A stretch of DNA of 64,000 nucleotides from an uncultured Coriobacteriaceae bacterium (GTDB lineage: Bacteria > Actinomycetota > Coriobacteriia > Coriobacteriales > Eggerthellaceae), in NCBI GenBank assembly GCA_902768975.1, contig CACXMZ010000001.1:1-64000 (forward strand), written 5' to 3'. Below are positions 1 to 64,000 of this stretch, in pieces. Both the position numbers and the translations under genes were made by a program. Every line of letters begins with the position of its first letter. Within the stretch, counting starts at the first letter, position 1. The notes below the pieces were generated by a model. The model was not told where the DNA came from, did not search any database, and saw nothing but the letters and a program-made list of their open reading frames with translations.

Positions 1-136
1 CAACATTAATAGGGATTAAGTTGGTGCCGATTCTAGCAGAGAAGCTGTCTAAAGACAAGCTTTCATAGCTAAGATATTATGTCTGAACTGGTGTTATAAG
101 TAATAAAGATCTTGTAGGTTTACATAAACTCAATTG

Positions 137-526
137 TTAGTACCGAAGCAGGATCCAGTTGAGGATGCGCTTCCAGAGCGGGTCTTTGATGGTTTGGGCG
201 CGCACCGGCTTAAGCTTATACGCGGGGTGGTTGTGCAGGAACACCGCACGGCAGACAAGCGTGATGGCCAAGCCTACCGCAAAGGGCAGCAAAAAGGTTG
301 CCATGAGTTCTGCTGCTTCTGCCCCGCCGTCGATGGCCGCATAAATGGTTGCCAGAATGAAAAACAGCGTAGTCACACCAAACGCAATGGTAAAGATTTT
401 AATAAGGACTTCCTTGGCCTTGACCGGCGTATAGCGCACGCTCACCACGGCGTACAAAGCGAAGGCCGCCAGGGCAATGCCAAAAAATATGGGGAGCAGC
501 CGCGTAAGGCGTGCAACTATGGACAT
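137..526 (-). CDS. Small integral membrane protein, function unknown
   Basis: Protein of 129 residues with about three hydrophobic segments (roughly residues 9-30, 42-66 and 75-96) and a short basic C-terminal tail. The ATG at 526 is preceded by a strong ribosome binding site (AAAGGAG, six bases upstream), which supports it as a real gene despite its size. I recognise no family and see no catalytic motif. It stands alone: the next gene on the right (AraC-type regulator) points the other way, and no clear terminator follows the stop. Codon use looks like that of its neighbours. Confidence 0.7.
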   Translation of the reverse strand: MSIVARLTRLLPIFFGIALAAFALYAVVSVRYTPVKAKEVLIKIFTIAFGVTTLFFILATIYAAIDGGAEAAELMATFLLPFAVGLAITLVCRAVFLHNHPAYKLKPVRAQTIKDPLWKRILNWILLRY

Positions 527-763
527 GCAAAACTCCTTTGTCCAGACACCACTCTACCACGTTATGGGCAAGCTGGCTGCCATGGCGCTATAACGCGTTT
601 CTAAAAGGCAAGTATGCACGAAATTTCAGTCAAACAATTCGCTGCATAGCACTTGTAACGAAGATGTTTGTTTTTGCACAATTTTGTCCAAAAAGCGCTA
701 AAATAAGGATGTTGATACAAGTGCGACTATTATTATCATGTCCGAATAGAGTAAGAGGTTGTT

Positions 764-1675
764 ATGGCTCCCACATTAACCAGCACCATTGACCCCGTCC
801 TTTTGGCCGAAGCGGCCGAAAGCGTCCAGTTTGAACAAGTTGGCGTTCCCCTCTACATTAAGGAAGAAGGCGAAAGCACCCAGGTGCGCCACGACGCCCT
901 CATGCACTGGCACGACGGCGTGGAACTTATCCATGTGTTGGCGGGCGGCATGCGCTGCTTCATCAACGACATTGAACTCGACCTGCAGCCGGGCGACTTC
1001 TGCTTCATTAATAGTGGGCAGATGCACGTGGCCGACTCGGGCGTCCATGGCGACTACCGTGCCAATATTGTTATCTTGGACCCAGCGCTTATGACGCGCA
1101 ACGACACCGTGTTTGCCCAGTATGTTAAGCCCATTGTCGAAAACAAGGACTTTTCGCATTTCCATCTGCTGGCTTCCACGGGTTCCGCAGCTGAACTATG
1201 CCGTTTGGTCGACGAAATCAGCGAACTCGAACGCAATAAACCACCCGCGTATGAACTTATGGTTATTGGGCTTTTGCACTTGGCCTTCACACGCATCTAT
1301 CTGGCTTATACCGACGAAAATGCAGAAATGCATCGCACCGACCACGACGCCAGCACCCAGCGCCGCATGAGCCAGTACATCTACGATCATTTCAGCGAAA
1401 AGATTACGCTCGACGACATCGCGGCTGCCGGCAACGTGAGCCGTTCAAAATGTTCGAAGGTCTTTAAACACTACCTGCAGAAAAGCCCCATCGACTTCTT
1501 GAACCTCTACCGCCTGGAAGTGGCAAGCCGCCTGCTCAAGAACACCAACGAAAGCGTGTCGCGTATTTCTTCCGCCTGTGGTTTTAGCCAGCAAAGCTAT
1601 TTTGACCGTCAATTTGGTCGCGCCTATGGCTGCACGCCCCGTGAATACCGCGAACAGTTTGCAACCGCAAGCTAG
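764..1675 (+). CDS. AraC-family transcriptional regulator with N-terminal cupin domain
   Basis: Predicted DNA-binding regulator of 303 residues. An N-terminal cupin-like sensing domain (about 25-110) carries an H-W-H pair at residues 48-50 and the PGDFCFI strand typical of AraC cupins. The C-terminal pair of helix-turn-helix motifs spans about 205-298 (first around LDDIAAAGNVSRS, second around RISSACGFSQQSYF, ending with TPREYRE). The start has AAGAGG five bases upstream. It is first in an operon with the trigger-factor-like gene (9 bases on) and the HisH-like gene. It probably controls this operon and perhaps itself; the ligand cannot be read from sequence. Confidence 0.9.
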   Translation: MAPTLTSTIDPVLLAEAAESVQFEQVGVPLYIKEEGESTQVRHDALMHWHDGVELIHVLAGGMRCFINDIELDLQPGDFCFINSGQMHVADSGVHGDYRANIVILDPALMTRNDTVFAQYVKPIVENKDFSHFHLLASTGSAAELCRLVDEISELERNKPPAYELMVIGLLHLAFTRIYLAYTDENAEMHRTDHDASTQRRMSQYIYDHFSEKITLDDIAAAGNVSRSKCSKVFKHYLQKSPIDFLNLYRLEVASRLLKNTNESVSRISSACGFSQQSYFDRQFGRAYGCTPREYREQFATAS

Positions 1676-1684
1676 GACACGCCC

Positions 1685-2581
1685 ATGAAATACTCTGTTG
1701 AAGCCATCGACGCTTTTTCACACCGTTTCTCGATTGAAATGGACGCGGCTGAAGTCAGTGCCGAACTTGCGCACACCTATGCCGACTTTGCTTTCAAATT
1801 TCCTTTTGCCAAGGAAGCGGAAGGCGAATACTACGCCCCCGGTGAAGCTTCGCGCGAAATTATAGACGCCCGCTTTGGGCCAGACGCCGTGGCTGCCACT
1901 GCCGGCATCGCCCTCTGCAACAAAGGTTTTGCCCAGGCCCTCGTGGCGGAAGACCTGGTCAAGATAGGCGACCCCGAATACGCCTGCCCCACTAAGCCAG
2001 CGGAAGGCGAAGCTTTCGCCTTTACCGCTGAAGTGGTATGCTGCCCCCAGTACGAACTGAATAGCTACGAGCCCATAAAGGTATATCTTCCTTCCATGGG
2101 AACAAATGCGGGCATGTCGCCTATTCTGCAAAAGATGCGTGAAAACGAAGCCCTCCATGCGCTTCAGGAACGCCTGATGGGCGAAGTCCCTGAAATCATG
2201 GTAGACATGCAAGAAGAAATTCAGCTTCAGGAAATATATGCCAAGGCCAACGCGCAAAACATGCCTTTTGAAAAATACCTCATTCAGCAGCGCATTGACC
2301 CCGACCAGTTCAAGGAAGAACTGTCGCAGCAGGCTGAAGAAATGGTGCGCCGCAACCTAGCCCTTGAAGCTTGGGGCCGCCACATTGGCATAGAAATAAC
2401 CGACGCCATGATTGCTTCGAACTTCAAGCGTAGCGGCGTTCCCTTCCCCGAACTCGAAGAAGCGCAGTGGCGCGCCAACGGCCGTATCACCGAATTGCGC
2501 GCTGCCATCCGCCGTGCAGGCGCGTTGCGTGATATCATGCAAACACTTCAAGTAGAAACTGTCGAAATCGAAGCGCATTAA
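1685..2581 (+). CDS. Trigger-factor-like protein lacking the PPIase domain
   Basis: 298 residues against roughly 430 for trigger factor. Residues 1-135 follow the trigger factor N-terminal domain, seen in the segment REIIDARFGPDAV and the strand EAFAFTAEVV followed by YELNSYEPIKV. After about residue 140 the sequence goes directly into helices resembling the C-terminal chaperone domain (MVDMQEEIQLQEI, then DQFKEELSQQAEEMVRRNLAL), so the FKBP-type isomerase domain is missing. The ribosome-docking signature GFRxGK of true trigger factor is not recognisable (the corresponding stretch reads FKFPFAKE). It may therefore be a ribosome-free chaperone or holdase, perhaps for its operon partner. It is co-transcribed with the regulator upstream and the HisH-like gene 11 bases downstream. 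Confidence 0.75.
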   Translation: MKYSVEAIDAFSHRFSIEMDAAEVSAELAHTYADFAFKFPFAKEAEGEYYAPGEASREIIDARFGPDAVAATAGIALCNKGFAQALVAEDLVKIGDPEYACPTKPAEGEAFAFTAEVVCCPQYELNSYEPIKVYLPSMGTNAGMSPILQKMRENEALHALQERLMGEVPEIMVDMQEEIQLQEIYAKANAQNMPFEKYLIQQRIDPDQFKEELSQQAEEMVRRNLALEAWGRHIGIEITDAMIASNFKRSGVPFPELEEAQWRANGRITELRAAIRRAGALRDIMQTLQVETVEIEAH

Positions 2582-2592
2582 AGGAGACTGCT

Positions 2593-3294
2593 ATGCCGCT
2601 TATTGCCATTGTTGACTATGGTCTAGAAGACTTAAGCCTTATTGAAAGTGCCCTGTTCGACGCGGGCGCAGATGTTTTCCCTTCTTCGGACCCTGAAGCC
2701 ATTGTGGGTGCCGACGGCATAGTGCTTTATGGCAAGGCAGGCTTCGGCGACGCTATTGCCGCAATTCGCGAACTGAACTTGGAACAGTACCTTAAGCCCG
2801 CGATTGTTGCCAAGAAGCCCTTCCTGGGGATTGGCGTGGGCATGCACCTTCTGTATGCAACGGGCCGCGAATCGAGCACTGGGCAGCTCGGTGAGCGCTA
2901 TGTGAAGGGGCTCGACTTCGTGGTGGGTTCTTGCCGCGAATTGCCCGACGTGGACGACTATGGTTTCGACTTTGAAATCCCCCATCGTGGCATGGCACCC
3001 GTCTATCGCGACGACCGCTGCAACGCCCAAATCCTTGACGGCATAGAAGATGGTACCGAATTCTATTTCGACCATTCCTTTATCGTGCCTACTGGGCCCC
3101 TGATTAAGGCCTGGTCGACCTATTCAATCACCTTCCCCGCCATTGTGAACTTCCACAACTCATACATGGGCGTTCAGTTCTTCCCCGAAGAATCTGGTGA
3201 AGCGGGCCTGCAGCTTTTGCGCAACTTTGTCATGCTGTGCGCCAATGCAGACGAAATCGAAGACCTGAAGTTCCAGTTCGGTCCTGCGTTCTAA
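2593..3294 (+). CDS. HisH-like class I glutamine amidotransferase homologue without catalytic Cys and His
   Basis: 233 residues with the fold signature of HisH, the glutaminase subunit of imidazole glycerol phosphate synthase: VDYG at 7-10, the nucleophile-elbow-like stretch LGIGVGMHLL at 78-87, PHRGM at 130-134, FYFDHS at 157-162 and GVQFFPEES at 193-201. In active HisH the elbow is GICLGMQ and the late motif is QFHPE; here the cysteine position is Gly81 and the histidine position Phe197, with only Glu199 kept. It should not hydrolyse glutamine by the known mechanism. No other his gene is nearby. Strong ribosome binding site (AAAGGAG). Last gene of the AraC operon, followed by a hairpin terminator. 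Likely a binding or regulatory descendant. Confidence 0.8.
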   Translation: MPLIAIVDYGLEDLSLIESALFDAGADVFPSSDPEAIVGADGIVLYGKAGFGDAIAAIRELNLEQYLKPAIVAKKPFLGIGVGMHLLYATGRESSTGQLGERYVKGLDFVVGSCRELPDVDDYGFDFEIPHRGMAPVYRDDRCNAQILDGIEDGTEFYFDHSFIVPTGPLIKAWSTYSITFPAIVNFHNSYMGVQFFPEESGEAGLQLLRNFVMLCANADEIEDLKFQFGPAF

Positions 3295-3330
3295 ATCAAC
3301 GAAGGGGCTCACCGCCTCCTCATGCAAAAG

Positions 3331-3358
3331 AAAAGTGCGGCAGGGAGGCCGCACTTTT
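3331..3358. terminator. Bidirectional Rho-independent terminator
   Basis: Perfect 11-base stem AAAAGTGCGGC / GCCGCACTTTT with a six-base loop, between the converging HisH-like operon and the rubrerythrin gene. A-rich and T-rich ends flank the stem on both strands, so it can serve both transcripts. Confidence 0.85.
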
Positions 3359-3418
3359 CCTTCATTGTAAGCAGACGAGGGAGGGTGCCGTCTACTACAG
3401 TTAAAAGAGAATGACGAA

Positions 3419-4276
3419 TTAGAATTCTTCGTATTCCGTCAGACCGCAGATGGGGCATGCGCCGGGCTTAGCACCCTTGTGGATGAAGCCGCAGGTCGTG
3501 CACAGCCAGTACTTTTCGTCTGTCGGGGTGTCGATGGTGGTGTAAGCGTCCATGTACCACTTGGCATGATAAGCTTCAGCCAGCTTGGCGCGGGTGAAAG
3601 CCAGAACAGCCTGGTCCAGAGCGTCCTTCTTAGCAGCATCGCTTTCAGCGTCGCGTTCCTTGATAGCGGTAGCGATGTAGATAGGATACATTTCAGCGGT
3701 TTCATAAATTTCGCCGCGAGCGCCAGCAATCAGGTTGCCGTCGGTTTCGGTGGGGCTTACCTGAGGCTTTTCGGGAAGCTTGGCTGCGGGATCGAGCAGC
3801 TGAGCAACGCGTTCTTCTTCGTGGCGGTGAAGGTCTTCAGCCTTGGAAGTAGCGTTGAACAGAGCAGCGATACGGTCCAGGCCAGCAGCCTTGGCAGCTT
3901 CAGCAAAAGCAGCATACTTGGTGTGAGCGCCAGTTTCGCCGCCCATGGCGCTGTTCAGGTTAGCCAGGGTATCGTCGGTTTCAGAAGCGTCACCGTGCAG
4001 GTCTGCACTTTCGCGATAGATACCGAAGTTGCTACCGCCAGCTTCTGCGCCAAGGACCATCTTGAATTCGGCTACTGCGTCGGCCGCAGCAGCAGCGGGA
4101 GCAGCGGAAGCAGCAGCTTCAGCGCTTGCGGAAGCAGCAGCGTCTGCGCTTGCAGCAGCAGAAGCGCTCGATGCCTTTTCAGCACCAGCAGCACAGCCAG
4201 CAAGACCAGCAACTGCAGCAGCAGCACCAGCAACAGCGGCGCCCTTCAGCATGTCCCTACGTGTAAGTTCTGCCAT
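3419..4276 (-). CDS. Exported rubrerythrin with twin-arginine lipoprotein signal and C-terminal rubredoxin domain
   Basis: 285 residues from the ATG at 4276, which has AAAGGAGG just upstream; an earlier in-frame GTG would put that site inside the gene. The N-terminus reads MAELTRRDMLKG, a twin-arginine motif, then a hydrophobic Ala-rich core ending in the lipobox LAGC (Cys28). An Ala/Ser-rich linker of about 45 residues follows, then the ferritin-like di-iron domain (ENLN-type helix GGETGAHTKYAAFAEAA, and EDLHRHEEERV), then a rubredoxin domain with CTTC and CPIC near the end. Family role: reduction of hydrogen peroxide. Most rubrerythrins are cytosolic; this one is predicted to sit on the outer face of the membrane. 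A 424-base divergent spacer separates it from degV. Confidence 0.9.
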   Translation of the reverse strand: MAELTRRDMLKGAAVAGAAAAVAGLAGCAAGAEKASSASAAASADAAASASAEAAASAAPAAAAADAVAEFKMVLGAEAGGSNFGIYRESADLHGDASETDDTLANLNSAMGGETGAHTKYAAFAEAAKAAGLDRIAALFNATSKAEDLHRHEEERVAQLLDPAAKLPEKPQVSPTETDGNLIAGARGEIYETAEMYPIYIATAIKERDAESDAAKKDALDQAVLAFTRAKLAEAYHAKWYMDAYTTIDTPTDEKYWLCTTCGFIHKGAKPGACPICGLTEYEEF

Positions 4277-4373
4277 GATTCCTCCTTTGAACACTGGGGA
4301 AGCCTCACTTTAATGGCTTTTCTGCACGGGAATTGCGCAGAACAAAATAGCTTCTCTATTCGCCCCTCCTCGT

Positions 4374-4389
4374 AACCCATATATGGGTT
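4374..4389. promoter_or_regulatory. Perfect 16-base palindrome, candidate operator
   Basis: AACCCATATATGGGTT, identical on both strands, about 98 bases upstream of the rubrerythrin start. Its size and symmetry suit a dimeric regulator. The binding protein is unknown. Confidence 0.45.
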
Positions 4390-4430
4390 TTGGCATGTGT
4401 ATAAGGTACTAAATCCGTAGCATTTGTAGC

Positions 4431-4459
4431 TAGTACAATTTTCTTCCTTATTTGTACTA
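4431..4459. promoter_or_regulatory. Inverted repeat TAGTACAA / TTGTACTA, candidate operator
   Basis: Two 8-base arms at 4431-4438 and 4452-4459, 21 bases centre to centre (two helical turns), in the rubrerythrin/degV spacer. The half-site sequence resembles the nearby GGTACTAAAT, so several weak copies may be present. Confidence 0.35.
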
Positions 4460-4700
4460 TTTTGTTTCGCTGAACGTATTTACGTGTGAATTAATACAAA
4501 AAGTAATCCGATTTGTTTACTGGGAATATAACCTGGGGTAAACCCTAGCACCCCACTTTCAGGCGTTAAACTATACGAACCGTTTGCCCCAAAGCCGTAC
4601 ATAAAAGAAGGCATATGCTACAAAAACTGTGCTATATTAGCAAAAAGGAAATCGCATGCAGGCATAAAGCCATGCCACCATACATGCAAGGGGAAGCATC

Positions 4701-5537
4701 ATGACTATTCGCATAGTTTCAGACTCGTCTTCAGACCTTTTTACCCTACCCGACGTGGACTATTGCACCGTACCGCTCAAGGTAATGTTTGGTAGCCGCG
4801 AATACGTGGACGAAATCGGAACCGACGTAAAAAAGATGATGCACGACCTTCAGGAACACCAGGGGCCTTCCACTACGTCCTGCCCCAATGTGGCCGAATG
4901 GACCGATGCCTTCAACGGTTCCGACGAAATCTTTGCCGTCACCATTAGCAGTGGCCTTTCGGCAAGCTACGAAGCAGCAGCGGCGGCAAAAGCAGCCTAC
5001 TGCAAGCTCAACCCCAACGCCAAGGTGCACATCTTCGACAGCCATGCTACAGGGCCGGTGCTGCGCCTCATTATTGAAAAACTGCGCGAAGGCATTTTGG
5101 CGGGCAAAAGCTACGACGAAGTCAAGGCAGAAACCATCGAATACCAGAAGCGCATTCGCATTTTATATTCCCTCGAGTCACTCGGTAACCTTGCGAAGAA
5201 CGGTCGCGTTAACATGGCTGTGGCGCGCATTGCCGAAGTGCTCAATATTCGCATGATCGGCCACGCAAGCGACGAAGGCAAGGTGGACATCCTCCACAAG
5301 GTGCGCGGCGAAAAGCGTTCTTTGTCGACCATCGTAAAAGAAATGACTGAACGAGGCTGCGTGGGCGGCACCGTCTACATCGACCATTGCCTTAACAGCG
5401 AAGCGGCAAACAAGCTAAAGGCGCTTATGGAAGAAGCCTTTTCTGGCATCAAGGTTCACCTCGAACCCTGCGGGGTGCTTTGCAGCTATTACGCCGACAT
5501 TGGCGGGCTCATCGTGGGCTATGAAGTAGCGCAATAA
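4701..5537 (+). CDS. DegV family fatty-acid-binding protein
   Basis: 278 residues, normal length for DegV/FakB proteins, which bind a fatty acid and present it to a fatty-acid kinase for membrane lipid synthesis. Family motifs: SDSSSDL at residues 7-13, the TTSCPN loop at about 58-63, SSGLSASYEAA at about 81-91, FDSHATG, and the region LYSLESLGNLAKNGRV near the C-terminal domain. The start follows AAGGGGAAG. No fakA kinase gene lies in the window, so the partner must be elsewhere. It is transcribed alone and ends at a strong terminator. Confidence 0.9.
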   Translation: MTIRIVSDSSSDLFTLPDVDYCTVPLKVMFGSREYVDEIGTDVKKMMHDLQEHQGPSTTSCPNVAEWTDAFNGSDEIFAVTISSGLSASYEAAAAAKAAYCKLNPNAKVHIFDSHATGPVLRLIIEKLREGILAGKSYDEVKAETIEYQKRIRILYSLESLGNLAKNGRVNMAVARIAEVLNIRMIGHASDEGKVDILHKVRGEKRSLSTIVKEMTERGCVGGTVYIDHCLNSEAANKLKALMEEAFSGIKVHLEPCGVLCSYYADIGGLIVGYEVAQ

Positions 5538-5561
5538 AGCCGAAGCATACGAGCACACAAG

Positions 5562-5597
5562 AAGAGTGGCCACACGAAAAGCTGGCCACTCTTTTTT
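5562..5597 (+). terminator. Rho-independent terminator after degV
   Basis: Perfect 11-base stem AAGAGTGGCCA / TGGCCACTCTT with a 10-base loop followed by a run of T. It lies 25 bases after the degV stop and may also serve the protease gene coming from the other side. Confidence 0.85.
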
Positions 5598-5651
5598 AAA
5601 GCGAGCCCATTGCGCCATCTAAGCCATTGTGCCGCCGTTGCGCAAGTAGCA

Positions 5652-8489
5652 TTAGTCGATGTGGGCCTCAATCTTTTCGGTCGACATAGTGCGCTGGTAG
5701 ACGTCGGTTAACACGCCGTAAAATTCCACGTCGCAGGTGCCCAGTTCTTTGTCCTCCACAACAATTCTTTCTTGCTCTGTTACCAGTAAAGCGCCGCCGT
5801 AGGCTTCGGTCTTAACCATATTGCCTTCTTCGTCGTAATAGTCGAAGAGGAATTCAACGCGGTCGCCTGGACTGAACGTAAGCTTACCCCTCGGTGAAGT
5901 TTCGTCGGCGGCTTCTTCAGTGAAGAGATTGTCGAAAAGCGAAAGTCCATCTTTGTCGTCCGCACCCTCGTCGTCCGCGCCTTCGTTTTCCGCGTCTTCG
6001 TCTTCTGCGCCTTCACTTTCGCCTTCACTTTCCGCGCCTTCGCCTGCGCCCTCGCCTTCTAGTCCTTCACTTTCGCCTACGCCCTCATTCAGGGTGTAGC
6101 CTAGAATGCGGCCCGCCGAAAACCCTTCTTCCCCTTCGGGAACTTCATTCCATTCGATATAGATTGTTATATCGGTCGACCCATTCAAGCGCGCCTTGGT
6201 GGTACCTGTAAACACCGTACCCGTTTCAGTTTCGCGCGGCTGCCCCGCCTCGTAACAGCAGAGCTTGTCGCCCACATGCACCCAGGTCCCACCCATGGCG
6301 ACCAGGGGGTGCCCGTCTTCGCCATAAGCAGCTACCTGGTCGTGCCCTAGGTAACGCATAAGCCCGTCTTCGGCCTTTTGATAGACAGCCAGCTGCACGT
6401 CGGCAACGATGCTCCAGAGGTCTTCGGGTGCCTGAATCTGGTAACCGCCCTCCACTTCTTTAAGCGGAATGTCGAGCATAACAGGGGTGTTGTCGTAGTC
6501 TTCAAAGCCATTCACATACCATTCTTCTTTCGTATAGTCGGTGTAGAAGGAATGGGAAAGCTTGTCGAAGAATCCGGCAGTTTCAGGATCGAAGGCGTCG
6601 TGTTCCCTCTTCTTCTGAACGGCCATAATACTGAAGAAATCTGCCATCATTTTGTTTTGAGAATCAAAGGAAAAATGCTTTAACTGGTCGTAGTCTTTCG
6701 AATAGGTTTCGGTGCTTTCCACGGGGAAAGAAAAGGCCATGCCGTTAACTCCTTCGGCGGATGCGGCATTGCGGAAGACCACGCAAGCCTTCACGGCATT
6801 TTCCAGTTCGGCGATTTTTTCGTTACTCAGAATTTCGTCGTTGTAGTCAAGCTTACTCAGGCGCTCAAGGAAGTCGATTAAGTCCACCTGTTCCTTGCCA
6901 GTGAACTGGTAAGACTTAGTGCCTGCAAGCGAAATGTTTGCAAAGGACTTCGTGTCTTTAGCAATGGCGGCTTGGGCGCCGCTGAACAAGCCATCCATGC
7001 TTTCATATGCCGCCTTCGCGCGCGGTAGGTCCACGAAAGAAAGGGTTGCACTCGTGTCGGGCTCGCCGTCGTTGAAAACTTCGTTGTACGGGTCGTAGCA
7101 AGCAATCATTTCCCGACCAAAGTCAAGGGAGGACATGCTGGGATTCTGCGCCAACATACCAAAGGGCGACGTGTAGAACCAGCCATAGCCCCCTTCGGCT
7201 TCTTCGGACGCAAGGAAGTAGTCGGCATAGGGTTCAAAGGCTGCCGCTATTTCAATATTCTGCATGAGGCAGGCATCAAAACCAATGATGTCAAACTTCG
7301 TGCCCGATGCCTGAATGGCATCGCAGATTTCGCTGACTGACAAAGTGGGATCTTCTCTTTTTGTTTCGGTTTCGCGCGGGTTTAAATCGTCCATGCCGTA
7401 ACCAGAACTCAGTCCCCCACCGTGGTCCCAAAAAATAAGCATCCGCCTGTCTGCAGGGTAGCTTTCAACACCCCAAGTAATAAAGTCCTGAAGGGTTTGC
7501 GGCTCAGACATGCAAGTGCTTTTGTCCAATTCTGCAATCTTTTCGATTCTGCCGTCTTGTATGAGATAGCGCCCATAAGCGGCGTCTTCGATGCCTTCCA
7601 TAATCCAGCGCCGCGAACCGCCCGTCTCAAGGACAAACGACAAATTCGACCCCTGTTTGGTAGCTTCGCGCATCTGCTTAATGTTGAAGGTAGCAAGGCC
7701 ACCCCTGTCTTCAAGGTCGGAGCCAAGCATATAGGCGAGCACCACCACGTTTTCGTCCTGGCTGTGGTCGGCGAAAAACTTTTCGCGGCTCGCAGGCAAA
7801 GACGCCAGCTTTCCCGCCGCTTCACCCAGGGCGTCTTCGTTCGTTATAAGGCTTTCGCCACCGACAATATCTTTGGTCTTTTCAGTGTATTCATCCTGTA
7901 TAGCTCGGATCAAAATCGTAGGCTGGTGCGTTTGCAAAACAAAGAAGCCCACCACAGCGATAAGGGCAAGGGCTTCGACGAGCGAAATGCCAAGAAAAGC
8001 AACGCGGCCAAGGCTACGCAACACAATGCCATGCTGCTTCGCAGGCTTGAATACCGGGTCACCCAAGTACTGCGATTTACCAAAACCGAGGATGGCAAGC
8101 CCGAGCGGTGGAATAAGAAAAAGCAGAAGGGCGAAAGGGATGCCGTGCCCGAAGGCCTTAGACAAACGCCTATACAGGCGCAGTAAGAAAACAAGATACA
8201 CCACAATGGCAATGAACAAGAAAATTCGCGCAACGGTTTTTCCTGACCCCACAAAGGGATTAATGTAGAACGCCGCTAAGACCAGCAAACTGGCTACAAA
8301 AAATGGCCGCCAGAAAGTACGAGTTTTTGGGTAAAGCCGCTTCGTAATCTGATAGTCTGCCCCACCCGGAATAAAGGCGAACCGGATAGGAATATTCATC
8401 TTCCCAAGCACGCCAATATAGGCAAGTGCCTGGAGAATAAAAGGAATAGGCCACAAATACTTTTGCCCGAGCATAAAACTCATTAACAT
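5652..8489 (-). CDS. Membrane-anchored clostripain-family (peptidase C11) cysteine protease
   Basis: 945 residues. The first about 190 residues carry several membrane segments (about 5-25, 60-80, 85-105, 118-140, 158-182), so the enzyme is tethered. The C11 domain follows: VVVLAYMLGSDLE, the histidine motif LIFWDHGGG (about residue 353) and the cysteine motif IIGFDACLM (about 405), matching the His/Cys dyad of clostripain. C11 enzymes cleave after basic residues and can self-activate. A downstream domain contains a roughly 60-residue low-complexity Glu/Gly/Ser/Asp stretch (encoded near 5950-6090), then a beta-rich tail. It is the last gene of the 17 kb minus-strand run, 94 bases after the 343-residue gene. 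Possible substrate: secreted peptides or surface proteins. Confidence 0.88.
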   Translation of the reverse strand: MLMSFMLGQKYLWPIPFILQALAYIGVLGKMNIPIRFAFIPGGADYQITKRLYPKTRTFWRPFFVASLLVLAAFYINPFVGSGKTVARIFLFIAIVVYLVFLLRLYRRLSKAFGHGIPFALLLFLIPPLGLAILGFGKSQYLGDPVFKPAKQHGIVLRSLGRVAFLGISLVEALALIAVVGFFVLQTHQPTILIRAIQDEYTEKTKDIVGGESLITNEDALGEAAGKLASLPASREKFFADHSQDENVVVLAYMLGSDLEDRGGLATFNIKQMREATKQGSNLSFVLETGGSRRWIMEGIEDAAYGRYLIQDGRIEKIAELDKSTCMSEPQTLQDFITWGVESYPADRRMLIFWDHGGGLSSGYGMDDLNPRETETKREDPTLSVSEICDAIQASGTKFDIIGFDACLMQNIEIAAAFEPYADYFLASEEAEGGYGWFYTSPFGMLAQNPSMSSLDFGREMIACYDPYNEVFNDGEPDTSATLSFVDLPRAKAAYESMDGLFSGAQAAIAKDTKSFANISLAGTKSYQFTGKEQVDLIDFLERLSKLDYNDEILSNEKIAELENAVKACVVFRNAASAEGVNGMAFSFPVESTETYSKDYDQLKHFSFDSQNKMMADFFSIMAVQKKREHDAFDPETAGFFDKLSHSFYTDYTKEEWYVNGFEDYDNTPVMLDIPLKEVEGGYQIQAPEDLWSIVADVQLAVYQKAEDGLMRYLGHDQVAAYGEDGHPLVAMGGTWVHVGDKLCCYEAGQPRETETGTVFTGTTKARLNGSTDITIYIEWNEVPEGEEGFSAGRILGYTLNEGVGESEGLEGEGAGEGAESEGESEGAEDEDAENEGADDEGADDKDGLSLFDNLFTEEAADETSPRGKLTFSPGDRVEFLFDYYDEEGNMVKTEAYGGALLVTEQERIVVEDKELGTCDVEFYGVLTDVYQRTMSTEKIEAHID

Positions 8490-8583
8490 ACAAAATCACT
8501 CTTTCACGTAGGCGGTCATGCCTCAATTCCTTTGGTAATAATACTCCTATAGCCCCGGGAATGCGCACCAGCGCGAATGCGCA

Positions 8584-9615
8584 TTATTCGTCTGAGGTTT
8601 CAGATAAACCCGCCTTGGCCAGGAAATACAGCTTTGAAGGCTGCAAAACACCGTCGGTCCATCGGGCCTTCGCCCACTGCGGCATAAGGGTAAAGCTATA
8701 ACGATGCAAACTACCATCGGGCAATTCTACGGGAATCGCACGCGCAAAGGCAGCCTGTGCTCCCAGTTTCCAGCGATGGTCTGCCACGCCCAAGCTTTCC
8801 AGCAAGCCCATAAGCTGCGCAGCGGGGCCGTCGGTAAAGTTTGCAAGCACGGCTTCGGGCTGCTCTATGCCAAATTGAAGGTCAAAGGCAAAGGTGTTGC
8901 CCAGGCTTCCGTCTGGCCATACGTCGAACTGGAAGTCGATGCCAACGGGCGCCACCCCCATAAGCCTTGTTGCTTCAGCAAGCATAGGGGAATCGTAGGC
9001 AGAAAAACCAATGGCGTCGAACACGGACGCAAGGCGCGAAGGGTCTTGGGCGCAGGCTTCCCGTTCTTCGGCGTCCAGATAGCCGCACACGCGCAAGGGC
9101 GATCCTGGGCGCCCCCTAAACATGCCGAAAAATGACAGCTGCCATTCGGCGGGTAGGCGTTCATTCAAGCCAAGGTAGAGTTGAGCACGTTCGGGTTCTC
9201 CGAGTGCCTTACAGAAGGGCTCGACCAGCTCGGTATGACGGCGCGGCTGAAAGTGGACAGCACCAGCAGACAGCTCGGTCTTTTTCGTGTCTAGTTCAAA
9301 ACCAAAGCTGATGTTTTCGTATTCACCACATTCATTTGCATACCAGTCGATGAGCGCTTCTGTTCCGCGCGCAGCATCGGACTCTATGCAAAAGCCTGGC
9401 TCGATTTTTCCATAAAGCACCGTGACATCAAGAAAAGGGTCGCCAATAAGCGGGTGCTCCAGGTAAACACTCGGGAACTTCTCCCCCACCATAAAGGGCA
9501 CCACTGCTTCACGGGCGCGTTCGAGGCTTTCGCCAAACAAAACCGGCCCGCGTCCTTCGTCGGCTGCCTGAAGCATGAGTGTTTGAAGTGCGAGCGCGTG
9601 GCTTAGCGTCTTCAT
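8584..9615 (-). CDS. Unrecognised 343-residue protein
   Basis: I do not recognise a family. The protein is soluble (no signal peptide or membrane segment) and looks rich in beta-strand, with aromatic/acidic alternations such as VGIDFQFDVWPDG (about 222-234) and FAFDLQFG, and the stretch FFGMFRGRPGSPLRVCGYL (about 163-181). The start is preceded by GGTGG. It begins 12 bases after the stop of the GGDEF gene, so it is very likely co-transcribed with it, and is followed by the C11 protease gene. Its position suggests a role linked to the cyclic-di-GMP or protease functions, but no reaction can be assigned. Confidence 0.75.
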   Translation of the reverse strand: MKTLSHALALQTLMLQAADEGRGPVLFGESLERAREAVVPFMVGEKFPSVYLEHPLIGDPFLDVTVLYGKIEPGFCIESDAARGTEALIDWYANECGEYENISFGFELDTKKTELSAGAVHFQPRRHTELVEPFCKALGEPERAQLYLGLNERLPAEWQLSFFGMFRGRPGSPLRVCGYLDAEEREACAQDPSRLASVFDAIGFSAYDSPMLAEATRLMGVAPVGIDFQFDVWPDGSLGNTFAFDLQFGIEQPEAVLANFTDGPAAQLMGLLESLGVADHRWKLGAQAAFARAIPVELPDGSLHRYSFTLMPQWAKARWTDGVLQPSKLYFLAKAGLSETSDE

Positions 9616-9627
9616 AATCCACCCATC

Positions 9628-11256
9628 TTACAGATGCACGAGTCTTACGGATTCCCGCTCCCCTGGTTTGTCCATGCTTTTCTTCACGGCATAAAGCGCG
9701 TTGTCGGCTTCATTGAGAAAGTCGTTCTGGATCTGCCCTTCGGAAGGAATGCTATTGCATATCCCCTGCGAAATCGACACGCTGCCAATTTCACCCGTAT
9801 CGCCAAAGGCTATTTCTTCTTCAAGCACCCTCTTACCCAGTTCATGGGCAATGCTTTTTACTTCTTCGTCGCTTTTGTTTTCATAGAGCATAACGAATTC
9901 GTCGCCGCCATAGCGCGCACAAAAGACTCCATGCTTGTCGGAAACGTCCTGAATAACATTCGCCACCGTTTGCAGGCAAATGTCACCGGCCAGGTGCCCG
10001 TAGGTGTCGTTGTAATCCTTGAACATGTCAATGTCCATGATAGATACCGCAAAGGGCGTTTTGTACTTCTTTGCGTTTTCGAACATCGACGAAATAAGCT
10101 GGTCGAGTTTAAGGCGATTAGCAAGGCCCGTCAGCGGGTCTTTTTCCACCTGCGACTGGAGCATCTTGTTTTCTTGGCGAATCCGCTCCTGTTCCTTTCG
10201 CTGGGCATTCATTATGTTGATCAGGTCGATCGAGTAGTGATATATCCTGTTTTGTTCGTCTTGCTGCTGTTCGGCCAGGTAGTACTGTTCGCGCAAATGG
10301 TGGTTCACCATTTCAACGTCGCCCTTCTTTTCGAAATATGCGATTTCAAGCGACGAAATGATTTTTTTCATCAGTATAACGGGGCTTGCATCTACCGTAT
10401 CCTTGATAGCTTCGATTACCTCTTTGGCGTCGTCGAGCTTGCCATAGTCAATCAGGATGTGGCAGAAATCTTCTAAGTCCGTTATGAAGTCGTAGAGCCT
10501 ATAGGAGTCACGCAGTTTTTTAATGATGTCCGTACGGCGTGCCTCGTACTCTTCTTCATTGCCCTCCAAAACACAGATTATGAGCCTGAGCATAGATATA
10601 GGCACAAAGACACTCGGGGTGTTGGAAACGTCGGTCTCTTCTTCAAGTTTAGCGATTTCTGCATCTACTGCTTTGGTGCCAGCCACGTCGCCCATAAGAG
10701 CAGAAAGCATGCCTTCCGAAAAGTAACCGTTGATCATATTCTGATAGTAATAGAAGTCGTCCTTGGGACTCATGGCCTGGAGCCTGGTACCTTCGCGCAC
10801 ATAGTCGATGGCCTTTTCGTAGCTATGCATCCTCGCATAGACCTGGCCAATATTGTTATTAATAATACTCAGCAGATAATTGTTTTCGATCTTTTCACAC
10901 GTGTGCATTGCATTCATCAAGTACAGGTAGGCCACGTCGAAGCTACCGTTGTTGAGCGCGTCCACCGCAACATAATTATACGCACGGGCGAGAAGCTCGT
11001 TTTCGCGCGCCAATTCAAAAAAGGAAATGGCTTTAGCAAGGTTAACTCGAAAGCTTGAATAGCCCTTTTCGAAGGTGTAGAGAGCGTCGGCCATGTGGAA
11101 GTGCACGAAACCTTGCAGGGCGAAATCCCCTAATTCATAGGCGACATCTTTCAGTTCTGCAAGCGTGTCCAACACTTCTTCTGAAATGTTGAGCTTTTGC
11201 TCATACACCTTTTCGATGAGTTCTACCGTGCTTGAATCATATTTGTTGATATCCAT
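9628..11256 (-). CDS. Diguanylate cyclase with N-terminal TPR-like helical region (GGDEF protein)
   Basis: 542 residues. Residues 1 to about 340 are helical, TPR-like repeats with no membrane segment; a coiled-coil linker (QRKEQERIRQENKMLQSQVEKD) leads to a full GGDEF domain from about 370 (DPLTGLANR, DIDMFKDYNDTYGH, ARYGGDEFVMLYE). The GGDEF signature is intact, so cyclic-di-GMP synthesis from two GTP is expected. The usual RxxD inhibitory site just before it is not seen. The ATG lies 2 bases after the stop of the HD-GYP-like gene, pairing a probable maker with a probable breaker of the messenger. Cytosolic, probably controlled by protein contacts through the TPR region. Confidence 0.9.
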   Translation of the reverse strand: MDINKYDSSTVELIEKVYEQKLNISEEVLDTLAELKDVAYELGDFALQGFVHFHMADALYTFEKGYSSFRVNLAKAISFFELARENELLARAYNYVAVDALNNGSFDVAYLYLMNAMHTCEKIENNYLLSIINNNIGQVYARMHSYEKAIDYVREGTRLQAMSPKDDFYYYQNMINGYFSEGMLSALMGDVAGTKAVDAEIAKLEEETDVSNTPSVFVPISMLRLIICVLEGNEEEYEARRTDIIKKLRDSYRLYDFITDLEDFCHILIDYGKLDDAKEVIEAIKDTVDASPVILMKKIISSLEIAYFEKKGDVEMVNHHLREQYYLAEQQQDEQNRIYHYSIDLINIMNAQRKEQERIRQENKMLQSQVEKDPLTGLANRLKLDQLISSMFENAKKYKTPFAVSIMDIDMFKDYNDTYGHLAGDICLQTVANVIQDVSDKHGVFCARYGGDEFVMLYENKSDEEVKSIAHELGKRVLEEEIAFGDTGEIGSVSISQGICNSIPSEGQIQNDFLNEADNALYAVKKSMDKPGERESVRLVHL

Positions 11257-11258
11257 GG

Positions 11259-13136
11259 TTAGCGCATCACTTTCTCGAGAATGGTATAGGTATGACGATA
11301 CTTATCATCGCGTCCGGAGTTTAAAATGGCCTCCAGCTCAAGATATACTTCCTCGTCATCAAATAGCTCGAGCAAAAACGGCGCATAACGTGTGCCGCTT
11401 CCCTCTTTCAGCTCTGAAACAAACCCATCAAGTGTCTTACCTTTTTTGTACGTACGCCCAACATTGTCGGTGGCGGCATCAAGGCAATCTGCACAGGCAA
11501 CGAGGTCAACCACCAAACGATTCTTGACCTTTTCTGGGTCATACGTCTCTGGATACCCGCCCTTACCGTCATACCAACGCTGATGTCCAAGAGCAACATC
11601 GGCATAATCCTTGGTCTTTTCGTGCTTGGAAAGAAGACGCGCCCCAACCTCGGGATGGCAACGTATCCAGTCGAATTCTCTGTCGTAGAGCGGTCTGCCG
11701 TACGTAATAATTGTTTCCACGACAAATAGTTTTCCTATATCGTGGCAAGCAGCAGCACGCCAAATATGATCCATAATTGCATCGACGTCCGGATATCCCG
11801 GGGTATTTGCAAACATATCCGGGTGCTTTCTAAAAAGGTGCTTGGCCAAACATGCGCTTAAATCTGCAACAGACAAAGAATGAATATACGTAGGTGGATG
11901 AATGGCTGCGAGAAGTTCCAAACACATGGTTCCAAAGTCGGCTGCTCCGTCGATATCTATGAAGTTATCGAGCAGGAAAGCCAGCTCGGTCAAGAGGAAA
12001 GGCAGATTTCCCAGCTTAGGCATCCCGTGAACATATCGGATGAGCTCTTTATAAAAACCGACGAGCGTTTCCTGGTCTTTTTCGCTTATATTATCCCGAT
12101 CGATGGTAAGCATGTATTCAAGAGGAACCGTCGTTTTACGCTGCATTTCATCAACATTGTAGATATCGTTCTTTGAGTTTGCCGCAAATTCGATGAGCCG
12201 AGCCTTATACGCTTCCTTGTCGATATCGCCAGCAAGATAAGCACAGCGCGTGGCTGCAAATAGTATGGTACCTGTCGAATTGCGATCTTTAAGGTGCTCG
12301 TACTCACGCTCCCATATCTCTAGAAGGAGCTTGGCCTTTTCGTTTATTTCCGCAAGCTGCTTTTGATTGAAGCCAATCATGTTATGAAAAATAGTCATGA
12401 GGCTGCAATAGTGCAGGGTACGGAACTCGTGGTATATCCAGTCGAAGTCTGGCACTAGTTCTCGGTACTCTGGAACATCCTTAAGCGAAAGAGCGCGCCG
12501 CAGTAATTGAAGAATGGGCTCGGAAAGAGCGCTGTCTTCCTTGGTGAGCGGATACTCATACAGTGTCATGATATATCTGGCATTAATGAGAACTGCTTCC
12601 CGAACAGGACCTTCTGGTAATGTCTTCAGCTTCTCTGGCGGCAGATATTCCAAAATGCGGTTTACTGCTTGAAGTCCTTCCTCTCTACACTTGACGGCAG
12701 AATCGGAATACGGATATACCCTTCGCACCATGGTTAGGTAGGCATAGGTAGCCATGACGAAATCGTCCAGTGATCTTATGATGGCTTCTTCGTCATGCTT
12801 TCTTTCTGCATCCTCGCAAAGACGGCGCGCTACTCGGTATATGGTCGGAGCATCCATGTTGTCCATGACATATGCATCCATAAGGTTTTCGCGCAAATCG
12901 CGAAGAACCACAACTTCCTCTTCGGTTAGGAGGCGATTGCTATCGAGCACCGGCATCAGATAATCATTCAATAAGCCGGTCTTAATCTGAGCGATATCTC
13001 CTATTCTACGGAAGTTAGTCAAGAGTTCTTCGCGGTATGACGCAGCATCCTCGGAATTTGCAATTTGAGGTGATGAAAGCTCTCTAATCCAGGTACTGAG
13101 CTCTACAAATTTTTCAGCAACTTCCCTTAAGGTCAC
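11259..13136 (-). CDS. HD-GYP-like phosphodiesterase with helical N-terminal region (paralogue 1)
   Basis: 625 residues from a GTG at 13136 preceded by GGAAGGA; a GTG at 13166 is possible but has no good ribosome site, and the same internal start in the paralogue at 20536-22413 gives exactly the same length. The N-terminal about 440 residues are helical. The HD-GYP-like domain shows AACHDIGK (about 463-470), CHPEVGARLL, GHQRWYDGKGGYP and ADCLDAATDNVGR. HD-GYP enzymes degrade cyclic-di-GMP. Here the usual HH pair reads HQ, a substitution not found in paralogue 2, so metal binding may be altered. First gene of the HD-GYP/GGDEF/343-residue/C11 set. By eye about 70% identical to paralogue 2. Confidence 0.88.
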   Translation of the reverse strand: MTLREVAEKFVELSTWIRELSSPQIANSEDAASYREELLTNFRRIGDIAQIKTGLLNDYLMPVLDSNRLLTEEEVVVLRDLRENLMDAYVMDNMDAPTIYRVARRLCEDAERKHDEEAIIRSLDDFVMATYAYLTMVRRVYPYSDSAVKCREEGLQAVNRILEYLPPEKLKTLPEGPVREAVLINARYIMTLYEYPLTKEDSALSEPILQLLRRALSLKDVPEYRELVPDFDWIYHEFRTLHYCSLMTIFHNMIGFNQKQLAEINEKAKLLLEIWEREYEHLKDRNSTGTILFAATRCAYLAGDIDKEAYKARLIEFAANSKNDIYNVDEMQRKTTVPLEYMLTIDRDNISEKDQETLVGFYKELIRYVHGMPKLGNLPFLLTELAFLLDNFIDIDGAADFGTMCLELLAAIHPPTYIHSLSVADLSACLAKHLFRKHPDMFANTPGYPDVDAIMDHIWRAAACHDIGKLFVVETIITYGRPLYDREFDWIRCHPEVGARLLSKHEKTKDYADVALGHQRWYDGKGGYPETYDPEKVKNRLVVDLVACADCLDAATDNVGRTYKKGKTLDGFVSELKEGSGTRYAPFLLELFDDEEVYLELEAILNSGRDDKYRHTYTILEKVMR

Positions 13137-13267
13137 ATTGCTTCCTTCCAATACGTATGCTCTCACGCCAGCACTAACTCTCGCTTTTTTTAATTCTAGT
13201 TGAAATATCGTTGTGCAACCACCATTATTTGGATAATCCTGGCGTATACACCATATATTTTAGAGCA

Positions 13268-15040
13268 TCAGTTCCCGGACCAAAGAGGAATTGAGCCACC
13301 GGGAATAGCGGCAATCAAGTCGCGTGTGTAGTCTTCCTGGGGGTTGGCAAAAAGATCTTCGCAGCTGCCTGACTCCACCATTTTCCCGTCGCGCATCACG
13401 ATGACCTCGTCAGCGCTCTGACGCACAACTGCCAAATCGTGGGTAATGAATAGGTAAGACAGGTTCAATTCGGCCTGCAAGTCGGTGAGTAATTGCAGAA
13501 TCTGCGCCTGCACAAGCACGTCAAGGGCCGAAACCGCTTCGTCGAGCACAACAATTTCAGGATTCAAGGCAAGGGCGCGGGCAATTGCCACACGCTGACG
13601 CTGACCACCCGAAAGTTCGCCTGGGTAACGGCGCATGGCAGAGCGCGGTAGGGAAACTAGGTCGAGCAGTTCCGCCACACGCTTTTCGCGTTCTTCGCGT
13701 GTCCCAATTTTATGAATGCGTAAGGGTTCTTCAATACAGCGATAAATCGACATCATAGGGTCGAGCGAACCGTAGGGGTTTTGGAAAACGGGTTGCATCT
13801 TGCGGCGCAGCTTAAACATGTCCGCAGCGCTTAGCGTAGAACTGGGCACACCTTCGTAGTAGACTTCGCCCGAAGTCGCCTTCAGTAAGCCCAGCAAGAT
13901 ATTGGCTACCGTCGATTTGCCTGAACCCGACTCGCCCACAATAGCTAGGGTTGTGCCACGACGAATGGAAAAAGAAACGTCGTCCACGGCACGGAGTTCC
14001 TGCTTTTCGCCCTTGGCACCGCGAATATCAAAGACTTTCACCAGGTTTTCTGCGCGCAGTACTTCATCGGAGTCGCTTTGTTCGCTTGAAGAATCTGAAA
14101 CTTCATGCGCACTTTGCGCAGCTTCGACCCCGGCGCTTAGGCGCTGCGAAGACAAAGACGGAGCCGCCTGCACCAAGCGCTTCGTGTAGGGGTGGCGCGG
14201 GTTTTGCAAGATTTCCAGCGAAGGACCCGACTCAACAACGCGCCCGCGGTGCATAACTACCAAATACGAAGCACGTTCAGCTGCCAGGCCCAGGTCGTGG
14301 GTAATAAACATGACCGCGGTGCCCAACTCGCTCGTCAGGTTCTCTAGATGGTCAAGAATGCGCTTTTGGACGGTTACGTCGAGGGCAGAGGTTGGTTCGT
14401 CGGCAATAAGCAATTTTGGATGGCAGGCCAGGCCAATGCCGATAAGCGCACGCTGGCGCATGCCGCCAGAAAATTCATGAGGATACTGCTTGGAGCGGCG
14501 CTCGGCGTCGGGCAAGCCGGCGTGTTCGAGCATCTGTATAGCAAGCTTATGGGCTTCGCTACCCTTGGCAATATTGTTGGCAACCAGGGCTTCACGCACC
14601 TGAAAACCAATCGACCACACAGGGTTCAGGTTCGACATAGGATCCTGCGGCACCAGACCGATTTTCGAACCGCGCAGGTCCTCGTATTCTTTTCGGGTGC
14701 AGTGCGTAATATCTTTGCCATCAAATAGTATCTGGCCACCCGTTACCTTGCCCGTGCCAGGCAACAAGCCAATGACAGCAGCGGCAACGGTCGACTTTCC
14801 GGAGCCCGACTCACCCACGATGGCAATGGTCTGGCCTGGATAAATGGAAAAGTTTGCCTTACGTACCGCGGGAACGGTGCCCGTTGACGACTGGAAGGCA
14901 ACTTCGAGATCCTTCACCTCAAGCAGGGGCTTAAGGTCCGCTCCATTCGCCTGTTCCTGCACGTGATCCTGTGCCTGCTCTTGCACTTCGGCGGCCTCTT
15001 GAGCCCCTACTGCCTGCGAGGATGTTTCTGCTTGAAGCAT
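13268..15040 (-). CDS. oppDF: Oligopeptide ABC transporter, fused double ATPase (OppD-OppF)
   Basis: 590 residues containing two complete ABC ATPase domains. First: Walker A GESGSGKS near residue 77, signature FSGGMRQRA, Walker B LLIADEPTSALD. Second: GESGSGKS near 375, signature LSGGQRQRV, Walker B IVVLDEAVSALD. OppD and OppF are usually separate genes; here one polypeptide supplies both nucleotide-binding sites. It powers peptide import through the OppB/OppC channel. Its ATG overlaps the last base of oppC. A 100-base gap separates it from the following HD-GYP gene. Residues 1-35 are a Gln/Glu/Ala-rich leader of unknown use. Confidence 0.95.
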   Translation of the reverse strand: MLQAETSSQAVGAQEAAEVQEQAQDHVQEQANGADLKPLLEVKDLEVAFQSSTGTVPAVRKANFSIYPGQTIAIVGESGSGKSTVAAAVIGLLPGTGKVTGGQILFDGKDITHCTRKEYEDLRGSKIGLVPQDPMSNLNPVWSIGFQVREALVANNIAKGSEAHKLAIQMLEHAGLPDAERRSKQYPHEFSGGMRQRALIGIGLACHPKLLIADEPTSALDVTVQKRILDHLENLTSELGTAVMFITHDLGLAAERASYLVVMHRGRVVESGPSLEILQNPRHPYTKRLVQAAPSLSSQRLSAGVEAAQSAHEVSDSSSEQSDSDEVLRAENLVKVFDIRGAKGEKQELRAVDDVSFSIRRGTTLAIVGESGSGKSTVANILLGLLKATSGEVYYEGVPSSTLSAADMFKLRRKMQPVFQNPYGSLDPMMSIYRCIEEPLRIHKIGTREEREKRVAELLDLVSLPRSAMRRYPGELSGGQRQRVAIARALALNPEIVVLDEAVSALDVLVQAQILQLLTDLQAELNLSYLFITHDLAVVRQSADEVIVMRDGKMVESGSCEDLFANPQEDYTRDLIAAIPGGSIPLWSGN

Positions 15041-15987
15041 TATTTCCTCGCTTTCGGGTCAAGGGCGTCGCGGACAACGTCGCCCATCATAATGAAGCCA
15101 AGCACGGTCATGGCCAAGGCACCTGCTGGGAAGAACAAGACCTGCGGAGCCTGACGGAGCACGCTGCGCGCCGAAGCAATGTCGGCGCCCCAGGAAACAA
15201 TCGTCGGTGGCAAACCAATGCCAAGGAAGGACAAGGTCGCTTCGGTCACAATGTATGAACCAAGAGCAACCGTCGCATACACAATAATCGGGGCGGCTGC
15301 ATTAGGCAAAATGTGGCGAAGCATATTCGCCCAGCCCCCCGAACCAAGGGCACGCGCGGCGGTCACGTATTCTTCTTGTTTTGCTTCTATAACCGCACTT
15401 CGACATATGCGCGCAATTTGCGGCCAACCGAAGAGCGAAATGACAATAACAACCGTCCATATGGTGCGCGACTCTTTGAAGATTTGCATGATAACGATAG
15501 CCGCCAACACAAAGGGAATCGCAAAGAAGATGTCGGTAACGCGCGAAAGCAGCGAATCTGCCCAGCCGCCGCGGTAGCCCGCAATCGAGCCCATAATGAC
15601 ACCGATGGTAACGGAAAGCAGCATCGAAAGGACGCCTACGGAAACCGACGCACGGGCCCCGTAGATGGTTCGCGCGTAAATGTCGCAGCCTTGCTTGTCA
15701 AAACCAAAGGGATGCCCAGGACCCGGTGCTTCAAGCGAATGCTTTAAAACGCAATAGCGCGGGTCCGCCGAAGTAAAAAGCTGAGGGAACAAAGCCATGA
15801 GCAAAGAAAGCAAAATAAGGGCGGCGGAAATCCAAAAAATGGGACGACGACGCAATTGCCGCCACGCTTCGCCAAATAAAGACGCTGGGGGGCGGTCGTC
15901 GGGCACTGCGTCAACAGCGCCGAGCCCCGTTTCGTCAATGTCGGAAAAACTGTGTTCCTGCCCAGGATATATTGTGTCTTTACTCAT
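15040..15987 (-). CDS. oppC: Oligopeptide ABC transporter permease (OppC-type)
   Basis: 315 residues. It has a cytoplasmic N-terminus of about 45 residues, a first membrane segment near 52-72, then the inner-membrane permease domain with about five further segments and the EAA loop region (EAKQEEYVTAARALGSGG), which contacts the ATPase. The family N-terminal stretch before the first transmembrane helix (RRRPIFWISAALILL) is typical of DppC/OppC. It overlaps the end of oppB by 8 bases and abuts the fused ATPase gene, so the three are translated from one message. Confidence 0.93.
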   Translation of the reverse strand: MSKDTIYPGQEHSFSDIDETGLGAVDAVPDDRPPASLFGEAWRQLRRRPIFWISAALILLSLLMALFPQLFTSADPRYCVLKHSLEAPGPGHPFGFDKQGCDIYARTIYGARASVSVGVLSMLLSVTIGVIMGSIAGYRGGWADSLLSRVTDIFFAIPFVLAAIVIMQIFKESRTIWTVVIVISLFGWPQIARICRSAVIEAKQEEYVTAARALGSGGWANMLRHILPNAAAPIIVYATVALGSYIVTEATLSFLGIGLPPTIVSWGADIASARSVLRQAPQVLFFPAGALAMTVLGFIMMGDVVRDALDPKARK

Positions 15988-16906
15988 ATCTAATCCTTGG
16001 GTCTAGAGCCGCATAGAGCAGGTCGACAATAAGCGAAGTAAAAATGTAGACGAGCACGAGGATGGTGGTGAATGAAACCACCGTCGCCGCTTCGCCTTGG
16101 AAAATGGCCTTGTACATGGTGCCGCCAACACCTGGAATATTGAAGATACCTTCGGTGACGATTGCACCGCCCATCAGCGCGCCGAGGTCGGCGCCGATAA
16201 AGGTGATAACGGGAATCAAGGAATTGCGCAGGATATGACGCACAACCACCTTGGGACGGCTTAAGCCCTTCGCTGTGGCAGTGCGCACGTAATCTGCCGT
16301 CGCATTTTCGGCAACTTCGGTGCGTGTCAGGCGCAAAATGTAAGCAAAGGAAACAGCCCCCAATACAATTGCTGGCATAAGCATGGACTTAAAGGACATA
16401 CTCTGGTCAACCGTTACGGGAAGCCAGCCCAGCTTCACCCCTATGATAAATTGCAAAAGGAAGCCTATAACAAAGACCGGAATGGCAATCAGGAAGAGCG
16501 AAAGCACAAGGACCGTTGAATCGAAAACGCCGCCGCGGCGCAGGCCAGCAAAAACGCCGAACAGAATGCCAAACACAGACTCGAACACAATGGCCATCAG
16601 CGCCAGTTTTAGCGTCCACGGGAAGGCGTCGGCCATAACCTCTACGACCGGGCGGCCCGAAAAGGTCATGCCAAAGTCGAAGGTAAAAATACCTTTGAGG
16701 TAATAGAGGTACTGGATTAAAAGCGGCTGGTCGAGGTGGTATTCCCTCTCGATAGCTGCGCGCACGGCAGGCGGCAAGCCCTTGTCGCCACCAAGAGCAG
16801 CGATAGGGTCCCCCGGCAGGGCGTAGACCATAGCAAAGATAAGGAAAGTAGCCCCGAAAAAAACGGGGATCAGCTGAAGTAATCTGCGTCCTACATACCG
16901 TTTCAC
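15980..16906 (-). CDS. oppB: Oligopeptide ABC transporter permease (OppB-type)
   Basis: 308 residues with six predicted membrane segments. The N-terminus MKRYVGRRLLQLIPVFFGAT and the motif ALPGDPI are hallmarks of DppB/OppB; the EAA loop reads TRTEVAENATADYVRTATAKGLS. It forms the peptide channel with OppC. It lies 113 bases downstream of oppA, with a stable hairpin in the gap, and overlaps oppC. Confidence 0.93.
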   Translation of the reverse strand: MKRYVGRRLLQLIPVFFGATFLIFAMVYALPGDPIAALGGDKGLPPAVRAAIEREYHLDQPLLIQYLYYLKGIFTFDFGMTFSGRPVVEVMADAFPWTLKLALMAIVFESVFGILFGVFAGLRRGGVFDSTVLVLSLFLIAIPVFVIGFLLQFIIGVKLGWLPVTVDQSMSFKSMLMPAIVLGAVSFAYILRLTRTEVAENATADYVRTATAKGLSRPKVVVRHILRNSLIPVITFIGADLGALMGGAIVTEGIFNIPGVGGTMYKAIFQGEAATVVSFTTILVLVYIFTSLIVDLLYAALDPRIRYE

Positions 16907-16955
16907 TTAAGTACCTGTCGTTCAACACACTAACAATTACTAACCATTATAAACA

Positions 16956-16994
16956 GTGAGGGGCGGTTCAAAAAGAACCACCCCACACTTTTTT
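16956..16994. terminator. Intercistronic hairpin between oppA and oppB
   Basis: 14-base arms at 16956-16969 and 16975-16988 around an AAAAA loop. A run of six T follows on the plus strand only; on the minus strand, where the opp genes are read, it is not followed by a T tract. It is therefore more likely an mRNA-stabilising or partially terminating hairpin that lets the binding protein be made in excess. Confidence 0.6.
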
Positions 16995-17019
16995 AGTTCA
17001 AAGCCTCAGAAGTTTGCTG

Positions 17020-18693
17020 TTACTTCTTGACAATGTCCTGATAGACAGGAACTGTCTTCCAGTTCACTACCACATTGTCGACATGTTCTGAATAACCACC
17101 AAGAGCATTCTGGCCCCACAGCGGAATGGCAGGAAGGTCCCTCATAAGGATTTCCTGAGCCTTGGCATAGCCTTCGGTGCGAGCCGCTTCATCCTGCTGG
17201 CTGCGTGCTTCAAGGAGCACTTTTTCGAATTCAGGATTGTTATAACGCGAGTCGTTTGCACCAGCATTGAGGCGGTAGATTGGGCCCATGAAGTTGTAGG
17301 CTGAAGGATAGTCAGCCTGCCAGCCACCACGCAGGGCTGATTTCATCGTGCCGTTAGTAGCGTCGTTGCGCAGTTCAGAGAACTGAGCATAGGCTTCGGG
17401 TTCGGCACTAATTTCAAGCGTCTGGCCAACTTGGTTCAGCACAGCTTCGACCCATTCTTTATGGGCGCTTGAGTCGGCATTGTAGGCAATCTTAAAGGTG
17501 GAGTTGCCCCAGTCAGAAATGGCATTTGCCTGTGCCCACAATTCCTTGGCCTTTTCGGGGTTATACTGCAGAACTTCATTGCCTGCAATAGAGTCGGAAT
17601 GACCAGGAATTACCGCAGCAACAAAGTCCGTTGCAGGGGTACGCGTGCCGTTGAAGAGGGTGTCGCAGATTTCCTGGCGGTCGAATGCCATGGAAATGGC
17701 CTGGCGGCGCAGGCGGCCTTCTTCGTCGTCGGCAAAGTGTTCAAGATAATAAGGAATCGTGAAGAACTGGTACACGGCGCCGTCCTGGTTGATGGCACGT
17801 TCGCCCAGGTCGTCCTTGAAGGTTGACATAGCATCGGCCGGAATCGAGTCAAGCACGTCCAAGTTGCCAGCGAGCAAGTCGTTGTAGGCAGCCGAGTCGT
17901 CGGTGTACATCTTAAAGGTGAGGCCTGCGTTCTTTGCAGGAATGTCGCCGTCATATTCGGGGTTAGGAACCAGTTCGATCTTTTCGTTGTGGTCCCAGGC
18001 CTGCAGAACATATGGGCCATTAGAAACAGGCTTCGTGCCCTGTGCTTCCAGTGCTTCTGGGGAATCGAGCGAACCAGTTGGCAGCGGATAGAAGGCGCTA
18101 TAGCCAAGCTGCTTGTCGAATTCTGGGTCAGCTTCATTAAGCGTGATATTGAATTCAGTGTCGGAAACAACTTCCAGGCCAGACAGACCGTCGAAGGTAC
18201 CAACCAGGTTGCCTTCTTCGTCAACTTCGGGGTAGCCTTCAATTGCCATGAAGAATTCGCCAGACAGAGCGCCATTTTCAGGGTTTGCGCCCCAATTCCA
18301 GGCGTCGACAAAGTTCTGTACCGTTAAGGGTGAACCATCGGAAAACTTCTTGCCTTCCTTAATCTTAACGTTCCAGGTCTTACCGTCGTCTGTAGTGGTA
18401 ATAGATTCGGCAATAGCTAGCTTCGTAGAGCCGTCTACGTCATAGCGTGTGAGGCCCTCAAAAATGAGTTCGAGGATATTACCGCCACCAACTTCGTTAA
18501 CCATAGAAGGAATGAGGTTGGTTTGTGGTTCAGTGTTGTAAGCAAGCACAACACCGCCACCGCTTGTAGCGTCACCACTTGCAGCGCCAGCACCTGAAGA
18601 TGCGCCGCCGCCAGCCGGCGAGCAGGCAGCCAGCGACAACGCAAATACGAGCGCGCCGGCAGCAACCAGAACAGCAAAGATTTTCTTTCTCAT
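17020..18693 (-). CDS. oppA: Oligopeptide-binding lipoprotein (OppA-type)
   Basis: 557 residues, the normal size of extracytoplasmic peptide-binding proteins (SBP family 5). It has a lipoprotein signal: basic MRKK, a hydrophobic core and the lipobox LAAC at about residues 21-24, then a Gly/Ser-rich tether. Family features include NTEPQTNLIPSM near the mature N-terminus and the WNVKIKEGKKFSDGSPLTVQNFVDAW signature region. It captures peptides outside the cell and hands them to OppB/OppC. It is the first opp gene, 275 bases downstream of the first Nif11-type peptide gene, so it could take up the products of those genes or nutrient peptides; sequence cannot decide. Confidence 0.94.
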   Translation of the reverse strand: MRKKIFAVLVAAGALVFALSLAACSPAGGGASSGAGAASGDATSGGGVVLAYNTEPQTNLIPSMVNEVGGGNILELIFEGLTRYDVDGSTKLAIAESITTTDDGKTWNVKIKEGKKFSDGSPLTVQNFVDAWNWGANPENGALSGEFFMAIEGYPEVDEEGNLVGTFDGLSGLEVVSDTEFNITLNEADPEFDKQLGYSAFYPLPTGSLDSPEALEAQGTKPVSNGPYVLQAWDHNEKIELVPNPEYDGDIPAKNAGLTFKMYTDDSAAYNDLLAGNLDVLDSIPADAMSTFKDDLGERAINQDGAVYQFFTIPYYLEHFADDEEGRLRRQAISMAFDRQEICDTLFNGTRTPATDFVAAVIPGHSDSIAGNEVLQYNPEKAKELWAQANAISDWGNSTFKIAYNADSSAHKEWVEAVLNQVGQTLEISAEPEAYAQFSELRNDATNGTMKSALRGGWQADYPSAYNFMGPIYRLNAGANDSRYNNPEFEKVLLEARSQQDEAARTEGYAKAQEILMRDLPAIPLWGQNALGGYSEHVDNVVVNWKTVPVYQDIVKK

Positions 18694-18894
18694 ATCATCA
18701 CTCCCAACTTCAATTGATAGCCCTATAAAGCATCAAGAGCTTGTGACATATTTAACCATATTTCGTACTAATTCGCACGTATTACGCACATGACAGAAAA
18801 GCGCACAATATGGTGCTGGGAGACGAACGTACCAGGGGGTTTATCCCCTACGACAATAATTTACATCTATTTGAAGATTTGTGTCCACGCAATA

Positions 18895-18930
18895 GCGCCC
18901 ACTCCGCTCCTTACGATTCGGAATGGGCGC
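18895..18930. repeat. 12-base-pair inverted repeat downstream of the first Nif11-type gene
   Basis: Arms GCGCCCACTCCG and CGGAATGGGCGC (one G-T pair) with a 12-base loop, about 40 bases after the peptide gene stop. No T run follows on the minus strand; CTGATTTTTAA follows on the plus strand. It may be the 3' end structure of the peptide mRNA. Confidence 0.5.
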
Positions 18931-18968
18931 CTGATTTTTAATTACCAGCGTGTTTTAGCAGCGGGCGA

Positions 18969-19163
18969 TTATTCGTACCACTGATTCAGGTGGCAGTCGC
19001 TACGCTCACCGAAGGAATCGCATGACCATCCGCCAGCAACGCCTTCCATTTCTTCGTCAGAAAGCTTATAGCCTTCCTTCTTGGCGAGCTCCAGCAGCTC
19101 TTCAGGAGAGTTGCACGCCATGGCCTTTTCGCGCAGTTCGGGGCTCAAGTCTTTAAAATCCAT
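18969..19163 (-). CDS. Nif11-type leader peptide / RiPP precursor-like peptide 1
   Basis: 64 residues from the ATG at 19163, with AGGAAGG seven bases upstream. The leader MDFKDLSPELREKAMACNSP, then EELLELAKKEGYKLSDEEM, follows the Nif11-type leader family and ends in VAGG, a double-glycine cleavage site at about residues 44-45. The predicted core after GG is 19 residues, WSCDSFGERSDCHLNQWYE, with two cysteines and aromatic ends. Such leaders direct modification and/or export of ribosomal peptides. No lanthionine synthetase, YcaO, radical-SAM maturase or C39-ABC exporter is adjacent, so the core may be disulphide-bonded, modified in trans, or unmodified. A candidate promoter lies at 19226-19255. 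Confidence 0.82.
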   Translation of the reverse strand: MDFKDLSPELREKAMACNSPEELLELAKKEGYKLSDEEMEGVAGGWSCDSFGERSDCHLNQWYE

Positions 19164-19225
19164 AACGTTTCCTTCCTCTTGCAAAGCTGGGGCACAATAG
19201 CTCCAGCATGTTATGCCTTACAACA

Positions 19226-19255
19226 ATTATATGCACATTGCAGACTATCTGTCTT
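19226..19255 (-). promoter_or_regulatory. Candidate promoter for Nif11-type peptide 1
   Basis: On the minus strand TATAAT (19226-19231) lies 18 bases downstream of AAGACA (19250-19255), and about 63 bases upstream of the peptide start. A small hairpin CTGGAGC/GCCCCAG lies in the predicted leader. Confidence 0.45.
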
Positions 19256-19328
19256 ACAAATAGCACACGTTCCAAAACGTCACACTCACACAGGCTTCTT
19301 CAATACTTAGAAGCCAAGCCTCATGGGA

Positions 19329-19508
19329 CTAGTCGCCAATAAGCAGCGCACAGTGGGTACACGACCAGCTTTTGCCACCCGAAACGGCTGCAAGTTCTTC
19401 TTCGGAGAGCTTATAGCCTTCCTTTTTGGCGAGCTCGAGGAGTTCTTCAGGAGTTTTGCATGCCTTCACCTTTTCACGCATTTCGGGGCTGAGGTCTTTG
19501 AAGTCCAT
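19329..19508 (-). CDS. Nif11-type leader peptide / RiPP precursor-like peptide 2
   Basis: 59 residues from the ATG at 19508, with AAGGAAAGG just upstream. The leader MDFKDLSPEMREKVKACKTP, then EELLELAKKEGYKLSEEELAAV, is nearly identical to peptide 1 and ends in SGG. The predicted core is KSWSCTHCALLIGD, 14 residues with a CxxC pair. Both peptides share the triplet WSC close after the double glycine while the rest of the cores differ: conserved leader, diverged core, as expected of paralogous RiPP precursors. It lies 165 bases upstream of peptide 1 and 137 bases downstream of the PrsW-type protease gene, all on the minus strand. Confidence 0.82.
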   Translation of the reverse strand: MDFKDLSPEMREKVKACKTPEELLELAKKEGYKLSEEELAAVSGGKSWSCTHCALLIGD

Positions 19509-19645
19509 AACCTTTCCTTTCAGAAATCTCTTTTCTTGCTGATACTAATACGCTCCATCAAAGCGTTTCATCTCGTACAAAGCTTAGATTAACGCAATTT
19601 ATGCAACAACACGCAATCCACGCGCGTGCCAATAAGTCTTGGTGC

Positions 19646-20428
19646 CTAGGGTTCAATTGGTAGCGCGCAAGACCGTTCGGTGTTTTTCTTGAACTGCCAG
19701 AGAACAGTGAACTGCAAAATAAGCGTTACAAGTGCCATGACTCCTGCATAAACAAGACCGACGCTTTGTACCATTGGATCATCCGGCGCCAGGATGAGAG
19801 GAGTCTTTACCGTCGCAGAGTCATAAAGGGTATGCCAGAGCACCGGCAAAATCAGGCCAAGGGCCAGCCAGCGCCCTGCCCCGGGCTTGCCTGTCTGCTT
19901 GCAGTGCTTGTACATGCCTAAACCAAGACCCATAACGGTGTTTAAAACCATATGCATGGCAAAGAACGGAAGACGCACAAAAGTAAGGACTGCTCCGCCT
20001 TCTGCATTGGGATCGATATAGAGGTATTCCTCCATAATGCAGAAGCCGAGACCAATCGCAGCACCGATGAGGGCGTACTCGTAGACCTTCGCTGGCTTCA
20101 CAATCTTGACTGCGATGAGAATTAAGATGAACTTAACAAACTCTTCCGTAAAACCTGCCAAAAAAAAGCTAGCCAGCAAGGAATTAGCGAAAGCGTTAGG
20201 TGTGAGCTGAAGGAATGTTGCGCCAAAGAGCTTCATTGCTCCACCGTTGAAAAGAAGAGCAAGGCCTGTGGAAAGCAAGGGGGCAATACAACCCAGAGCT
20301 ATAGGAATGACTATCCTCCACCAGGGTTTCATGGGTTGGGGAACTTCGCGCTTATAGGCCCTTATGAAAACGAAGAGACATAGAGCGATTGCGATAAGTG
20401 CCGGTACGTAAGCTAACATGCTAGTCAT
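19646..20428 (-). CDS. PrsW-type intramembrane metalloprotease
   Basis: 260 residues with about seven membrane segments. The three family motifs are present within predicted helices: EEFVK at 95-99, FCIMEE at 129-134 and HMVLNTVMG at 159-167, whose Glu and His residues bind the catalytic zinc. PrsW of Bacillus subtilis cuts an anti-sigma factor; relatives are linked to peptide maturation or immunity. The start has AAAGGA upstream. Its location directly upstream of the two Nif11-type genes makes these peptides, or a protein that senses them, possible substrates; this is inferred from position only. The downstream gap of 137 bases leaves co-transcription uncertain. Confidence 0.85.
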   Translation of the reverse strand: MTSMLAYVPALIAIALCLFVFIRAYKREVPQPMKPWWRIVIPIALGCIAPLLSTGLALLFNGGAMKLFGATFLQLTPNAFANSLLASFFLAGFTEEFVKFILILIAVKIVKPAKVYEYALIGAAIGLGFCIMEEYLYIDPNAEGGAVLTFVRLPFFAMHMVLNTVMGLGLGMYKHCKQTGKPGAGRWLALGLILPVLWHTLYDSATVKTPLILAPDDPMVQSVGLVYAGVMALVTLILQFTVLWQFKKNTERSCALPIEP

Positions 20429-20535
20429 CGGTATTCCTTTCTACTACTGCGTTTAACGTATCTAGCATTATAGTACCGAATCCATTGGTCTCGCGGAGCT
20501 TTTAAGCTTAGGGCAGGTACTGCAAGAAGGCTTGT

Positions 20536-22413
20536 TTAGCGCATTACTTTCTCAAGAATGGTATACGTGTGACGATATTTGTCGTTGCGACCAGAATCTA
20601 AAAGGTCCTTTAGCTCGTCATAAATCTCTTCATCTTCGAAAAACTCGAGCAAAAACGGCGCATAGCGCGTACCGCTCCCGCCCTTCAGCTCTACTATGAA
20701 GTCGTCAAGTTCCTTGCCCTTTTTATATGAACGCCCGACGTTGTCGGTGGCGGCATCAAGGCAGTCTGCACAGGCAACTATGTCAACCACCACGCGGTCT
20801 TTGGCCTTTGCCGGATTATAGGCCTCTGGATATCCGTCCTTTCCGTCATACCAGCGATGATGCCCTAAAGCCACATCAGCATAATCCTTAGTCTTTTCTC
20901 GCATGGAAAGGAACTTTGCTCCCGCTTCAGGATGGCAGCGAATCCAGTCAAATTCCCTGTCATAGAGCGCTCTACCGTAGGTAATAATCGTTTCCACAAT
21001 GAAAAGCTTACCTATATCGTGGCAAGCTGCTGCATGCCAAACATGGTCTGCGACAGCATCGATATCCGGGTATCCTGGCGTATTCGCAAACATCTGTGGA
21101 TGCTTTCTAAAAAGGTGCCTGGCGAGGCATGTGCTCAGGTCTGCCACAGACAAAGAATGAATGTAGGTAGGCGGATGAATAGCTGCAAGAAGTTCCATAC
21201 ACATGGTTTCGAAATCGATGACCCCGTCGATTTCTATGAAATGTTCAAGCAGAAAGGCTAACTCGGTCAAGAGGAAGGACAGGTGCCCCAGCTTGGGCAT
21301 CCTGTGAATATATCTGACGAGCTCTTTATAAAAGGTAGCGAGAGCTCCCTTGTCTTTTTCGGTCAAATTATCAGGGTCGACAGTCAGCATGTACTCAATG
21401 GGAATCGACGTAATGCGCTGCATTTCATCGGCATTGTATCTGCCGCTTCTGGGACTTACCGCCAATTCGATAAGTTTGTCCTGATATGCATCTTTGTCGA
21501 TTTCGCCAACCAAATAGGCGCAGCGCGTGGCTGCAAATTGTATCGTCTCTGTCGAGTTATAGTCCTTAAGGTGCTCGTATTCCCTCTCCCAGATTTCTAG
21601 GAGTTGCTTGGCCTTTTCGTTTATTTCTTCAAGCTGCTCTTGATTGAAGCCGTAACTATTATGAAAGATGGTCATGACGCTAAAATAATGCAGCGTACGG
21701 AACTCGTGATACACCCAGTCGAAGTCTGGCACAAGACTGCGATACTCTGGTATATCTTTCAGCGAAAGGGCACGCCTTAACAGTTGGAGTATGGATTCAG
21801 TAAGGACGGCATCATCGTCGGAAAGCGGGTATTCGAACAATGTTGTGATGTATCTGGAATTGATAAGGACCGCTTCTCTGGCAGAATCTCCTGACACGGT
21901 TTCGAGCATTTCCACTGGCAGGTATTCCAAAATACGATTCGCTGCCCTCAGCCCTTTTTCCTTACACTTAAGCGCAGAATCGGAATATGGATGGACCCTT
22001 CGCACCATGGCAAGATACGCATACGCAGCCATCACGAAGTCATCCAGCGATCTTAAAACGGCTTTTTTATCTTGCTTTCTTTCTGCGTCCTCAAGAAGCC
22101 GACGTGCCACTCGGTATATGAATGGAGTATCCATATTGTCCATGACATATGCGTCAAGGAGGCTTCCTCTTAGATAACGAAGGACCGAAAGTTCCTCTTC
22201 GGAAAGGATGTAGTCGCTTTCCAATACCGGTCTTAGATACACTTCCATTAAATCGGTCTTGACCTGCGCAATGCTTCTAATAATACGGAAGTGAGTCAGA
22301 TACTCTTTTCGGTACGACGTGGCGTCGTAGATATTGACAATTTGTGGTGATGAAAGCTCTCTAATCCAGGTGCTGAGCTCTACATACTTCTCTGCTGCTT
22401 CCCTTAGTAACAA
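20536..22413 (-). CDS. HD-GYP-like phosphodiesterase with helical N-terminal region (paralogue 2)
   Basis: 625 residues from a TTG at 22413 preceded by AAAGGA; a GTG at 22446 would add 11 residues but lacks a ribosome site. Start and length match paralogue 1 (11259-13136) exactly. HD-GYP-like motifs: AACHDIGK (about 463-470), CHPEAGAKFL, GHHRWYDGKDGYP and ADCLDAATDNVGR. Unlike paralogue 1 it keeps the HH pair, so it is the better candidate for an active cyclic-di-GMP phosphodiesterase. The N-terminal half contains the stretch TWIRELSSPQI, shared with its sister. First gene of the long minus-strand run, 107 bases before the PrsW-type gene. Confidence 0.88.
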   Translation of the reverse strand: MLLREAAEKYVELSTWIRELSSPQIVNIYDATSYRKEYLTHFRIIRSIAQVKTDLMEVYLRPVLESDYILSEEELSVLRYLRGSLLDAYVMDNMDTPFIYRVARRLLEDAERKQDKKAVLRSLDDFVMAAYAYLAMVRRVHPYSDSALKCKEKGLRAANRILEYLPVEMLETVSGDSAREAVLINSRYITTLFEYPLSDDDAVLTESILQLLRRALSLKDIPEYRSLVPDFDWVYHEFRTLHYFSVMTIFHNSYGFNQEQLEEINEKAKQLLEIWEREYEHLKDYNSTETIQFAATRCAYLVGEIDKDAYQDKLIELAVSPRSGRYNADEMQRITSIPIEYMLTVDPDNLTEKDKGALATFYKELVRYIHRMPKLGHLSFLLTELAFLLEHFIEIDGVIDFETMCMELLAAIHPPTYIHSLSVADLSTCLARHLFRKHPQMFANTPGYPDIDAVADHVWHAAACHDIGKLFIVETIITYGRALYDREFDWIRCHPEAGAKFLSMREKTKDYADVALGHHRWYDGKDGYPEAYNPAKAKDRVVVDIVACADCLDAATDNVGRSYKKGKELDDFIVELKGGSGTRYAPFLLEFFEDEEIYDELKDLLDSGRNDKYRHTYTILEKVMR

Positions 22414-22539
22414 GTGAGTTCCTTTCAACAAGGTATGAGTACGCAAGCGCTATTTGGCACATTTTTAGTATCATTCTGTGCCCTATTGTAAAGCACTTGG
22501 TATGAATCGCAAATATGGTTCGCTTCAGCATAAAAATGC

Positions 22540-22654
22540 AGGTAGTCGAAGAGACAGCGAGGGTTTGTGAAGTGCTCGAAATTGCCCCGCCTTTGTGCTG
22601 AAGTGTACTTTGGTACACGAGGCGCAAAACAAGGGGCAAGGTCGAGTGCTTCAC
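22540..22654. repeat. Dispersed long-palindrome repeat, copy a
   Basis: Imperfect palindrome at 22567-22654 (about 42-base arms) centred on GTGTAC-TTTG-GTACAC, preceded by the motif GTCGAAGAGACAGCGA (ending 22560) that also precedes copy c. The inner parts CCGCCTTTG and CAAAACAAGGGGCAA match copy b; the outer arms (GTGAAG/CTTCAC) are specific to this copy yet self-complementary. It lies between the HD-GYP paralogue 2 gene and tRNA-Asp. Confidence 0.8.
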
Positions 22655-22671
22655 GAAGCCGCAGCGGCAAC

Positions 22672-22698
22672 AAAAAACCCGTTCGTCAGAACGGGTTT
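22672..22698 (-). terminator. Rho-independent terminator of tRNA-Asp
   Basis: On the minus strand the stem AACCCGTTC / GAACGGGTT with loop TGAC is followed by TTTT. It lies 9 bases after the tRNA 3' end. Confidence 0.85.
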
Positions 22699-22706
22699 GT
22701 ATGCAA

Positions 22707-22783
<77 letters not shown>

Positions 22784-22833
22784 GCTTGTTGGTACTGCTT
22801 TAAAGCAGCTTTGCCATTTTAGCGGTAAAGCAA

Positions 22834-22864
22834 TAAGCGCGCAAGGGGAAACCTTACGCGCTTA
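22834..22864. terminator. Hairpin terminator downstream of nrdB
   Basis: 13-base stem TAAGCGCGCAAGG / CCTTACGCGCTTA (one G-T pair) with loop GGAAA; modest A/T-rich ends on both sides. A larger irregular hairpin (about 22882-22952) lies between it and the nrdB stop. Confidence 0.65.
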
Positions 22865-22958
22865 ATTTCGCCACAATTTTTAAGCCAATTCCCTGCCGTG
22901 CACCCAAGAAAGCGCTGCTTGCACTCCCCCACGCGGCAGAAATAGGGCTGGCAAAATC

Positions 22959-24017
22959 CTAGAGGTCGTCCACCAGGGCCGTCGACTTCGCATACGCGGT
23001 ACTACGTGCTTCGAAGAAGTCGGTCTTTACCATGTTGGCGTCGGCATATTGCGAAACCCAAGCCATATTCGGCGGCTCTTCGATATTGTCTTCAAACAGC
23101 GGCCCATAGCCCAAAGCCGACCAGCGCTGGTTACCCAAGTAGCGAATATAGTCGGTAATCATGTCCTTGGTCAGGCCCTGAATGTCGTCGCCAATAACAT
23201 AGTGACCCCAGGCAATTTCCTGGCGCACGCCTTCTTCAAGCATTTCGCGCAGTTCAGCAACGATTTCTTCGCTGAACAGTTCGGGTTCTTCCTTCTGCAG
23301 TTCGTTCAAGATGTTGCGGAACAGCCACAGGTGCGTGTTTTCGTCGCGGTTGATGTAGCGGATTTCCTGCGCCGACCCGGGCATGCGGCCGTTGCGCGCC
23401 AGGTTGTAGAAGAACATAAAGCCTGAATAGAAGTACACGCCTTCCAGAATGTAATTTGCCATGAGCACTTTCAGGAAGGTTAGCGGACGGCGGTCGTTCA
23501 GGAAGTCGTTGTACAGGTTGCCAATAAAAGTGTTACGCGTAAGCAGGTGTTCGTCGGTCTTCCACTGGAACAAGATGTCGTTGCGCTCTTCTGGCGAACA
23601 GATGGTGTCGAGCATGTAAGAATAGCTCTGCGAATGGATGCCTTCCTGGAAGGTTTGGATGTGCAGGCACAGGTCCACTTCGTTGGCCGAAATGTATTCA
23701 GCGATGTTGGGCAGGTTGGCCGTTTGGATGGAGTCCAAGAACACGAGGAAGGACAGGATCTTGTCGTAGGCCGTGCGTTCCGCTGGCGGCAGGTTCGGGT
23801 AGTCCTTCACGTCCTGGGACAGGTTGATTTCTTCGGGGATCCAGAAGTTGTTCATGGCCTGGCGATACCAGTCGCTCACCCAGGGGTAGCGCATGTTGTT
23901 GAAGTCGTTCAGGTTAGTGGTGTTGCCACCAATCATGCGACGGTCGAGCACGTCCGTGTCGCCTTCGGGATTAAACAAGGGGTTGCGCGTGAGTTCCTTA
24001 TTCAAATCGATGGTCAT
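22959..24017 (-). CDS. nrdB: Class Ia ribonucleotide reductase, beta (radical) subunit
   Basis: 352 residues. It holds the di-iron/tyrosyl radical cofactor that starts reduction of ribonucleoside diphosphates to deoxyribonucleotides. Metal-ligand regions are visible: FLDSIQTANL (Asp), the helix ISANEVDLCLHIQTFQEGIHSQSY (Glu, His and the radical Tyr region), ILEGVYFYSGF (Glu), and INRDENTHLWLF (Glu, His). It is paired with nrdA 194 bases upstream on the same strand; that gap contains a dispersed palindrome repeat, which could influence the ratio of the two subunits. Confidence 0.93.
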   Translation of the reverse strand: MTIDLNKELTRNPLFNPEGDTDVLDRRMIGGNTTNLNDFNNMRYPWVSDWYRQAMNNFWIPEEINLSQDVKDYPNLPPAERTAYDKILSFLVFLDSIQTANLPNIAEYISANEVDLCLHIQTFQEGIHSQSYSYMLDTICSPEERNDILFQWKTDEHLLTRNTFIGNLYNDFLNDRRPLTFLKVLMANYILEGVYFYSGFMFFYNLARNGRMPGSAQEIRYINRDENTHLWLFRNILNELQKEEPELFSEEIVAELREMLEEGVRQEIAWGHYVIGDDIQGLTKDMITDYIRYLGNQRWSALGYGPLFEDNIEEPPNMAWVSQYADANMVKTDFFEARSTAYAKSTALVDDL

Positions 24018-24074
24018 TTCTGTTCCTTTCCTCTCTACTTTTTAAACTCATTGGTCCGATAAAGTCAGTGAGCA

Positions 24075-24170
24075 TTGGTTCTAGTGCTTTGGATTGCCCC
24101 GCCTTTGGCCTGAAGTGTACTTTGGTACACGAAGGACAAAACAAGGGGCAAGATGAAGTGCTAGAACCAA
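24075..24170. repeat. Dispersed long-palindrome repeat, copy b
   Basis: Imperfect palindrome with terminal arms TTGGTTCTAG / CTAGAACCAA and the shared centre GTGTAC-TTTG-GTACAC. Inner blocks CCCCGCCTTTG and CAAAACAAGGGGCAAG match copy a. It lies in the nrdA-nrdB intergenic space and lacks the GTCGAAGAGACAGCGA motif. Confidence 0.8.
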
Positions 24171-24184
24171 GCGCAACGTCGACC

Positions 24185-24213
24185 AGTTTCGTCGTTCGTA
24201 GAACGACGAAACT
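24185..24213. repeat. Perfect hairpin overlapping the nrdA stop codon
   Basis: 13-base perfect arms AGTTTCGTCGTTC / GAACGACGAAACT with a 3-base loop. The second arm includes two bases of the nrdA stop. No T run follows, so mRNA protection is more likely than full termination. Confidence 0.65.
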
Positions 24214-26728
24214 AACTCGCACAGCTTTCGCACTCTTCCACCTCAAGCGACTTGCTGCGGATGTAGTACACCGTCTTCACGCCTTCTTCCCAGGCCTTCA
24301 GGTACAGCTCGAGCACCTGACGCATGGAAAAGTCGTTCGTAATATAGAGATTCATCGACTGGGCTTGGTCGATGTGGCGCTGGCGAATGCCCGACGCGCG
24401 CACAGACCAAGTCTGGTCGATTTCATGCGCAGGCTTGTAGTACCAGTAGGTGTCGGGCGACAGGTCCGGCGCCACACGCGGCAGCATGGCCCCCTTCTTT
24501 TCTTCCAGGAAGAAACGGCGCATGACAGGGTCTACGCCTGGCGTCGTGCCCGAAAGGATGGACGTTGAAGACGTGGGTGCAATGGCCAGCAGGTAAGCAT
24601 TGCGCATGCCTTCCGCAGCCTTGGCGCGCACCGCCGCCCATTCGCTGCCCGTATAGTTGCGCTTGTCGAAGTAGGCGCCACTTTGCCATTCGCTGCCATC
24701 AAAGAATTGGTAACTCCCCTTTTCAGCAGCCAGGTCGGCCGAAGCTTCAATAGCAAAACGGTTAATGCGCTCGAACACCTTGTCGGCATATTCCAGGTGC
24801 TCTTCGCTTTCCCACTTAATGCCCGCCTTGGCAAGCATGTGGTGGTACCCCGAAACGCCCAGACCAATGCTGCGGAACTGGCGATTGGTAATGCGGGCAT
24901 ATTCGAGCGCGTAGAAATTCAGGTCGATGACATTGTCGAGAGCACGCACGACCGTACGGATAACATGACGCATGACTTCGTCGTCTTCCACGGGCAAATG
25001 GCCCAGCGACAAACTGGCCAGGTTGCACACCACAAAGTCGCCCGGGCGCGTGGTAGTAACCACAACCGTGTCGCCACCATGGGTTTGCACTTCGGTCGAA
25101 ACCGGTTCAATGGGCGACATGCCCTGGGCAATTTCAGTGCAGAGGTTCGAACAATAAATCATGCCCTTATGCGGGTTGGGGTTAGCGCGATTCACCGTGT
25201 CGCGGTTGAACGTAAAGGGCGTACCCGTTTCCACGGCACTCTTCAGAATAAGGCGCACGATTTCCTTCACAGGCATGCTGCGCTTGGGAATACGCGGGTC
25301 TTCCACACATTCCTGATAGCGGCGTTCCCACTCTTCCCCAAAGTAGTCTTCGAGCGCATAGCCCTTCACGGTAAGAATGTCGTGGGGGCACATCATGTGC
25401 CATTCGGCATCCATGTTGTCGCGGGCCAGCTTCCAGAACAGGTCTGGGTAGCACACCGCGGGGAATACGTCGTGGGCCTTCATGCGGTCGTCGCCGTTGT
25501 TGGTGCGCAGCTGCAGGAATTCAGGCAGGTCGCGGTGCCACACGTCCAAGTAGACGGCCACGGCACCCGCGCGCATGCCAAGCTGGTCCACGGCCACTGC
25601 CGTGTCGTTAACGATGCGGATCCAGCGCACCACGCCACCAGCCGCGCCTTCGAAGCCGCGAATAGTGCCACCCGTTGCGCGCACCTTACCAAAGTACAGA
25701 CCCATGCCGCCGCCAAACTTCGAGACCTTCGCGAAGTTGTCGATGGAGCGATAAATGCCGTCGAGCGAGTCGGGCACGGTGTCGATAAAGCAGCTGGACA
25801 GCTGGTGGTGAGGCTTACGCGCATTGGAAATGGTGGGCGTAGCCATGGTGACCTGCAGCTGAGACAGCATGTCGTAGAAGCGCTTGACCCAGCCCATGCG
25901 GTCGTTCTTTTCTTCCATGGCCAGATGCAGCGAAATGCCCAGGAACATTTCCTGGGGCGACTCCAGCGGCACATGCTGACGCGAAGTAATGACATAGCGC
26001 GAAAGGAGCAGGTCGAGGCCTGAATAGGTAAACAGTTCGTCGCGTTCAGGCACGATGAAAGTTTCCGCCAGGTCCAGGTCTTCCTTGGTGTAGTGTTCCA
26101 GAATGTAGGCGCCGTAGAGGTTTTGGTCGACCAGGTAGCGCACTTTGTCATAGAAAGTAACAATGCCGCGCGCGTCACATTCAGCCACGAGTTCCGAATA
26201 GAACTTGTAGGCAAGCAAGCGCCCCGCGATAAATTCCCACTTGGGCGACTCCTGGGTGGTCAGCTCGACCGCGGCACGCACGAGGGCTTCGGTGCGGTCG
26301 GCTTCGGACATGTCGGACTTCAGGAAGCTGCGATACTTTGCCGCCAAAGCCACCATGGAATACTTGTCGTCGGAAAAATCCTTCTGGATTTTGTCGAGCC
26401 ATTCATCCAGGCCTTCCGGGCCATCCACGGCGTCCACGATGGTCTTGCGCGCTACACGCAGTTCGCTGCGCTTATGACGGTACAAAATGTAGGAACGCGC
26501 TTCTGCGAAATAGCCCTTTTCCATGAGGGCTTCTTCAACCTGGTCCTGGATGGCTTCCACGCTGGTAGCACCACGGGCTTCCATCTTGGCTTCAACCAGC
26601 GCAAGCAGTTCGCGAAGTTCTTCCTGGCTTGCTTCTTTGTCCTGGTCGCCGAAAGCCTTGGCCATGGCGTTCATGATTTTGGTGCCATCATAGGGCTCGA
26701 CAGCGCCACTACGTTTCGTAATGTTCAT
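24212..26728 (-). CDS. nrdA: Class Ia ribonucleotide reductase, alpha (catalytic) subunit
   Basis: 838 residues from the ATG at 26728, which has AAGGAG upstream; an earlier frame extension of 15 residues has none. An N-terminal ATP-cone (about 1-90, starting MNITKRSGAVEPYDG) gives allosteric activity control. The barrel contains HHQLSSCFIDT (active-site Cys near 215), KFGGGMGLYFGK, the loop NLCTEIAQG with the second active-site Cys, and the late region IAPTSSTSILSGTTPGVDP. The C-terminus ends CESCAS, the mobile redox pair re-reduced by thioredoxin or glutaredoxin. It is the first gene of the nrd pair; the 206-base upstream spacer contains a small palindrome. Confidence 0.95.
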   Translation of the reverse strand: MNITKRSGAVEPYDGTKIMNAMAKAFGDQDKEASQEELRELLALVEAKMEARGATSVEAIQDQVEEALMEKGYFAEARSYILYRHKRSELRVARKTIVDAVDGPEGLDEWLDKIQKDFSDDKYSMVALAAKYRSFLKSDMSEADRTEALVRAAVELTTQESPKWEFIAGRLLAYKFYSELVAECDARGIVTFYDKVRYLVDQNLYGAYILEHYTKEDLDLAETFIVPERDELFTYSGLDLLLSRYVITSRQHVPLESPQEMFLGISLHLAMEEKNDRMGWVKRFYDMLSQLQVTMATPTISNARKPHHQLSSCFIDTVPDSLDGIYRSIDNFAKVSKFGGGMGLYFGKVRATGGTIRGFEGAAGGVVRWIRIVNDTAVAVDQLGMRAGAVAVYLDVWHRDLPEFLQLRTNNGDDRMKAHDVFPAVCYPDLFWKLARDNMDAEWHMMCPHDILTVKGYALEDYFGEEWERRYQECVEDPRIPKRSMPVKEIVRLILKSAVETGTPFTFNRDTVNRANPNPHKGMIYCSNLCTEIAQGMSPIEPVSTEVQTHGGDTVVVTTTRPGDFVVCNLASLSLGHLPVEDDEVMRHVIRTVVRALDNVIDLNFYALEYARITNRQFRSIGLGVSGYHHMLAKAGIKWESEEHLEYADKVFERINRFAIEASADLAAEKGSYQFFDGSEWQSGAYFDKRNYTGSEWAAVRAKAAEGMRNAYLLAIAPTSSTSILSGTTPGVDPVMRRFFLEEKKGAMLPRVAPDLSPDTYWYYKPAHEIDQTWSVRASGIRQRHIDQAQSMNLYITNDFSMRQVLELYLKAWEEGVKTVYYIRSKSLEVEECESCAS

Positions 26729-26790
26729 GTATGCTCCTTTTATATCCGTTTTTGATGCGCGCTCAACCTTCAAGCAGCCCTGAAGGAAGA

Positions 26791-26805
26791 ATACTTTTAA
26801 AGTAT
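26791..26805. promoter_or_regulatory. Palindrome upstream of nrdA
   Basis: ATACTTT-T-AAAGTAT, 63 bases before the nrdA start. Its AT-rich symmetry suits an operator, but it does not match the NrdR box consensus well; a weak NrdR-like sequence (about 12 of 16 positions) is at 26865-26880. Confidence 0.25.
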
Positions 26806-26934
26806 GTCCGCTATTCTACGCGAGCACGCAAGAAATGCCGCCCACAAGGTAGCATTCGGGACATAACAACATCTAGTGTTCACAAAGTAACGCGATTACT
26901 ACCTATTGCGTTCGAAAAGGGCTGCGGCGGGTGC

Positions 26935-27633
26935 TTAGAACGGAAGGGCGTAGGGGTCGGAGAGTTGATGGATACGCGTGAGGGAGCGAACGCGTATGTT
27001 GCTTTCCCCCTCCAGCATGGCATTAAGCAACGCGTCTGGCCGCATGCTTCCTTCTTGGCGCGCCAACAGCGCAAACTGAATGCTGTCACCTTCAACCTTG
27101 GGCCCCGCCACCAAATAGTCGGGAACTTGGAGCACCTTTTCCTTGCCTTTGCGCACCACGGTAATAAAGGGTGGCGGCATAAGTGGCCCTTCCAGCTGGC
27201 CGTCGATGCGCGCTTCATACAAAGACACGGGGTAGGCATTGCTGGCCGCGGGCGCACTGCGCTCGATGTATTCACAGGACACAATAAACAAGTCGGGCAC
27301 GGACGCGTCGCGCAGGGCAAGATGGGCTTCTTCAGGGGGAATGTAGCTTGTTAAAAACACGTCGAAGAGTTCGCGTTCGCCGCCTATACCCACCGGCAGT
27401 GCTGCCCCAAAGGCAATCTTCATATGGGGCGAAAAACCCTGGGTGATGGCATAAGGCAAGCCCGCACGGCGCACGGCACGTTCCAGGGCATGAGCCACTT
27501 CCAAATGCGAAAGCATGACTGCACGCCCGCGCTTGGCAAAGCACACGCGCAAACGGAAGCTGTCCTGCGGCTGGTTCTTGCGCGGAGCCTGCAAAATGGC
27601 ATAGAGCTTTTCGGTATTTTGCAAGGGGCTCAC
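26935..27633 (-). CDS. DUF2344 (TIGR03936-type) radical-SAM-associated protein
   Basis: 232 residues matching the family encoded beside the large radical-SAM protein of the next gene: FRLRVCFAKRGRAVMLSHLEVAHALERAVRRAGLPYAITQGFSPHMKIAFG near the N-terminus. No signal peptide. It overlaps the upstream gene by four bases. The family is widespread in Actinobacteria and Firmicutes, often as a fusion with or neighbour of the TIGR03960 protein; the biochemical role is not established. Last gene of the long mre/radical-SAM run. Confidence 0.88.
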   Translation of the reverse strand: MSPLQNTEKLYAILQAPRKNQPQDSFRLRVCFAKRGRAVMLSHLEVAHALERAVRRAGLPYAITQGFSPHMKIAFGAALPVGIGGERELFDVFLTSYIPPEEAHLALRDASVPDLFIVSCEYIERSAPAASNAYPVSLYEARIDGQLEGPLMPPPFITVVRKGKEKVLQVPDYLVAGPKVEGDSIQFALLARQEGSMRPDALLNAMLEGESNIRVRSLTRIHQLSDPYALPF

Positions 27634-29501
27634 GAACGCGCCTCCTGAATGTATATGTCGGTATTAAGATCCTGACACAAGCCGCAGCCCGTACAGGATT
27701 CGAAGGTGCAGTCGGGCGTAGTCTGCCCCTCCAAGGCGCGCCTATATTCCGCGCGCAGGTAGCCCAGGGACACCCCACAGGAAATATGCTGCCAAGGCAG
27801 GACTTCACGCAGCTCGAAGGAGCGCTGTGCCGCGGCATCCACGTCCAAGCCGCATGCCGCCGCAGACTCACGCCAGGCATCTTCGCGGAAGTGTTCGGTC
27901 CATGCGTCAAAGCGACTCCCCCGCTCCCAGGCGCCTTGCAGCAGGTCCGCACATTCGCGCCCGCCGCGGCTCATAAGCGCTTCCACGAAGCTGGTCGCTG
28001 GGTCATGCCAATTAATGCGCACCTGCTTGTACTTCACGGAATTGCGCAGCAGGTTTACACGGCGCAGGGCTTCTTCAGGCGGAATCTGGCCACACCACTG
28101 GAAGGGGGTTTGCGCCTTGGGCACAAAGAGGGCACAGGACGCACCAATCTGAATGCGCCCGCGCTGGTCGGGCGGCGTTACTTCGCGCGCGCAGTCATAG
28201 GCACGCTGCACGAGGCTGGCAATGCCTTTAACATCTTCGTCGGTTTCCGTTGGTAGGCCAATCATGAAATAGAGTTTGCAACGACGCCAACCCGCCTTAA
28301 AGGCCGCTTCTATGGCGTTGAACAGGTCATCTTCCGTCACGTTCTTATTAATAACGTCGCGCAGGCGCTGGGTTCCCGCTTCAGGCGCAAAGGTCAGGCC
28401 GCTGCGCTTCTCCCCTGCTACCAGCTTGGCCATACCCACGCCAAAGGAGTCAAGGCGCTGCGACGGAATGGACACACGAATACCCGTACCCGAAAGTTCG
28501 GTACCCAAACGTGACAAAATCTGTTCGATCTGCGAATGGTCGGTGGTCGAAAGCGAAGTGAGGCTTACTTCGTCGTAGCCCGTTTCCTTTAAGCCCGTGA
28601 GCACCGACTGCACGATGTTTTCCGCGCTGCGTTCACGCACGGGCCTATACGTCATGCCCGCCTGGCAGAAACGGCAACCACGCGCGCAGCCGCGGAGGAT
28701 TTCAACATTTAAGCGGTCGTGTACCAGGTCGGCGAAGGGAACAATGCAGGGTTCCCAGCCGCTGGATTCGGCAAAACCTTCCCACACGCGTTTGTGCACC
28801 ACGGCAGGTGCCGCTTCGTGTATGGGCCGGACCATGGCTCCCACTTCAGCGGGGTTTTCTACCGGCTCGTAGAGGCTCGGCACATAGGTACCTGGAATGC
28901 GCGCCAGGTCTACAAGAATCTCTTGACGCGACTTGCCCGCCCGGCGCCCGTCGCGTATGCAGGCCACCGTTTCGGGCATTGCTTCTTCACCTTCACCTAT
29001 GCACATGCAGTCGAAAAAAGGTGCATAGGGTTCAGGGTTGTAGGTGCAGGGGCCACCTGCCATCACGAAAGGTTCAGCTTCGCCGCGTTCGCTAGCTCGT
29101 AAAGGAATGCCTGCTAGATCGAGGGTTTCAAGCACGTTGGTAGCCGCCAGTTCATGCGGGAGCGTAATGCCCACGCAGGTAAATTCAGAAAGCGGTGCAC
29201 AGCTTTCAAGCGAAAACAGGGGCAGGCCTTCCTCGCGCATGAGGTCGGCGAATTCAGGGTCGGGCAAGAAGGCGCGTTCGGCCCACATACCTTCAGTCGC
29301 ATTAACCGCATTCACCAAGATGCGAATAGCCTGGTTGGCCTGACCTAGTTCGTAGGTGTCGGGATACACCATGCAAAAAGAAGCGTCTGTGGGGTCGTCG
29401 GTGTCGTAGCGATGGACCGCCCCATATTCATGGTTGATATAGCGCACTGGCCGCGCAACTCGCGGCAGAAGCAAGGACAGTTGTGGCCACAAATCGGTCA
29501 T
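27630..29501 (-). CDS. TIGR03960-type B12-binding-like radical SAM protein
   Basis: 623 residues. An N-terminal Rossmann-like region (about 30-190) resembles a cobalamin-binding domain; the radical SAM core follows, with the cluster motif CARGCRFCQAG at about 274-284 and the supporting motif FAPEAGTQRLRDVINKN. Near the C-terminus there is an extra Cys-rich stretch, ESCTGCGLCQ, that may hold another iron-sulphur cluster. Its substrate is unknown; the pairing with the DUF2344 protein is conserved. It overlaps both neighbours by one to four bases, so it is translated in the same operon as the cell-shape genes. Confidence 0.9.
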   Translation of the reverse strand: MTDLWPQLSLLLPRVARPVRYINHEYGAVHRYDTDDPTDASFCMVYPDTYELGQANQAIRILVNAVNATEGMWAERAFLPDPEFADLMREEGLPLFSLESCAPLSEFTCVGITLPHELAATNVLETLDLAGIPLRASERGEAEPFVMAGGPCTYNPEPYAPFFDCMCIGEGEEAMPETVACIRDGRRAGKSRQEILVDLARIPGTYVPSLYEPVENPAEVGAMVRPIHEAAPAVVHKRVWEGFAESSGWEPCIVPFADLVHDRLNVEILRGCARGCRFCQAGMTYRPVRERSAENIVQSVLTGLKETGYDEVSLTSLSTTDHSQIEQILSRLGTELSGTGIRVSIPSQRLDSFGVGMAKLVAGEKRSGLTFAPEAGTQRLRDVINKNVTEDDLFNAIEAAFKAGWRRCKLYFMIGLPTETDEDVKGIASLVQRAYDCAREVTPPDQRGRIQIGASCALFVPKAQTPFQWCGQIPPEEALRRVNLLRNSVKYKQVRINWHDPATSFVEALMSRGGRECADLLQGAWERGSRFDAWTEHFREDAWRESAAACGLDVDAAAQRSFELREVLPWQHISCGVSLGYLRAEYRRALEGQTTPDCTFESCTGCGLCQDLNTDIYIQEARS

Positions 29502-30769
29502 TACAGGTATTGTCCACCTTTCGATGAGCCCTTTGATGTATTGCTTGAAGCCCCCTTAGAAAGAACGCTCCCTACGATGTTTTTTCCTAATTCAGCTGGT
29601 GTGGTACCTGTTGCTTCGCAGAAGCTATCAACAGCTTTTTTGCCCAATTCCGTCGGCGTGGTACCCGCCGCTTCGGCCACATTGTTAACCAATCCCTGCA
29701 CCGCAGGAACGGCTCGCCCGGCGACGTCGCGCGTACGCGAAGCAGCGTTCTGCAAATAGTTTTGCGCCACCGCCTTGGCCGCACTTACCGGGTTTGTTTC
29801 GTTGCTAGCAATAGCTGCGGCTCGTTCGGCTTCCGCGCGGGCTGCATCCATGGCTTCTTCGATAGGCTTGCCCTGCCCCACGCTTGCTTCGAAATAGGCA
29901 ATGGCCGCACGCCCCATGGCCTGCGTTCCCGCAAAACCAATGCCACCTTTCAGGGCCCAACCAAAGCCTGGCACGGTACCAACAATTTGGCGTGCCGCCG
30001 CACGGCAGGCAAAGGCACCCGCCACAACGCCGGCCAATTCCTTGGCACGTTCCATGCCCATCTTCTGGCCATAGGCAGCAGCAATTTGCAGGACCATTTT
30101 TGCCTGATTGGCCGTCATAACAGGCATGTCGGCGCCCGGAATAAAGAGCACGGCGCCGATGGCAGCATTCTGCACCGAAGTCGCCTGTACGGCGTCGAGG
30201 GCAAGTGGCTTGCGCACAAAGGGGAAACAGAGCGCAAATGCAAGGCGCTTTTCTTTAAACACGTCGACCACCCATGCCCCCATGGCGTCGCGCATGTGGC
30301 CTTCGCGCGCTTGGTCAAGCGGGTACGGCTCCTTATAAAAGTCGTCCGCCGAAGGAAGGGCGCTCGCGTCGGCTTCAGGTACGGGGGCTATCATGTCTTT
30401 TTCCAACAAAGGGAAGCCCGTTGCCTGGGCAAGCGAAAGCACGATGTCGGGCATGGTGGTAAGCACCAAAACCGGCACCCCGGCAGCACGGACCGACGAC
30501 GCCAAAGCACCCGTGTGTTCGCTCAATGCCGCTACAATAACGGCCAGGTCACAGGCATGAGGCAGCTGCATCTGTGGACCTTCGTAGTAGGCTGCGTAGG
30601 CACGCGCATTTGCTTCCGTACTTGAAAAGCAGGTCTTAGAAAAGTCGAGTAAGTCTTCAGGTGCCGTAGGGTCTAAAAGCAAGGTAACGCATACGGGCAT
30701 TTGCCGCGCTGCGTCGATGTCGCCAAAGGTTTCGAACAACTCTTTTATGTCAATGGGAAGGCCAGCCAT
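29501..30769 (-). CDS. DUF697-like protein with C-terminal tandem repeats
   Basis: 422 residues. The N-terminal about 150 residues resemble the layout of a P-loop GTPase region (CVTLLLDP; VPVLVLTTMPD) but no Walker A motif is present. Residues about 215-300 match the DUF697/YcjF type membrane-associated region (GAFACRAAARQIVGTVPGFG, then a Gly/Ala-rich segment). The tail carries two copies of the motif EA.GTTP.ELGK (around 370-410). In E. coli YcjF-like proteins sit with GTPases; none is adjacent here. It lies 13 bases after rodA and overlaps the radical-SAM gene. Function unknown. Confidence 0.7.
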   Translation of the reverse strand: MAGLPIDIKELFETFGDIDAARQMPVCVTLLLDPTAPEDLLDFSKTCFSSTEANARAYAAYYEGPQMQLPHACDLAVIVAALSEHTGALASSVRAAGVPVLVLTTMPDIVLSLAQATGFPLLEKDMIAPVPEADASALPSADDFYKEPYPLDQAREGHMRDAMGAWVVDVFKEKRLAFALCFPFVRKPLALDAVQATSVQNAAIGAVLFIPGADMPVMTANQAKMVLQIAAAYGQKMGMERAKELAGVVAGAFACRAAARQIVGTVPGFGWALKGGIGFAGTQAMGRAAIAYFEASVGQGKPIEEAMDAARAEAERAAAIASNETNPVSAAKAVAQNYLQNAASRTRDVAGRAVPAVQGLVNNVAEAAGTTPTELGKKAVDSFCEATGTTPAELGKNIVGSVLSKGASSNTSKGSSKGGQYL

Positions 30770-30782
30770 CTTACCTCCTTGC

Positions 30783-31973
30783 CTAGCGGGTGCTATGGGC
30801 CCACACCGAACCCACCACGCCCAACAGGATAAAGTTCACTACCATAAACGACGAACCAAAACTCACAAAGGGCAGCGGGATGCCCGTAATAGGCATAAGC
30901 CCGCAGGTCATGCCAATGTTTTCCAAAATCTGGAACAGCCACATGCCCGCCACACACATCACAATAACCGTACCAAATAAATCGGCAGCATTGTAGGCGA
31001 TATGGAAACAAATGAGTAACAAGGCTGTATAGAGCAGCAGAAGGCCCAAAGCGCCCACAAAACCAAGCTCTTCAGCCAGTACACAAAAGATAAAGTCAGT
31101 CGGAGCTTCGGGCAAATAACCCAAGGTCGACTGCGTGGCATTCATATAACCTTTGCCAAACAGCCCTCCACTGCCAATGGCAATCTGGGCCTGCTGGAGG
31201 TTGTAGCCGTCGCCTTCAGGGTCGTAGCTGTTGTCCAAGAACACGAGCAAGCGGGCGCGCTGGTATTCCTTAAGCAGTACGTCGTGGCCCATGGCATTGT
31301 CCAAAATGGGGTCAAGCGTGAACAAACCAATAATGCCAACCGCGGCCACGCCCAACAGAATAAGAATAAACTTCGGCTTGGCGCCGCCCACCAAAAGGGC
31401 AATGCCCGCAATAAAAATGTAAACCAATCCGGTACCTAAGTCAGGCTGAGTCATAATGCAGACAAAGGGGATCATCATGATGCCCAAGGACTTCAAAAAT
31501 TCCTTAGGTTCGTCCAGCCTGCCACCATAGCGTGCCACCACGGCAGCGTCGAGCAAGATAACCGTCACCTTGGCAAATTCGCCTGGTTGCAGCTGCGGAA
31601 GGGGCCCTATTTTGACCCAGGACGTGGCACCCATGGTATTCACACCTATGCCAGGCACATGCGGCATAAGGATAAGCACCACATTGATAATAATGAAGAA
31701 GACAAGAAAATGAGAAAGCTGGCGGTAGTCAACGCGGAAGAGTACAAGCATAAGCACCGCGCCCACAACCACGCCACCAGCCTGGCGCGAAAAACTATAG
31801 TCTTCGTTGCCATGCACGGCCGAATATACGACGGCCAAACCATAGAGGGCAAGCAGACCCGCCACAATCAGGAACGGGAAGTTGAAGTACTTGAAACGAC
31901 GCGTGCGATTCACCGCACCGACGGCTTCGTCAGGCGTTTGGATGGTTTGAATCTGGTTAACCGTTTCAGCCAC
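30783..31973 (-). CDS. rodA: Rod-shape SEDS glycosyltransferase RodA
   Basis: 396 residues, polytopic, GTG start behind GGGGGAG. SEDS family motifs: GATSWVKIGPLPQLQPGEFAK and the late GIPLPFVSFGSSFMV block. RodA polymerises peptidoglycan glycan strands from lipid II during elongation, working with PBP2 encoded directly upstream. The N-terminal about 30 residues (ETVNQIQTIQTPDEAVGAV) are a soluble cytoplasmic tail. Spacing of 14 bases from mrdA indicates one message with the mre genes. Confidence 0.94.
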   Translation of the reverse strand: MAETVNQIQTIQTPDEAVGAVNRTRRFKYFNFPFLIVAGLLALYGLAVVYSAVHGNEDYSFSRQAGGVVVGAVLMLVLFRVDYRQLSHFLVFFIIINVVLILMPHVPGIGVNTMGATSWVKIGPLPQLQPGEFAKVTVILLDAAVVARYGGRLDEPKEFLKSLGIMMIPFVCIMTQPDLGTGLVYIFIAGIALLVGGAKPKFILILLGVAAVGIIGLFTLDPILDNAMGHDVLLKEYQRARLLVFLDNSYDPEGDGYNLQQAQIAIGSGGLFGKGYMNATQSTLGYLPEAPTDFIFCVLAEELGFVGALGLLLLYTALLLICFHIAYNAADLFGTVIVMCVAGMWLFQILENIGMTCGLMPITGIPLPFVSFGSSFMVVNFILLGVVGSVWAHSTR

Positions 31974-31987
31974 GCACTCCCCCTTTC

Positions 31988-34198
31988 CTAGTCGGTGCGC
32001 CCTTCAGGGGCATACGAAAAGTCTTCGCCATAGCTGCTATAGTCATAGTAGTCGTAGTATTCACTTTCTTCTGAATACTGTTCTTCTTGTTCCTTCTTAA
32101 GCTTTTCGGGGTCGGCGCGTTGCGTCGTCCAATGCGTAGGCTCGAAGGTTTTTTCGAGCGTGCCGTCGTCGTAAGCCATGGCAGCTTCGAGCACGGCAAG
32201 CGACATAGGAATAGAAGACGTATAGGTAGTTGGGCCTTCTTCGCATACGCAGGCCACCACATATTTCGGGTCGTCGTAGGGGGCATAGCAGGCAAAGAGG
32301 CTATAGTCCTGCTTGCCAAACACTTCTGCCGTACCGGTCTTACCCGCAACTTGGTATTTAACGCCTTCGGAAACGAAGCGGTCGTAGTCGTTGATGGTCA
32401 TTACTTCACGCAGACCCTTGCGCACGAGCTTGATATGTTCTTCGTCCATTTCGGGAACGTAGAGCACTTCGGGCTTGTGTTCCACGACCACCTGGCCAAG
32501 GGAATTACGCACCTCTTTAAGCAGGTGGGGCTTGTAAACCGTGCCCGTTGCAATGCCCGCATATCCACAGGCAATCTGCAAGGGCGTCGTGAGCACGTAA
32601 CCCTGGCCAATGACCATGTTGGTAAAGTCGCCGCCCTGCCAGGCAGATTCTTCAGGCGCGTCCTTAAAGTATTCGGCCTTCCATTCAGGGGTCGGGATAC
32701 GCCCCGAAGCTTCGCCGTACAAGTCGATGCCCGTTTGGCGCCCGAAGCCATATTCCTGGATGTAGTCCTGCATGGCCGTAAGGCCCAGTTCGTCGGCGTG
32801 GTCAAAAAAGCCCTTGCCCACGTCGTAGAAAAAGGAGTCGCAGGAATTCGCAATGCCGAGCACCACGTCCTGTTCGCCATGGCCATTCAATTCCCAACAA
32901 GCCTGCGGGAAGGCTTCACCGAAGCCGGTCCAAATACCCTTGCAATCGGTCTTACTTTTGTGGTCGATAATATGGTGCGTGAGCCCCGCCATAGCCGTAA
33001 AAGCCTTGAAGGTAGAAGCGGCTGGGTAGGCACCCGCAATGGCACGATTCATAAGCGGGTAGTGGGACTTTTCGGTATTGAATTCTTCCCACACGTCCTG
33101 CGAAATGCCGCCAATAAAGCTTTCGGGTGCATAGGTGGGGTAATTTGCCATGGCTACCACGCTGCCGTCGCGCACGTCCAAACACACCACCGACGTGGCG
33201 GTACACACGCCACCCATAACATAGGCGGCAACCGTTTCGTCGGCCACGCGCTGTACCGCACCCTTGATGGTGAGGTATACGTCGTTGCCGCGCGTAGGTG
33301 CTGTTTCGGAAAGAACTTCGAGCACATTGCCACCCGCGTCGATAAGCATAGTGCGCGCGCCATGGTCGCCCGAAAGCGTGCTGTCGAAAGACGCTTCGAT
33401 GCCGTTTTTGCCCACAATGTCGCCCGACTGAATGTCGCGACCTTCGGGTACATTTTTGAGCTCTTCTTCGGAAACGGTGCCGGTATAGCCCAAGACATGG
33501 GCCGCAAGCGTGCCATAGGGGTACACGCGCGTTGTACGATTTTCGCAGCTCACCCCTGGGAAGGCGTCGGCATGTTCGCCGATGAAGGCAAGGTTGCGCA
33601 GGCTCGCGTCACTTGCCACCACACGCGTATTCTGCGCACCCGAAGACGCATTCAGAATGCGCTGGCGCACCACCGCGGAAGGTATGCCCAAAAGGGCCGA
33701 AAGACGCGTGACCACTTCACGGTTGTTGGCCACTTCGGCTTCTGCCAGAACCGTATAAGCGGAACGGTTTTTGACGAGCGCTTCCCCGCCGAATTCGTAG
33801 ACCTGGCCACGGGGTGCCGGCTTATAGACGGTCGTGTAAAGATTTTGCTGGGCCTTACGGGCGAATTCTGCCTGCTGCATTACCTGCATGCTCCACAGCT
33901 TGGCCGTAAGCGACCCAAATACGGCAGCGGCAAACACACCCACGGCCACAAAGCGGCCCCGCAGGGGTTCAGCGGGAGTTCCTGTCACGCCGGTTTCAGT
34001 CGGCACCTGGACGGCAGCCTTGGTGCCAAAGCCCGTTGACTGTTCTTCGGCAACAACGCCCACCGTGTCGATGGCGTTCACCTGCTGTTTGCTCACCAGC
34101 TTTGAAGCAGCCGATTCGCTCCGCCTGCGCAAGACCACGAGCGCCACAAGCGCAAGTACCACCAAGGTTATTATGCCCGCAATAATCGCGAAAAGCAT
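31988..34198 (-). CDS. mrdA: Penicillin-binding protein 2 (elongation transpeptidase)
   Basis: 736 residues. The transpeptidase domain has the three penicillin-binding motifs: STFK in YPAASTFKAF (about 398-401), SCD in ANSCDSFFYD, and KTG in VAGKTGTAEVF. The dimerisation/pedestal domain begins with PAPRGQVYEFGG. Two features are odd. A first hydrophobic segment (residues 1-25) and a 50-residue linker precede the usual PBP2 membrane anchor (about 83-103), giving a possible extra membrane pass. The C-terminal tail (about 690-736) is unusually acidic and tyrosine-rich (YYDYYDYSSYGEDFSY). It crosslinks new wall made by RodA. Confidence 0.93.
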   Translation of the reverse strand: MLFAIIAGIITLVVLALVALVVLRRRSESAASKLVSKQQVNAIDTVGVVAEEQSTGFGTKAAVQVPTETGVTGTPAEPLRGRFVAVGVFAAAVFGSLTAKLWSMQVMQQAEFARKAQQNLYTTVYKPAPRGQVYEFGGEALVKNRSAYTVLAEAEVANNREVVTRLSALLGIPSAVVRQRILNASSGAQNTRVVASDASLRNLAFIGEHADAFPGVSCENRTTRVYPYGTLAAHVLGYTGTVSEEELKNVPEGRDIQSGDIVGKNGIEASFDSTLSGDHGARTMLIDAGGNVLEVLSETAPTRGNDVYLTIKGAVQRVADETVAAYVMGGVCTATSVVCLDVRDGSVVAMANYPTYAPESFIGGISQDVWEEFNTEKSHYPLMNRAIAGAYPAASTFKAFTAMAGLTHHIIDHKSKTDCKGIWTGFGEAFPQACWELNGHGEQDVVLGIANSCDSFFYDVGKGFFDHADELGLTAMQDYIQEYGFGRQTGIDLYGEASGRIPTPEWKAEYFKDAPEESAWQGGDFTNMVIGQGYVLTTPLQIACGYAGIATGTVYKPHLLKEVRNSLGQVVVEHKPEVLYVPEMDEEHIKLVRKGLREVMTINDYDRFVSEGVKYQVAGKTGTAEVFGKQDYSLFACYAPYDDPKYVVACVCEEGPTTYTSSIPMSLAVLEAAMAYDDGTLEKTFEPTHWTTQRADPEKLKKEQEEQYSEESEYYDYYDYSSYGEDFSYAPEGRTD

Positions 34199-34205
34199 GG
34201 CGCAC

Positions 34206-34724
34206 CTATTTCAGCGGACCTACCGAAGCCATCGTTGTTTCCCCCATGCTCAACAAACGGCGCACGACAAGGTAGCACAGCACCGCAAGGACAGAGTCAT
34301 ACAGGGCTTCCGGAACGGCAATAAGGGCGAAGGCTTCGAGGGCAGAATAGCTTGAAGTCATAGCGATCATAAAAGCGGCATGCAGGAAGTGAATCACAAT
34401 AACGAATGCCACCACGATAATGCAGGACACAAACAGAGTCCCATTGCCAAAAGTCTTTTGGGCAAAGTCAATGGCAACGGACGCAATGAGCAAAATGAAT
34501 GGTAGGGCACCCACCGGGCCATAGCCAAGGAGGTCGCCCAGCATGCCAAGGGCGAATACAAGCACATACACCTGGTCGCGCGGCAGGACGAGCGAAATAG
34601 CCACGGCGTACACAATAATGAACTGGGGCATGGTGCCCATGATGGCAATATTGGGCGCCACCACAATTTGCAGAACGACTGCAAGTAAGGCCCCGAGTAC
34701 TGCTATGCCAAAGCGCCCGTTCAT
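34206..34724 (-). CDS. mreD: Rod shape-determining membrane protein MreD
   Basis: 172 residues, about five membrane segments, little conserved sequence but the typical size and position between mreC and the PBP2 gene. The ATG overlaps the mreC stop (ATGA). MreD is part of the elongasome, linking MreC to RodA/PBP2. Confidence 0.88.
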   Translation of the reverse strand: MNGRFGIAVLGALLAVVLQIVVAPNIAIMGTMPQFIIVYAVAISLVLPRDQVYVLVFALGMLGDLLGYGPVGALPFILLIASVAIDFAQKTFGNGTLFVSCIIVVAFVIVIHFLHAAFMIAMTSSYSALEAFALIAVPEALYDSVLAVLCYLVVRRLLSMGETTMASVGPLK

Positions 34725-35722
34725 TCTTCTTCCTCGCTGTAGCCGTAGCCTTCGTCATAGGCGTAGGATTCATCTTCATAGCTCTGGTAATAACCCGTAC
34801 CTTCGTCGGGAATGCCGTCGCCGTCCAGGTCTATCATGCTTTGCTTTTCTTCTTCATTTTTGTCTTTCAAGTCGCCTTCGTAGGGCGAAGTCATGGACGT
34901 AACCACGTAGACTTCTTCGTATGGCTTGTCGCTGCCCGTTGGTTCAACAATAATTTTGCGCGAGCCTGCACCCGCTTCGCCTTCAACCTTAAGCACGGTT
35001 CCCACCATAATGCCGCGATAGTAGCCACCACCGAGGCCCGAAGTGAGTACCACGTCGCCGGGCTGAATTTCGATGTCGTCTTCGATGTCTTCAAGGTAGA
35101 GCAACCCTTCAAGCGAACCATAGAGGATGCCCTCTTCGCGGTTAGACTGCACAATGACAGCAATGCCCGACTGCGAGTCCTGGATGAGGCGGACGTCGGC
35201 CGTGTGTTCGGTCGTGGAAACTACTTGGCCTATCAAGCCCGCGGTAGACATAACGGGCAGGCCCGCGCGCACCCCTTCTGCTGTTCCTGCATCGATGCTC
35301 ACGATGCGATTCCACGCGTCGGTTGCGCGGGAAAGAATACGTGCTGAAATACCCTGGGCGTTATAGGTGTTCTTTACCTGCAGCAGGCCTTCCAGGCGTA
35401 CGGCTTCCTGGCGAAATTCTTCCAACTCCGCCACGGTTTCGCGCAGCTGCTGGTTTTGTTCACGCAGGGCCACCAGGGAATTTGGGTCGGCCGTGATATC
35501 TTCGAGGCGATTTGAAATGCTGTTTTCGGTTGCGGACACCCCACCCGAAACCGCCTTGAGCGGGCCAAGCAAACCGGACGCCGCTTGCTGGGCTGCATGG
35601 ATGGCGCCGTCTTCACCTTCGCGTGCGTACAATGTAACGCAAGCTAAGGACAAAACCAGAAGAACGGTCAACAGAATCGCAGACCGTTCCCCCGTAGATC
35701 CTTGTCCAAACCATGAAGGCAT
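34721..35722 (-). CDS. mreC: Rod shape-determining protein MreC with acidic Tyr-rich C-terminal tail
   Basis: 333 residues. One N-terminal membrane helix (about 15-33), a coiled coil (about 75-110, SLVALREQNQQLRETVAELEEF), then the beta-rich MreC domain with AGLIGQVV and the GDVVLTSGLGG motif. After about residue 280 there is an extension absent from typical MreC: DLDGDGIPDEG, resembling an EF-hand/thrombospondin-type calcium loop, followed by a Tyr/Glu/Asp-rich end. MreC organises PBP2 and RodA outside the membrane. It is 18 bases downstream of mreB and overlaps mreD. Confidence 0.93.
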   Translation of the reverse strand: MPSWFGQGSTGERSAILLTVLLVLSLACVTLYAREGEDGAIHAAQQAASGLLGPLKAVSGGVSATENSISNRLEDITADPNSLVALREQNQQLRETVAELEEFRQEAVRLEGLLQVKNTYNAQGISARILSRATDAWNRIVSIDAGTAEGVRAGLPVMSTAGLIGQVVSTTEHTADVRLIQDSQSGIAVIVQSNREEGILYGSLEGLLYLEDIEDDIEIQPGDVVLTSGLGGGYYRGIMVGTVLKVEGEAGAGSRKIIVEPTGSDKPYEEVYVVTSMTSPYEGDLKDKNEEEKQSMIDLDGDGIPDEGTGYYQSYEDESYAYDEGYGYSEEEE

Positions 35723-35740
35723 AAAGGAAAAGCGCGCCTC

Positions 35741-36793
35741 CTAGCGAGTACGCATAAGCGTTTGCTTCAATGCGGTTGGTGTTTCCAGTACCTTCAAACA
35801 ACCCATTACCACGTTGGTCAGGGCGGTTTCGCTCACCCACACCGGTATTTCAAGCTGCTGAGTTAAATAGCGGTCCAGACCAGAAAGCAGGCCGCCGCCA
35901 CCCGTGAGCAAAATGCCGTTTTGGATAATGTCGCTTGCGAGGTCGGGGTTGGTTTTCTTGAAGGTTTCTTTGATATGAAGCACCATTTCGTCGATGGGTG
36001 CCTGCAGGGCTGCACGCACGTCTTCGGACTGGATGGTAACTTCCTTGGGTTGTTCGGTCAGCATGTCCTGGCCCGAAATAATCATGTCGCGTTCGCGGCC
36101 GTCTTCAAAGGGTAGGATGGAACCGATTTTGATCTTGATGACTTCGGCGGTGCGTTCACCAATCTTAATGCCGAGCAGGTCGCGCAGATACATGGCGATA
36201 GCTTCGTCCATACGGTTACCCGCCAAGCGCAGACTCGAACTGGTAACGATGCCGCCCAAGCTGATAATGGCCACTTCAGTCGTGCCACCACCGATGTCGA
36301 CCACCATAGAACCCGTGGGTTCGGTAACGGGCAAGTCGGCACCCATGGCGGCTGCCATAGGTTCTTCAATGAGGTAGGCCTGGCGTGCGCCCGCCTGAAT
36401 GGTTGCTTCAAACACGGCGCGCTTTTCTACACTGGTTGCACCGCACGGGATGCATACCACGATGCGCGGCTTGGGCTGCCAAGGATATTTGCGCTGGGCA
36501 GCACGGTTGATAAAGGCCGAAAGCATGGCTTCTGTCACGTCGTAGTCGGCGATAACGCCGTCATGCAAGGGGTGTTCGGCCGAAAACGCGTCGGGCGTGT
36601 GGTTGATCATATTCTTTGCTTCATGACCAACGGCCAGCACGCGATGAGTACTCTTTTCAATAGCCACAACGGAAGGCTCGTTAATAACAATGCCCTCCCC
36701 CGTAATGGCAACCAGGGTATTTGCCGTCCCCAAGTCGATGGCCATATCGTAGCCACTTGCCATTCCACTATTGAACCAATCCATAAACGACAT
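35741..36793 (-). CDS. mreB: Actin-like rod shape protein MreB
   Basis: 350 residues, normal length. Nucleotide-binding motifs of the actin fold: AIDLGTANTLV near the N-terminus, VVDIGGGTTEVAIISLGGI (about 167-185) and LLTGGGGLLSG (about 295-305). It forms membrane-bound filaments that direct lateral wall growth. Start MSFMDWFNSGMASG. It heads the mreBCD-PBP2-RodA block, 29 bases after the TPR protein gene. Confidence 0.96.
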   Translation of the reverse strand: MSFMDWFNSGMASGYDMAIDLGTANTLVAITGEGIVINEPSVVAIEKSTHRVLAVGHEAKNMINHTPDAFSAEHPLHDGVIADYDVTEAMLSAFINRAAQRKYPWQPKPRIVVCIPCGATSVEKRAVFEATIQAGARQAYLIEEPMAAAMGADLPVTEPTGSMVVDIGGGTTEVAIISLGGIVTSSSLRLAGNRMDEAIAMYLRDLLGIKIGERTAEVIKIKIGSILPFEDGRERDMIISGQDMLTEQPKEVTIQSEDVRAALQAPIDEMVLHIKETFKKTNPDLASDIIQNGILLTGGGGLLSGLDRYLTQQLEIPVWVSETALTNVVMGCLKVLETPTALKQTLMRTR

Positions 36794-36822
36794 ATGAGTT
36801 TCTCCTGATGTAGATACTGGTG

Positions 36823-38178
36823 CTATTCCTGGCTACTTGGGAAGTAGAGTTCGACATTGGTAAGCTTCCACCCCAAGCCGTCGCGCGCCATTGAAACGCG
36901 ATAGTGAACCTGCCCGCCTTCGGGGGTTGAAGCCGTTGCGTAAACCACCGACGTATTCATGGAACGTTCCACTTCATCAATTTGAACATTGGCGTCGGTA
37001 ACGACGGGGTCGAGCATGGTTTGCACGGTCGTTGAGTCAATTTCGGGCGCAAACGAGTCATGGGCTGCTGCGTTCTTGTCGGCGAACAGCGCCTTGGCAA
37101 TGGTCTGCTGGCTGGGGTACCCGTAACCTTGGGTGTAGGCAAGCACGCCAGCGGCTGCCGCAAGCAAAAGCACCACGAACAAGGCGACCAGGGCCTTGAG
37201 GCCCACATTGCGGCGCTTGCGGTCCTGCTTCATAACGCCGCGGCTCCACTCTTCAAGTTCTTCGTCGGAAGCGTTGAAGAAGCGTTCGCCGCCCGAAGCG
37301 TAGTTGTCGTTCACTTCGTAGTGGTCTTGGTAGTAGCGCGGGTCGTCCGCCACTGCTTCCATGTCGGTCTGGGAATAGATGGGTGAACCGTCGGCCGTAA
37401 TGTCGAGGCCCGACATGTCGGTGCCCGTGGTTTCGCCGTCTACTGGTTCGATGACTGCCGTCCCCTGGGCAACCGCACCAACGGCCGTCTGGTAGTCGAC
37501 CGAAGCAGCGTCGTTGAGGAAGTAAGTCTTGTCGGCCAAGGCCATTTCAAAAGCGTTAACCGCCTTTTCCATTTGGCCCGCCGCCGTATAAGCCTGGCCC
37601 AGGTTAGCATAGAGTTTATTCTTGGTTTCCGCGTCCATGTAGAACTGCAGGGCGCTTTCGTAGGACTGCACAGCGTCGGCCGGGCGGCCCAATGCCATGA
37701 AGCAAATGCCCAGGTTAAGCAGGGAATTCGCCGGGTTGGGGTTAGCTTCGTCGAGGGCGGCAGAACGGAAGGCGCTGCCCGCTTCAGCAGAATTGCCCAA
37801 CTTCAAATTGGCCTTGCCCATACCAATATAGGCCTTGTAGGGCGTGTCGTAGTTGCGGTCCGAAACAGCGATTTCAAAGTGCTTGACCGCATTTTCATAG
37901 TCGCGCAAAGCAGCATAGGCGCTTCCCAGGTTGTAGTTCACCTGGCCGATAGCTTCATAAGCGGAGTCGCTCGCCGCCTGCGTGTAGGCATGAATGGCTT
38001 CCGTATAGTCGCGCAGCTTCATGAGGCAGTTGCCAATGCGGTGGTAGAGCAAACCCATTTCACCTTCGGCGGGAACCTCTACTGCGTCCTGCAGGCATGC
38101 GGTGAAAAGCTCGAGGGCTTCACCCATATTTCCGCCGTTGTAAGCTTCTTGCGCTTTAGTGTAAGTTTCTTTGTTCAT
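36823..38178 (-). CDS. TPR-repeat protein with single C-terminal-half membrane helix
   Basis: 451 residues. Several TPR repeats fill about 1-225 (for example GNCLMKLRDYTEAIHAYTQAA and LGQAYTAAGQMEKAVNAFEMAL). A disordered acidic linker and the basic KQDRKRRN stretch precede one membrane helix (about 327-350), followed by an extracytoplasmic domain of about 100 residues. The topology suggests a cytoplasmic protein-contact platform linked to an outside domain. It sits between the cyclophilin and mreB genes, with its start one base after the cyclophilin end, so a role beside the elongation machinery is plausible but not shown. Confidence 0.82.
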   Translation of the reverse strand: MNKETYTKAQEAYNGGNMGEALELFTACLQDAVEVPAEGEMGLLYHRIGNCLMKLRDYTEAIHAYTQAASDSAYEAIGQVNYNLGSAYAALRDYENAVKHFEIAVSDRNYDTPYKAYIGMGKANLKLGNSAEAGSAFRSAALDEANPNPANSLLNLGICFMALGRPADAVQSYESALQFYMDAETKNKLYANLGQAYTAAGQMEKAVNAFEMALADKTYFLNDAASVDYQTAVGAVAQGTAVIEPVDGETTGTDMSGLDITADGSPIYSQTDMEAVADDPRYYQDHYEVNDNYASGGERFFNASDEELEEWSRGVMKQDRKRRNVGLKALVALFVVLLLAAAAGVLAYTQGYGYPSQQTIAKALFADKNAAAHDSFAPEIDSTTVQTMLDPVVTDANVQIDEVERSMNTSVVYATASTPEGGQVHYRVSMARDGLGWKLTNVELYFPSSQE

Positions 38179-38712
38179 TTACGCGCTCGCCCCTTCAATT
38201 TCAATGGATTCAATGACGTCGCCTATGCGCAGGGCGTCAACAACGTCTTTCCCTTCTATGGTCTGGCCAAACACCGTGTAGTTTGGATCCAGGAAATGCT
38301 GTGCACCCAGGCAGAAGTAGAACTGCGAACCAGCTGAGTCGGGCGCCTGGGAACGCGCCATGGCAAGCGCGCCGTCTTCATGGCTGTTGTTGGGGTTGGT
38401 GGTGAATTCTTCCTTGATGGTATAACCAGGGCCGCCGGTACCCAAACCCGCAAAAGGATTGTCGGCCGCCGCACGCACCTGGTCGGTGTCGAGGTCGCGC
38501 GTATTCGGGCAGCCACCCTGAATAACAAAACCAGGAACATAGCGGTGGAACTTCAGATTGTTATAGAAACCCTTTTGGGCAAGTTCAACAAAGTTGCCTA
38601 CGTGAATAGGAGCATCGTTACCTGCCAGCCGCACCCGAATAGTGCCCTGGGACGTATTGATAACAGCAATTTCGTTGCCATTCGGTTTGTATTCTGGTGT
38701 ATACAATGCCAT
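38179..38712 (-). CDS. Cyclophilin-type peptidyl-prolyl cis-trans isomerase
   Basis: 177 residues from the ATG at 38712 (GGAAGG upstream); an upstream in-frame start would lie before this site. Cyclophilin signature: YNNLKFHRYVPGFVIQGGCP (about 57-76), AMARSQAPDSAGSQFYF, and the FGQTIEGKDVVDAL ending. It speeds proline isomerisation in protein folding. It has no signal peptide, so it is cytosolic. First gene of the TPR-mre operon. Confidence 0.92.
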   Translation of the reverse strand: MALYTPEYKPNGNEIAVINTSQGTIRVRLAGNDAPIHVGNFVELAQKGFYNNLKFHRYVPGFVIQGGCPNTRDLDTDQVRAAADNPFAGLGTGGPGYTIKEEFTTNPNNSHEDGALAMARSQAPDSAGSQFYFCLGAQHFLDPNYTVFGQTIEGKDVVDALRIGDVIESIEIEGASA

Positions 38713-38767
38713 GTTTTTCCTTCCTTTCGGCGCTCTTTCGTTACAAAAAGTCACCGTAACCTACATC

Positions 38768-38843
38768 TGGCGCCCTCGATACGATTCGAACGTACGACAC
38801 CTTGCTCCGGAGGCAAGTGCTCTATCCCCTGAGCTACGAGGGC
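38768..38843 (-). tRNA. tRNA-Arg (anticodon CCG)
   Basis: 76 bases with CCA encoded. Acceptor GCCCTCG pairs with CGAGGGC, D-arm GCTC/GAGC, anticodon loop CTCCGGA giving CCG, T-loop TTCGAAT. It lies 55 bases upstream of the cyclophilin start. Confidence 0.96.
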
Positions 38844-38945
38844 ATAACCTATAGGATTATACGCTAAAATGGGCAGGTCAGAAGATACTCTCACAAACCG
38901 CTAACAACTCCAACACGTGCGGTTTTGCCGATAATAAGGACTGTT

Positions 38946-40265
38946 TTGGACGAGTTTGAGCTACAGATTGAATCGCTTGCCTACCAAGGCCCTGGCATTG
39001 GAAGAACTAATGCAGGCAAAACAGTGTTTGTCCCTGGTGCGGCGCCGGGTGACACCGTACGGGTACGCACCATTGCCGACAAAAAAAGCTTTCTGGAAGC
39101 AGAGCTAATTGAAGTGCTTCAAAGCGGGCCTGCTCGCATGGAAGCAAGCTGCCCATATGCAGGGCTATGTGGCGGGTGCCAGTGGCAGCATATTGCCTAT
39201 TCAGAGCAGCTTTTTGCCAAACGATCTGCCGTGGTTTCTGCCCTGGCACGCATTGGGCATATTCCTGCAGAAAAGGCCGAAATACTCGTAGGGGAATGCG
39301 TGCCCAGCAAACGCGAAATGGGCTATCGCAACAAGCTCGAACTGGCATGCGGGCACAACGAAGCGGGCCGCTTAGTGCTGGGCTACCACAAAGAAGGCAG
39401 TACGAAAATAGTGCCAATCGACGCCTGCCCCCTTGCCCATTCGGCCATTGCAAACACCCCTAAAGCCATCCAGGGGGCCCTGCGATATATGGAGGGAAAT
39501 GCAGATTTGGGCATATTCCGGGTTGGAGTACGCCACAGCATGCGCACAAAATCCTGTGAAATTGCCCTCTGGACCACACCGGGCGCCTTCCCGCGTGCTG
39601 CAGTTGCAAAGACGCTGGGATCGGCGGTTAAGGCTTCAAGTATCGTGCGCGTTATCGCCGACGAAGGCAAGGCGCGCAAGATTAAGCAGGTCGAAGTGCT
39701 CGAAGGCCATGGCTTTTGGGAAGAAGAATTGGGTGAATTTGACTTTCGCATTAGTGCGCCCAGTTTCTTCCAGGTCAATACCACTCAGGCTGAAACCCTG
39801 CAGCGCTTGGTACTTGAAGGCCTCGCCGTTGAAAACGGCAGCGTAGTGGCTGATCTGTATGCGGGCGCGGGCACCTTTAGCCTGCCCCTTGCAAGCCGTG
39901 CCGGTTCATGCCTGGCAGTTGAAAGTGCGGGCTCTGCCGTGCGCGACTTGCGCCGCAACGCGGAAAGTGCCGGCGTTTGGGTTGACGTAATTGGCGGTGA
40001 CTCTGCGCGTGAGCTGCCCGAACTGGGCGCACTCGACGCCCTCGTAGTGGACCCACCCCGGTCAGGCTTAGCCGAAGGTGTTGCGGAAAGTATTGCCGAA
40101 GCGGGGCCTGAGCGCTTGGCCTATGTCAGCTGCGACCCTGCTACCCTCGCTCGCGACACAGAACGCCTGCAGGCCTGCGGCTATACCCTTGAACGCGCGA
40201 CTCCTGTCGACCTCTTCCCCCAAACCTACCACATAGAAACGGTTGCCCTTTTCACCAGAAAATAA
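38946..40265 (+). CDS. RlmD/TrmA-type RNA (uracil-5-)-methyltransferase
   Basis: 439 residues from a TTG at 38946 with AAGGA five bases upstream; an in-frame TTG at 38925 is less well placed. An N-terminal TRAM RNA-binding domain (about 3-55) is followed by the iron-sulphur cluster cysteines CPYAGLCGGC, the SAM-binding motif VVADLYAGAGTFSLPLA, VVDPPRSGL, and the catalytic-loop motif SCDPATLARD. It transfers methyl to C5 of a uridine in rRNA or tRNA; the precise site cannot be deduced. It is the only plus-strand gene here, converging on rsfS. Confidence 0.93.
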   Translation: MDEFELQIESLAYQGPGIGRTNAGKTVFVPGAAPGDTVRVRTIADKKSFLEAELIEVLQSGPARMEASCPYAGLCGGCQWQHIAYSEQLFAKRSAVVSALARIGHIPAEKAEILVGECVPSKREMGYRNKLELACGHNEAGRLVLGYHKEGSTKIVPIDACPLAHSAIANTPKAIQGALRYMEGNADLGIFRVGVRHSMRTKSCEIALWTTPGAFPRAAVAKTLGSAVKASSIVRVIADEGKARKIKQVEVLEGHGFWEEELGEFDFRISAPSFFQVNTTQAETLQRLVLEGLAVENGSVVADLYAGAGTFSLPLASRAGSCLAVESAGSAVRDLRRNAESAGVWVDVIGGDSARELPELGALDALVVDPPRSGLAEGVAESIAEAGPERLAYVSCDPATLARDTERLQACGYTLERATPVDLFPQTYHIETVALFTRK

Positions 40266-40287
40266 AAACCGCTGCCCAGAGCAGCGG
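40262..40287 (-). terminator. Terminator of the rsfS operon
   Basis: On the minus strand stem CCGCTGC / GCAGCGG with a five-base loop is followed by TTTTTATTTT. It lies 25 bases after the rsfS stop. Confidence 0.85.
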
Positions 40288-40311
40288 CACATAAAAGGTG
40301 TTGCGACTATC

Positions 40312-40725
40312 CTACTTACCCATAAGCTTGGCAATGCGGTCGGAATACTCGGCATCGGTAATGCCCGCTTCCTTCAGGTCAATCACGGGGCAGTCGTTCC
40401 AAAGGTCTTCAAGGCGGTAGTAGTCGCGCGCTTCAGGTTGGAACACGTGCACCACAATGTCGCCGTAGTCGAGGAGGGCCCAGGTACCTTCCTGCAGGCC
40501 TTCCCTGCTCGCAGGCTTAATGCCGCCGTCTTCGCGCAGCTTCTTTTCGATTTCTTCAATGATGGCGTCCACCTGGCGGTTGTTTGCCGCCGTCGCAATA
40601 ACAAAGTAGTCGCACATGGACGTGATGGCGCCCACTTCCTGAACCATAATGTCAGTCGCTTTTTTCTCGTCGGCCGCTTTGGCAGCAAGGAGCGCGCATT
40701 CACGCGCAGAATATTGTTCGGTCAT
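40312..40725 (-). CDS. rsfS: Ribosome silencing factor RsfS
   Basis: 137 residues of the DUF143/Iojap family. Motifs: ATDIMVQEVGAITSMCDYFVIATA (about 21-44), LLDYGDIVVHVFQPEARDYYRLEDLW. RsfS binds ribosomal protein uL14 and prevents subunit joining in starvation. AAGGGAAG precedes the start. It is separated from yqeK by 260 bases that contain the structured repeat 40778-40968, an unusual insertion in an otherwise tight nadD-yqeK-rsfS order. Confidence 0.93.
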   Translation of the reverse strand: MTEQYSARECALLAAKAADEKKATDIMVQEVGAITSMCDYFVIATAANNRQVDAIIEEIEKKLREDGGIKPASREGLQEGTWALLDYGDIVVHVFQPEARDYYRLEDLWNDCPVIDLKEAGITDAEYSDRIAKLMGK

Positions 40726-40777
40726 ACTTCCCTTTCGTTTTACGGTGCTCTAATAATACCGCATACTACACAAGGGG

Positions 40778-40968
40778 CTGCCGATTCTTTTTCGCGGGTA
40801 TCTGAGCGTAGGCGAAGGAAGCGCGCTGTTAAGAAAAGCGACTAGTTTAATTAAGCGAGTAACCAAGTCATGGATTTGGTGAAACTATAGTCGCTCCATT
40901 CGGAGCTTTTCAATTGCGCGCTTATCTCGCCGTTAAGCGCGATGTTTCCCGCGAAAAAGAATCGGCAG
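40778..40968 (+). repeat. Structured multi-stem element, copy A
   Basis: 191 bases bounded by perfect 21-base inverted arms (40778-40798 and 40948-40968). Inside are motifs shared with copy B (60084-60282): CGTAGGCGAAGGAAG, GCGCTGTTAAGAA, TAATTA, and GCCGTTAAGCG. The helix AAGCGCGC/GCGCGCTT here corresponds to AAGTGCGC/GCGCACTT in copy B, a compensatory change. Further inner stems are GAAAAGC/GCTTTTC and GCGACTAGTTT with AAACTATAGTCGC. No open reading frame of note. The orientation is inferred from matching copy B and is not certain to be the transcribed one. Confidence 0.75.
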
Positions 40969-40985
40969 TTCCTTACCAAGCAGCC

Positions 40986-41666
40986 TTAGTCAACAGCAGG
41001 CATGTCCCAAATATTTATGTGATGCTTCGCAATGTGCCCATGGGTACGCATGAGGATGTTCCAGGTTTCGATGGTGGCAGGATACAACACACGGTCGGTG
41101 CTTATGAGGAATTCAAGCGTGTACTTGAAGGCCTGGAAATACAACTCGTCGAGCGGCAATTCCCCCACCAAAGCACGCAGGCGTTCAATGCCTTCCATGT
41201 CGCCAAAGCTGCGGTCGGGTTCGATAATGTCGGCTATATAGATGATGGCGTCAAGTGGCGTCATGTCGGCCGCGCCGCTCGTATGGCGCGCAATAGCCTG
41301 GAAAACGTCGCTACCGAATTGCGGGTATTCGCGCGCCAGGGCCACCGCTGCCGTCGGCCCATGAAGCAGCCAGGGCATGTCGGTGAGCACCATAGGGTCA
41401 ACCTCTACGCCCAGGTCCTGCGCACGGTCGCGCAAGTCTTCGTTGCTCAGACCCTTGTCCCAGTCGTGAAGAATGCCCGCCAGGCGTGCCTTGTCGGGGT
41501 CGGCCCCGTAGGTCTTCGCCAAACGGCGCGCCACCTTCGAAACGTTCACGCTGTGTTCGAAGCGCTTCTTCCCCACCCGTTCGCGGAGCAGACTTTTCAT
41601 AAGTTCATAGGTTTCCACACCGAAGGGTTCGGCCACAATGCAGGACATGTCTTGTTTCGCCGTCAT
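40986..41666 (-). CDS. yqeK: YqeK-type HD-domain phosphohydrolase
   Basis: 226 residues. HD motifs: HSVNVSKVARRLA (about 39-51), LAGILHDWDKG with the HD pair near 66-67, then LLHGPTAAVALA and RHTSGAADMTPLDAIIYIADIIEPDR. The family hydrolyses diadenosine tetraphosphate symmetrically. In many Gram-positive genomes it lies between nadD and rsfS, as here. It starts 2 bases after nadD ends. Confidence 0.92.
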   Translation of the reverse strand: MTAKQDMSCIVAEPFGVETYELMKSLLRERVGKKRFEHSVNVSKVARRLAKTYGADPDKARLAGILHDWDKGLSNEDLRDRAQDLGVEVDPMVLTDMPWLLHGPTAAVALAREYPQFGSDVFQAIARHTSGAADMTPLDAIIYIADIIEPDRSFGDMEGIERLRALVGELPLDELYFQAFKYTLEFLISTDRVLYPATIETWNILMRTHGHIAKHHINIWDMPAVD

Positions 41667-41668
41667 GC

Positions 41669-42322
41669 TTAGTCCTTGTACAGGCCCTTGGCCAAAATAT
41701 AGTCGTGCACGGCAAGCGACGTGAGGTAGCGAATGGACTTCCCCTCGCGCACCCAGTCGCGCATCATGGAAGACGAAATAGAAAGCGCCGTGGTTTCCAA
41801 ATAGGACACGTCGAAGTTAGCAGCATCCAATTCGGCCTTGGCTTCGTCGGTCATTTCATAGCCGGGACGCGTGACGGCAATCAGGTGTGCCAGGTCCGCA
41901 ATCGCCGCTGAGTCGTGCCACTTTGCGATAGAAAGCATGGCGTCGGCGCCCGTAATGAAGTAGAGCTCCACATTGGACGGATAGTGTTCATGAAGCTGGC
42001 GCAGGGTGTCCACCGTGTAGGTAAGACCTTCGCGTTCGATTTCAATAGGGCTCACGTCAAAGCAGGGGTTAGTGGCACAGGCAAGCTTCACCATTTCGAG
42101 GCGCATGGCTGCATCGGTTACGCGTTTGCCCTGTTTAAAGGGCTGCATCCCCGTGGGAATAAAGATTACCGCATCCAAGGCGAAGGCCACGCGCGCCTGT
42201 TCAGCGCACGCCAAATGGCCCATGTGAATAGGGTCGAAGGTCCCGCCCATAATGCCCAGGCGCACTTCCTTGCCGGGGTCTTCCAAGCCAAGGTCGTCGA
42301 AGCGTTCGCAAATAACCGCCAT
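41669..42322 (-). CDS. nadD: Nicotinate-nucleotide adenylyltransferase
   Basis: 217 residues. The nucleotidyltransferase motif GIMGGTFDPIHMGHL lies at about 23-37 and the second motif SISSSMMRDWVREGKS near 182-197. It makes deamido-NAD from nicotinate mononucleotide and ATP. An N-terminal extension of about 20 residues (MAVICERFDDLGLEDPGKE) precedes the usual start of the fold. It begins one base after proA ends. Confidence 0.94.
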   Translation of the reverse strand: MAVICERFDDLGLEDPGKEVRLGIMGGTFDPIHMGHLACAEQARVAFALDAVIFIPTGMQPFKQGKRVTDAAMRLEMVKLACATNPCFDVSPIEIEREGLTYTVDTLRQLHEHYPSNVELYFITGADAMLSIAKWHDSAAIADLAHLIAVTRPGYEMTDEAKAELDAANFDVSYLETTALSISSSMMRDWVREGKSIRYLTSLAVHDYILAKGLYKD

Positions 42323-43582
42323 CTATGCGCGCACCTGGCCTGTTCCGCGTACCACATACTTGTAGGAACACAGAGCTTCAAGGGCGAAAGGCCCGCGCGC
42401 ATGCAGCTTCTGGGTCGAAATGCCAATTTCGGCACCAAGACCAAACTGGCCGCCGTCGGTAAAGCGCGTGCTTGCGTTCCAATACACAGCCGCCGCGTCC
42501 ACTTCTGCCAAGAAGCGTTCGGCCGCAGCTGCGTCTTCGGTAACGATGCATTCAGAATGCATGGTGCCAAAACGGTTAACGTGTTCGATGGCTTCGTCCA
42601 AGTCCTTCACGCAGCGCACTGCAATTTCAAGACCGAGGTATTCGGTTTCCCAGTCTTGCATGGTAGACACAATGGCAGGGATGCCTGGCAAGTCCTGCAC
42701 GATGCCACTTGCAAGTGGGTCGGTATGCAAGATAACGCCTTGTTCGTGGAGGGCAGGCAAAATGACCGTAAGCGCTTCCTTGGCAATGTCTTGGTCGACG
42801 AGCAAGGTTTCAATGGCGTTGCACACGCCGGGACGTTGGCACTTCGCATTAATAACAATGTCCTTCGCCATTTGAATGTTGGCAGGATTGTGAATGTATA
42901 CGTGGCAGTTACCCACACCCGTTTCAATGACGGGAACGGTAGCATGTTCAACACAATGCTGGATAAGGCCTGCCCCACCGCGTGGAATAAGCAGGTCAAC
43001 CATGCCGCGTGCGTTTAGCAGTTCGTCGGTCGCTGAACGGTCGGTGGTCTGAATAGCCTGAATGCAATTCTGGGGCATGCCCGCTTCAACAGCCGCGTCG
43101 TGCAAAATGCGCGCCATGGTGATATTCGAGTTGTGAGCCATGGAGCCCCCGCGCAGGACACAGGCGTTGCCCGTCTTAATGCAAATACCCGCTGCGTCGG
43201 CGGTCACGTTGGGGCGCGCTTCGTAGACCATAGCTACCACGCCCATGGGAACCGAAATGCGCTGCATATGAACGCCACTGTCGAGTATGCGGTCTTCTTC
43301 CACCACGCCCAAGGGGTCGGGCAAGTTGCGCAGGTCTTCAAGGGCGTCGGCTATGTCGTAGATGCGCCCTTCGTCGAGCATGAGGCGGTCGAGCAGCGAG
43401 TCCTTAGTGCCTGCTTCACGCGCGGCGGCCATGTCGATTGCATTGGCTTCCAAAATGTCGTCCACCTTCAAACGCAGGGCTTCGGCCATTTCCGTGAGCG
43501 CTGCGTCACGCGCAAATTCAGATGTTGTTGCGCAGGTGACACTCGCTGTTTTTGCTGCTTTCAGGATTTCTTCTACGCTCAT
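42323..43582 (-). CDS. proA: Glutamate-5-semialdehyde dehydrogenase (gamma-glutamyl phosphate reductase)
   Basis: 419 residues, standard length. The catalytic cysteine lies in QRPGVCNAIETLLV (about 252), with the NADPH-binding region GGSMAHNSN upstream and the C-terminal FGLGAEIGISTQKLHARGP block. It is the second step of proline synthesis from glutamate. The start overlaps the proB end by four bases, so kinase and reductase are coupled. Confidence 0.95.
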   Translation of the reverse strand: MSVEEILKAAKTASVTCATTSEFARDAALTEMAEALRLKVDDILEANAIDMAAAREAGTKDSLLDRLMLDEGRIYDIADALEDLRNLPDPLGVVEEDRILDSGVHMQRISVPMGVVAMVYEARPNVTADAAGICIKTGNACVLRGGSMAHNSNITMARILHDAAVEAGMPQNCIQAIQTTDRSATDELLNARGMVDLLIPRGGAGLIQHCVEHATVPVIETGVGNCHVYIHNPANIQMAKDIVINAKCQRPGVCNAIETLLVDQDIAKEALTVILPALHEQGVILHTDPLASGIVQDLPGIPAIVSTMQDWETEYLGLEIAVRCVKDLDEAIEHVNRFGTMHSECIVTEDAAAAERFLAEVDAAAVYWNASTRFTDGGQFGLGAEIGISTQKLHARGPFALEALCSYKYVVRGTGQVRA

Positions 43583-44700
43583 TCGAACACCACCATTTCA
43601 TCTCGATGAATGAGTTCATGTTCACCCAAATGGGCCAAAACCGAATTCTGCTTAAGCTCCGTCTGGGCTTTTCCAGCCGCTAGCGCCACTTCGTCGGACG
43701 ACGCCTGGATCTTTCCTCGTGCAATAAGATAGCCCGAAGTATCCAGCACGTCCACCATGTCGCCTGCGGCAAAGGTGCCAGCGGTACCCGTTACGCCCAC
43801 GGCGAGCAAGGAAGACCCCCGTTCGGTGAGGGCCGTGCGTGCCCCTTCGTCAACAATGAGCGAACCGTGCGCGGTGTCGCCCAGGGCAATCCAAAGCTTG
43901 TAGTTCGTAATTTCATGGGGTACGCCAGCTGCAGCAAAACGCGTGCCCAGGCTTTCCCCCGCCACTAGGCGCGGGAGGGCCGCTTCAGCACGGCCCTGGC
44001 AAATAACCAGGGGGATGCCCGCGATCATAAGCACGCGCGCCGCTTGGACCTTAGTGGCCATGCCGCCCGAACCCAAGGTCGAGCCCGTGCCGCCCGCCAC
44101 CGCCATAATGTCGGGGGTAATGCGTTCGACCTTTTCGATAAGCTTCGATTCGGGTTTGACAGGGTCGCCGTCATAGAGCCCGTCGATGTCGGAAAAAATC
44201 ACGCACAGGTGGGCGCGCACCAAGCAGGCTACCAGGGCCGCAAGTGTATCGTTGTCGCCAAAGCGGATCTGTTCAACACTCGTGGTGTCGTTTTCGTTAA
44301 TGATGGGTACCACACCCAGTTCGACTAAACGCACAAGGGCATCGCGCGCATGCAGGTAGGCACTGCGGCTCGCCGTGTCGTGGCGCGTAAGCAAAACAAG
44401 CGAACTGGTTAGCCCCACCTTGGCAAGTGCTGCCGCATATGCCGAAGAAAGAACTACCTGGCCCGTACTTGCCGCCGCCTGCAAACTGGGCATGTCGGTG
44501 GGGCGTTCGGTGAGCCCCAGCGCTTCCAAGCCGCAGCCGATGGCACCACTCGTAACCACAATGGGTGCCCACCCGGCGTCTATGACGCTGCATAGCTGGG
44601 TGGCCAGGCTGTCAAGATACGCCCTGTCCAGAACGCCATCTGCACCCACGAGGGTGGAGGTACCAATCTTTACTATGAGTATCTTTTTTGAGCCTGTCAT
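43579..44700 (-). CDS. proB: Glutamate 5-kinase with PUA domain
   Basis: 373 residues. An amino-acid kinase domain (about 1-255: KILIVKIGTSTLVG, VTSGAIGCGLEALGL, INENDTTS, FSDIDGLY, and GSGGMATKVQAARV) is followed by a C-terminal PUA domain (about 275-365). It phosphorylates glutamate as the first proline-specific step and is normally feedback-inhibited by proline. It starts directly after the obgE stop. Confidence 0.95.
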   Translation of the reverse strand: MTGSKKILIVKIGTSTLVGADGVLDRAYLDSLATQLCSVIDAGWAPIVVTSGAIGCGLEALGLTERPTDMPSLQAAASTGQVVLSSAYAAALAKVGLTSSLVLLTRHDTASRSAYLHARDALVRLVELGVVPIINENDTTSVEQIRFGDNDTLAALVACLVRAHLCVIFSDIDGLYDGDPVKPESKLIEKVERITPDIMAVAGGTGSTLGSGGMATKVQAARVLMIAGIPLVICQGRAEAALPRLVAGESLGTRFAAAGVPHEITNYKLWIALGDTAHGSLIVDEGARTALTERGSSLLAVGVTGTAGTFAAGDMVDVLDTSGYLIARGKIQASSDEVALAAGKAQTELKQNSVLAHLGEHELIHRDEMVVFE

Positions 44701-46104
<1,404 letters not shown>

Positions 46105-46209
46105 TTATAACGAATCCCCGGTTGGCATAGTAAATGGATGGAGCATTTTGTACTTATAGAGAGCCGAAGAGTCGGCAAAAGCTTCTCTCTGCACAAGTGA
46201 ATTAAGCCG

Positions 46210-46328
46210 AGGTGGTCGAAGAGACAGCGAAATTCAAGAGTGCAAAATAGTTCGCCCGCCTTTGCCCCGAAATGTACTTAGGTACATGAGGGGCAAAAGA
46301 AGGGCGAAATATAAAGCACTATTGAATT
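46210..46328. repeat. Dispersed long-palindrome repeat, copy c
   Basis: Preceded by GGTGGTCGAAGAGACAGCGA (46211-46230), almost the same as in copy a. The palindrome spans 46231-46328 with outer arms AATTCAA / TTGAATT and centre ATGTAC-TTAG-GTACAT. The inner blocks CCCGCCTTTG and CAAAAGAAGGG match the other copies with paired changes (CGCCC/GGGCG in place of GCCCC/GGGGC). Located between rpmA and obgE. Confidence 0.8.
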
Positions 46329-46336
46329 GCAGCGCC

Positions 46337-46366
46337 AAAAAAATTCGCCTGCTGTTAAGCAGGCGA
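46337..46366 (-). terminator. Terminator of rplU-rpmA
   Basis: On the minus strand stem TTCGCCTGC / GCAGGCGAA with a six-base loop followed by seven T. It lies just after the rpmA stop, so obgE probably needs its own promoter in the following spacer. Confidence 0.9.
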
Positions 46367-46370
46367 AACA

Positions 46371-46619
46371 TTAAGCTGGTACTACGTGGACCTTGCGCTT
46401 GTTGCCGCGCGTGTACTTAACGGTGCCGTCGCACAGAGCGAAGAGCGTGTCGTCCTTGCCGCGGCCAACATTTTCACCCGGATGGAAGTGCGTGCCATGC
46501 TGGCGCACAATGATGTTGCCCGTGGTTACTGCTTCACCAGCGAACTTCTTGCAGCCCAAGCGCTGAGCGCGTGAGTCGCGGCCGTTACGGGTTGAACCAA
46601 GACCTTTCTTATGTGCCAT
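46371..46619 (-). CDS. rpmA: 50S ribosomal protein L27
   Basis: 82 residues beginning [20 protein letters not shown], the conserved L27 N-terminus that reaches the peptidyl-transferase centre. There is no cleavable N-terminal extension of the Firmicutes type. Located 31 bases after rplU and followed by a strong terminator. Confidence 0.97.
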
Positions 46620-46650
46620 TTATCTCACCTAGCCCTTTATACTCGCAAGC

Positions 46651-47139
46651 CTATTCGGCTTCTTTTTCTTCTTTAGCTTCAGCCTTCTTGGCAGGAGCCT
46701 TCTTGGCTGCAGGCTTCTTTTCAGCAGAAGCTTCGTCCTTCTTGGGAGCTGCCTTCTTCGGGGCTTCTTCAGCCTTGGCTTCGTCCTTCTTGGCAGCGGC
46801 CTTCTTGGGGGCAGCCTTCTTTTCGGCCTTCGCAGAACCAACTGCTTCGATGCGAACGCGCGTCAGCTGCTGCCTGTGACCCTTGGTGCGCTTGTAGTTC
46901 TTGCGCTTCTTGAACTTGAATACGAGCTGCTTTTCACCTTTGAACTGTTCGAGCACTTCAGCAACCACCTTGGTGCCCGCAGCCTTAGCTGCGTCGGATT
47001 CGACTTTGTCGCCGTCGACCACGCAAATGGCTTCGAGTTCAACCTTGCTGCCAACTTCGGCTTCAAGCTTTTCAATTTCGATAATGTCACCTGGGGCAAC
47101 CTTATATTGCTTACCGCCAGTCTTTACTATTGCGTACAT
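46651..47139 (-). CDS. rplU: 50S ribosomal protein L21 with Lys/Ala/Glu-rich extension
   Basis: 162 residues from the ATG at 47139 (AAGGAG upstream), beginning MYAIVKTGGKQYKV. The L21 fold ends near residue 103 (KRTKGHRQQLTRVRIEAV); an extra tail of about 55 residues follows, made of KKAAPKKDEA-like units. L21 is normally about 103 residues. Such charged low-complexity tails on ribosomal proteins occur in some actinobacteria; role unknown. Confidence 0.95.
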   Translation of the reverse strand: MYAIVKTGGKQYKVAPGDIIEIEKLEAEVGSKVELEAICVVDGDKVESDAAKAAGTKVVAEVLEQFKGEKQLVFKFKKRKNYKRTKGHRQQLTRVRIEAVGSAKAEKKAAPKKAAAKKDEAKAEEAPKKAAPKKDEASAEKKPAAKKAPAKKAEAKEEKEAE

Positions 47140-47181
47140 TATTGTTCTCCTTGCATATGTAAAAAGACGCAACGTGGTATT

Positions 47182-48996
47182 TTATCGAGGTGCCCCGCCC
47201 TCGTCAATTGAAATTCTAAATTTCTGACGGTCTTCACAAGATTTCACCAGCCAGGGAAGCAGGAAGATAACCGGCAGCAAGAAAATAGAGGGTAAAACAT
47301 AGCGCGGAAGGGCCGCAAAGGGTGAACTAATGAGCACCGTAAGCCAACTGGCAAAGGCGGGCAAAATGACCAACCACCAGGGGCGATTGAAGGGCTCGAA
47401 GGCTTCTTTAAGCACCACGAGTTCGCCTCTTTCGCCTTCCGCAGCAGCACGATATGCCACCTGGGGTGGCCGGACGGCCCATTTTTCACGTCGCGCAACA
47501 AATAACATGAGCCCCGCAAAAAGCACAATCCAGCTCACCGCACCTTCACCCAAAGTGGTAAACCTAAAGGGGAAAATCTCGGATGCCCCTTCCCCAAACC
47601 ATTGGTCTATAAGGTTGGTTTCAACAATGCCGAGGTCGGGCGCATCGTATTTGTCGTTCACGTAATTCACGTGCAGGTTGCGGCGCGTGTCGCCAAAGGT
47701 CCAATACTCATAGCTTTCCATGATGTAAGCATTCGCATAAATGCCTAAGTTCTTGGGAAGCATGGAAGCCCAGACCTGCAAGAACTCTTTTTGGTGGTCG
47801 GCGAAATATTGTTTGTCGAAGTTGTCGGCCCACTTAATGCCGTCCACGCTGCAGGGCAAGTATTCGGGCTTGTAGTCTTCCAAGGGCAGCAAGGTATTCA
47901 TGAACTCGCGTTCTTCTTCGTTCATTTCGCCTTCGAACACCACGACGGCCGCTGCCTGTTGGAGCGGTATGCCGTAGGATTCGACCGGGTCGCTCTTAGC
48001 ACCCAAGGCCAGCGTGGCTCCATTCATAATGAGGGCGAAGCTTGCCAAACTCGCCACTGCGGCAAGTGCCACCTTTGCACGGTTCCCTTTCGAAAACACC
48101 ACGAGGCACGGCCACACCAACACCATGGCAAAAATACCATTGGTGCGCGCCAGACATACGGCAAGGCCGAGCAAGGCGAGGCGGGCCAAAAACAGGGGCT
48201 GACCAAGCCTTTTAGGTTCGGCTATACCGTCGAAAAGGCGCAGGGCGAGCAGCAGCATAAAGCAGGCGTAGATGCCGTCCTTCCAAAAGCAAACTGCATG
48301 GAGTGAAAACACTGAAAGCAACGAAAGGGCAACCAGAATAACCAGTAAAGCAGGCAGCGGAATGCGACGGCGTGCCATCCAAGAAAGCATATAGGCAAAG
48401 GCGGCACTCATGAAGAGCATTTGGACAATGGTATAGATGGCAATGCCTTCAACGTAGCCGCCAAAGATAGCTTCCCCTATGGTCAGGCACAGCCAAATGA
48501 GCCCCGTATAGGCCAGCGGGTGGTGTGTCGTGAGCGGGTTAATGCCCAAGGCCTGCTTAATAATAACGATCGAGTCGGCCATAATGACGCCAGGGTAATT
48601 GGTAAAGAAATACGGAAGCCAGCAAACAAAGATGACAATCCAAGAAACCAAGAAAACAAGAAGCGGCCGCACGGGCTTTTCGCGCAAGGGAATGCGTTCA
48701 AGCAGAAACTTGTAGAGCAAAAGGACGGCACAGGTAACTGCGAACACCGCCACGAGCAAGGCTACAAATAAAAGCGCGTCGATGGGTTGCAGACCAGGGA
48801 AATAGTTTTCTTCGTAGTTGCCTTTATAGAACCATTCGGTTCGCACAACGCGCGCACCAATCACGGCCGTAAAAGCACCCACAATCGAATACAGGATAAT
48901 GGCAACTTTGGAAGCCGTTTGCAAACCAAGCCACTTTTGCCCCAGAAGCGCAGGGCTGAATTTTTGCGTAGTCGAATTGTCGCGGGCGTGCTTCAT
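47182..48996 (-). CDS. DUF6020-type polytopic membrane protein
   Basis: 604 residues, about 12 membrane segments, with the stretch YFFTNYPGVIMADSIVIIKQALG and the SLHAVCFWKDGIYACFML motif that I associate with the DUF6020 family. The layout of many hydrophobic helices plus a large extracytoplasmic loop (about 330-450) resembles membrane glycosyltransferases of the GT-C type, so a role in cell-surface sugar transfer is possible. No neighbouring polysaccharide genes support this. It lies 26 bases after polA on the same strand. Confidence 0.75.
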   Translation of the reverse strand: MKHARDNSTTQKFSPALLGQKWLGLQTASKVAIILYSIVGAFTAVIGARVVRTEWFYKGNYEENYFPGLQPIDALLFVALLVAVFAVTCAVLLLYKFLLERIPLREKPVRPLLVFLVSWIVIFVCWLPYFFTNYPGVIMADSIVIIKQALGINPLTTHHPLAYTGLIWLCLTIGEAIFGGYVEGIAIYTIVQMLFMSAAFAYMLSWMARRRIPLPALLVILVALSLLSVFSLHAVCFWKDGIYACFMLLLALRLFDGIAEPKRLGQPLFLARLALLGLAVCLARTNGIFAMVLVWPCLVVFSKGNRAKVALAAVASLASFALIMNGATLALGAKSDPVESYGIPLQQAAAVVVFEGEMNEEEREFMNTLLPLEDYKPEYLPCSVDGIKWADNFDKQYFADHQKEFLQVWASMLPKNLGIYANAYIMESYEYWTFGDTRRNLHVNYVNDKYDAPDLGIVETNLIDQWFGEGASEIFPFRFTTLGEGAVSWIVLFAGLMLFVARREKWAVRPPQVAYRAAAEGERGELVVLKEAFEPFNRPWWLVILPAFASWLTVLISSPFAALPRYVLPSIFLLPVIFLLPWLVKSCEDRQKFRISIDEGGAPR

Positions 48997-49022
48997 CTTT
49001 TCGTAATTCCTTCGGCTGCCGC

Positions 49023-51659
49023 CTAGTGAGCTTCCGCCCAGTTCTTGCCGCTGGAAACATCCACCACGAGCGGCACCTTGAGTTCCGCGACGTTTTCCAT
49101 AACCTCATGTAAAAGGGCAGACACGCCATCTACCTGGTCTTTTGGAACCGAAAGGTCCAATTCGTCGTGGACCTGCAGCATAAGCAGGGCTTCAGGGAAT
49201 TCGCGGTGCAGGCGGTCTTTGGCCTGAACCATAGCCTTCTTAATAATGTCGGCAGCGCTCCCCTGCATGGGGTGGTTCATGGCCGTGCGTTCGCCAAAAG
49301 CACGCTGGGGGCCGCCGGCGCGCAGTTCGGGAATATGGCGCTTACGGCCAAACATGGTGGTAGCAAAGCCCGTCTTATGGGCTTGGGCAACCACGTCGTC
49401 GAGGTAGGCGCGCACGCCAGGATAGGCTTCAAAATATTTGTTGATCATGTCCTGGGCTTCCGCAAAACTAATCTGCAAGCTCTGCGACAGGCCAAAGGCT
49501 TGCTGCCCGTACACAATGCCAAAGTTCACGGCCTTGGCACGGCTGCGCAGCTGGGGTGTGACTTCTTCAACGGACAGGCCAAACACGCGCGCCGCCGTTT
49601 CAGCATGGAAGTCTTCCCCGCTCTTGAAGGCGGCAATTAAATGTTCGTCGCCCGAAAGGTGGGCCAAGAGGCGCAATTCAATCTGCGAATAGTCGGCGCT
49701 CATGAACACGTCGCCCGCCCGCAGAGGCACAAAGCATTCGCGAATCTGGCGGCCAAAGTCGGTACGCACGGGAATGTTTTGCAAGTTCGGGTCAGACGAA
49801 CTCAAACGCCCCGTTGTAGTAACCGTAATATTGAAGCTGGTATGCAAACGATTGTCGTTGGCCAAGAGCTTTGGCAGGGCGTCGATATAGGTGTTCTTAA
49901 TCTTTGCGAGTTCGCGGTAGTGCAAAATGAGCCCTGGGAGTTCATGTTGGGCAGAAAGCTCCGTGAGCACCTTGGCGTCGGTCGAATAACCGCGCTGGGT
50001 CTTCTTCAAGGGGGGCAGGCCAAGCACTTCAAACAGGATGTGCCCCACTTGCTTGGGCGAGTCGATATTAAACTCTTCACCAGCACTTTTATAGATTTGC
50101 GCCACCAGTTCGTCCAGGTCTTTTTGGGTACTTTTACCCAGCTTTTCCAGGCGCTTGGCATCGAGCGCTGCGCCCGTGCGTTCCATGGCAACCAGCACAG
50201 GAATAAGCGGTGTGTCTATGGAAGCAAAGACGTCGAAGGTTTGGTCGGCTTCAAGGCGCTTGGTCAAAGGCTCTACCAAGGCCTGTGCTGCCACTGCCTC
50301 TATCACAAGCGCGTCGGCTTCGGTTTTGCCCTCTGGCAAGGAACCCCCCAAATACGCTTCTGCCAAGCTGGCAGCGGTATAAGCGTCTGTTGAAGACTTC
50401 AGCACATAGGCGGCAAGCGAACAGTCGAAGAAGCGCGCCTGCATAAGTTCGTCTTCGGTCACGGCGGCATCCTGCGAAGAATCGTGCGGGTACACCTGCT
50501 GCAAAACCGCCTTTGAGTCGACGCAAGCAAAGGATGCCGTGCGCACGATTTCTGCCAAAAGGTCTGCCGCTTCGTCGCCTTCAACAAAGGCGGCTCCGCC
50601 CTTGCCAGCCACGGCCACGCTCAGGCCTGGCTCAAACAAGGACTCCTGCTCGGCTACGGCAAAGGCAATGCCCACCGGCGCATTTTCGGTGGCTTCGGCC
50701 ATAAGCTTGTGCGCTTCGTCACGCGCTCCTGCCCCCTGCGTGTAGCCTTCCCAGACCAGTTCAACGGGTGCTTCAGCCGCCACGCTGCCGCCAATAAGCG
50801 CAAGTACCTTGGGCAAATGCGAACGCATGCCCAACTTCGAAAAGGCATCTTGGACCGCTTCGGAACTATAAGACGGGAAAGACGCCGCGTCTAAGTCCAG
50901 CTCAAAGTCGAGATCGCGCACAATGGTGGCAATGGTGCGTGAAAGGAAGGCTGCTTCTTTATTGTCGCGAATGTTTTCAAGCTGCTTGCCCTTAAGCTTG
51001 TCCAGGTTTTCGTAAATGCCTTCCATGGACCCAAACTCTTGAAGCAGCTTTGCCGCGTTCTTGGGGCCAATGCCAGGCACGCCGGGAATATTGTCGGAAG
51101 AGTCGCCCATAAGACCCAGATAGTCGGGAATAAGGTCGGGCCCCACGCCGTACTTTTCACGCACGGCTTCAGGGTCGTAAATAACAATGTCAGAAACACC
51201 CTTTTTAGTGCTCACCACATGAGTCTTTTCAGTTACCAGCTGGCAGGCGTCCTTGTCGCCTGTGACGAGCAAAACATTGCAACCTGCGGCTTCACCACGC
51301 GCAGCCACCGTGCCCAAAATGTCGTCGCCTTCCCAACCCTGCACTTTTACAACCGGAATAGCCATGGATTCAAGTATGTCTTCGATCAAAGGGAATTGTT
51401 CGCGCAATTCAGCATCCATGGGTGGGCGCTGGGCTTTGTATTGCTCCATGGCTTCAATGCGAAACTGCGGTTTACCTGCGTCAAAGGCGCACACGATGGC
51501 GTCGGGCTTGGCCACGTCGGCGAACTTCAGCAACATCGACAAAAAGCCAAATACGGCATTGGTATGCGTTCCGTCGGGCGCATTCATGGTTGGAGGCACC
51601 GCATGATAAGCCCGGTGCATAAGCGAGTTTCCGTCGATGACGGCGATGGTTTTTGGCAT
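49023..51659 (-). CDS. polA: DNA polymerase I, probably without proofreading
   Basis: 878 residues. The 5' nuclease domain (about 1-290: VIDGNSLMHRAYHA, GDKDACQLV, PDYLGLMGDSSDNIPGVPGIGPK) and the family A polymerase domain (motif A SADYSQIELRLLAH, motif B RAKAVNFGIVYG, motif C VHDEL) are intact. The middle domain has lost the DxE exonuclease signature (the region reads VGIAFAVAEQES), so 3'-5' proofreading is not expected. It removes RNA primers and fills repair gaps. Start supported by AAGGATG. Confidence 0.95.
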   Translation of the reverse strand: MPKTIAVIDGNSLMHRAYHAVPPTMNAPDGTHTNAVFGFLSMLLKFADVAKPDAIVCAFDAGKPQFRIEAMEQYKAQRPPMDAELREQFPLIEDILESMAIPVVKVQGWEGDDILGTVAARGEAAGCNVLLVTGDKDACQLVTEKTHVVSTKKGVSDIVIYDPEAVREKYGVGPDLIPDYLGLMGDSSDNIPGVPGIGPKNAAKLLQEFGSMEGIYENLDKLKGKQLENIRDNKEAAFLSRTIATIVRDLDFELDLDAASFPSYSSEAVQDAFSKLGMRSHLPKVLALIGGSVAAEAPVELVWEGYTQGAGARDEAHKLMAEATENAPVGIAFAVAEQESLFEPGLSVAVAGKGGAAFVEGDEAADLLAEIVRTASFACVDSKAVLQQVYPHDSSQDAAVTEDELMQARFFDCSLAAYVLKSSTDAYTAASLAEAYLGGSLPEGKTEADALVIEAVAAQALVEPLTKRLEADQTFDVFASIDTPLIPVLVAMERTGAALDAKRLEKLGKSTQKDLDELVAQIYKSAGEEFNIDSPKQVGHILFEVLGLPPLKKTQRGYSTDAKVLTELSAQHELPGLILHYRELAKIKNTYIDALPKLLANDNRLHTSFNITVTTTGRLSSSDPNLQNIPVRTDFGRQIRECFVPLRAGDVFMSADYSQIELRLLAHLSGDEHLIAAFKSGEDFHAETAARVFGLSVEEVTPQLRSRAKAVNFGIVYGQQAFGLSQSLQISFAEAQDMINKYFEAYPGVRAYLDDVVAQAHKTGFATTMFGRKRHIPELRAGGPQRAFGERTAMNHPMQGSAADIIKKAMVQAKDRLHREFPEALLMLQVHDELDLSVPKDQVDGVSALLHEVMENVAELKVPLVVDVSSGKNWAEAH

Positions 51660-51740
51660 AAGTCACATCCTTGTAGTAGTACGTGAAGAGTATATCACCC
51701 TCGCTTGCCAATTCTTCACATGGGCATGCCGTTCGCACGT

Positions 51741-51746
51741 TATAAT
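51741..51746 (+). promoter_or_regulatory. Candidate -10 box of the C39-like protease gene
   Basis: TATAAT, 51 bases before the start codon in the polA/C39 divergent spacer. No convincing -35 box at standard distance. Confidence 0.35.
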
Positions 51747-51791
51747 AAGCAGACGAAAATGGAGCAAAAACGGAGCTAACACAAAACCACT

Positions 51792-53204
51792 ATGACAGAC
51801 TTTGGAGAACAAAGCAGAAAAGACCGGGCACGTGCCCGTGTTGCCGCACGCTTTGACCAAGAAAGGCCACGGCGTCGCACGAAGGCTTCTTCAGAGCACC
51901 CCGAAGAAAGTGGCGAAGCGCGTCGTGAACGGCCGAGCCGCGAACGCGAACTGCGAAGCGAGCGCGAAACCAGGCGCGAACGCGAAGCACGAAACGACCG
52001 TGAAATACGAAGTGAACGCGAACGAAGGACTAATCGCGAGCCACAAGGCGAACGCTCGCCACAAAGTGAAGAACAGCTCGAAAAAGACTCCGCACAGCAA
52101 AGGCTTTCTTTCGGCAGCGTGTTTATTGGGCTCCTCGAAAGCTATGGCATCAAGTTTATTGCGGTCCTTGCCCTTGTTGCCCTGCTCGTACTTTCTTTCT
52201 TTGTAGGAAGCATTCTGCGCAGCTGCGCAAATGAAGCACAGCAAGGCACTTCGAGCAGCAGCATCATAAGCGTACAGCCCAGCGCAGGCACACAAACAAG
52301 CACGGCAAATAGTTCGGGCACCACCAGTTCCAGTTCCGCCAGCTCAAATTCAGGCTCGGCAGCAAGCTCGCAGGGTCAGGCGGGGAGCAGCTCCGTCTTA
52401 AGCAAGATTAGTGCCGCTGCTGCCGAAAAACGAGCCAGCATCGAAGAAGACGACGTTAAGATTTCCGACGTTTTGGAAGAAAGCCTGGTCAAGCAGATTG
52501 AAGCCCAGGCGAAAGTCAACAAAGACACCGCCTGGATTGCGACCCATCCCAGTGAATACGCTTTTGATGGCTGGGCTGTGCAATACAAGATTTTGAAGCT
52601 CGCCGCTGAAGAACCCGCGGCTACCACCTATGTGCGCGAATGGCCAGAACTCTACCCCGCCGAAGACCAAAACCTCAAGAGCCCTCACGCCATTCAGGGC
52701 ACTACCACGGGCCCGAAAAACATTCCCCAGCTTTACCAGTGGGACCCCCGCTGGGGCTACACGGTATACAGCTCTACGGCCTTCGGAATGACCGGCTGCT
52801 GCCCCACCACGCTCGCCATGGTCTACCAGGGTCTGACTGGTAAGACCGACATGACGCCTTATGACATGGGCGTTCTTGCGGCAAACGACGGCTACATGTC
52901 TGAATATGAAGGCACCGACGCATTCTTCCTTATCAATGAAGCTCAGGGCCTTGGGCTTAATTGTTATGAAATTTACCTTGCGACCGAAAGCATGATTGCT
53001 GCTCTTGAAAACGGCGACGTCCTTATTGCAAACGTGGGCCCGGGCGACTTCACCAACGACGGGCACTTTATTGTTGTTACGGGGCTTAAAGACGGTAAGC
53101 TAATTGTGAACGACCCTTACTCGATGCAGCGCTCTGAAAAACTCTGGGACCCCGACGAAGTCATGAACCAGTGCAAGGCAGTGTTTGCCTACTCCAAGGC
53201 TTAG
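51792..53204 (+). CDS. Membrane-anchored C39-like (Peptidase_C39_2) cysteine protease
   Basis: 470 residues. The cytoplasmic part (1 to about 112) is extremely Arg/Glu-rich (repeats such as REREARNDREIRSERERR). A single membrane helix (about 118-140) is followed by a Ser/Thr/Gly-rich linker (about 150-210). The C-terminal domain (about 310-465) has the catalytic Cys in MTGCCPTTLAMVY, the His in DGHFIVVTG and the Asp in LIVNDPYS. This subtype is usually a surface hydrolase, unlike the ABC-fused C39 domains that process bacteriocins. Transcribed alone; converges on the Rrf2 gene. Confidence 0.87.
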   Translation: MTDFGEQSRKDRARARVAARFDQERPRRRTKASSEHPEESGEARRERPSRERELRSERETRREREARNDREIRSERERRTNREPQGERSPQSEEQLEKDSAQQRLSFGSVFIGLLESYGIKFIAVLALVALLVLSFFVGSILRSCANEAQQGTSSSSIISVQPSAGTQTSTANSSGTTSSSSASSNSGSAASSQGQAGSSSVLSKISAAAAEKRASIEEDDVKISDVLEESLVKQIEAQAKVNKDTAWIATHPSEYAFDGWAVQYKILKLAAEEPAATTYVREWPELYPAEDQNLKSPHAIQGTTTGPKNIPQLYQWDPRWGYTVYSSTAFGMTGCCPTTLAMVYQGLTGKTDMTPYDMGVLAANDGYMSEYEGTDAFFLINEAQGLGLNCYEIYLATESMIAALENGDVLIANVGPGDFTNDGHFIVVTGLKDGKLIVNDPYSMQRSEKLWDPDEVMNQCKAVFAYSKA

Positions 53205-53243
53205 TGCATTTCTCTATTCTTTTCAAAAATGTGATTCGACTAC

Positions 53244-53696
53244 CTAGGGAAGAAAGTCGACTTCAATTTCACAAACGTCGCCTTCCACGCGCGGCTGCGC
53301 AGCTAGGTCTGCCAAAGACACGCTGTCCACATAGTTTTCGATAGCGCTGTCGAGGCCTTCCCAGAATGAAATAGTTGTGCACTTGTCGCGCATGGGGCAC
53401 ACACCAAAGTCGTCGTCGAGGCAGGCCACCGGTGCCGTGCTCCCTTCCGAAGCACGCAGGATGTCCCCCGCCGTGATTTGGTCCGCGTCCTTCGCAAGAG
53501 AATAACCCCCGTGGGCGCCGCGGACGCTTTTTAGAATGCCCGCATGCATGAGCTGGCTTGCCAGCTGTTCAATATACTTTGTAGAAAAACCCTGGCGTTC
53601 AGATGCTTCACGCAATGATACGGGGCCAGCCGCCTGCTGCTGAGCCACGTCGATGGCAAGCCTCAGTGCATAACGTCCTTTGGTTGAAATTTTCAT
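53244..53696 (-). CDS. Rrf2-family transcriptional regulator (IscR-like)
   Basis: 150 residues. A winged helix covers 1-85 (MKISTKGRYALRLAIDVA, STKYIEQLASQLMHAGIL, GAHGGYSLAK), followed by three clustered cysteines, CLDDDFGVCPMRDKC (about 91-105), spaced to bind an iron-sulphur cluster as in IscR. It would sense cluster supply or redox state. No isc/suf genes are nearby. It is the last gene after the GGDEF-EAL gene, overlapping it by four bases (ATGA). Confidence 0.92.
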   Translation of the reverse strand: MKISTKGRYALRLAIDVAQQQAAGPVSLREASERQGFSTKYIEQLASQLMHAGILKSVRGAHGGYSLAKDADQITAGDILRASEGSTAPVACLDDDFGVCPMRDKCTTISFWEGLDSAIENYVDSVSLADLAAQPRVEGDVCEIEVDFLP

Positions 53697-56398
53697 TCTG
53701 CTTCACGCCCCTTGATCAAGTTCAAAGCTTCTTCACTGACAGGTTCTGGCACACGTGCGGGCCGCGACAGGAAATAGCCTTGAAGCAAGTCTACGCCTAA
53801 ATCCATCAAGGTATTCATTTCTTCGGCAGTTTCCACGCCTTCCGCAACAATATACATACCGCGTTCATGAGCATAGGCAACCACATTTTCCACGATACGC
53901 TGCTTGTCTATGGAAGTGTCAATATGGCGAATAATGCTAATGTCCACCTTGATGTAGGCGGGCTTGAGTTCCAAAAGCATGATTTCGGAGTTATAACCAC
54001 TGCCATAGTCGTCAAGGGCCAAGCTGCCGTTAAAGCCGGGGATGGCACGCTTGGCTTCCATGGCTTCGTCGTTCATGGTTTCTGCTTCAGTGATTTCAAT
54101 AACAAGGTTGGACGCTATGTCGGGGTAGGTGGCAAAAAGCTTCTTCCCCACTTCGTCGCTGATAACCACGCTTGCAAAGGAATTAATGAACAGCGGGGTA
54201 CCTGCTGGAATTGCAGCCTCGTGCTTTAGCTGGTCGAAGCATTCAAAGGCACGTTTGAAGGTGAGTTCTTCCACACCCGCCAAGCGCCCTTCCTGGCGTG
54301 CCAAGGTCAGTACGTCGTCGGGGCTATTCAGGTGCTCCGTCGAAACGCGCATGAGCGCTTCGTAGGCATAGATTTCGCCCGTAAATGCATTGACGATGGG
54401 CTGGAAGTGGTATTCGGACTTTCGGTAGTTAAGCAGCAGGTCGTTGAGTTCTGCCACCGCCTGGCGCACCGAACTGTGTTCCTCGTAATTCTTCAGGTCA
54501 AAGGAAATAATGTTGTTCTTTCCCGTGATCTTCACCTGATACATGGTGTAGTCCGCAAGCTTCATGAGTTCGGAAAGACGTGTTGAGTCTTCGGGATAGA
54601 ACGAAGCGCCGCCCGAAATATTAATAGGAATAGCTGCGCCGTCGGGTGCGAGCACCGTGTAGTTCGGAATGTTGTCGCGCAGGGCGTGTATGTCTGCTTC
54701 GATTTCTTCGCGCGAGTCGTAACCATAGAAGAGCATAAAGAATTCGTCGCCCGCATTACGCGCAATAAGCACCTTATTCGGAACACTGTCTTCGAAGCAC
54801 CGCGCAACCTGGTAGATGTATTTGTCGCCCCAGTAGTGGCCATAGCTGTCGTTGTATTTCTTCATGTCGTCAATGTCGAGGAACAAAATAGCTGCATGCT
54901 TTGCTTCTTCGGGATTTTCGAATATTTCCTCTGCTCGAAGGTAGAGCGACCTGCGGTTCATAAGACCCGTAAGCAGGTCGTAATTACGCTCATGCTCTAC
55001 GCGCTGCTGTTCGAGCTGCTTAACGCTCGTAATGTCTTTCGCGAGCGAATTGATGGCGCCCGTCAGGCTGTCCACTTCAGTGATACCGGTTTGAGCCAGA
55101 TGGGGCATTTCTGCGCGTTTGACCGTAGCATTTTCGACGTCGTCAGCCAGCTGCTTAATGGGGCGGGAAAGATTTCGCCCAATTATGATTGAGCCCAATA
55201 CGCCCGCAACAAGCATAAGGAAGGCAGCGAGGGCAATCATAGACAGGACTCTGTTGGAAAAATGATGCAGGCTTTCTTCCGCCACGAGGCCAGCCAACAC
55301 TACGCGACGGTTTTCAAAGGGCGCATTGTTGTTGTAAAGACGCATGAATTCGCAATCGGCATAGTAGTCTTCTGAGCCAAGCTTATACAGGGCTTCATGA
55401 GAGCTATAGCTTGAAAGGTCGAGCGTTGAACCAATTTCGGAAAACACGGGCGCCTTGGCGCTAACCACTATGGGGCGTATGCGTGCCGTTTTCGACGCTT
55501 CGTCGATGCTTTCTTCGTTCACAACGCCCAAAAGATAGGCGCTGTTTTCGCCGCCCAGCATTTCTGCATACGGCAGGAGTGACTGCAAATAAGCACTGGA
55601 AAGGCTTACTCCCAAAATGCCATACACCGTTCCGTCGTCAAGGATGAGCGGGACGGAATACACCAGATTGTAGCCCGTGCCGCCACCGACGTCGGGAGCA
55701 ATGCCCCAGAAGGCGTAGTCACTTGCGTCTTTCGAGCCTTCGGTTTCATAAGCTGCCTGCCAAGGAGCATAGAAGAAGTCATATTCGCCTGGGTCTTCCC
55801 GCCCCACAAAGTCAAAGAGGGGCTTCCACGCAATGTCGGTGGTGATGGAAGACAGTTCGACAATTTCGGTTGAACCACGTTTTATAACCAGGTCGTCATT
55901 GCGCAAAGAAGGGGAAGCGGATGGGTCCATGTCGTGAATAAGAATGCCCGGCTTTTTCCCATAGGCGCCACTTTCGCTCAGGTTTGTAAGGTCGTGGGTG
56001 TTAACGATAATGAAGGCACCGTTGACCCGCTTAACGCGCATGGCTGAAACAAGGGGGTCCACCAAAGAACTGAGCAATTCATTGGTTTGGCCCGTACCCG
56101 CGTCCATCGTAGAAAGGTCCAGGGCCCCCTTATTAATGAGTTCCTGCGTGCGCTCGTTCACCTGGGAAGCCAAAGCATCGAAGTTTGAAACCGTGCCCAC
56201 AAAATAGTTTTCCAGGTTGTCTTTTCGACTTTGAACCTGTTGGCACAAAATGTCACGATTGTTCTGGTTCAAGTGAGAAAAAACGCCGCTCGCCCCAAGG
56301 ATGCTTGCAAAAATAACAATCTCAGATAAAAGCAGCGTCATAAGCGGCACCAAAATCGATGCAAAAATTGAACGCTGTTTGTTCGCCGCTTCAGCCAT
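53693..56398 (-). CDS. Membrane Cache-HAMP-GGDEF-EAL cyclic-di-GMP signalling protein
   Basis: About 901 residues from the ATG at 56398 (a TTG directly before it is possible). First membrane helix about 15-40, extracytoplasmic Cache-like sensing domain about 45-375, second helix about 385-410, HAMP about 410-460, GGDEF about 475-640, EAL about 655-895. The cyclase signature is AGDEF instead of GGDEF; the EAL domain keeps YEALMR, VIEITEAE, LDDYGSGY and AEGVE, so phosphodiesterase activity is the safer prediction. The gene follows the binding lipoprotein gene without a gap, suggesting that the lipoprotein feeds a signal to the Cache domain. Confidence 0.92.
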   Translation of the reverse strand: MAEAANKQRSIFASILVPLMTLLLSEIVIFASILGASGVFSHLNQNNRDILCQQVQSRKDNLENYFVGTVSNFDALASQVNERTQELINKGALDLSTMDAGTGQTNELLSSLVDPLVSAMRVKRVNGAFIIVNTHDLTNLSESGAYGKKPGILIHDMDPSASPSLRNDDLVIKRGSTEIVELSSITTDIAWKPLFDFVGREDPGEYDFFYAPWQAAYETEGSKDASDYAFWGIAPDVGGGTGYNLVYSVPLILDDGTVYGILGVSLSSAYLQSLLPYAEMLGGENSAYLLGVVNEESIDEASKTARIRPIVVSAKAPVFSEIGSTLDLSSYSSHEALYKLGSEDYYADCEFMRLYNNNAPFENRRVVLAGLVAEESLHHFSNRVLSMIALAAFLMLVAGVLGSIIIGRNLSRPIKQLADDVENATVKRAEMPHLAQTGITEVDSLTGAINSLAKDITSVKQLEQQRVEHERNYDLLTGLMNRRSLYLRAEEIFENPEEAKHAAILFLDIDDMKKYNDSYGHYWGDKYIYQVARCFEDSVPNKVLIARNAGDEFFMLFYGYDSREEIEADIHALRDNIPNYTVLAPDGAAIPINISGGASFYPEDSTRLSELMKLADYTMYQVKITGKNNIISFDLKNYEEHSSVRQAVAELNDLLLNYRKSEYHFQPIVNAFTGEIYAYEALMRVSTEHLNSPDDVLTLARQEGRLAGVEELTFKRAFECFDQLKHEAAIPAGTPLFINSFASVVISDEVGKKLFATYPDIASNLVIEITEAETMNDEAMEAKRAIPGFNGSLALDDYGSGYNSEIMLLELKPAYIKVDISIIRHIDTSIDKQRIVENVVAYAHERGMYIVAEGVETAEEMNTLMDLGVDLLQGYFLSRPARVPEPVSEEALNLIKGREAE

Positions 56399-56401
56399 CA
56401 A

Positions 56402-57838
56402 CTAACCAACCAGTGCTTCCAGTTCCGCCTTGGTCTTTTCATACCAGGTGTTGAAATACTTGTCGCTCAAATAGGGTTCGAGTGCTTCTTCGTAGCTCGT
56501 ACCTGCCGCTACCGCAGCTTTCACTGCCGCTGCGTCTTCAATAGCCATGCTTGAAAGCGAATTTTCGAGCACGGCCCTGAAGGCGCCGCCCTGTTCAAAT
56601 GCCTTGGGGGTATACAAGGTATTGCTTTCCACCGTTGCAAGGCCAACCGAAAGGACCTGTTCCATATTGTCGTCGAGTTCCTCTTCAAAGGCGGCGTGTA
56701 CCGCTTCCATATTGTTAGCGCTTTTCATAACGGGCAAGTAACCCGAAAGCACCGAAAATTGCGTGTTGCGTTCGGGGGACGTAAACCACTCCAGGAATTC
56801 GATGCTGGCTTCAACTTCTTCAGGTGAAGAATCGACCACTACCATGCCCGCGCCCTGCTGCACGGCATAGGCTTCGCCGCCTTCAAACTGAGGCGCCGGT
56901 AAAACCTTCATTTCTATTTCGCGTTCGAGGCCATTTTCGTCCACCACCTGGCGCGGGAAATAGGTAGCTCCCGAAGAAGACCCAACCAGGGCAATAATCC
57001 GCCCCGTCTTTACGTCGTCGCTGCGGTAATGGGCCGAAGCGTCGAAGTAGCCTTTTACGAAGGGAACGTAGTAGTTGTCCCACAGCTTGCGCACTGTGGC
57101 TTTATTGAAGTCTAGGGTTGCAACGCCGTCGTGCACTTCAACTATGCTTGTACCCAACTGCTTGGCGCCGATGAAGAAATAGTTCGCCATGGAGTCGCGG
57201 CCAAAAAGGGCCTTACCGTCGTTGGGCGCTTCGGTCTGGGCGTCGGTCCATTCATAGTAGCGCTGTGCTGTCTTGGTGAGGCCTTCAAACGTAGCGAGGT
57301 CGTCGTAGCTTGCCCCGGTTTCTGCCGCGAAGGCGTCGAAGTCGGTGGCACTGATAATGAAGAGTTCAACCGACTTGGCCACAGGGAAGATCTTGATGGC
57401 CCCTTCGCCGCCGAGCGTTCCTTCTTCAAGGTAGCCGTCCACGTAAAGGGCGCGTTCTTCTTCGCTCAAGTACGGGGCGAGGTCTGCAAGCATGCCCATC
57501 TGGTCTATGGCATAGGCGGTGTCGGCATAGGCCGCAAAAATATTGGGGACCGGCTGGGCACCCACCTTGCCGTTGATGGAGTCGACCACTGCGTCCTGCA
57601 GGTCGTTAACGCTGCCCAGGTTATAGCTTTCAACAACGATGCCTTTTTCCTTGCCCACCGTGCTGTTAAAATCGCCCACAAGATGGTGGAAGGCACTGAG
57701 CTGGTCGCCATTGTAGTAGGTCCACACAGAAATATGAGTGGGGCTTGCAGGCGCGCTCTGGGATTGCGCGCAGCCGCCAAGACAAAGCATGAATGCTGCA
57801 CATACAAGGAGGCTAAAAGAAACTATGCGCTTGAGCAC
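56402..57838 (-). CDS. Extracellular solute-binding lipoprotein (SBP family 1-like)
   Basis: 478 residues. Lipoprotein signal with lipobox LGGC (about 20-23). The mature part resembles carbohydrate-type binding proteins (HISVWTYYNGDQLSAFHHLVGDFN near the start; a late SPERNTQFSVLSGYLPV). No permease or ATPase gene is adjacent; instead the next gene encodes a membrane GGDEF-EAL protein. The likely job is ligand sensing rather than transport, by analogy to binding proteins that present ligands to sensor domains; this is inferred from gene order. Confidence 0.88.
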   Translation of the reverse strand: MLKRIVSFSLLVCAAFMLCLGGCAQSQSAPASPTHISVWTYYNGDQLSAFHHLVGDFNSTVGKEKGIVVESYNLGSVNDLQDAVVDSINGKVGAQPVPNIFAAYADTAYAIDQMGMLADLAPYLSEEERALYVDGYLEEGTLGGEGAIKIFPVAKSVELFIISATDFDAFAAETGASYDDLATFEGLTKTAQRYYEWTDAQTEAPNDGKALFGRDSMANYFFIGAKQLGTSIVEVHDGVATLDFNKATVRKLWDNYYVPFVKGYFDASAHYRSDDVKTGRIIALVGSSSGATYFPRQVVDENGLEREIEMKVLPAPQFEGGEAYAVQQGAGMVVVDSSPEEVEASIEFLEWFTSPERNTQFSVLSGYLPVMKSANNMEAVHAAFEEELDDNMEQVLSVGLATVESNTLYTPKAFEQGGAFRAVLENSLSSMAIEDAAAVKAAVAAGTSYEEALEPYLSDKYFNTWYEKTKAELEALVG

Positions 57839-57957
57839 GTACAGCGCTCCTTCCCCAGTGGAATACCTAGTAAAAACGTAGACTATTCATTATACCGCTT
57901 ATGCTGCTAGAATGATTATCTGAACTGCAAAAAGAAGCAATACGCAAAAGGTTAGGC

Positions 57958-60084
57958 ATGGCTCATTTATCCAATATAGACGGCATGGAAATGCCTGGCA
58001 AAACACAGGACTTGCGTCTTGCGACGCAGCCCTTGGAAGTCGTTTCGCCCTTTGAACCGGCAGGCGACCAGCCCCAGGCCATAGACGCGCTTGCGAAAGG
58101 CGTTGAAGAGGGGCTCCGCTACCAAACGCTTCTGGGCGTAACGGGCAGCGGCAAGACCTTCACCATGGCCAAGCTTATTGAGCGTGTGCAGAAGCCCACG
58201 CTTGTTATGGCACCGAATAAAACGCTTGCTGCCCAACTGGCGGCGGAGCTGCGCGAATTCTTCCCCCACAATGCCGTGGTCTACTTCGTGAGCTACTACG
58301 ACTACTACCAGCCTGAAGCCTACGTGCCTTCCACCGACACCTTTATTGAAAAGGATGCGTCCATCAACGAAGAAGTCGAAAAGTTGCGCCACGCGGCCAC
58401 GTCGAGCCTGCTTTCCAGGCGCGACTGCATTGTAGTTGCCAGCGTGAGCTGCATTTATGGCATTGGTAGCCCCATGGACTATGCGGGTTTGGCAGTATTT
58501 TTGGACAAAGAACGGCACATGAGCCGCGAAGAAGCCATCGATGGGCTCATAGACATTCAGTACGACCGCAACGACTACGAACTGGCGCGCGGCACTTTCC
58601 GCGTACGGGGCGACGCCCTCGACATCTTCCCGCCCTATGCCGACAACCCAGTGCGCGTGGAGTTTTGGGGCGACGAAATTGAAAGCATCGCCGAAATCGA
58701 CAACGTGACGGGCGAAGTGCTCAACCATTATGAAGCCTTGCCCGTGTGGCCCGCTTCGCACTACGTTACCGCCAAGCCTAAGATGGACCATGCGCTTGCC
58801 ACCATACGCGAAGAATTGCAGCAGCGTTTGGCCGAATTCAAGGCGGAAAACAAGCTGCTCGAAGCCCAGCGCCTGGAAATGCGTGTGCAATACGACCTGG
58901 AAATGATGGAAACCATGGGCTTTTGCAGCGGCATCGAAAATTACAGCCGCCACCTCGACGGGCGCGAACCGGGCGAGCCGCCCTATACCTTGATCGACTA
59001 CTTCCCCGACGACTTTTTGTGCATCATCGACGAAAGCCACGTGACGGTGCCGCAGATTCGCGGCATGCACGAAGGCGACCGCAGCCGCAAGGTTACGCTG
59101 GCTGAACACGGCTTCCGTCTGCCGAGCTGCTTGGACAACCGCCCCTTGCGCTTCGACGAGTTTGAAGAACGTGTGCCGCAGTTTGTCTATGTTTCGGCCA
59201 CGCCGGGCGACTACGAAGGCCGCGTAAGCCAAGCCACGGTTGAGCAGATTATTCGCCCCACCGGCCTGCTCGACCCCGAAATCATCGTGCGGCCCACCGC
59301 TAGCCAGATCGACGACATTATCGACGAAATTAAGGAGCGTGCCGCGCGCGACGAACGTGTACTCGTTACCACGCTTACCAAAAAGATGGCCGAAGACTTG
59401 ACCGACCACTTGCTCGACGAAGGCGTGCGGGCCAACTATATGCATTCCGACATTGGCACCCTGGAGCGCGTGGATATCCTCCGCGAACTGCGCCAGGGTA
59501 AGTTCGACGTGCTCGTGGGTATTAACCTCCTGCGTGAAGGCTTGGACCTGCCGGAAGTTTCCCTCGTGGCCATATTGGATGCCGACAAGGAAGGTTTCTT
59601 GCGCAACCACCGCTCGCTCATCCAGACCATCGGGCGCGCGAGCCGCAACGTCAGTGGCCAGGTCATCATGTATGCCGACAAAATCACCGACTCCATGGAT
59701 GCCGCCATTACCGAAACGCGTCGCCGCCGCGCCAAGCAGCTCGCCTTCAATGAAGAACACGGCATTGAACCGCAGACCATCCGCAAAGCCATCAACGACA
59801 TCATGGACTACGTGAAGGAAGAAGCGGAGGGCGTTTCGGCCGAAGACATCAACCGCGAACTGGCCGCCCTTTCCCGCGAAGAAGTCATGCGCATCATTTC
59901 AAGCATGGAAGACGAAATGGCTGCCGCCAGCGCCAACATGAACTACGAAGAAGCCGCTCACCTGCGCGATCAGATTGTGAAGTTGCGCGCGAGCATCGAA
60001 GGGTCCACCGAAGAAGACGCGCTTGCGGCCCTCAAGAAAACCGCCCGCAAAGGCAGCGAATACGGCCGCCGCAAACGCTGGTAG
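57958..60084 (+). CDS. uvrB: Excinuclease ABC subunit B
   Basis: 708 residues. Walker [14 protein letters not shown] (about 60-72), beta-hairpin region [10 protein letters not shown], the DESH helicase motif [12 protein letters not shown], motif VI region QTIGRASRN, and a C-terminal UVR domain (about 640-675, [12 protein letters not shown]) that contacts UvrC. It verifies lesions in nucleotide-excision repair. It is plus-strand and monocistronic; the structured element copy B begins exactly at its stop codon. Confidence 0.97.
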
Positions 60085-60282
60085 GCGGTACTGGGGTACT
60101 CCCACGGCAACTATCCGAGACGTAGGCAATGGAAGTGCGCTGTTAAGAAGCGCGCTAGTCTAATTACTAGGCCGAGTGTGGTGGGATGTGGTGAAGAGTG
60201 CCCTAGTTATCGCGCGCTTCATTTGCGCACTTAGCTTGCCGTTAAGCGTCGAGTTTGTTGCCGCGGGAGTACACCTGCCGCC
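60084..60282 (+). repeat. Structured multi-stem element, copy B
   Basis: 199 bases bounded by imperfect inverted arms (60084-60111 and 60257-60282), whose sequence differs from that of copy A but is self-complementary. Shared internal motifs: CGTAGGCAATGGAAG, GCGCTGTTAAGAAG, TAATTA and GCCGTTAAGCG. The stem AAGTGCGC/GCGCACTT differs from copy A by a paired C-G to T-A change; the inner stem GAAGCGCG/CGCGCTTC matches in position. It begins at the uvrB stop codon. Confidence 0.75.
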
Positions 60283-60286
60283 TGCC

Positions 60287-60469
60287 ATGGGGGCTTGAGG
60301 GGCATCAATCGCGACCGCTTCCGCTGTTCGTGCAAACAATTCACTGGATTGTTTGCACTCATGCGCTCTCGCTTGACGCTCGTCAACATTTAAAGTGCAA
60401 TTTTCGGCAACAGCGAAAATTGCAAAGTTTGAACTCACGACATCGCTTTGATGCCCCTCAAGCCCCCAT
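60287..60469. repeat. Nested palindrome between element B and coaE
   Basis: Perfect 22-base terminal arms (60287-60308 and 60448-60469); the right arm contains the coaE stop codon and last codons. Inside are two perfect 11-base hairpins: GTGCAAACAAT/ATTGTTTGCAC (60330-60358) and TGCAATTTTCG/CGAAAATTGCA (60396-60424). No gene. Confidence 0.75.
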
Positions 60470-61063
60470 AAAGTCGTTGGCAAGGTTCGTGACTTGTTGT
60501 TCGAGATCGGCGAGGCTGCCGTTGTTTTCGATGACGTAGTCTGCCCAACTGCGGCGCTCTTCGTCGGTGGCCTGGCGTGCCATGCGAGCGCGTACGTCGG
60601 CCTCATCCATCCCGCGCTTCACCGCCCGCGCTACACGCAGCTCTTCGCTGGCCACCACGGCAATAATGCCGTCGATTTCTTCTGCGAGGCCATCAAGCGC
60701 AGTGCCCGGCCCTGCATAAGCCGAAGACTCAATTATGCACAATTCGGAACCGGCGTTTTCCCCGCGGTCGAGACGCTGCTTAAGCATGGACATAATACGC
60801 GGGTGCGTAATGGCATTTAAAGCTGCCGTTGCTTCATTACTGGCAAAAGCGAGCCCGGCCAGACGAGCGCGGTCGATATGGCGGGCGTCGTCCAGGATTT
60901 CAGGCCCGAAGGTTTCCACTAATTCACGTTTTACATTTGGGTCGAACAACTGGCGGTGCCCAATGGTGTCCATGTCTATGCAGTAGGCGCCTTGTTCCAA
61001 AAACAGGTTCGACACCGTACTCTTGCCCGAACCTATGCCCCCTATGAGCAAATAACGCTTCAT
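60458..61063 (-). CDS. coaE: Dephospho-CoA kinase
   Basis: 201 residues from the ATG at 61063; an upstream GTG would place the GGAAGG site inside the gene. P-loop LIGGIGSGKSTVSNLF at about 5-20, then CIDMDTIGHRQL, LFDPNVKRELVETFG, and the lid region VKRGMDEADVRARMARQ. It does the final step of coenzyme A synthesis. Its last codons lie in the right arm of a long inverted repeat. Confidence 0.93.
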   Translation of the reverse strand: MKRYLLIGGIGSGKSTVSNLFLEQGAYCIDMDTIGHRQLFDPNVKRELVETFGPEILDDARHIDRARLAGLAFASNEATAALNAITHPRIMSMLKQRLDRGENAGSELCIIESSAYAGPGTALDGLAEEIDGIIAVVASEELRVARAVKRGMDEADVRARMARQATDEERRSWADYVIENNGSLADLEQQVTNLANDFMGA

Positions 61064-61168
61064 ATAGTTTTGAACCCTTCCCCGCACCTACACACTTTGA
61101 CGTAAAAGCTGTGATTACCAGCAAAAACAAGAGTCATTGTAGCTGCCACGCATTACAATAGGCAAGTT

Positions 61169-63109
61169 ATGGCATATTCGACACGCTACATACCTGCCCT
61201 TGACGGCCTGCGTTCCTTCGCAGTGCTTGCTGTTATCTTTTACCATATGGGCTTTTCCTGGGCCATAGGCGGGCTCTTGGGCGTAACCATGTTCTTCGTC
61301 CTTTCGGGCTACCTTATTACGGGCCTGCTCATTGTTGAATTCCGCACCACCAAAAGCATAGACCTGCCAAACTTCTGGCTGCGCCGCGTGCGGCGTTTGG
61401 TGCCTGCCATTATTACGGTCATTATTGTGGTTGCCATTCTGTGCACCATTTTTAACCATGTGCTGCTCACCAAGATGCGCCCCGACGTGGTGCCGTCGCT
61501 CTTCTTCTTTAGCAATTGGTGGCAGATCTTCCATAACGTTTCCTACTTTGAAGCCATAGGTTCGCCTTCGCCCCTCCAGCATTTCTGGAGCCTGGCCATT
61601 GAAGAACAGTTCTACCTCATTTGGCCGCCCCTCCTCTTTGTGCTGTTCAAAATCGGGGTTGACGAAGTGCCTCTGCGACGTGGCGTGCTCATACTCGCTG
61701 CCGCATCCACCCTGCTCATGGCCTTCATGTACAGCCCTGAAACTGACCCGAGCCGCGTATACTACGGCACCGACACGCGTGCCTTTTCCCTGCTCATAGG
61801 CGCCTGGCTCGCCTTTGTCTGGCCTGCCGGCACCCTTACTGAAAAGAGCGGCGGCAACCTCACTACGTCGGGCCGCCTCCTGTTTGACGGTGTGGGCGCC
61901 ATAGCTTTAATTGGCGTGCTTGCCATGTGCGCTTTCATGGAAGGTTATTCACCGTGGCTCTACCGCGGCGGCATTTTCCTCTGTTCGGTACTCACGGCCA
62001 TCGTCATTGCTATTATTGCCCACCCCGTGAGCATGCTGGGCAGGTTTATGGCGCTCCCACCCTTGGTCTGGATTGGCAAGCGCAGCTACGGAATGTACCT
62101 GTGGCACTACCCTATTCTGCTCCTTATGACCAACCCTAATGCGACGACAGACCCCCACCCCCTGTGGCTTCTGCTTGAATTCGCATTGATTATTGTTGTT
62201 TCGCACCTGTCTTATACCTTTATCGAAAACCCCATCCGTCACGGAGCTATTGGAAACTGGCTGCACGACGTTCGCAGTGGCGCCATCAATGCACGCGACT
62301 TTATATACGACCACCGCATTCAAGGCATCGCAGGTGCCCTGGCCGTGCTCGTGGCCATAGGCGGCCTAGTGCTGGTGCCCGACGTTCAGGGCATTAAGAA
62401 TATGGAAGCCCTCCAGCAAGCTTCGGAAGAAACGCAAAAGCAACTCGAAGAAGCCCGCCAGGCCGAAAAGGCAACGCGGGTATATGATGTCTTGCTCGTG
62501 GGCGACTCGGTTTCGGTGCGAACCATCCCCTACTTCCAGGAAACCTTCCCCACAGGCCTCATCGACTCGGCTATTAACCGCCAGCTCGGCGAAGCCATCG
62601 ACATTTATACGGCCTACGAAAAGCAGGGCGCTCTTAACGACGACACTATTCTGGTCTTTGCCCTGGGCACCAATGGCCCCATTACCACCGAAATGATGGA
62701 AAACCTCGTTGCTGCCGTGGGTAACCATACCACCTATTTTGTGACCATTCGTGCACCGGAAGACTGGACCGACGCTAACAATGCCATCATCTACGACGTA
62801 GCGCAAAACCACAGCAATGTAAACATGATTGACTGGTCAGTTTTAAGCTCTGGCCACGACGACTGGTTCGACGGTGACGGTACCCATCTTACGGAAGCTT
62901 CGGCCCAAACCTATGTGGAAATGATTCGTGAAGCCATTGGCTACACCACTCCCGCCAACGCAGAAACCGTGGGCGACACCGCAAGTGACATCTATGGCGT
63001 TGCCCTGGGCAACAGCGAAAATGTACTTTCATCGCAAAACGCCGAAGAAAAAGTCCAAATGGTGCGTGACGTTATTTCCCAAATGACCACATCAAAAGAG
63101 CCCGCCTAA
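61169..63109 (+). CDS. Acyltransferase 3 family protein with SGNH domain (OatA-like)
   Basis: 646 residues. The N-terminal acyltransferase-3 domain has about ten membrane helices (YIPALDGLRSFAVLAVIFYHMG with the catalytic-type His, FVLSGYLITGLL, FWLRRVRRLVPA, SLAIEEQFYLIWP). An eleventh helix near 390 and a coiled linker (about 410-435) lead to an extracytoplasmic SGNH esterase-like domain (VLLVGDSVSVR near 443-453; DGDGTHLTEAS near 573-583). This layout is that of OatA-type enzymes that O-acetylate peptidoglycan or other surface polymers. The stop codon lies in the loop of the following terminator. Confidence 0.9.
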   Translation: MAYSTRYIPALDGLRSFAVLAVIFYHMGFSWAIGGLLGVTMFFVLSGYLITGLLIVEFRTTKSIDLPNFWLRRVRRLVPAIITVIIVVAILCTIFNHVLLTKMRPDVVPSLFFFSNWWQIFHNVSYFEAIGSPSPLQHFWSLAIEEQFYLIWPPLLFVLFKIGVDEVPLRRGVLILAAASTLLMAFMYSPETDPSRVYYGTDTRAFSLLIGAWLAFVWPAGTLTEKSGGNLTTSGRLLFDGVGAIALIGVLAMCAFMEGYSPWLYRGGIFLCSVLTAIVIAIIAHPVSMLGRFMALPPLVWIGKRSYGMYLWHYPILLLMTNPNATTDPHPLWLLLEFALIIVVSHLSYTFIENPIRHGAIGNWLHDVRSGAINARDFIYDHRIQGIAGALAVLVAIGGLVLVPDVQGIKNMEALQQASEETQKQLEEARQAEKATRVYDVLLVGDSVSVRTIPYFQETFPTGLIDSAINRQLGEAIDIYTAYEKQGALNDDTILVFALGTNGPITTEMMENLVAAVGNHTTYFVTIRAPEDWTDANNAIIYDVAQNHSNVNMIDWSVLSSGHDDWFDGDGTHLTEASAQTYVEMIREAIGYTTPANAETVGDTASDIYGVALGNSENVLSSQNAEEKVQMVRDVISQMTTSKEPA

Positions 63110-63119
63110 GCGGGCTCTT
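63096..63119. terminator. Bidirectional terminator between the acyltransferase and rpsA
   Basis: Perfect 10-base stem AAGAGCCCGC / GCGGGCTCTT with a four-base loop that contains the TAA of the upstream gene. T-rich on both strands. Confidence 0.8.
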
Positions 63120-63146
63120 CATTACTGTGTGCGATAAGGCTTACGA

Positions 63147-64000
63147 CTAGTCGTCGTCTTCGTCCTTGTCGTCGTCTGCCTCTTCTTCAGCTTCCTCGGC
63201 GGCTTCTTCAGCCTCTTCGGCAGCTTCTTCAGCAGCCTCTTCGGCTTCCTCGGCGGCTTCTTCAGCTGCTTCTTCCGCAGCCTCTTCGGCTTCCTCGGCA
63301 GCCTCTTCGGCTTCCTCGGCAGCTTCTTCAGCAGCCTCTTCGGCAGCTTCCACAGCTTCTTCAGCGGCTTCTTCGCCAGCTTCAGCAGCCATGGCGTCTT
63401 CGTATTCTTCTTCAGAGGCAGCAGCGCGGTTGGCAGCTACTTCAGCAGGATCGGGCTCGGCCACTTCAATTTCAATGCCCAGTTCTTCGGCAGCAGCCTT
63501 CATGGAAAGGCTAATGCGGCGACGTTCGGCATTGACTTCCATAACCTTAACCTTCACTTCGTCGCCCGGCTTAACAACCTGGGAAGGCGTTTCGATGTGA
63601 CGGTCGGCCATTTCAGAAATGTGTACGAGGCCTTCAACGTTTTCGTTCAGTTCAATAAAGGCACCGAAGGGAACGGTCTTAGTAACCTTGCCATCTACGA
63701 TAGCACCCAGCGGGAAGCTTTCAACAAGCTTTACCCAAGGGTCTTCGGTGGTCTGCTTCAAACCAAGGGAAATGCGTTCGCGGCTCAGGTCCACGTCGAG
63801 CACTTCCACTTCCACTTCGTCGCCCACCTTGACGACTTCGCTCGGGTGGTTCACATGGCTCCAGGAAAGTTCGGAAATATGAACCAGGCCGTCGATGCCG
63901 CCCAGGTCCACGAAAGCACCGAAGTCCACGATGGAAGAAACGGTGCCCTTCAGGCGCATGCCCTTTTCCAGCTTCTGCAGGATTTCGGCACGTTCGCTCT
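63147..64000 (-). CDS. rpsA: 30S ribosomal protein S1, 3' part only (gene runs off the window)
   Basis: The visible 283 residues contain two S1 RNA-binding domains (GTVSSIVDFGAFVDLGGIDGLVHISELSW, and GKVTKTVPFGAFIELNENVEGLVHISEMA), then the linker MKAAAEELGIEIEVAEPDP and a tail of about 90 residues made almost wholly of Ala and Glu in AAEEA units, ending in an Asp-rich stretch. The frame stays open to base 64000, so the start lies outside. S1 brings mRNA to the ribosome. The acidic tail is much longer than in typical S1. Confidence 0.93.
   Translation of the reverse strand, partial: SERAEILQKLEKGMRLKGTVSSIVDFGAFVDLGGIDGLVHISELSWSHVNHPSEVVKVGDEVEVEVLDVDLSRERISLGLKQTTEDPWVKLVESFPLGAIVDGKVTKTVPFGAFIELNENVEGLVHISEMADRHIETPSQVVKPGDEVKVKVMEVNAERRRISLSMKAAAEELGIEIEVAEPDPAEVAANRAAASEEEYEDAMAAEAGEEAAEEAVEAAEEAAEEAAEEAEEAAEEAEEAAEEAAEEAAEEAEEAAEEAAEEAEEAAEEAEEEADDDKDEDDD
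63180..63375 (-). repeat. Internal tandem repeats encoding the Ala/Glu tail of S1
   Basis: Imperfect 12- to 33-base units (such as GCTTCTTCAGCAGCCTCTTC on the plus strand) repeated in the rpsA 3' end. Slippage could change tail length between strains. Confidence 0.8.

Follow-up and report, generated by a model that had tools for sequence, protein, structure and literature searches.

Genes A and B, two short genes in the window (the whole 64-kb stretch of DNA analysed here), are not orphans. The genome, that of a gut or rumen coriobacterium, encodes a family of eleven or more such Nif11 genes at scattered places. Our preferred reading, to which we give a probability of about 0.74, is that these scattered Nif11 precursors are matured in trans by radical-SAM enzymes and exported through NHLM/C39 transporters, and that the core peptide of gene B (core B) has a U32-like protein as a partner. 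The reading draws on features of the sequences: the precursors, the enzymes and exporters encoded in the same genome, adjacency and co-occurrence of leaders and maturases in relatives, a residue bias at the third position after Cys (Cys+3), selection on core B and the co-occurrence of core B with the U32-like protein.

From these features, we infer a cross-link in the cores, their secretion, a tailoring of core B and the identity of the maturase for A and B. The Nif11-type leader would recruit SPASM-type radical-SAM maturases encoded elsewhere, namely that on contig C4 and possibly that on contig C6 (Table 1), and the maturase would probably form a bond between the sulphur of a core Cys and a carbon in the side chain of residue +3 (Cys-X-X-Y/F/H/W/V/L/D). 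Cleavage after Gly-Gly and secretion of the core would be the task of NHLM ABC exporters with C39 domains, encoded elsewhere on contigs C4 and C5, and core B would additionally depend on a dedicated U32-like four-cysteine protein that probably acts in tailoring. As to the biological role, a bacteriocin or a signal would be our guess.

Table 1. Features of genes A and B in the window, and radical-SAM peptide maturase genes on other contigs of the same genome
Feature	Position	Strand	Basis or remark
Gene A (upstream, 59 aa)	19329-19508	minus	translation: leader MDFKDLSPEMREKVKACKTPEELLELAKKEGYKLSEEELAAVSGG then core KSWSCTHCALLIGD
Gene A Nif11-type leader, 45 aa, GG end	19374-19508	minus	PF07862 and TIGR03798 above cut-off
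Gene A core (19332-19373) and stop codon	19329-19373	minus	translation
Gene A ribosome-binding site region GAAAGGAAAGG, directly 5' of ATG	19509-19520	minus	sequence
Gene B (downstream, 64 aa, from ATG)	18969-19163	minus	translation: leader MDFKDLSPELREKAMACNSPEELLELAKKEGYKLSDEEMEGVAGG then core WSCDSFGERSDCHLNQWYE
Gene B Nif11-type leader, 45 aa, GG end	19029-19163	minus	PF07862 above cut-off
Gene B core (18972-19028) and stop codon	18969-19028	minus	conserved over genera and families
Gene B ribosome-binding site region GAGGAAGGAAA, directly 5' of ATG	19168-19178	minus	sequence
Candidate gene B promoter, AAGACA-18-TATAAT	19226-19255	minus	consensus scan, 10/12 matches; weak evidence
Radical-SAM peptide maturase	C4:33747-35099		beside NHLM pair
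Radical-SAM peptide maturase	C7:134008-135357		beside EEGMEIP-type precursor
Radical-SAM peptide maturase	C6:37619-38932		

Two members of a scattered precursor family

The initial annotation described two short genes with good ribosome sites, and both are found with purine-rich sites on the minus strand; a similar pattern lies 5' of other precursors in the genome. Both genes pass the Pfam Nif11 model PF07862 (41.8 bits for A and 32.9 bits for B, cut-off 23.8), which upholds the assignment to Nif11-type leaders, while with NCBIfam TIGR03798 gene A passes at 35.2 and gene B just misses at 31.4 (cut-off 32.3). The leaders had been called near-identical. They do both have 45 residues and end in GG, but 35 of the 45 residues are identical (78%), so that the wording was overstated. 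Translation confirmed that WSC is the sole part that the two cores have in common. In both genes, the translations and the alignment show a leader with a GG end followed by a short variable core, as in other Nif11-leader RiPP precursors. Since the leader model matches A and B with E-values of 1e-31 to 1e-32 and the family recurs across the order, in 75 of 395 genomes, the matches are beyond chance, and A and B are genuine Nif11-leader precursors with Cys-containing cores. The nearest relative of core A is KSWSCEHCALLIGD, from locus L027 of the metagenome-assembled genome (MAG) SIG38. The candidate promoter hints that gene B may be transcribed on its own; TATAAT-like boxes are also placed upstream of other precursors in the same genome.

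At E<0.001, Pfam Nif11 has 11 matches in the genome that contains the window (1.89 Mb, 96% complete), ten of which are above the cut-off, and the leader profile of the family has 16. Eleven precursors translated by hand all have the leader and GG in common, and their cores contain a Trp within three residues of GG, mostly with a Cys close behind. The leader is of the EGYKLS type in eight of these precursors, A and B among them, and of the EEGM(E/V)IP type in two. The initial annotation had made its reading depend on whether related strains keep the leader and GG; both are conserved, and core B even more so. Leader relatives were absent from the viral contigs searched, and gene B had no match among plasmids and phages.

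Two further arrangements were observed around such genes. In the window, two HD-domain proteins that are 74% identical (11259-13166 and 20536-22446) bracket a peptide-transport operon, both Nif11 genes and a PrsW gene. On a contig labelled Erysipelotrichaceae (L099:6972-14892), 13 neighbouring genes encode Nif11-type leaders with zinc-ribbon-like CPxCG...CxxCG tails, and similar tails are found in the genome studied here (C2:118571 and C2:154585) and in the Coriobacteriia loci L029 and L034.

Radical-SAM maturases and exporters encoded elsewhere

No peptide maturase and no C39 exporter scored above cut-off in the 64-kb window, in agreement with the earlier remark that no maturase is adjacent to the two genes. 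The lone radical-SAM gene of the window (27630-29501) was rejected as a peptide maturase, as it belongs to the B12-binding family TIGR03960 (691.5 bits, cut-off 462.3). A 470-aa protein at 51792-53204 contains a weak C39-like stretch (around 52902) of 19.2 bits, below the cut-off. The genome-wide search that had been recommended recovered SPASM-type radical-SAM proteins, C39-ABC proteins and further leaders. LanM-type and YcaO maturases were rejected, the best LanC-like match (PF05147) in the genome having 12.4 bits against a cut-off of 23.2, and YcaO having no match there at E up to 1.

The genome encodes three radical-SAM peptide maturases, of which the C4 protein matches the SPASM domain TIGR04085 with 45.2 bits (cut-off 27). 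Only the C7 maturase directly adjoins a precursor, and the C4 maturase has no neighbouring Nif11 gene. None of the maturases comes close to any equivalog cut-off of NCBIfam, and the type of cross-link can therefore not be read from the family. The AlphaFold model of the maturase, based on eight sequences, was poor (pLDDT 49). Three NHLM ABC clusters with C39 domains are located on contigs C4, C5 and C7. Their ABC1 proteins score 945.2 (C4) and 871.8 (C7) against a cut-off of 853.3, and the ABC2 partners 701-703, slightly below the cut-off of 709.4, such that the combination of an ABC1 with C39 domain and an ABC2 that characterises NHLM export systems is present. The C39 Cys and His are kept at C4 and C5, while the C7 domain lacks the His. 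The HlyD-like gene of the C7 cluster (C7:142399-142815) is short, with 138 aa that cover only the first 48 of the 421 model positions. This short gene and the missing His in ABC1 indicate that the C7 cluster may be decaying. STAS-domain genes adjoin two of the NHLM clusters and a SpoIIE/HATPase protein adjoins one (C5:21651-24747, C4:32829-33131), and export may thus be under partner-switching control.

A search of genome contigs yielded 79 loci, and Coriobacteriia of the rumen or gut are the source of nearly all. In about nine of these, orthologs of the C4 maturase (64-73% identical) are located 0-183 bp from Nif11 precursors. In locus L037, a leader of the A/B type (that of gene B) is placed 7 bp from an ortholog of the C4 maturase (64% identical) and ABC1 and ABC2 genes are present as well, and in locus L071, EGYKLS leaders adjoin an ortholog of the C6 maturase (73% identical). 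Among the 395 genomes of the order, 75 had leaders, 55 had a C4-type maturase (E up to 1e-60) and 54 had the two together, so that all but one of the maturase-bearing genomes (54/55) have leaders (Fisher p 7e-48, a statistic that ignores relatedness). Counted by genus, leaders occur in 22 and the maturase in 15 of 123. Another 21 genomes have leaders and no maturase at this threshold; some of these are incomplete or contain weak leader matches only, but G190, which is 99% complete and has 12 leaders, is a real exception. The linkage between SPASM-type maturase and precursor that characterises ranthipeptides is thus seen in L037 and other loci, in the co-occurrence across the 395 genomes and in the TIGR04085 match.

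The initial annotation had left two options, a maturase acting in trans or peptides used unmodified, and the first is now the better of the two, with three radical-SAM maturases and three NHLM clusters encoded outside the window. Maturation of A and B in trans is strongly supported by the genomic evidence because the genome encodes maturases and exporters, orthologs of the maturases are found beside leaders, and leaders and maturases co-occur. To judge from these gene associations, radical-SAM enzymes and exporters from other parts of the genome very probably process A and B. The C4 maturase is a candidate for this role and the C6 maturase possibly another, the C6 and C7 enzymes competing with that of C4.

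Core peptides and a probable U32-like partner of core B

A positional rule in the cores was first noticed in a discovery set of 74 non-redundant short cores with 162 Cys residues, and was examined again in a hold-out of 22 further cores (48 Cys) with at most 40% identity to the discovery set. In the null model, the Cys positions were fixed and the other residues shuffled within each peptide. At Cys+3, the discovery set has 59 Y/F/H/W residues against 24.1 expected and 9 G/S/T/P/A residues against 56.5 expected, and the hold-out has 19 against 8.4 and 3 against 15.1, respectively. None of 2000 shuffles was as extreme, and no other offset came near in both sets. Exceptions occur in the two peptides of the window, with a Cys at +3 from the first Cys of core A (CTHC) and an Asn at +3 from the second one of core B (CHLN). 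The bias suggests Cys-X-X-residue cross-links, and one way to read it is that each Cys forms a thioether with the side chain at +3.

Core B, with the 19 residues WSC(D/S)SFGERSDCHLNQWYE, is unusually stable. Its degenerate DNA pattern was found in 9 of the 395 genomes, from six genera and three families, a count in which some genomes may share contaminating contigs, as G005 and G341 carry identical core-B contigs. The backward control pattern had no match in any listed genome. Between the window and the other carriers, the 19 codons of core B differ by 0-1 nonsynonymous and 5-6 synonymous changes, while the last 38 leader codons differ by 6-13 nonsynonymous changes. With so few nonsynonymous changes in the core against many in the leader, it is core B and not the leader that is held fixed, a pattern that clearly indicates purifying selection on core B over three families. 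A few other core families are likewise fixed, for example WCSEHEWGCPADKCGVYG(V/I)GR, while most cores of the family vary freely. Blocks in the core-B regions of Olsenella (L061:5733-9150) and the MAG SIG38 (L029:7160-12705), which belong to different families, are approximately 82-84% identical, and the common blocks include a YidE-type transporter and a surface protein. Such likeness across families points to horizontal transfer, and we propose that core B is a fixed, horizontally spread product.

These features bear on three other explanations of the two genes. Export of unmodified peptides that form disulphides once cut at Gly-Gly, the other option of the initial annotation, would fit the Cys-rich short cores and the C39 exporters of the genome. 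Disulphides are nonetheless disfavoured because 19 of the 74 non-redundant short cores have a single Cys. Odd Cys counts are frequent, the spacing of neighbouring Cys residues is 4 or 5 far more often than in shuffled peptides and almost never 1-3, the residue at Cys+3 is usually other than Cys, and the maturase genes track the leaders; with this strong Cys+3 rule, the option has become unlikely. It is less likely still that A and B are decaying, non-functional copies from an expansion of precursors. They are lone genes, and truncated or stop-interrupted Nif11 copies exist in relatives (e.g., L061:7040), but core B is under clear purifying selection across three families and both genes keep ribosome sites, leader, GG, Trp and Cys. 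For gene A, the evidence against decay is thinner and consists of one close relative (L027). Release or sensing of the peptides by the PrsW-type protease next door (19646-20428), as had also been suggested, is very improbable. The protein is adjacent, encoded on the same strand and a member of the PrsW family (Pfam, 73.3 bits); on the other hand, a gap of 137 bp separates the genes, the protein scores 57.8 against 225 for the PrsW equivalog, and in the other loci fetched, tblastn placed no PrsW next to Nif11 genes. GG leaders are a known substrate of C39 domains, which the genome contains, and PrsW was rejected as the processing protease since the linkage is not conserved.

Under maturation in trans, core B has a further candidate enzyme. 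A protein of 286 residues with weak similarity to U32/UbiU proteins is encoded 0.1-1.3 kb downstream of core B in G337 (SIG38), G343, G341/G005, G057, G068 and G103. In the genome studied here, the U32-like gene (C2:153494-154354) is far from core B and adjoins another Nif11 precursor (core KAWSGADCDKERQLCWDHA), and in G034 it is likewise far from core B. The ten closest copies form one clade with a support of 100/100, which comprises all nine core-B genomes and G064 and no other among the 395 (p 1.7e-17 for co-occurrence, uncorrected). Families are intermingled in the tree, which fits horizontal transfer. The assignment to U32 is weak, with two Pfam Peptidase_U32 matches of 12.3 and 18.4 that both fall below the cut-off of 22.4. 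Invariant Cys residues are found at C48 in 29 of 30 homologs and at C187, C191 and C217 in all 30, one of which is a fragment; the four Cys of the U32 family are thus present in sequence, with an Fe-S cluster as a prediction. The best fold matches of the structural model (pLDDT 67) are assorted TIM barrels with Z up to 13, and no U32 structure was among them.

We consider this protein probably a further tailoring enzyme for core B, given its distribution. That it instead just travels with core B on a mobile block, as a hitch-hiker, is a lesser possibility that deserves serious weight, given the short distances in the genomes listed above, the further neighbours that SIG38 and Olsenella have in common (the YidE-type transporter and the surface protein) and homologs of 36-48% identity in genomes without core B. 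Against this, the genome studied here and G034 keep both genes although they are far apart, and the clade occurs in all nine core-B genomes and in just one other. If the protein is a tailoring enzyme, its relatives offer an analogy, as U32 proteins are of the Fe-S type, and hydroxylations have been linked to UbiU-UbiV and RlhA (PMC6747719). This suggests, without showing it, an oxygen-independent hydroxylation. Like members of this family, the protein has four Cys, the first of which is far upstream as in UbiV, and its model hints at a TIM barrel; it differs in that it misses the Pfam and NCBIfam cut-offs and in that the genes adjoin peptide precursors. Literature searches on U32 in RiPP pathways and on the names of the maturase families returned nothing directly relevant.

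Relation to known systems

In the prochlorosins, many scattered Nif11-leader precursors are served by few maturases in trans (PMC10783134). The layout described here, as read from the genes, resembles that of the prochlorosins and synechococsins, for which one enzyme, ProcM, is responsible, in the GG-ended Nif11-type leader, the scattered precursors with very different cores and the maturases in trans. It differs in having radical-SAM/SPASM enzymes and no LanM-type or YcaO enzyme above cut-off in the genome, and in that core B is fixed rather than hypervariable. The NHLP/Nif11 families with NHLM exporters (Haft, Basu and Mitchell 2010, PMC2887384) are similar in the leader, the ABC1/ABC2 pair and the distance between precursors and modification genes, and Eggerthella lenta is named there for Nif11 precursors beside exporters. 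However, radical SAM is unmentioned in that paper, and we found no description of the core families, the Cys+3 rule or the U32-like partner. A radical-SAM enzyme is also the sole candidate maturase for Nif11 peptides in TIGR04064, the nif11-like peptide radical-SAM maturase (PMC3023750), but the maturases here score 73.2 and 68.9 bits, so far under the cut-off of 518.7 that they represent a different family.

The closest characterised type is PapB, which forms ranthipeptides with Cys-X3-Asp/Glu thioethers to the beta or gamma carbon (PMC9413430). The tandem Cys units are similar, and the SPASM-type enzymes here score 111-119 bits to PapB, against a cut-off of 340. The spacing differs, with Cys-X2 in our cores (a bias at +3, not +4), and the acceptors are largely aromatic as well as Asp. 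Nif11 precursors with exporters, distant modification genes and radical-SAM maturases are thus each already known singly (PMC2887384, PMC3023750), while the rule at Cys+3 and the U32-like protein that accompanies core B look new. In the literature searched, which covered few subscription journals, no paper linked Nif11 with Coriobacteria. We tentatively advance, as a doubtful wider picture, that gut and rumen Coriobacteriia contain a previously undescribed radical-SAM counterpart of the prochlorosins, in which Cys-X-X-acceptor cross-links would be formed in trans and core B would be tailored, perhaps through oxygen-independent hydroxylation, by a U32-like Fe-S enzyme.

Two seemingly orphan peptide genes are hereby turned into a testable trans-acting pathway with named enzymes, and the spacing rule would predict cross-links from sequence. 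If true, such a Cys-X-X-acceptor rule is one not described in the literature searched. A cultured carrier of core B, Olsenella intestinalis KCTC 25379 (L061/G103), makes it possible to check the prediction. One peptide and one enzyme are singled out as travelling together through gut bacteria, and the latter would, if the proposed tailoring is true, be the first U32 enzyme to act on a ribosomal peptide product.
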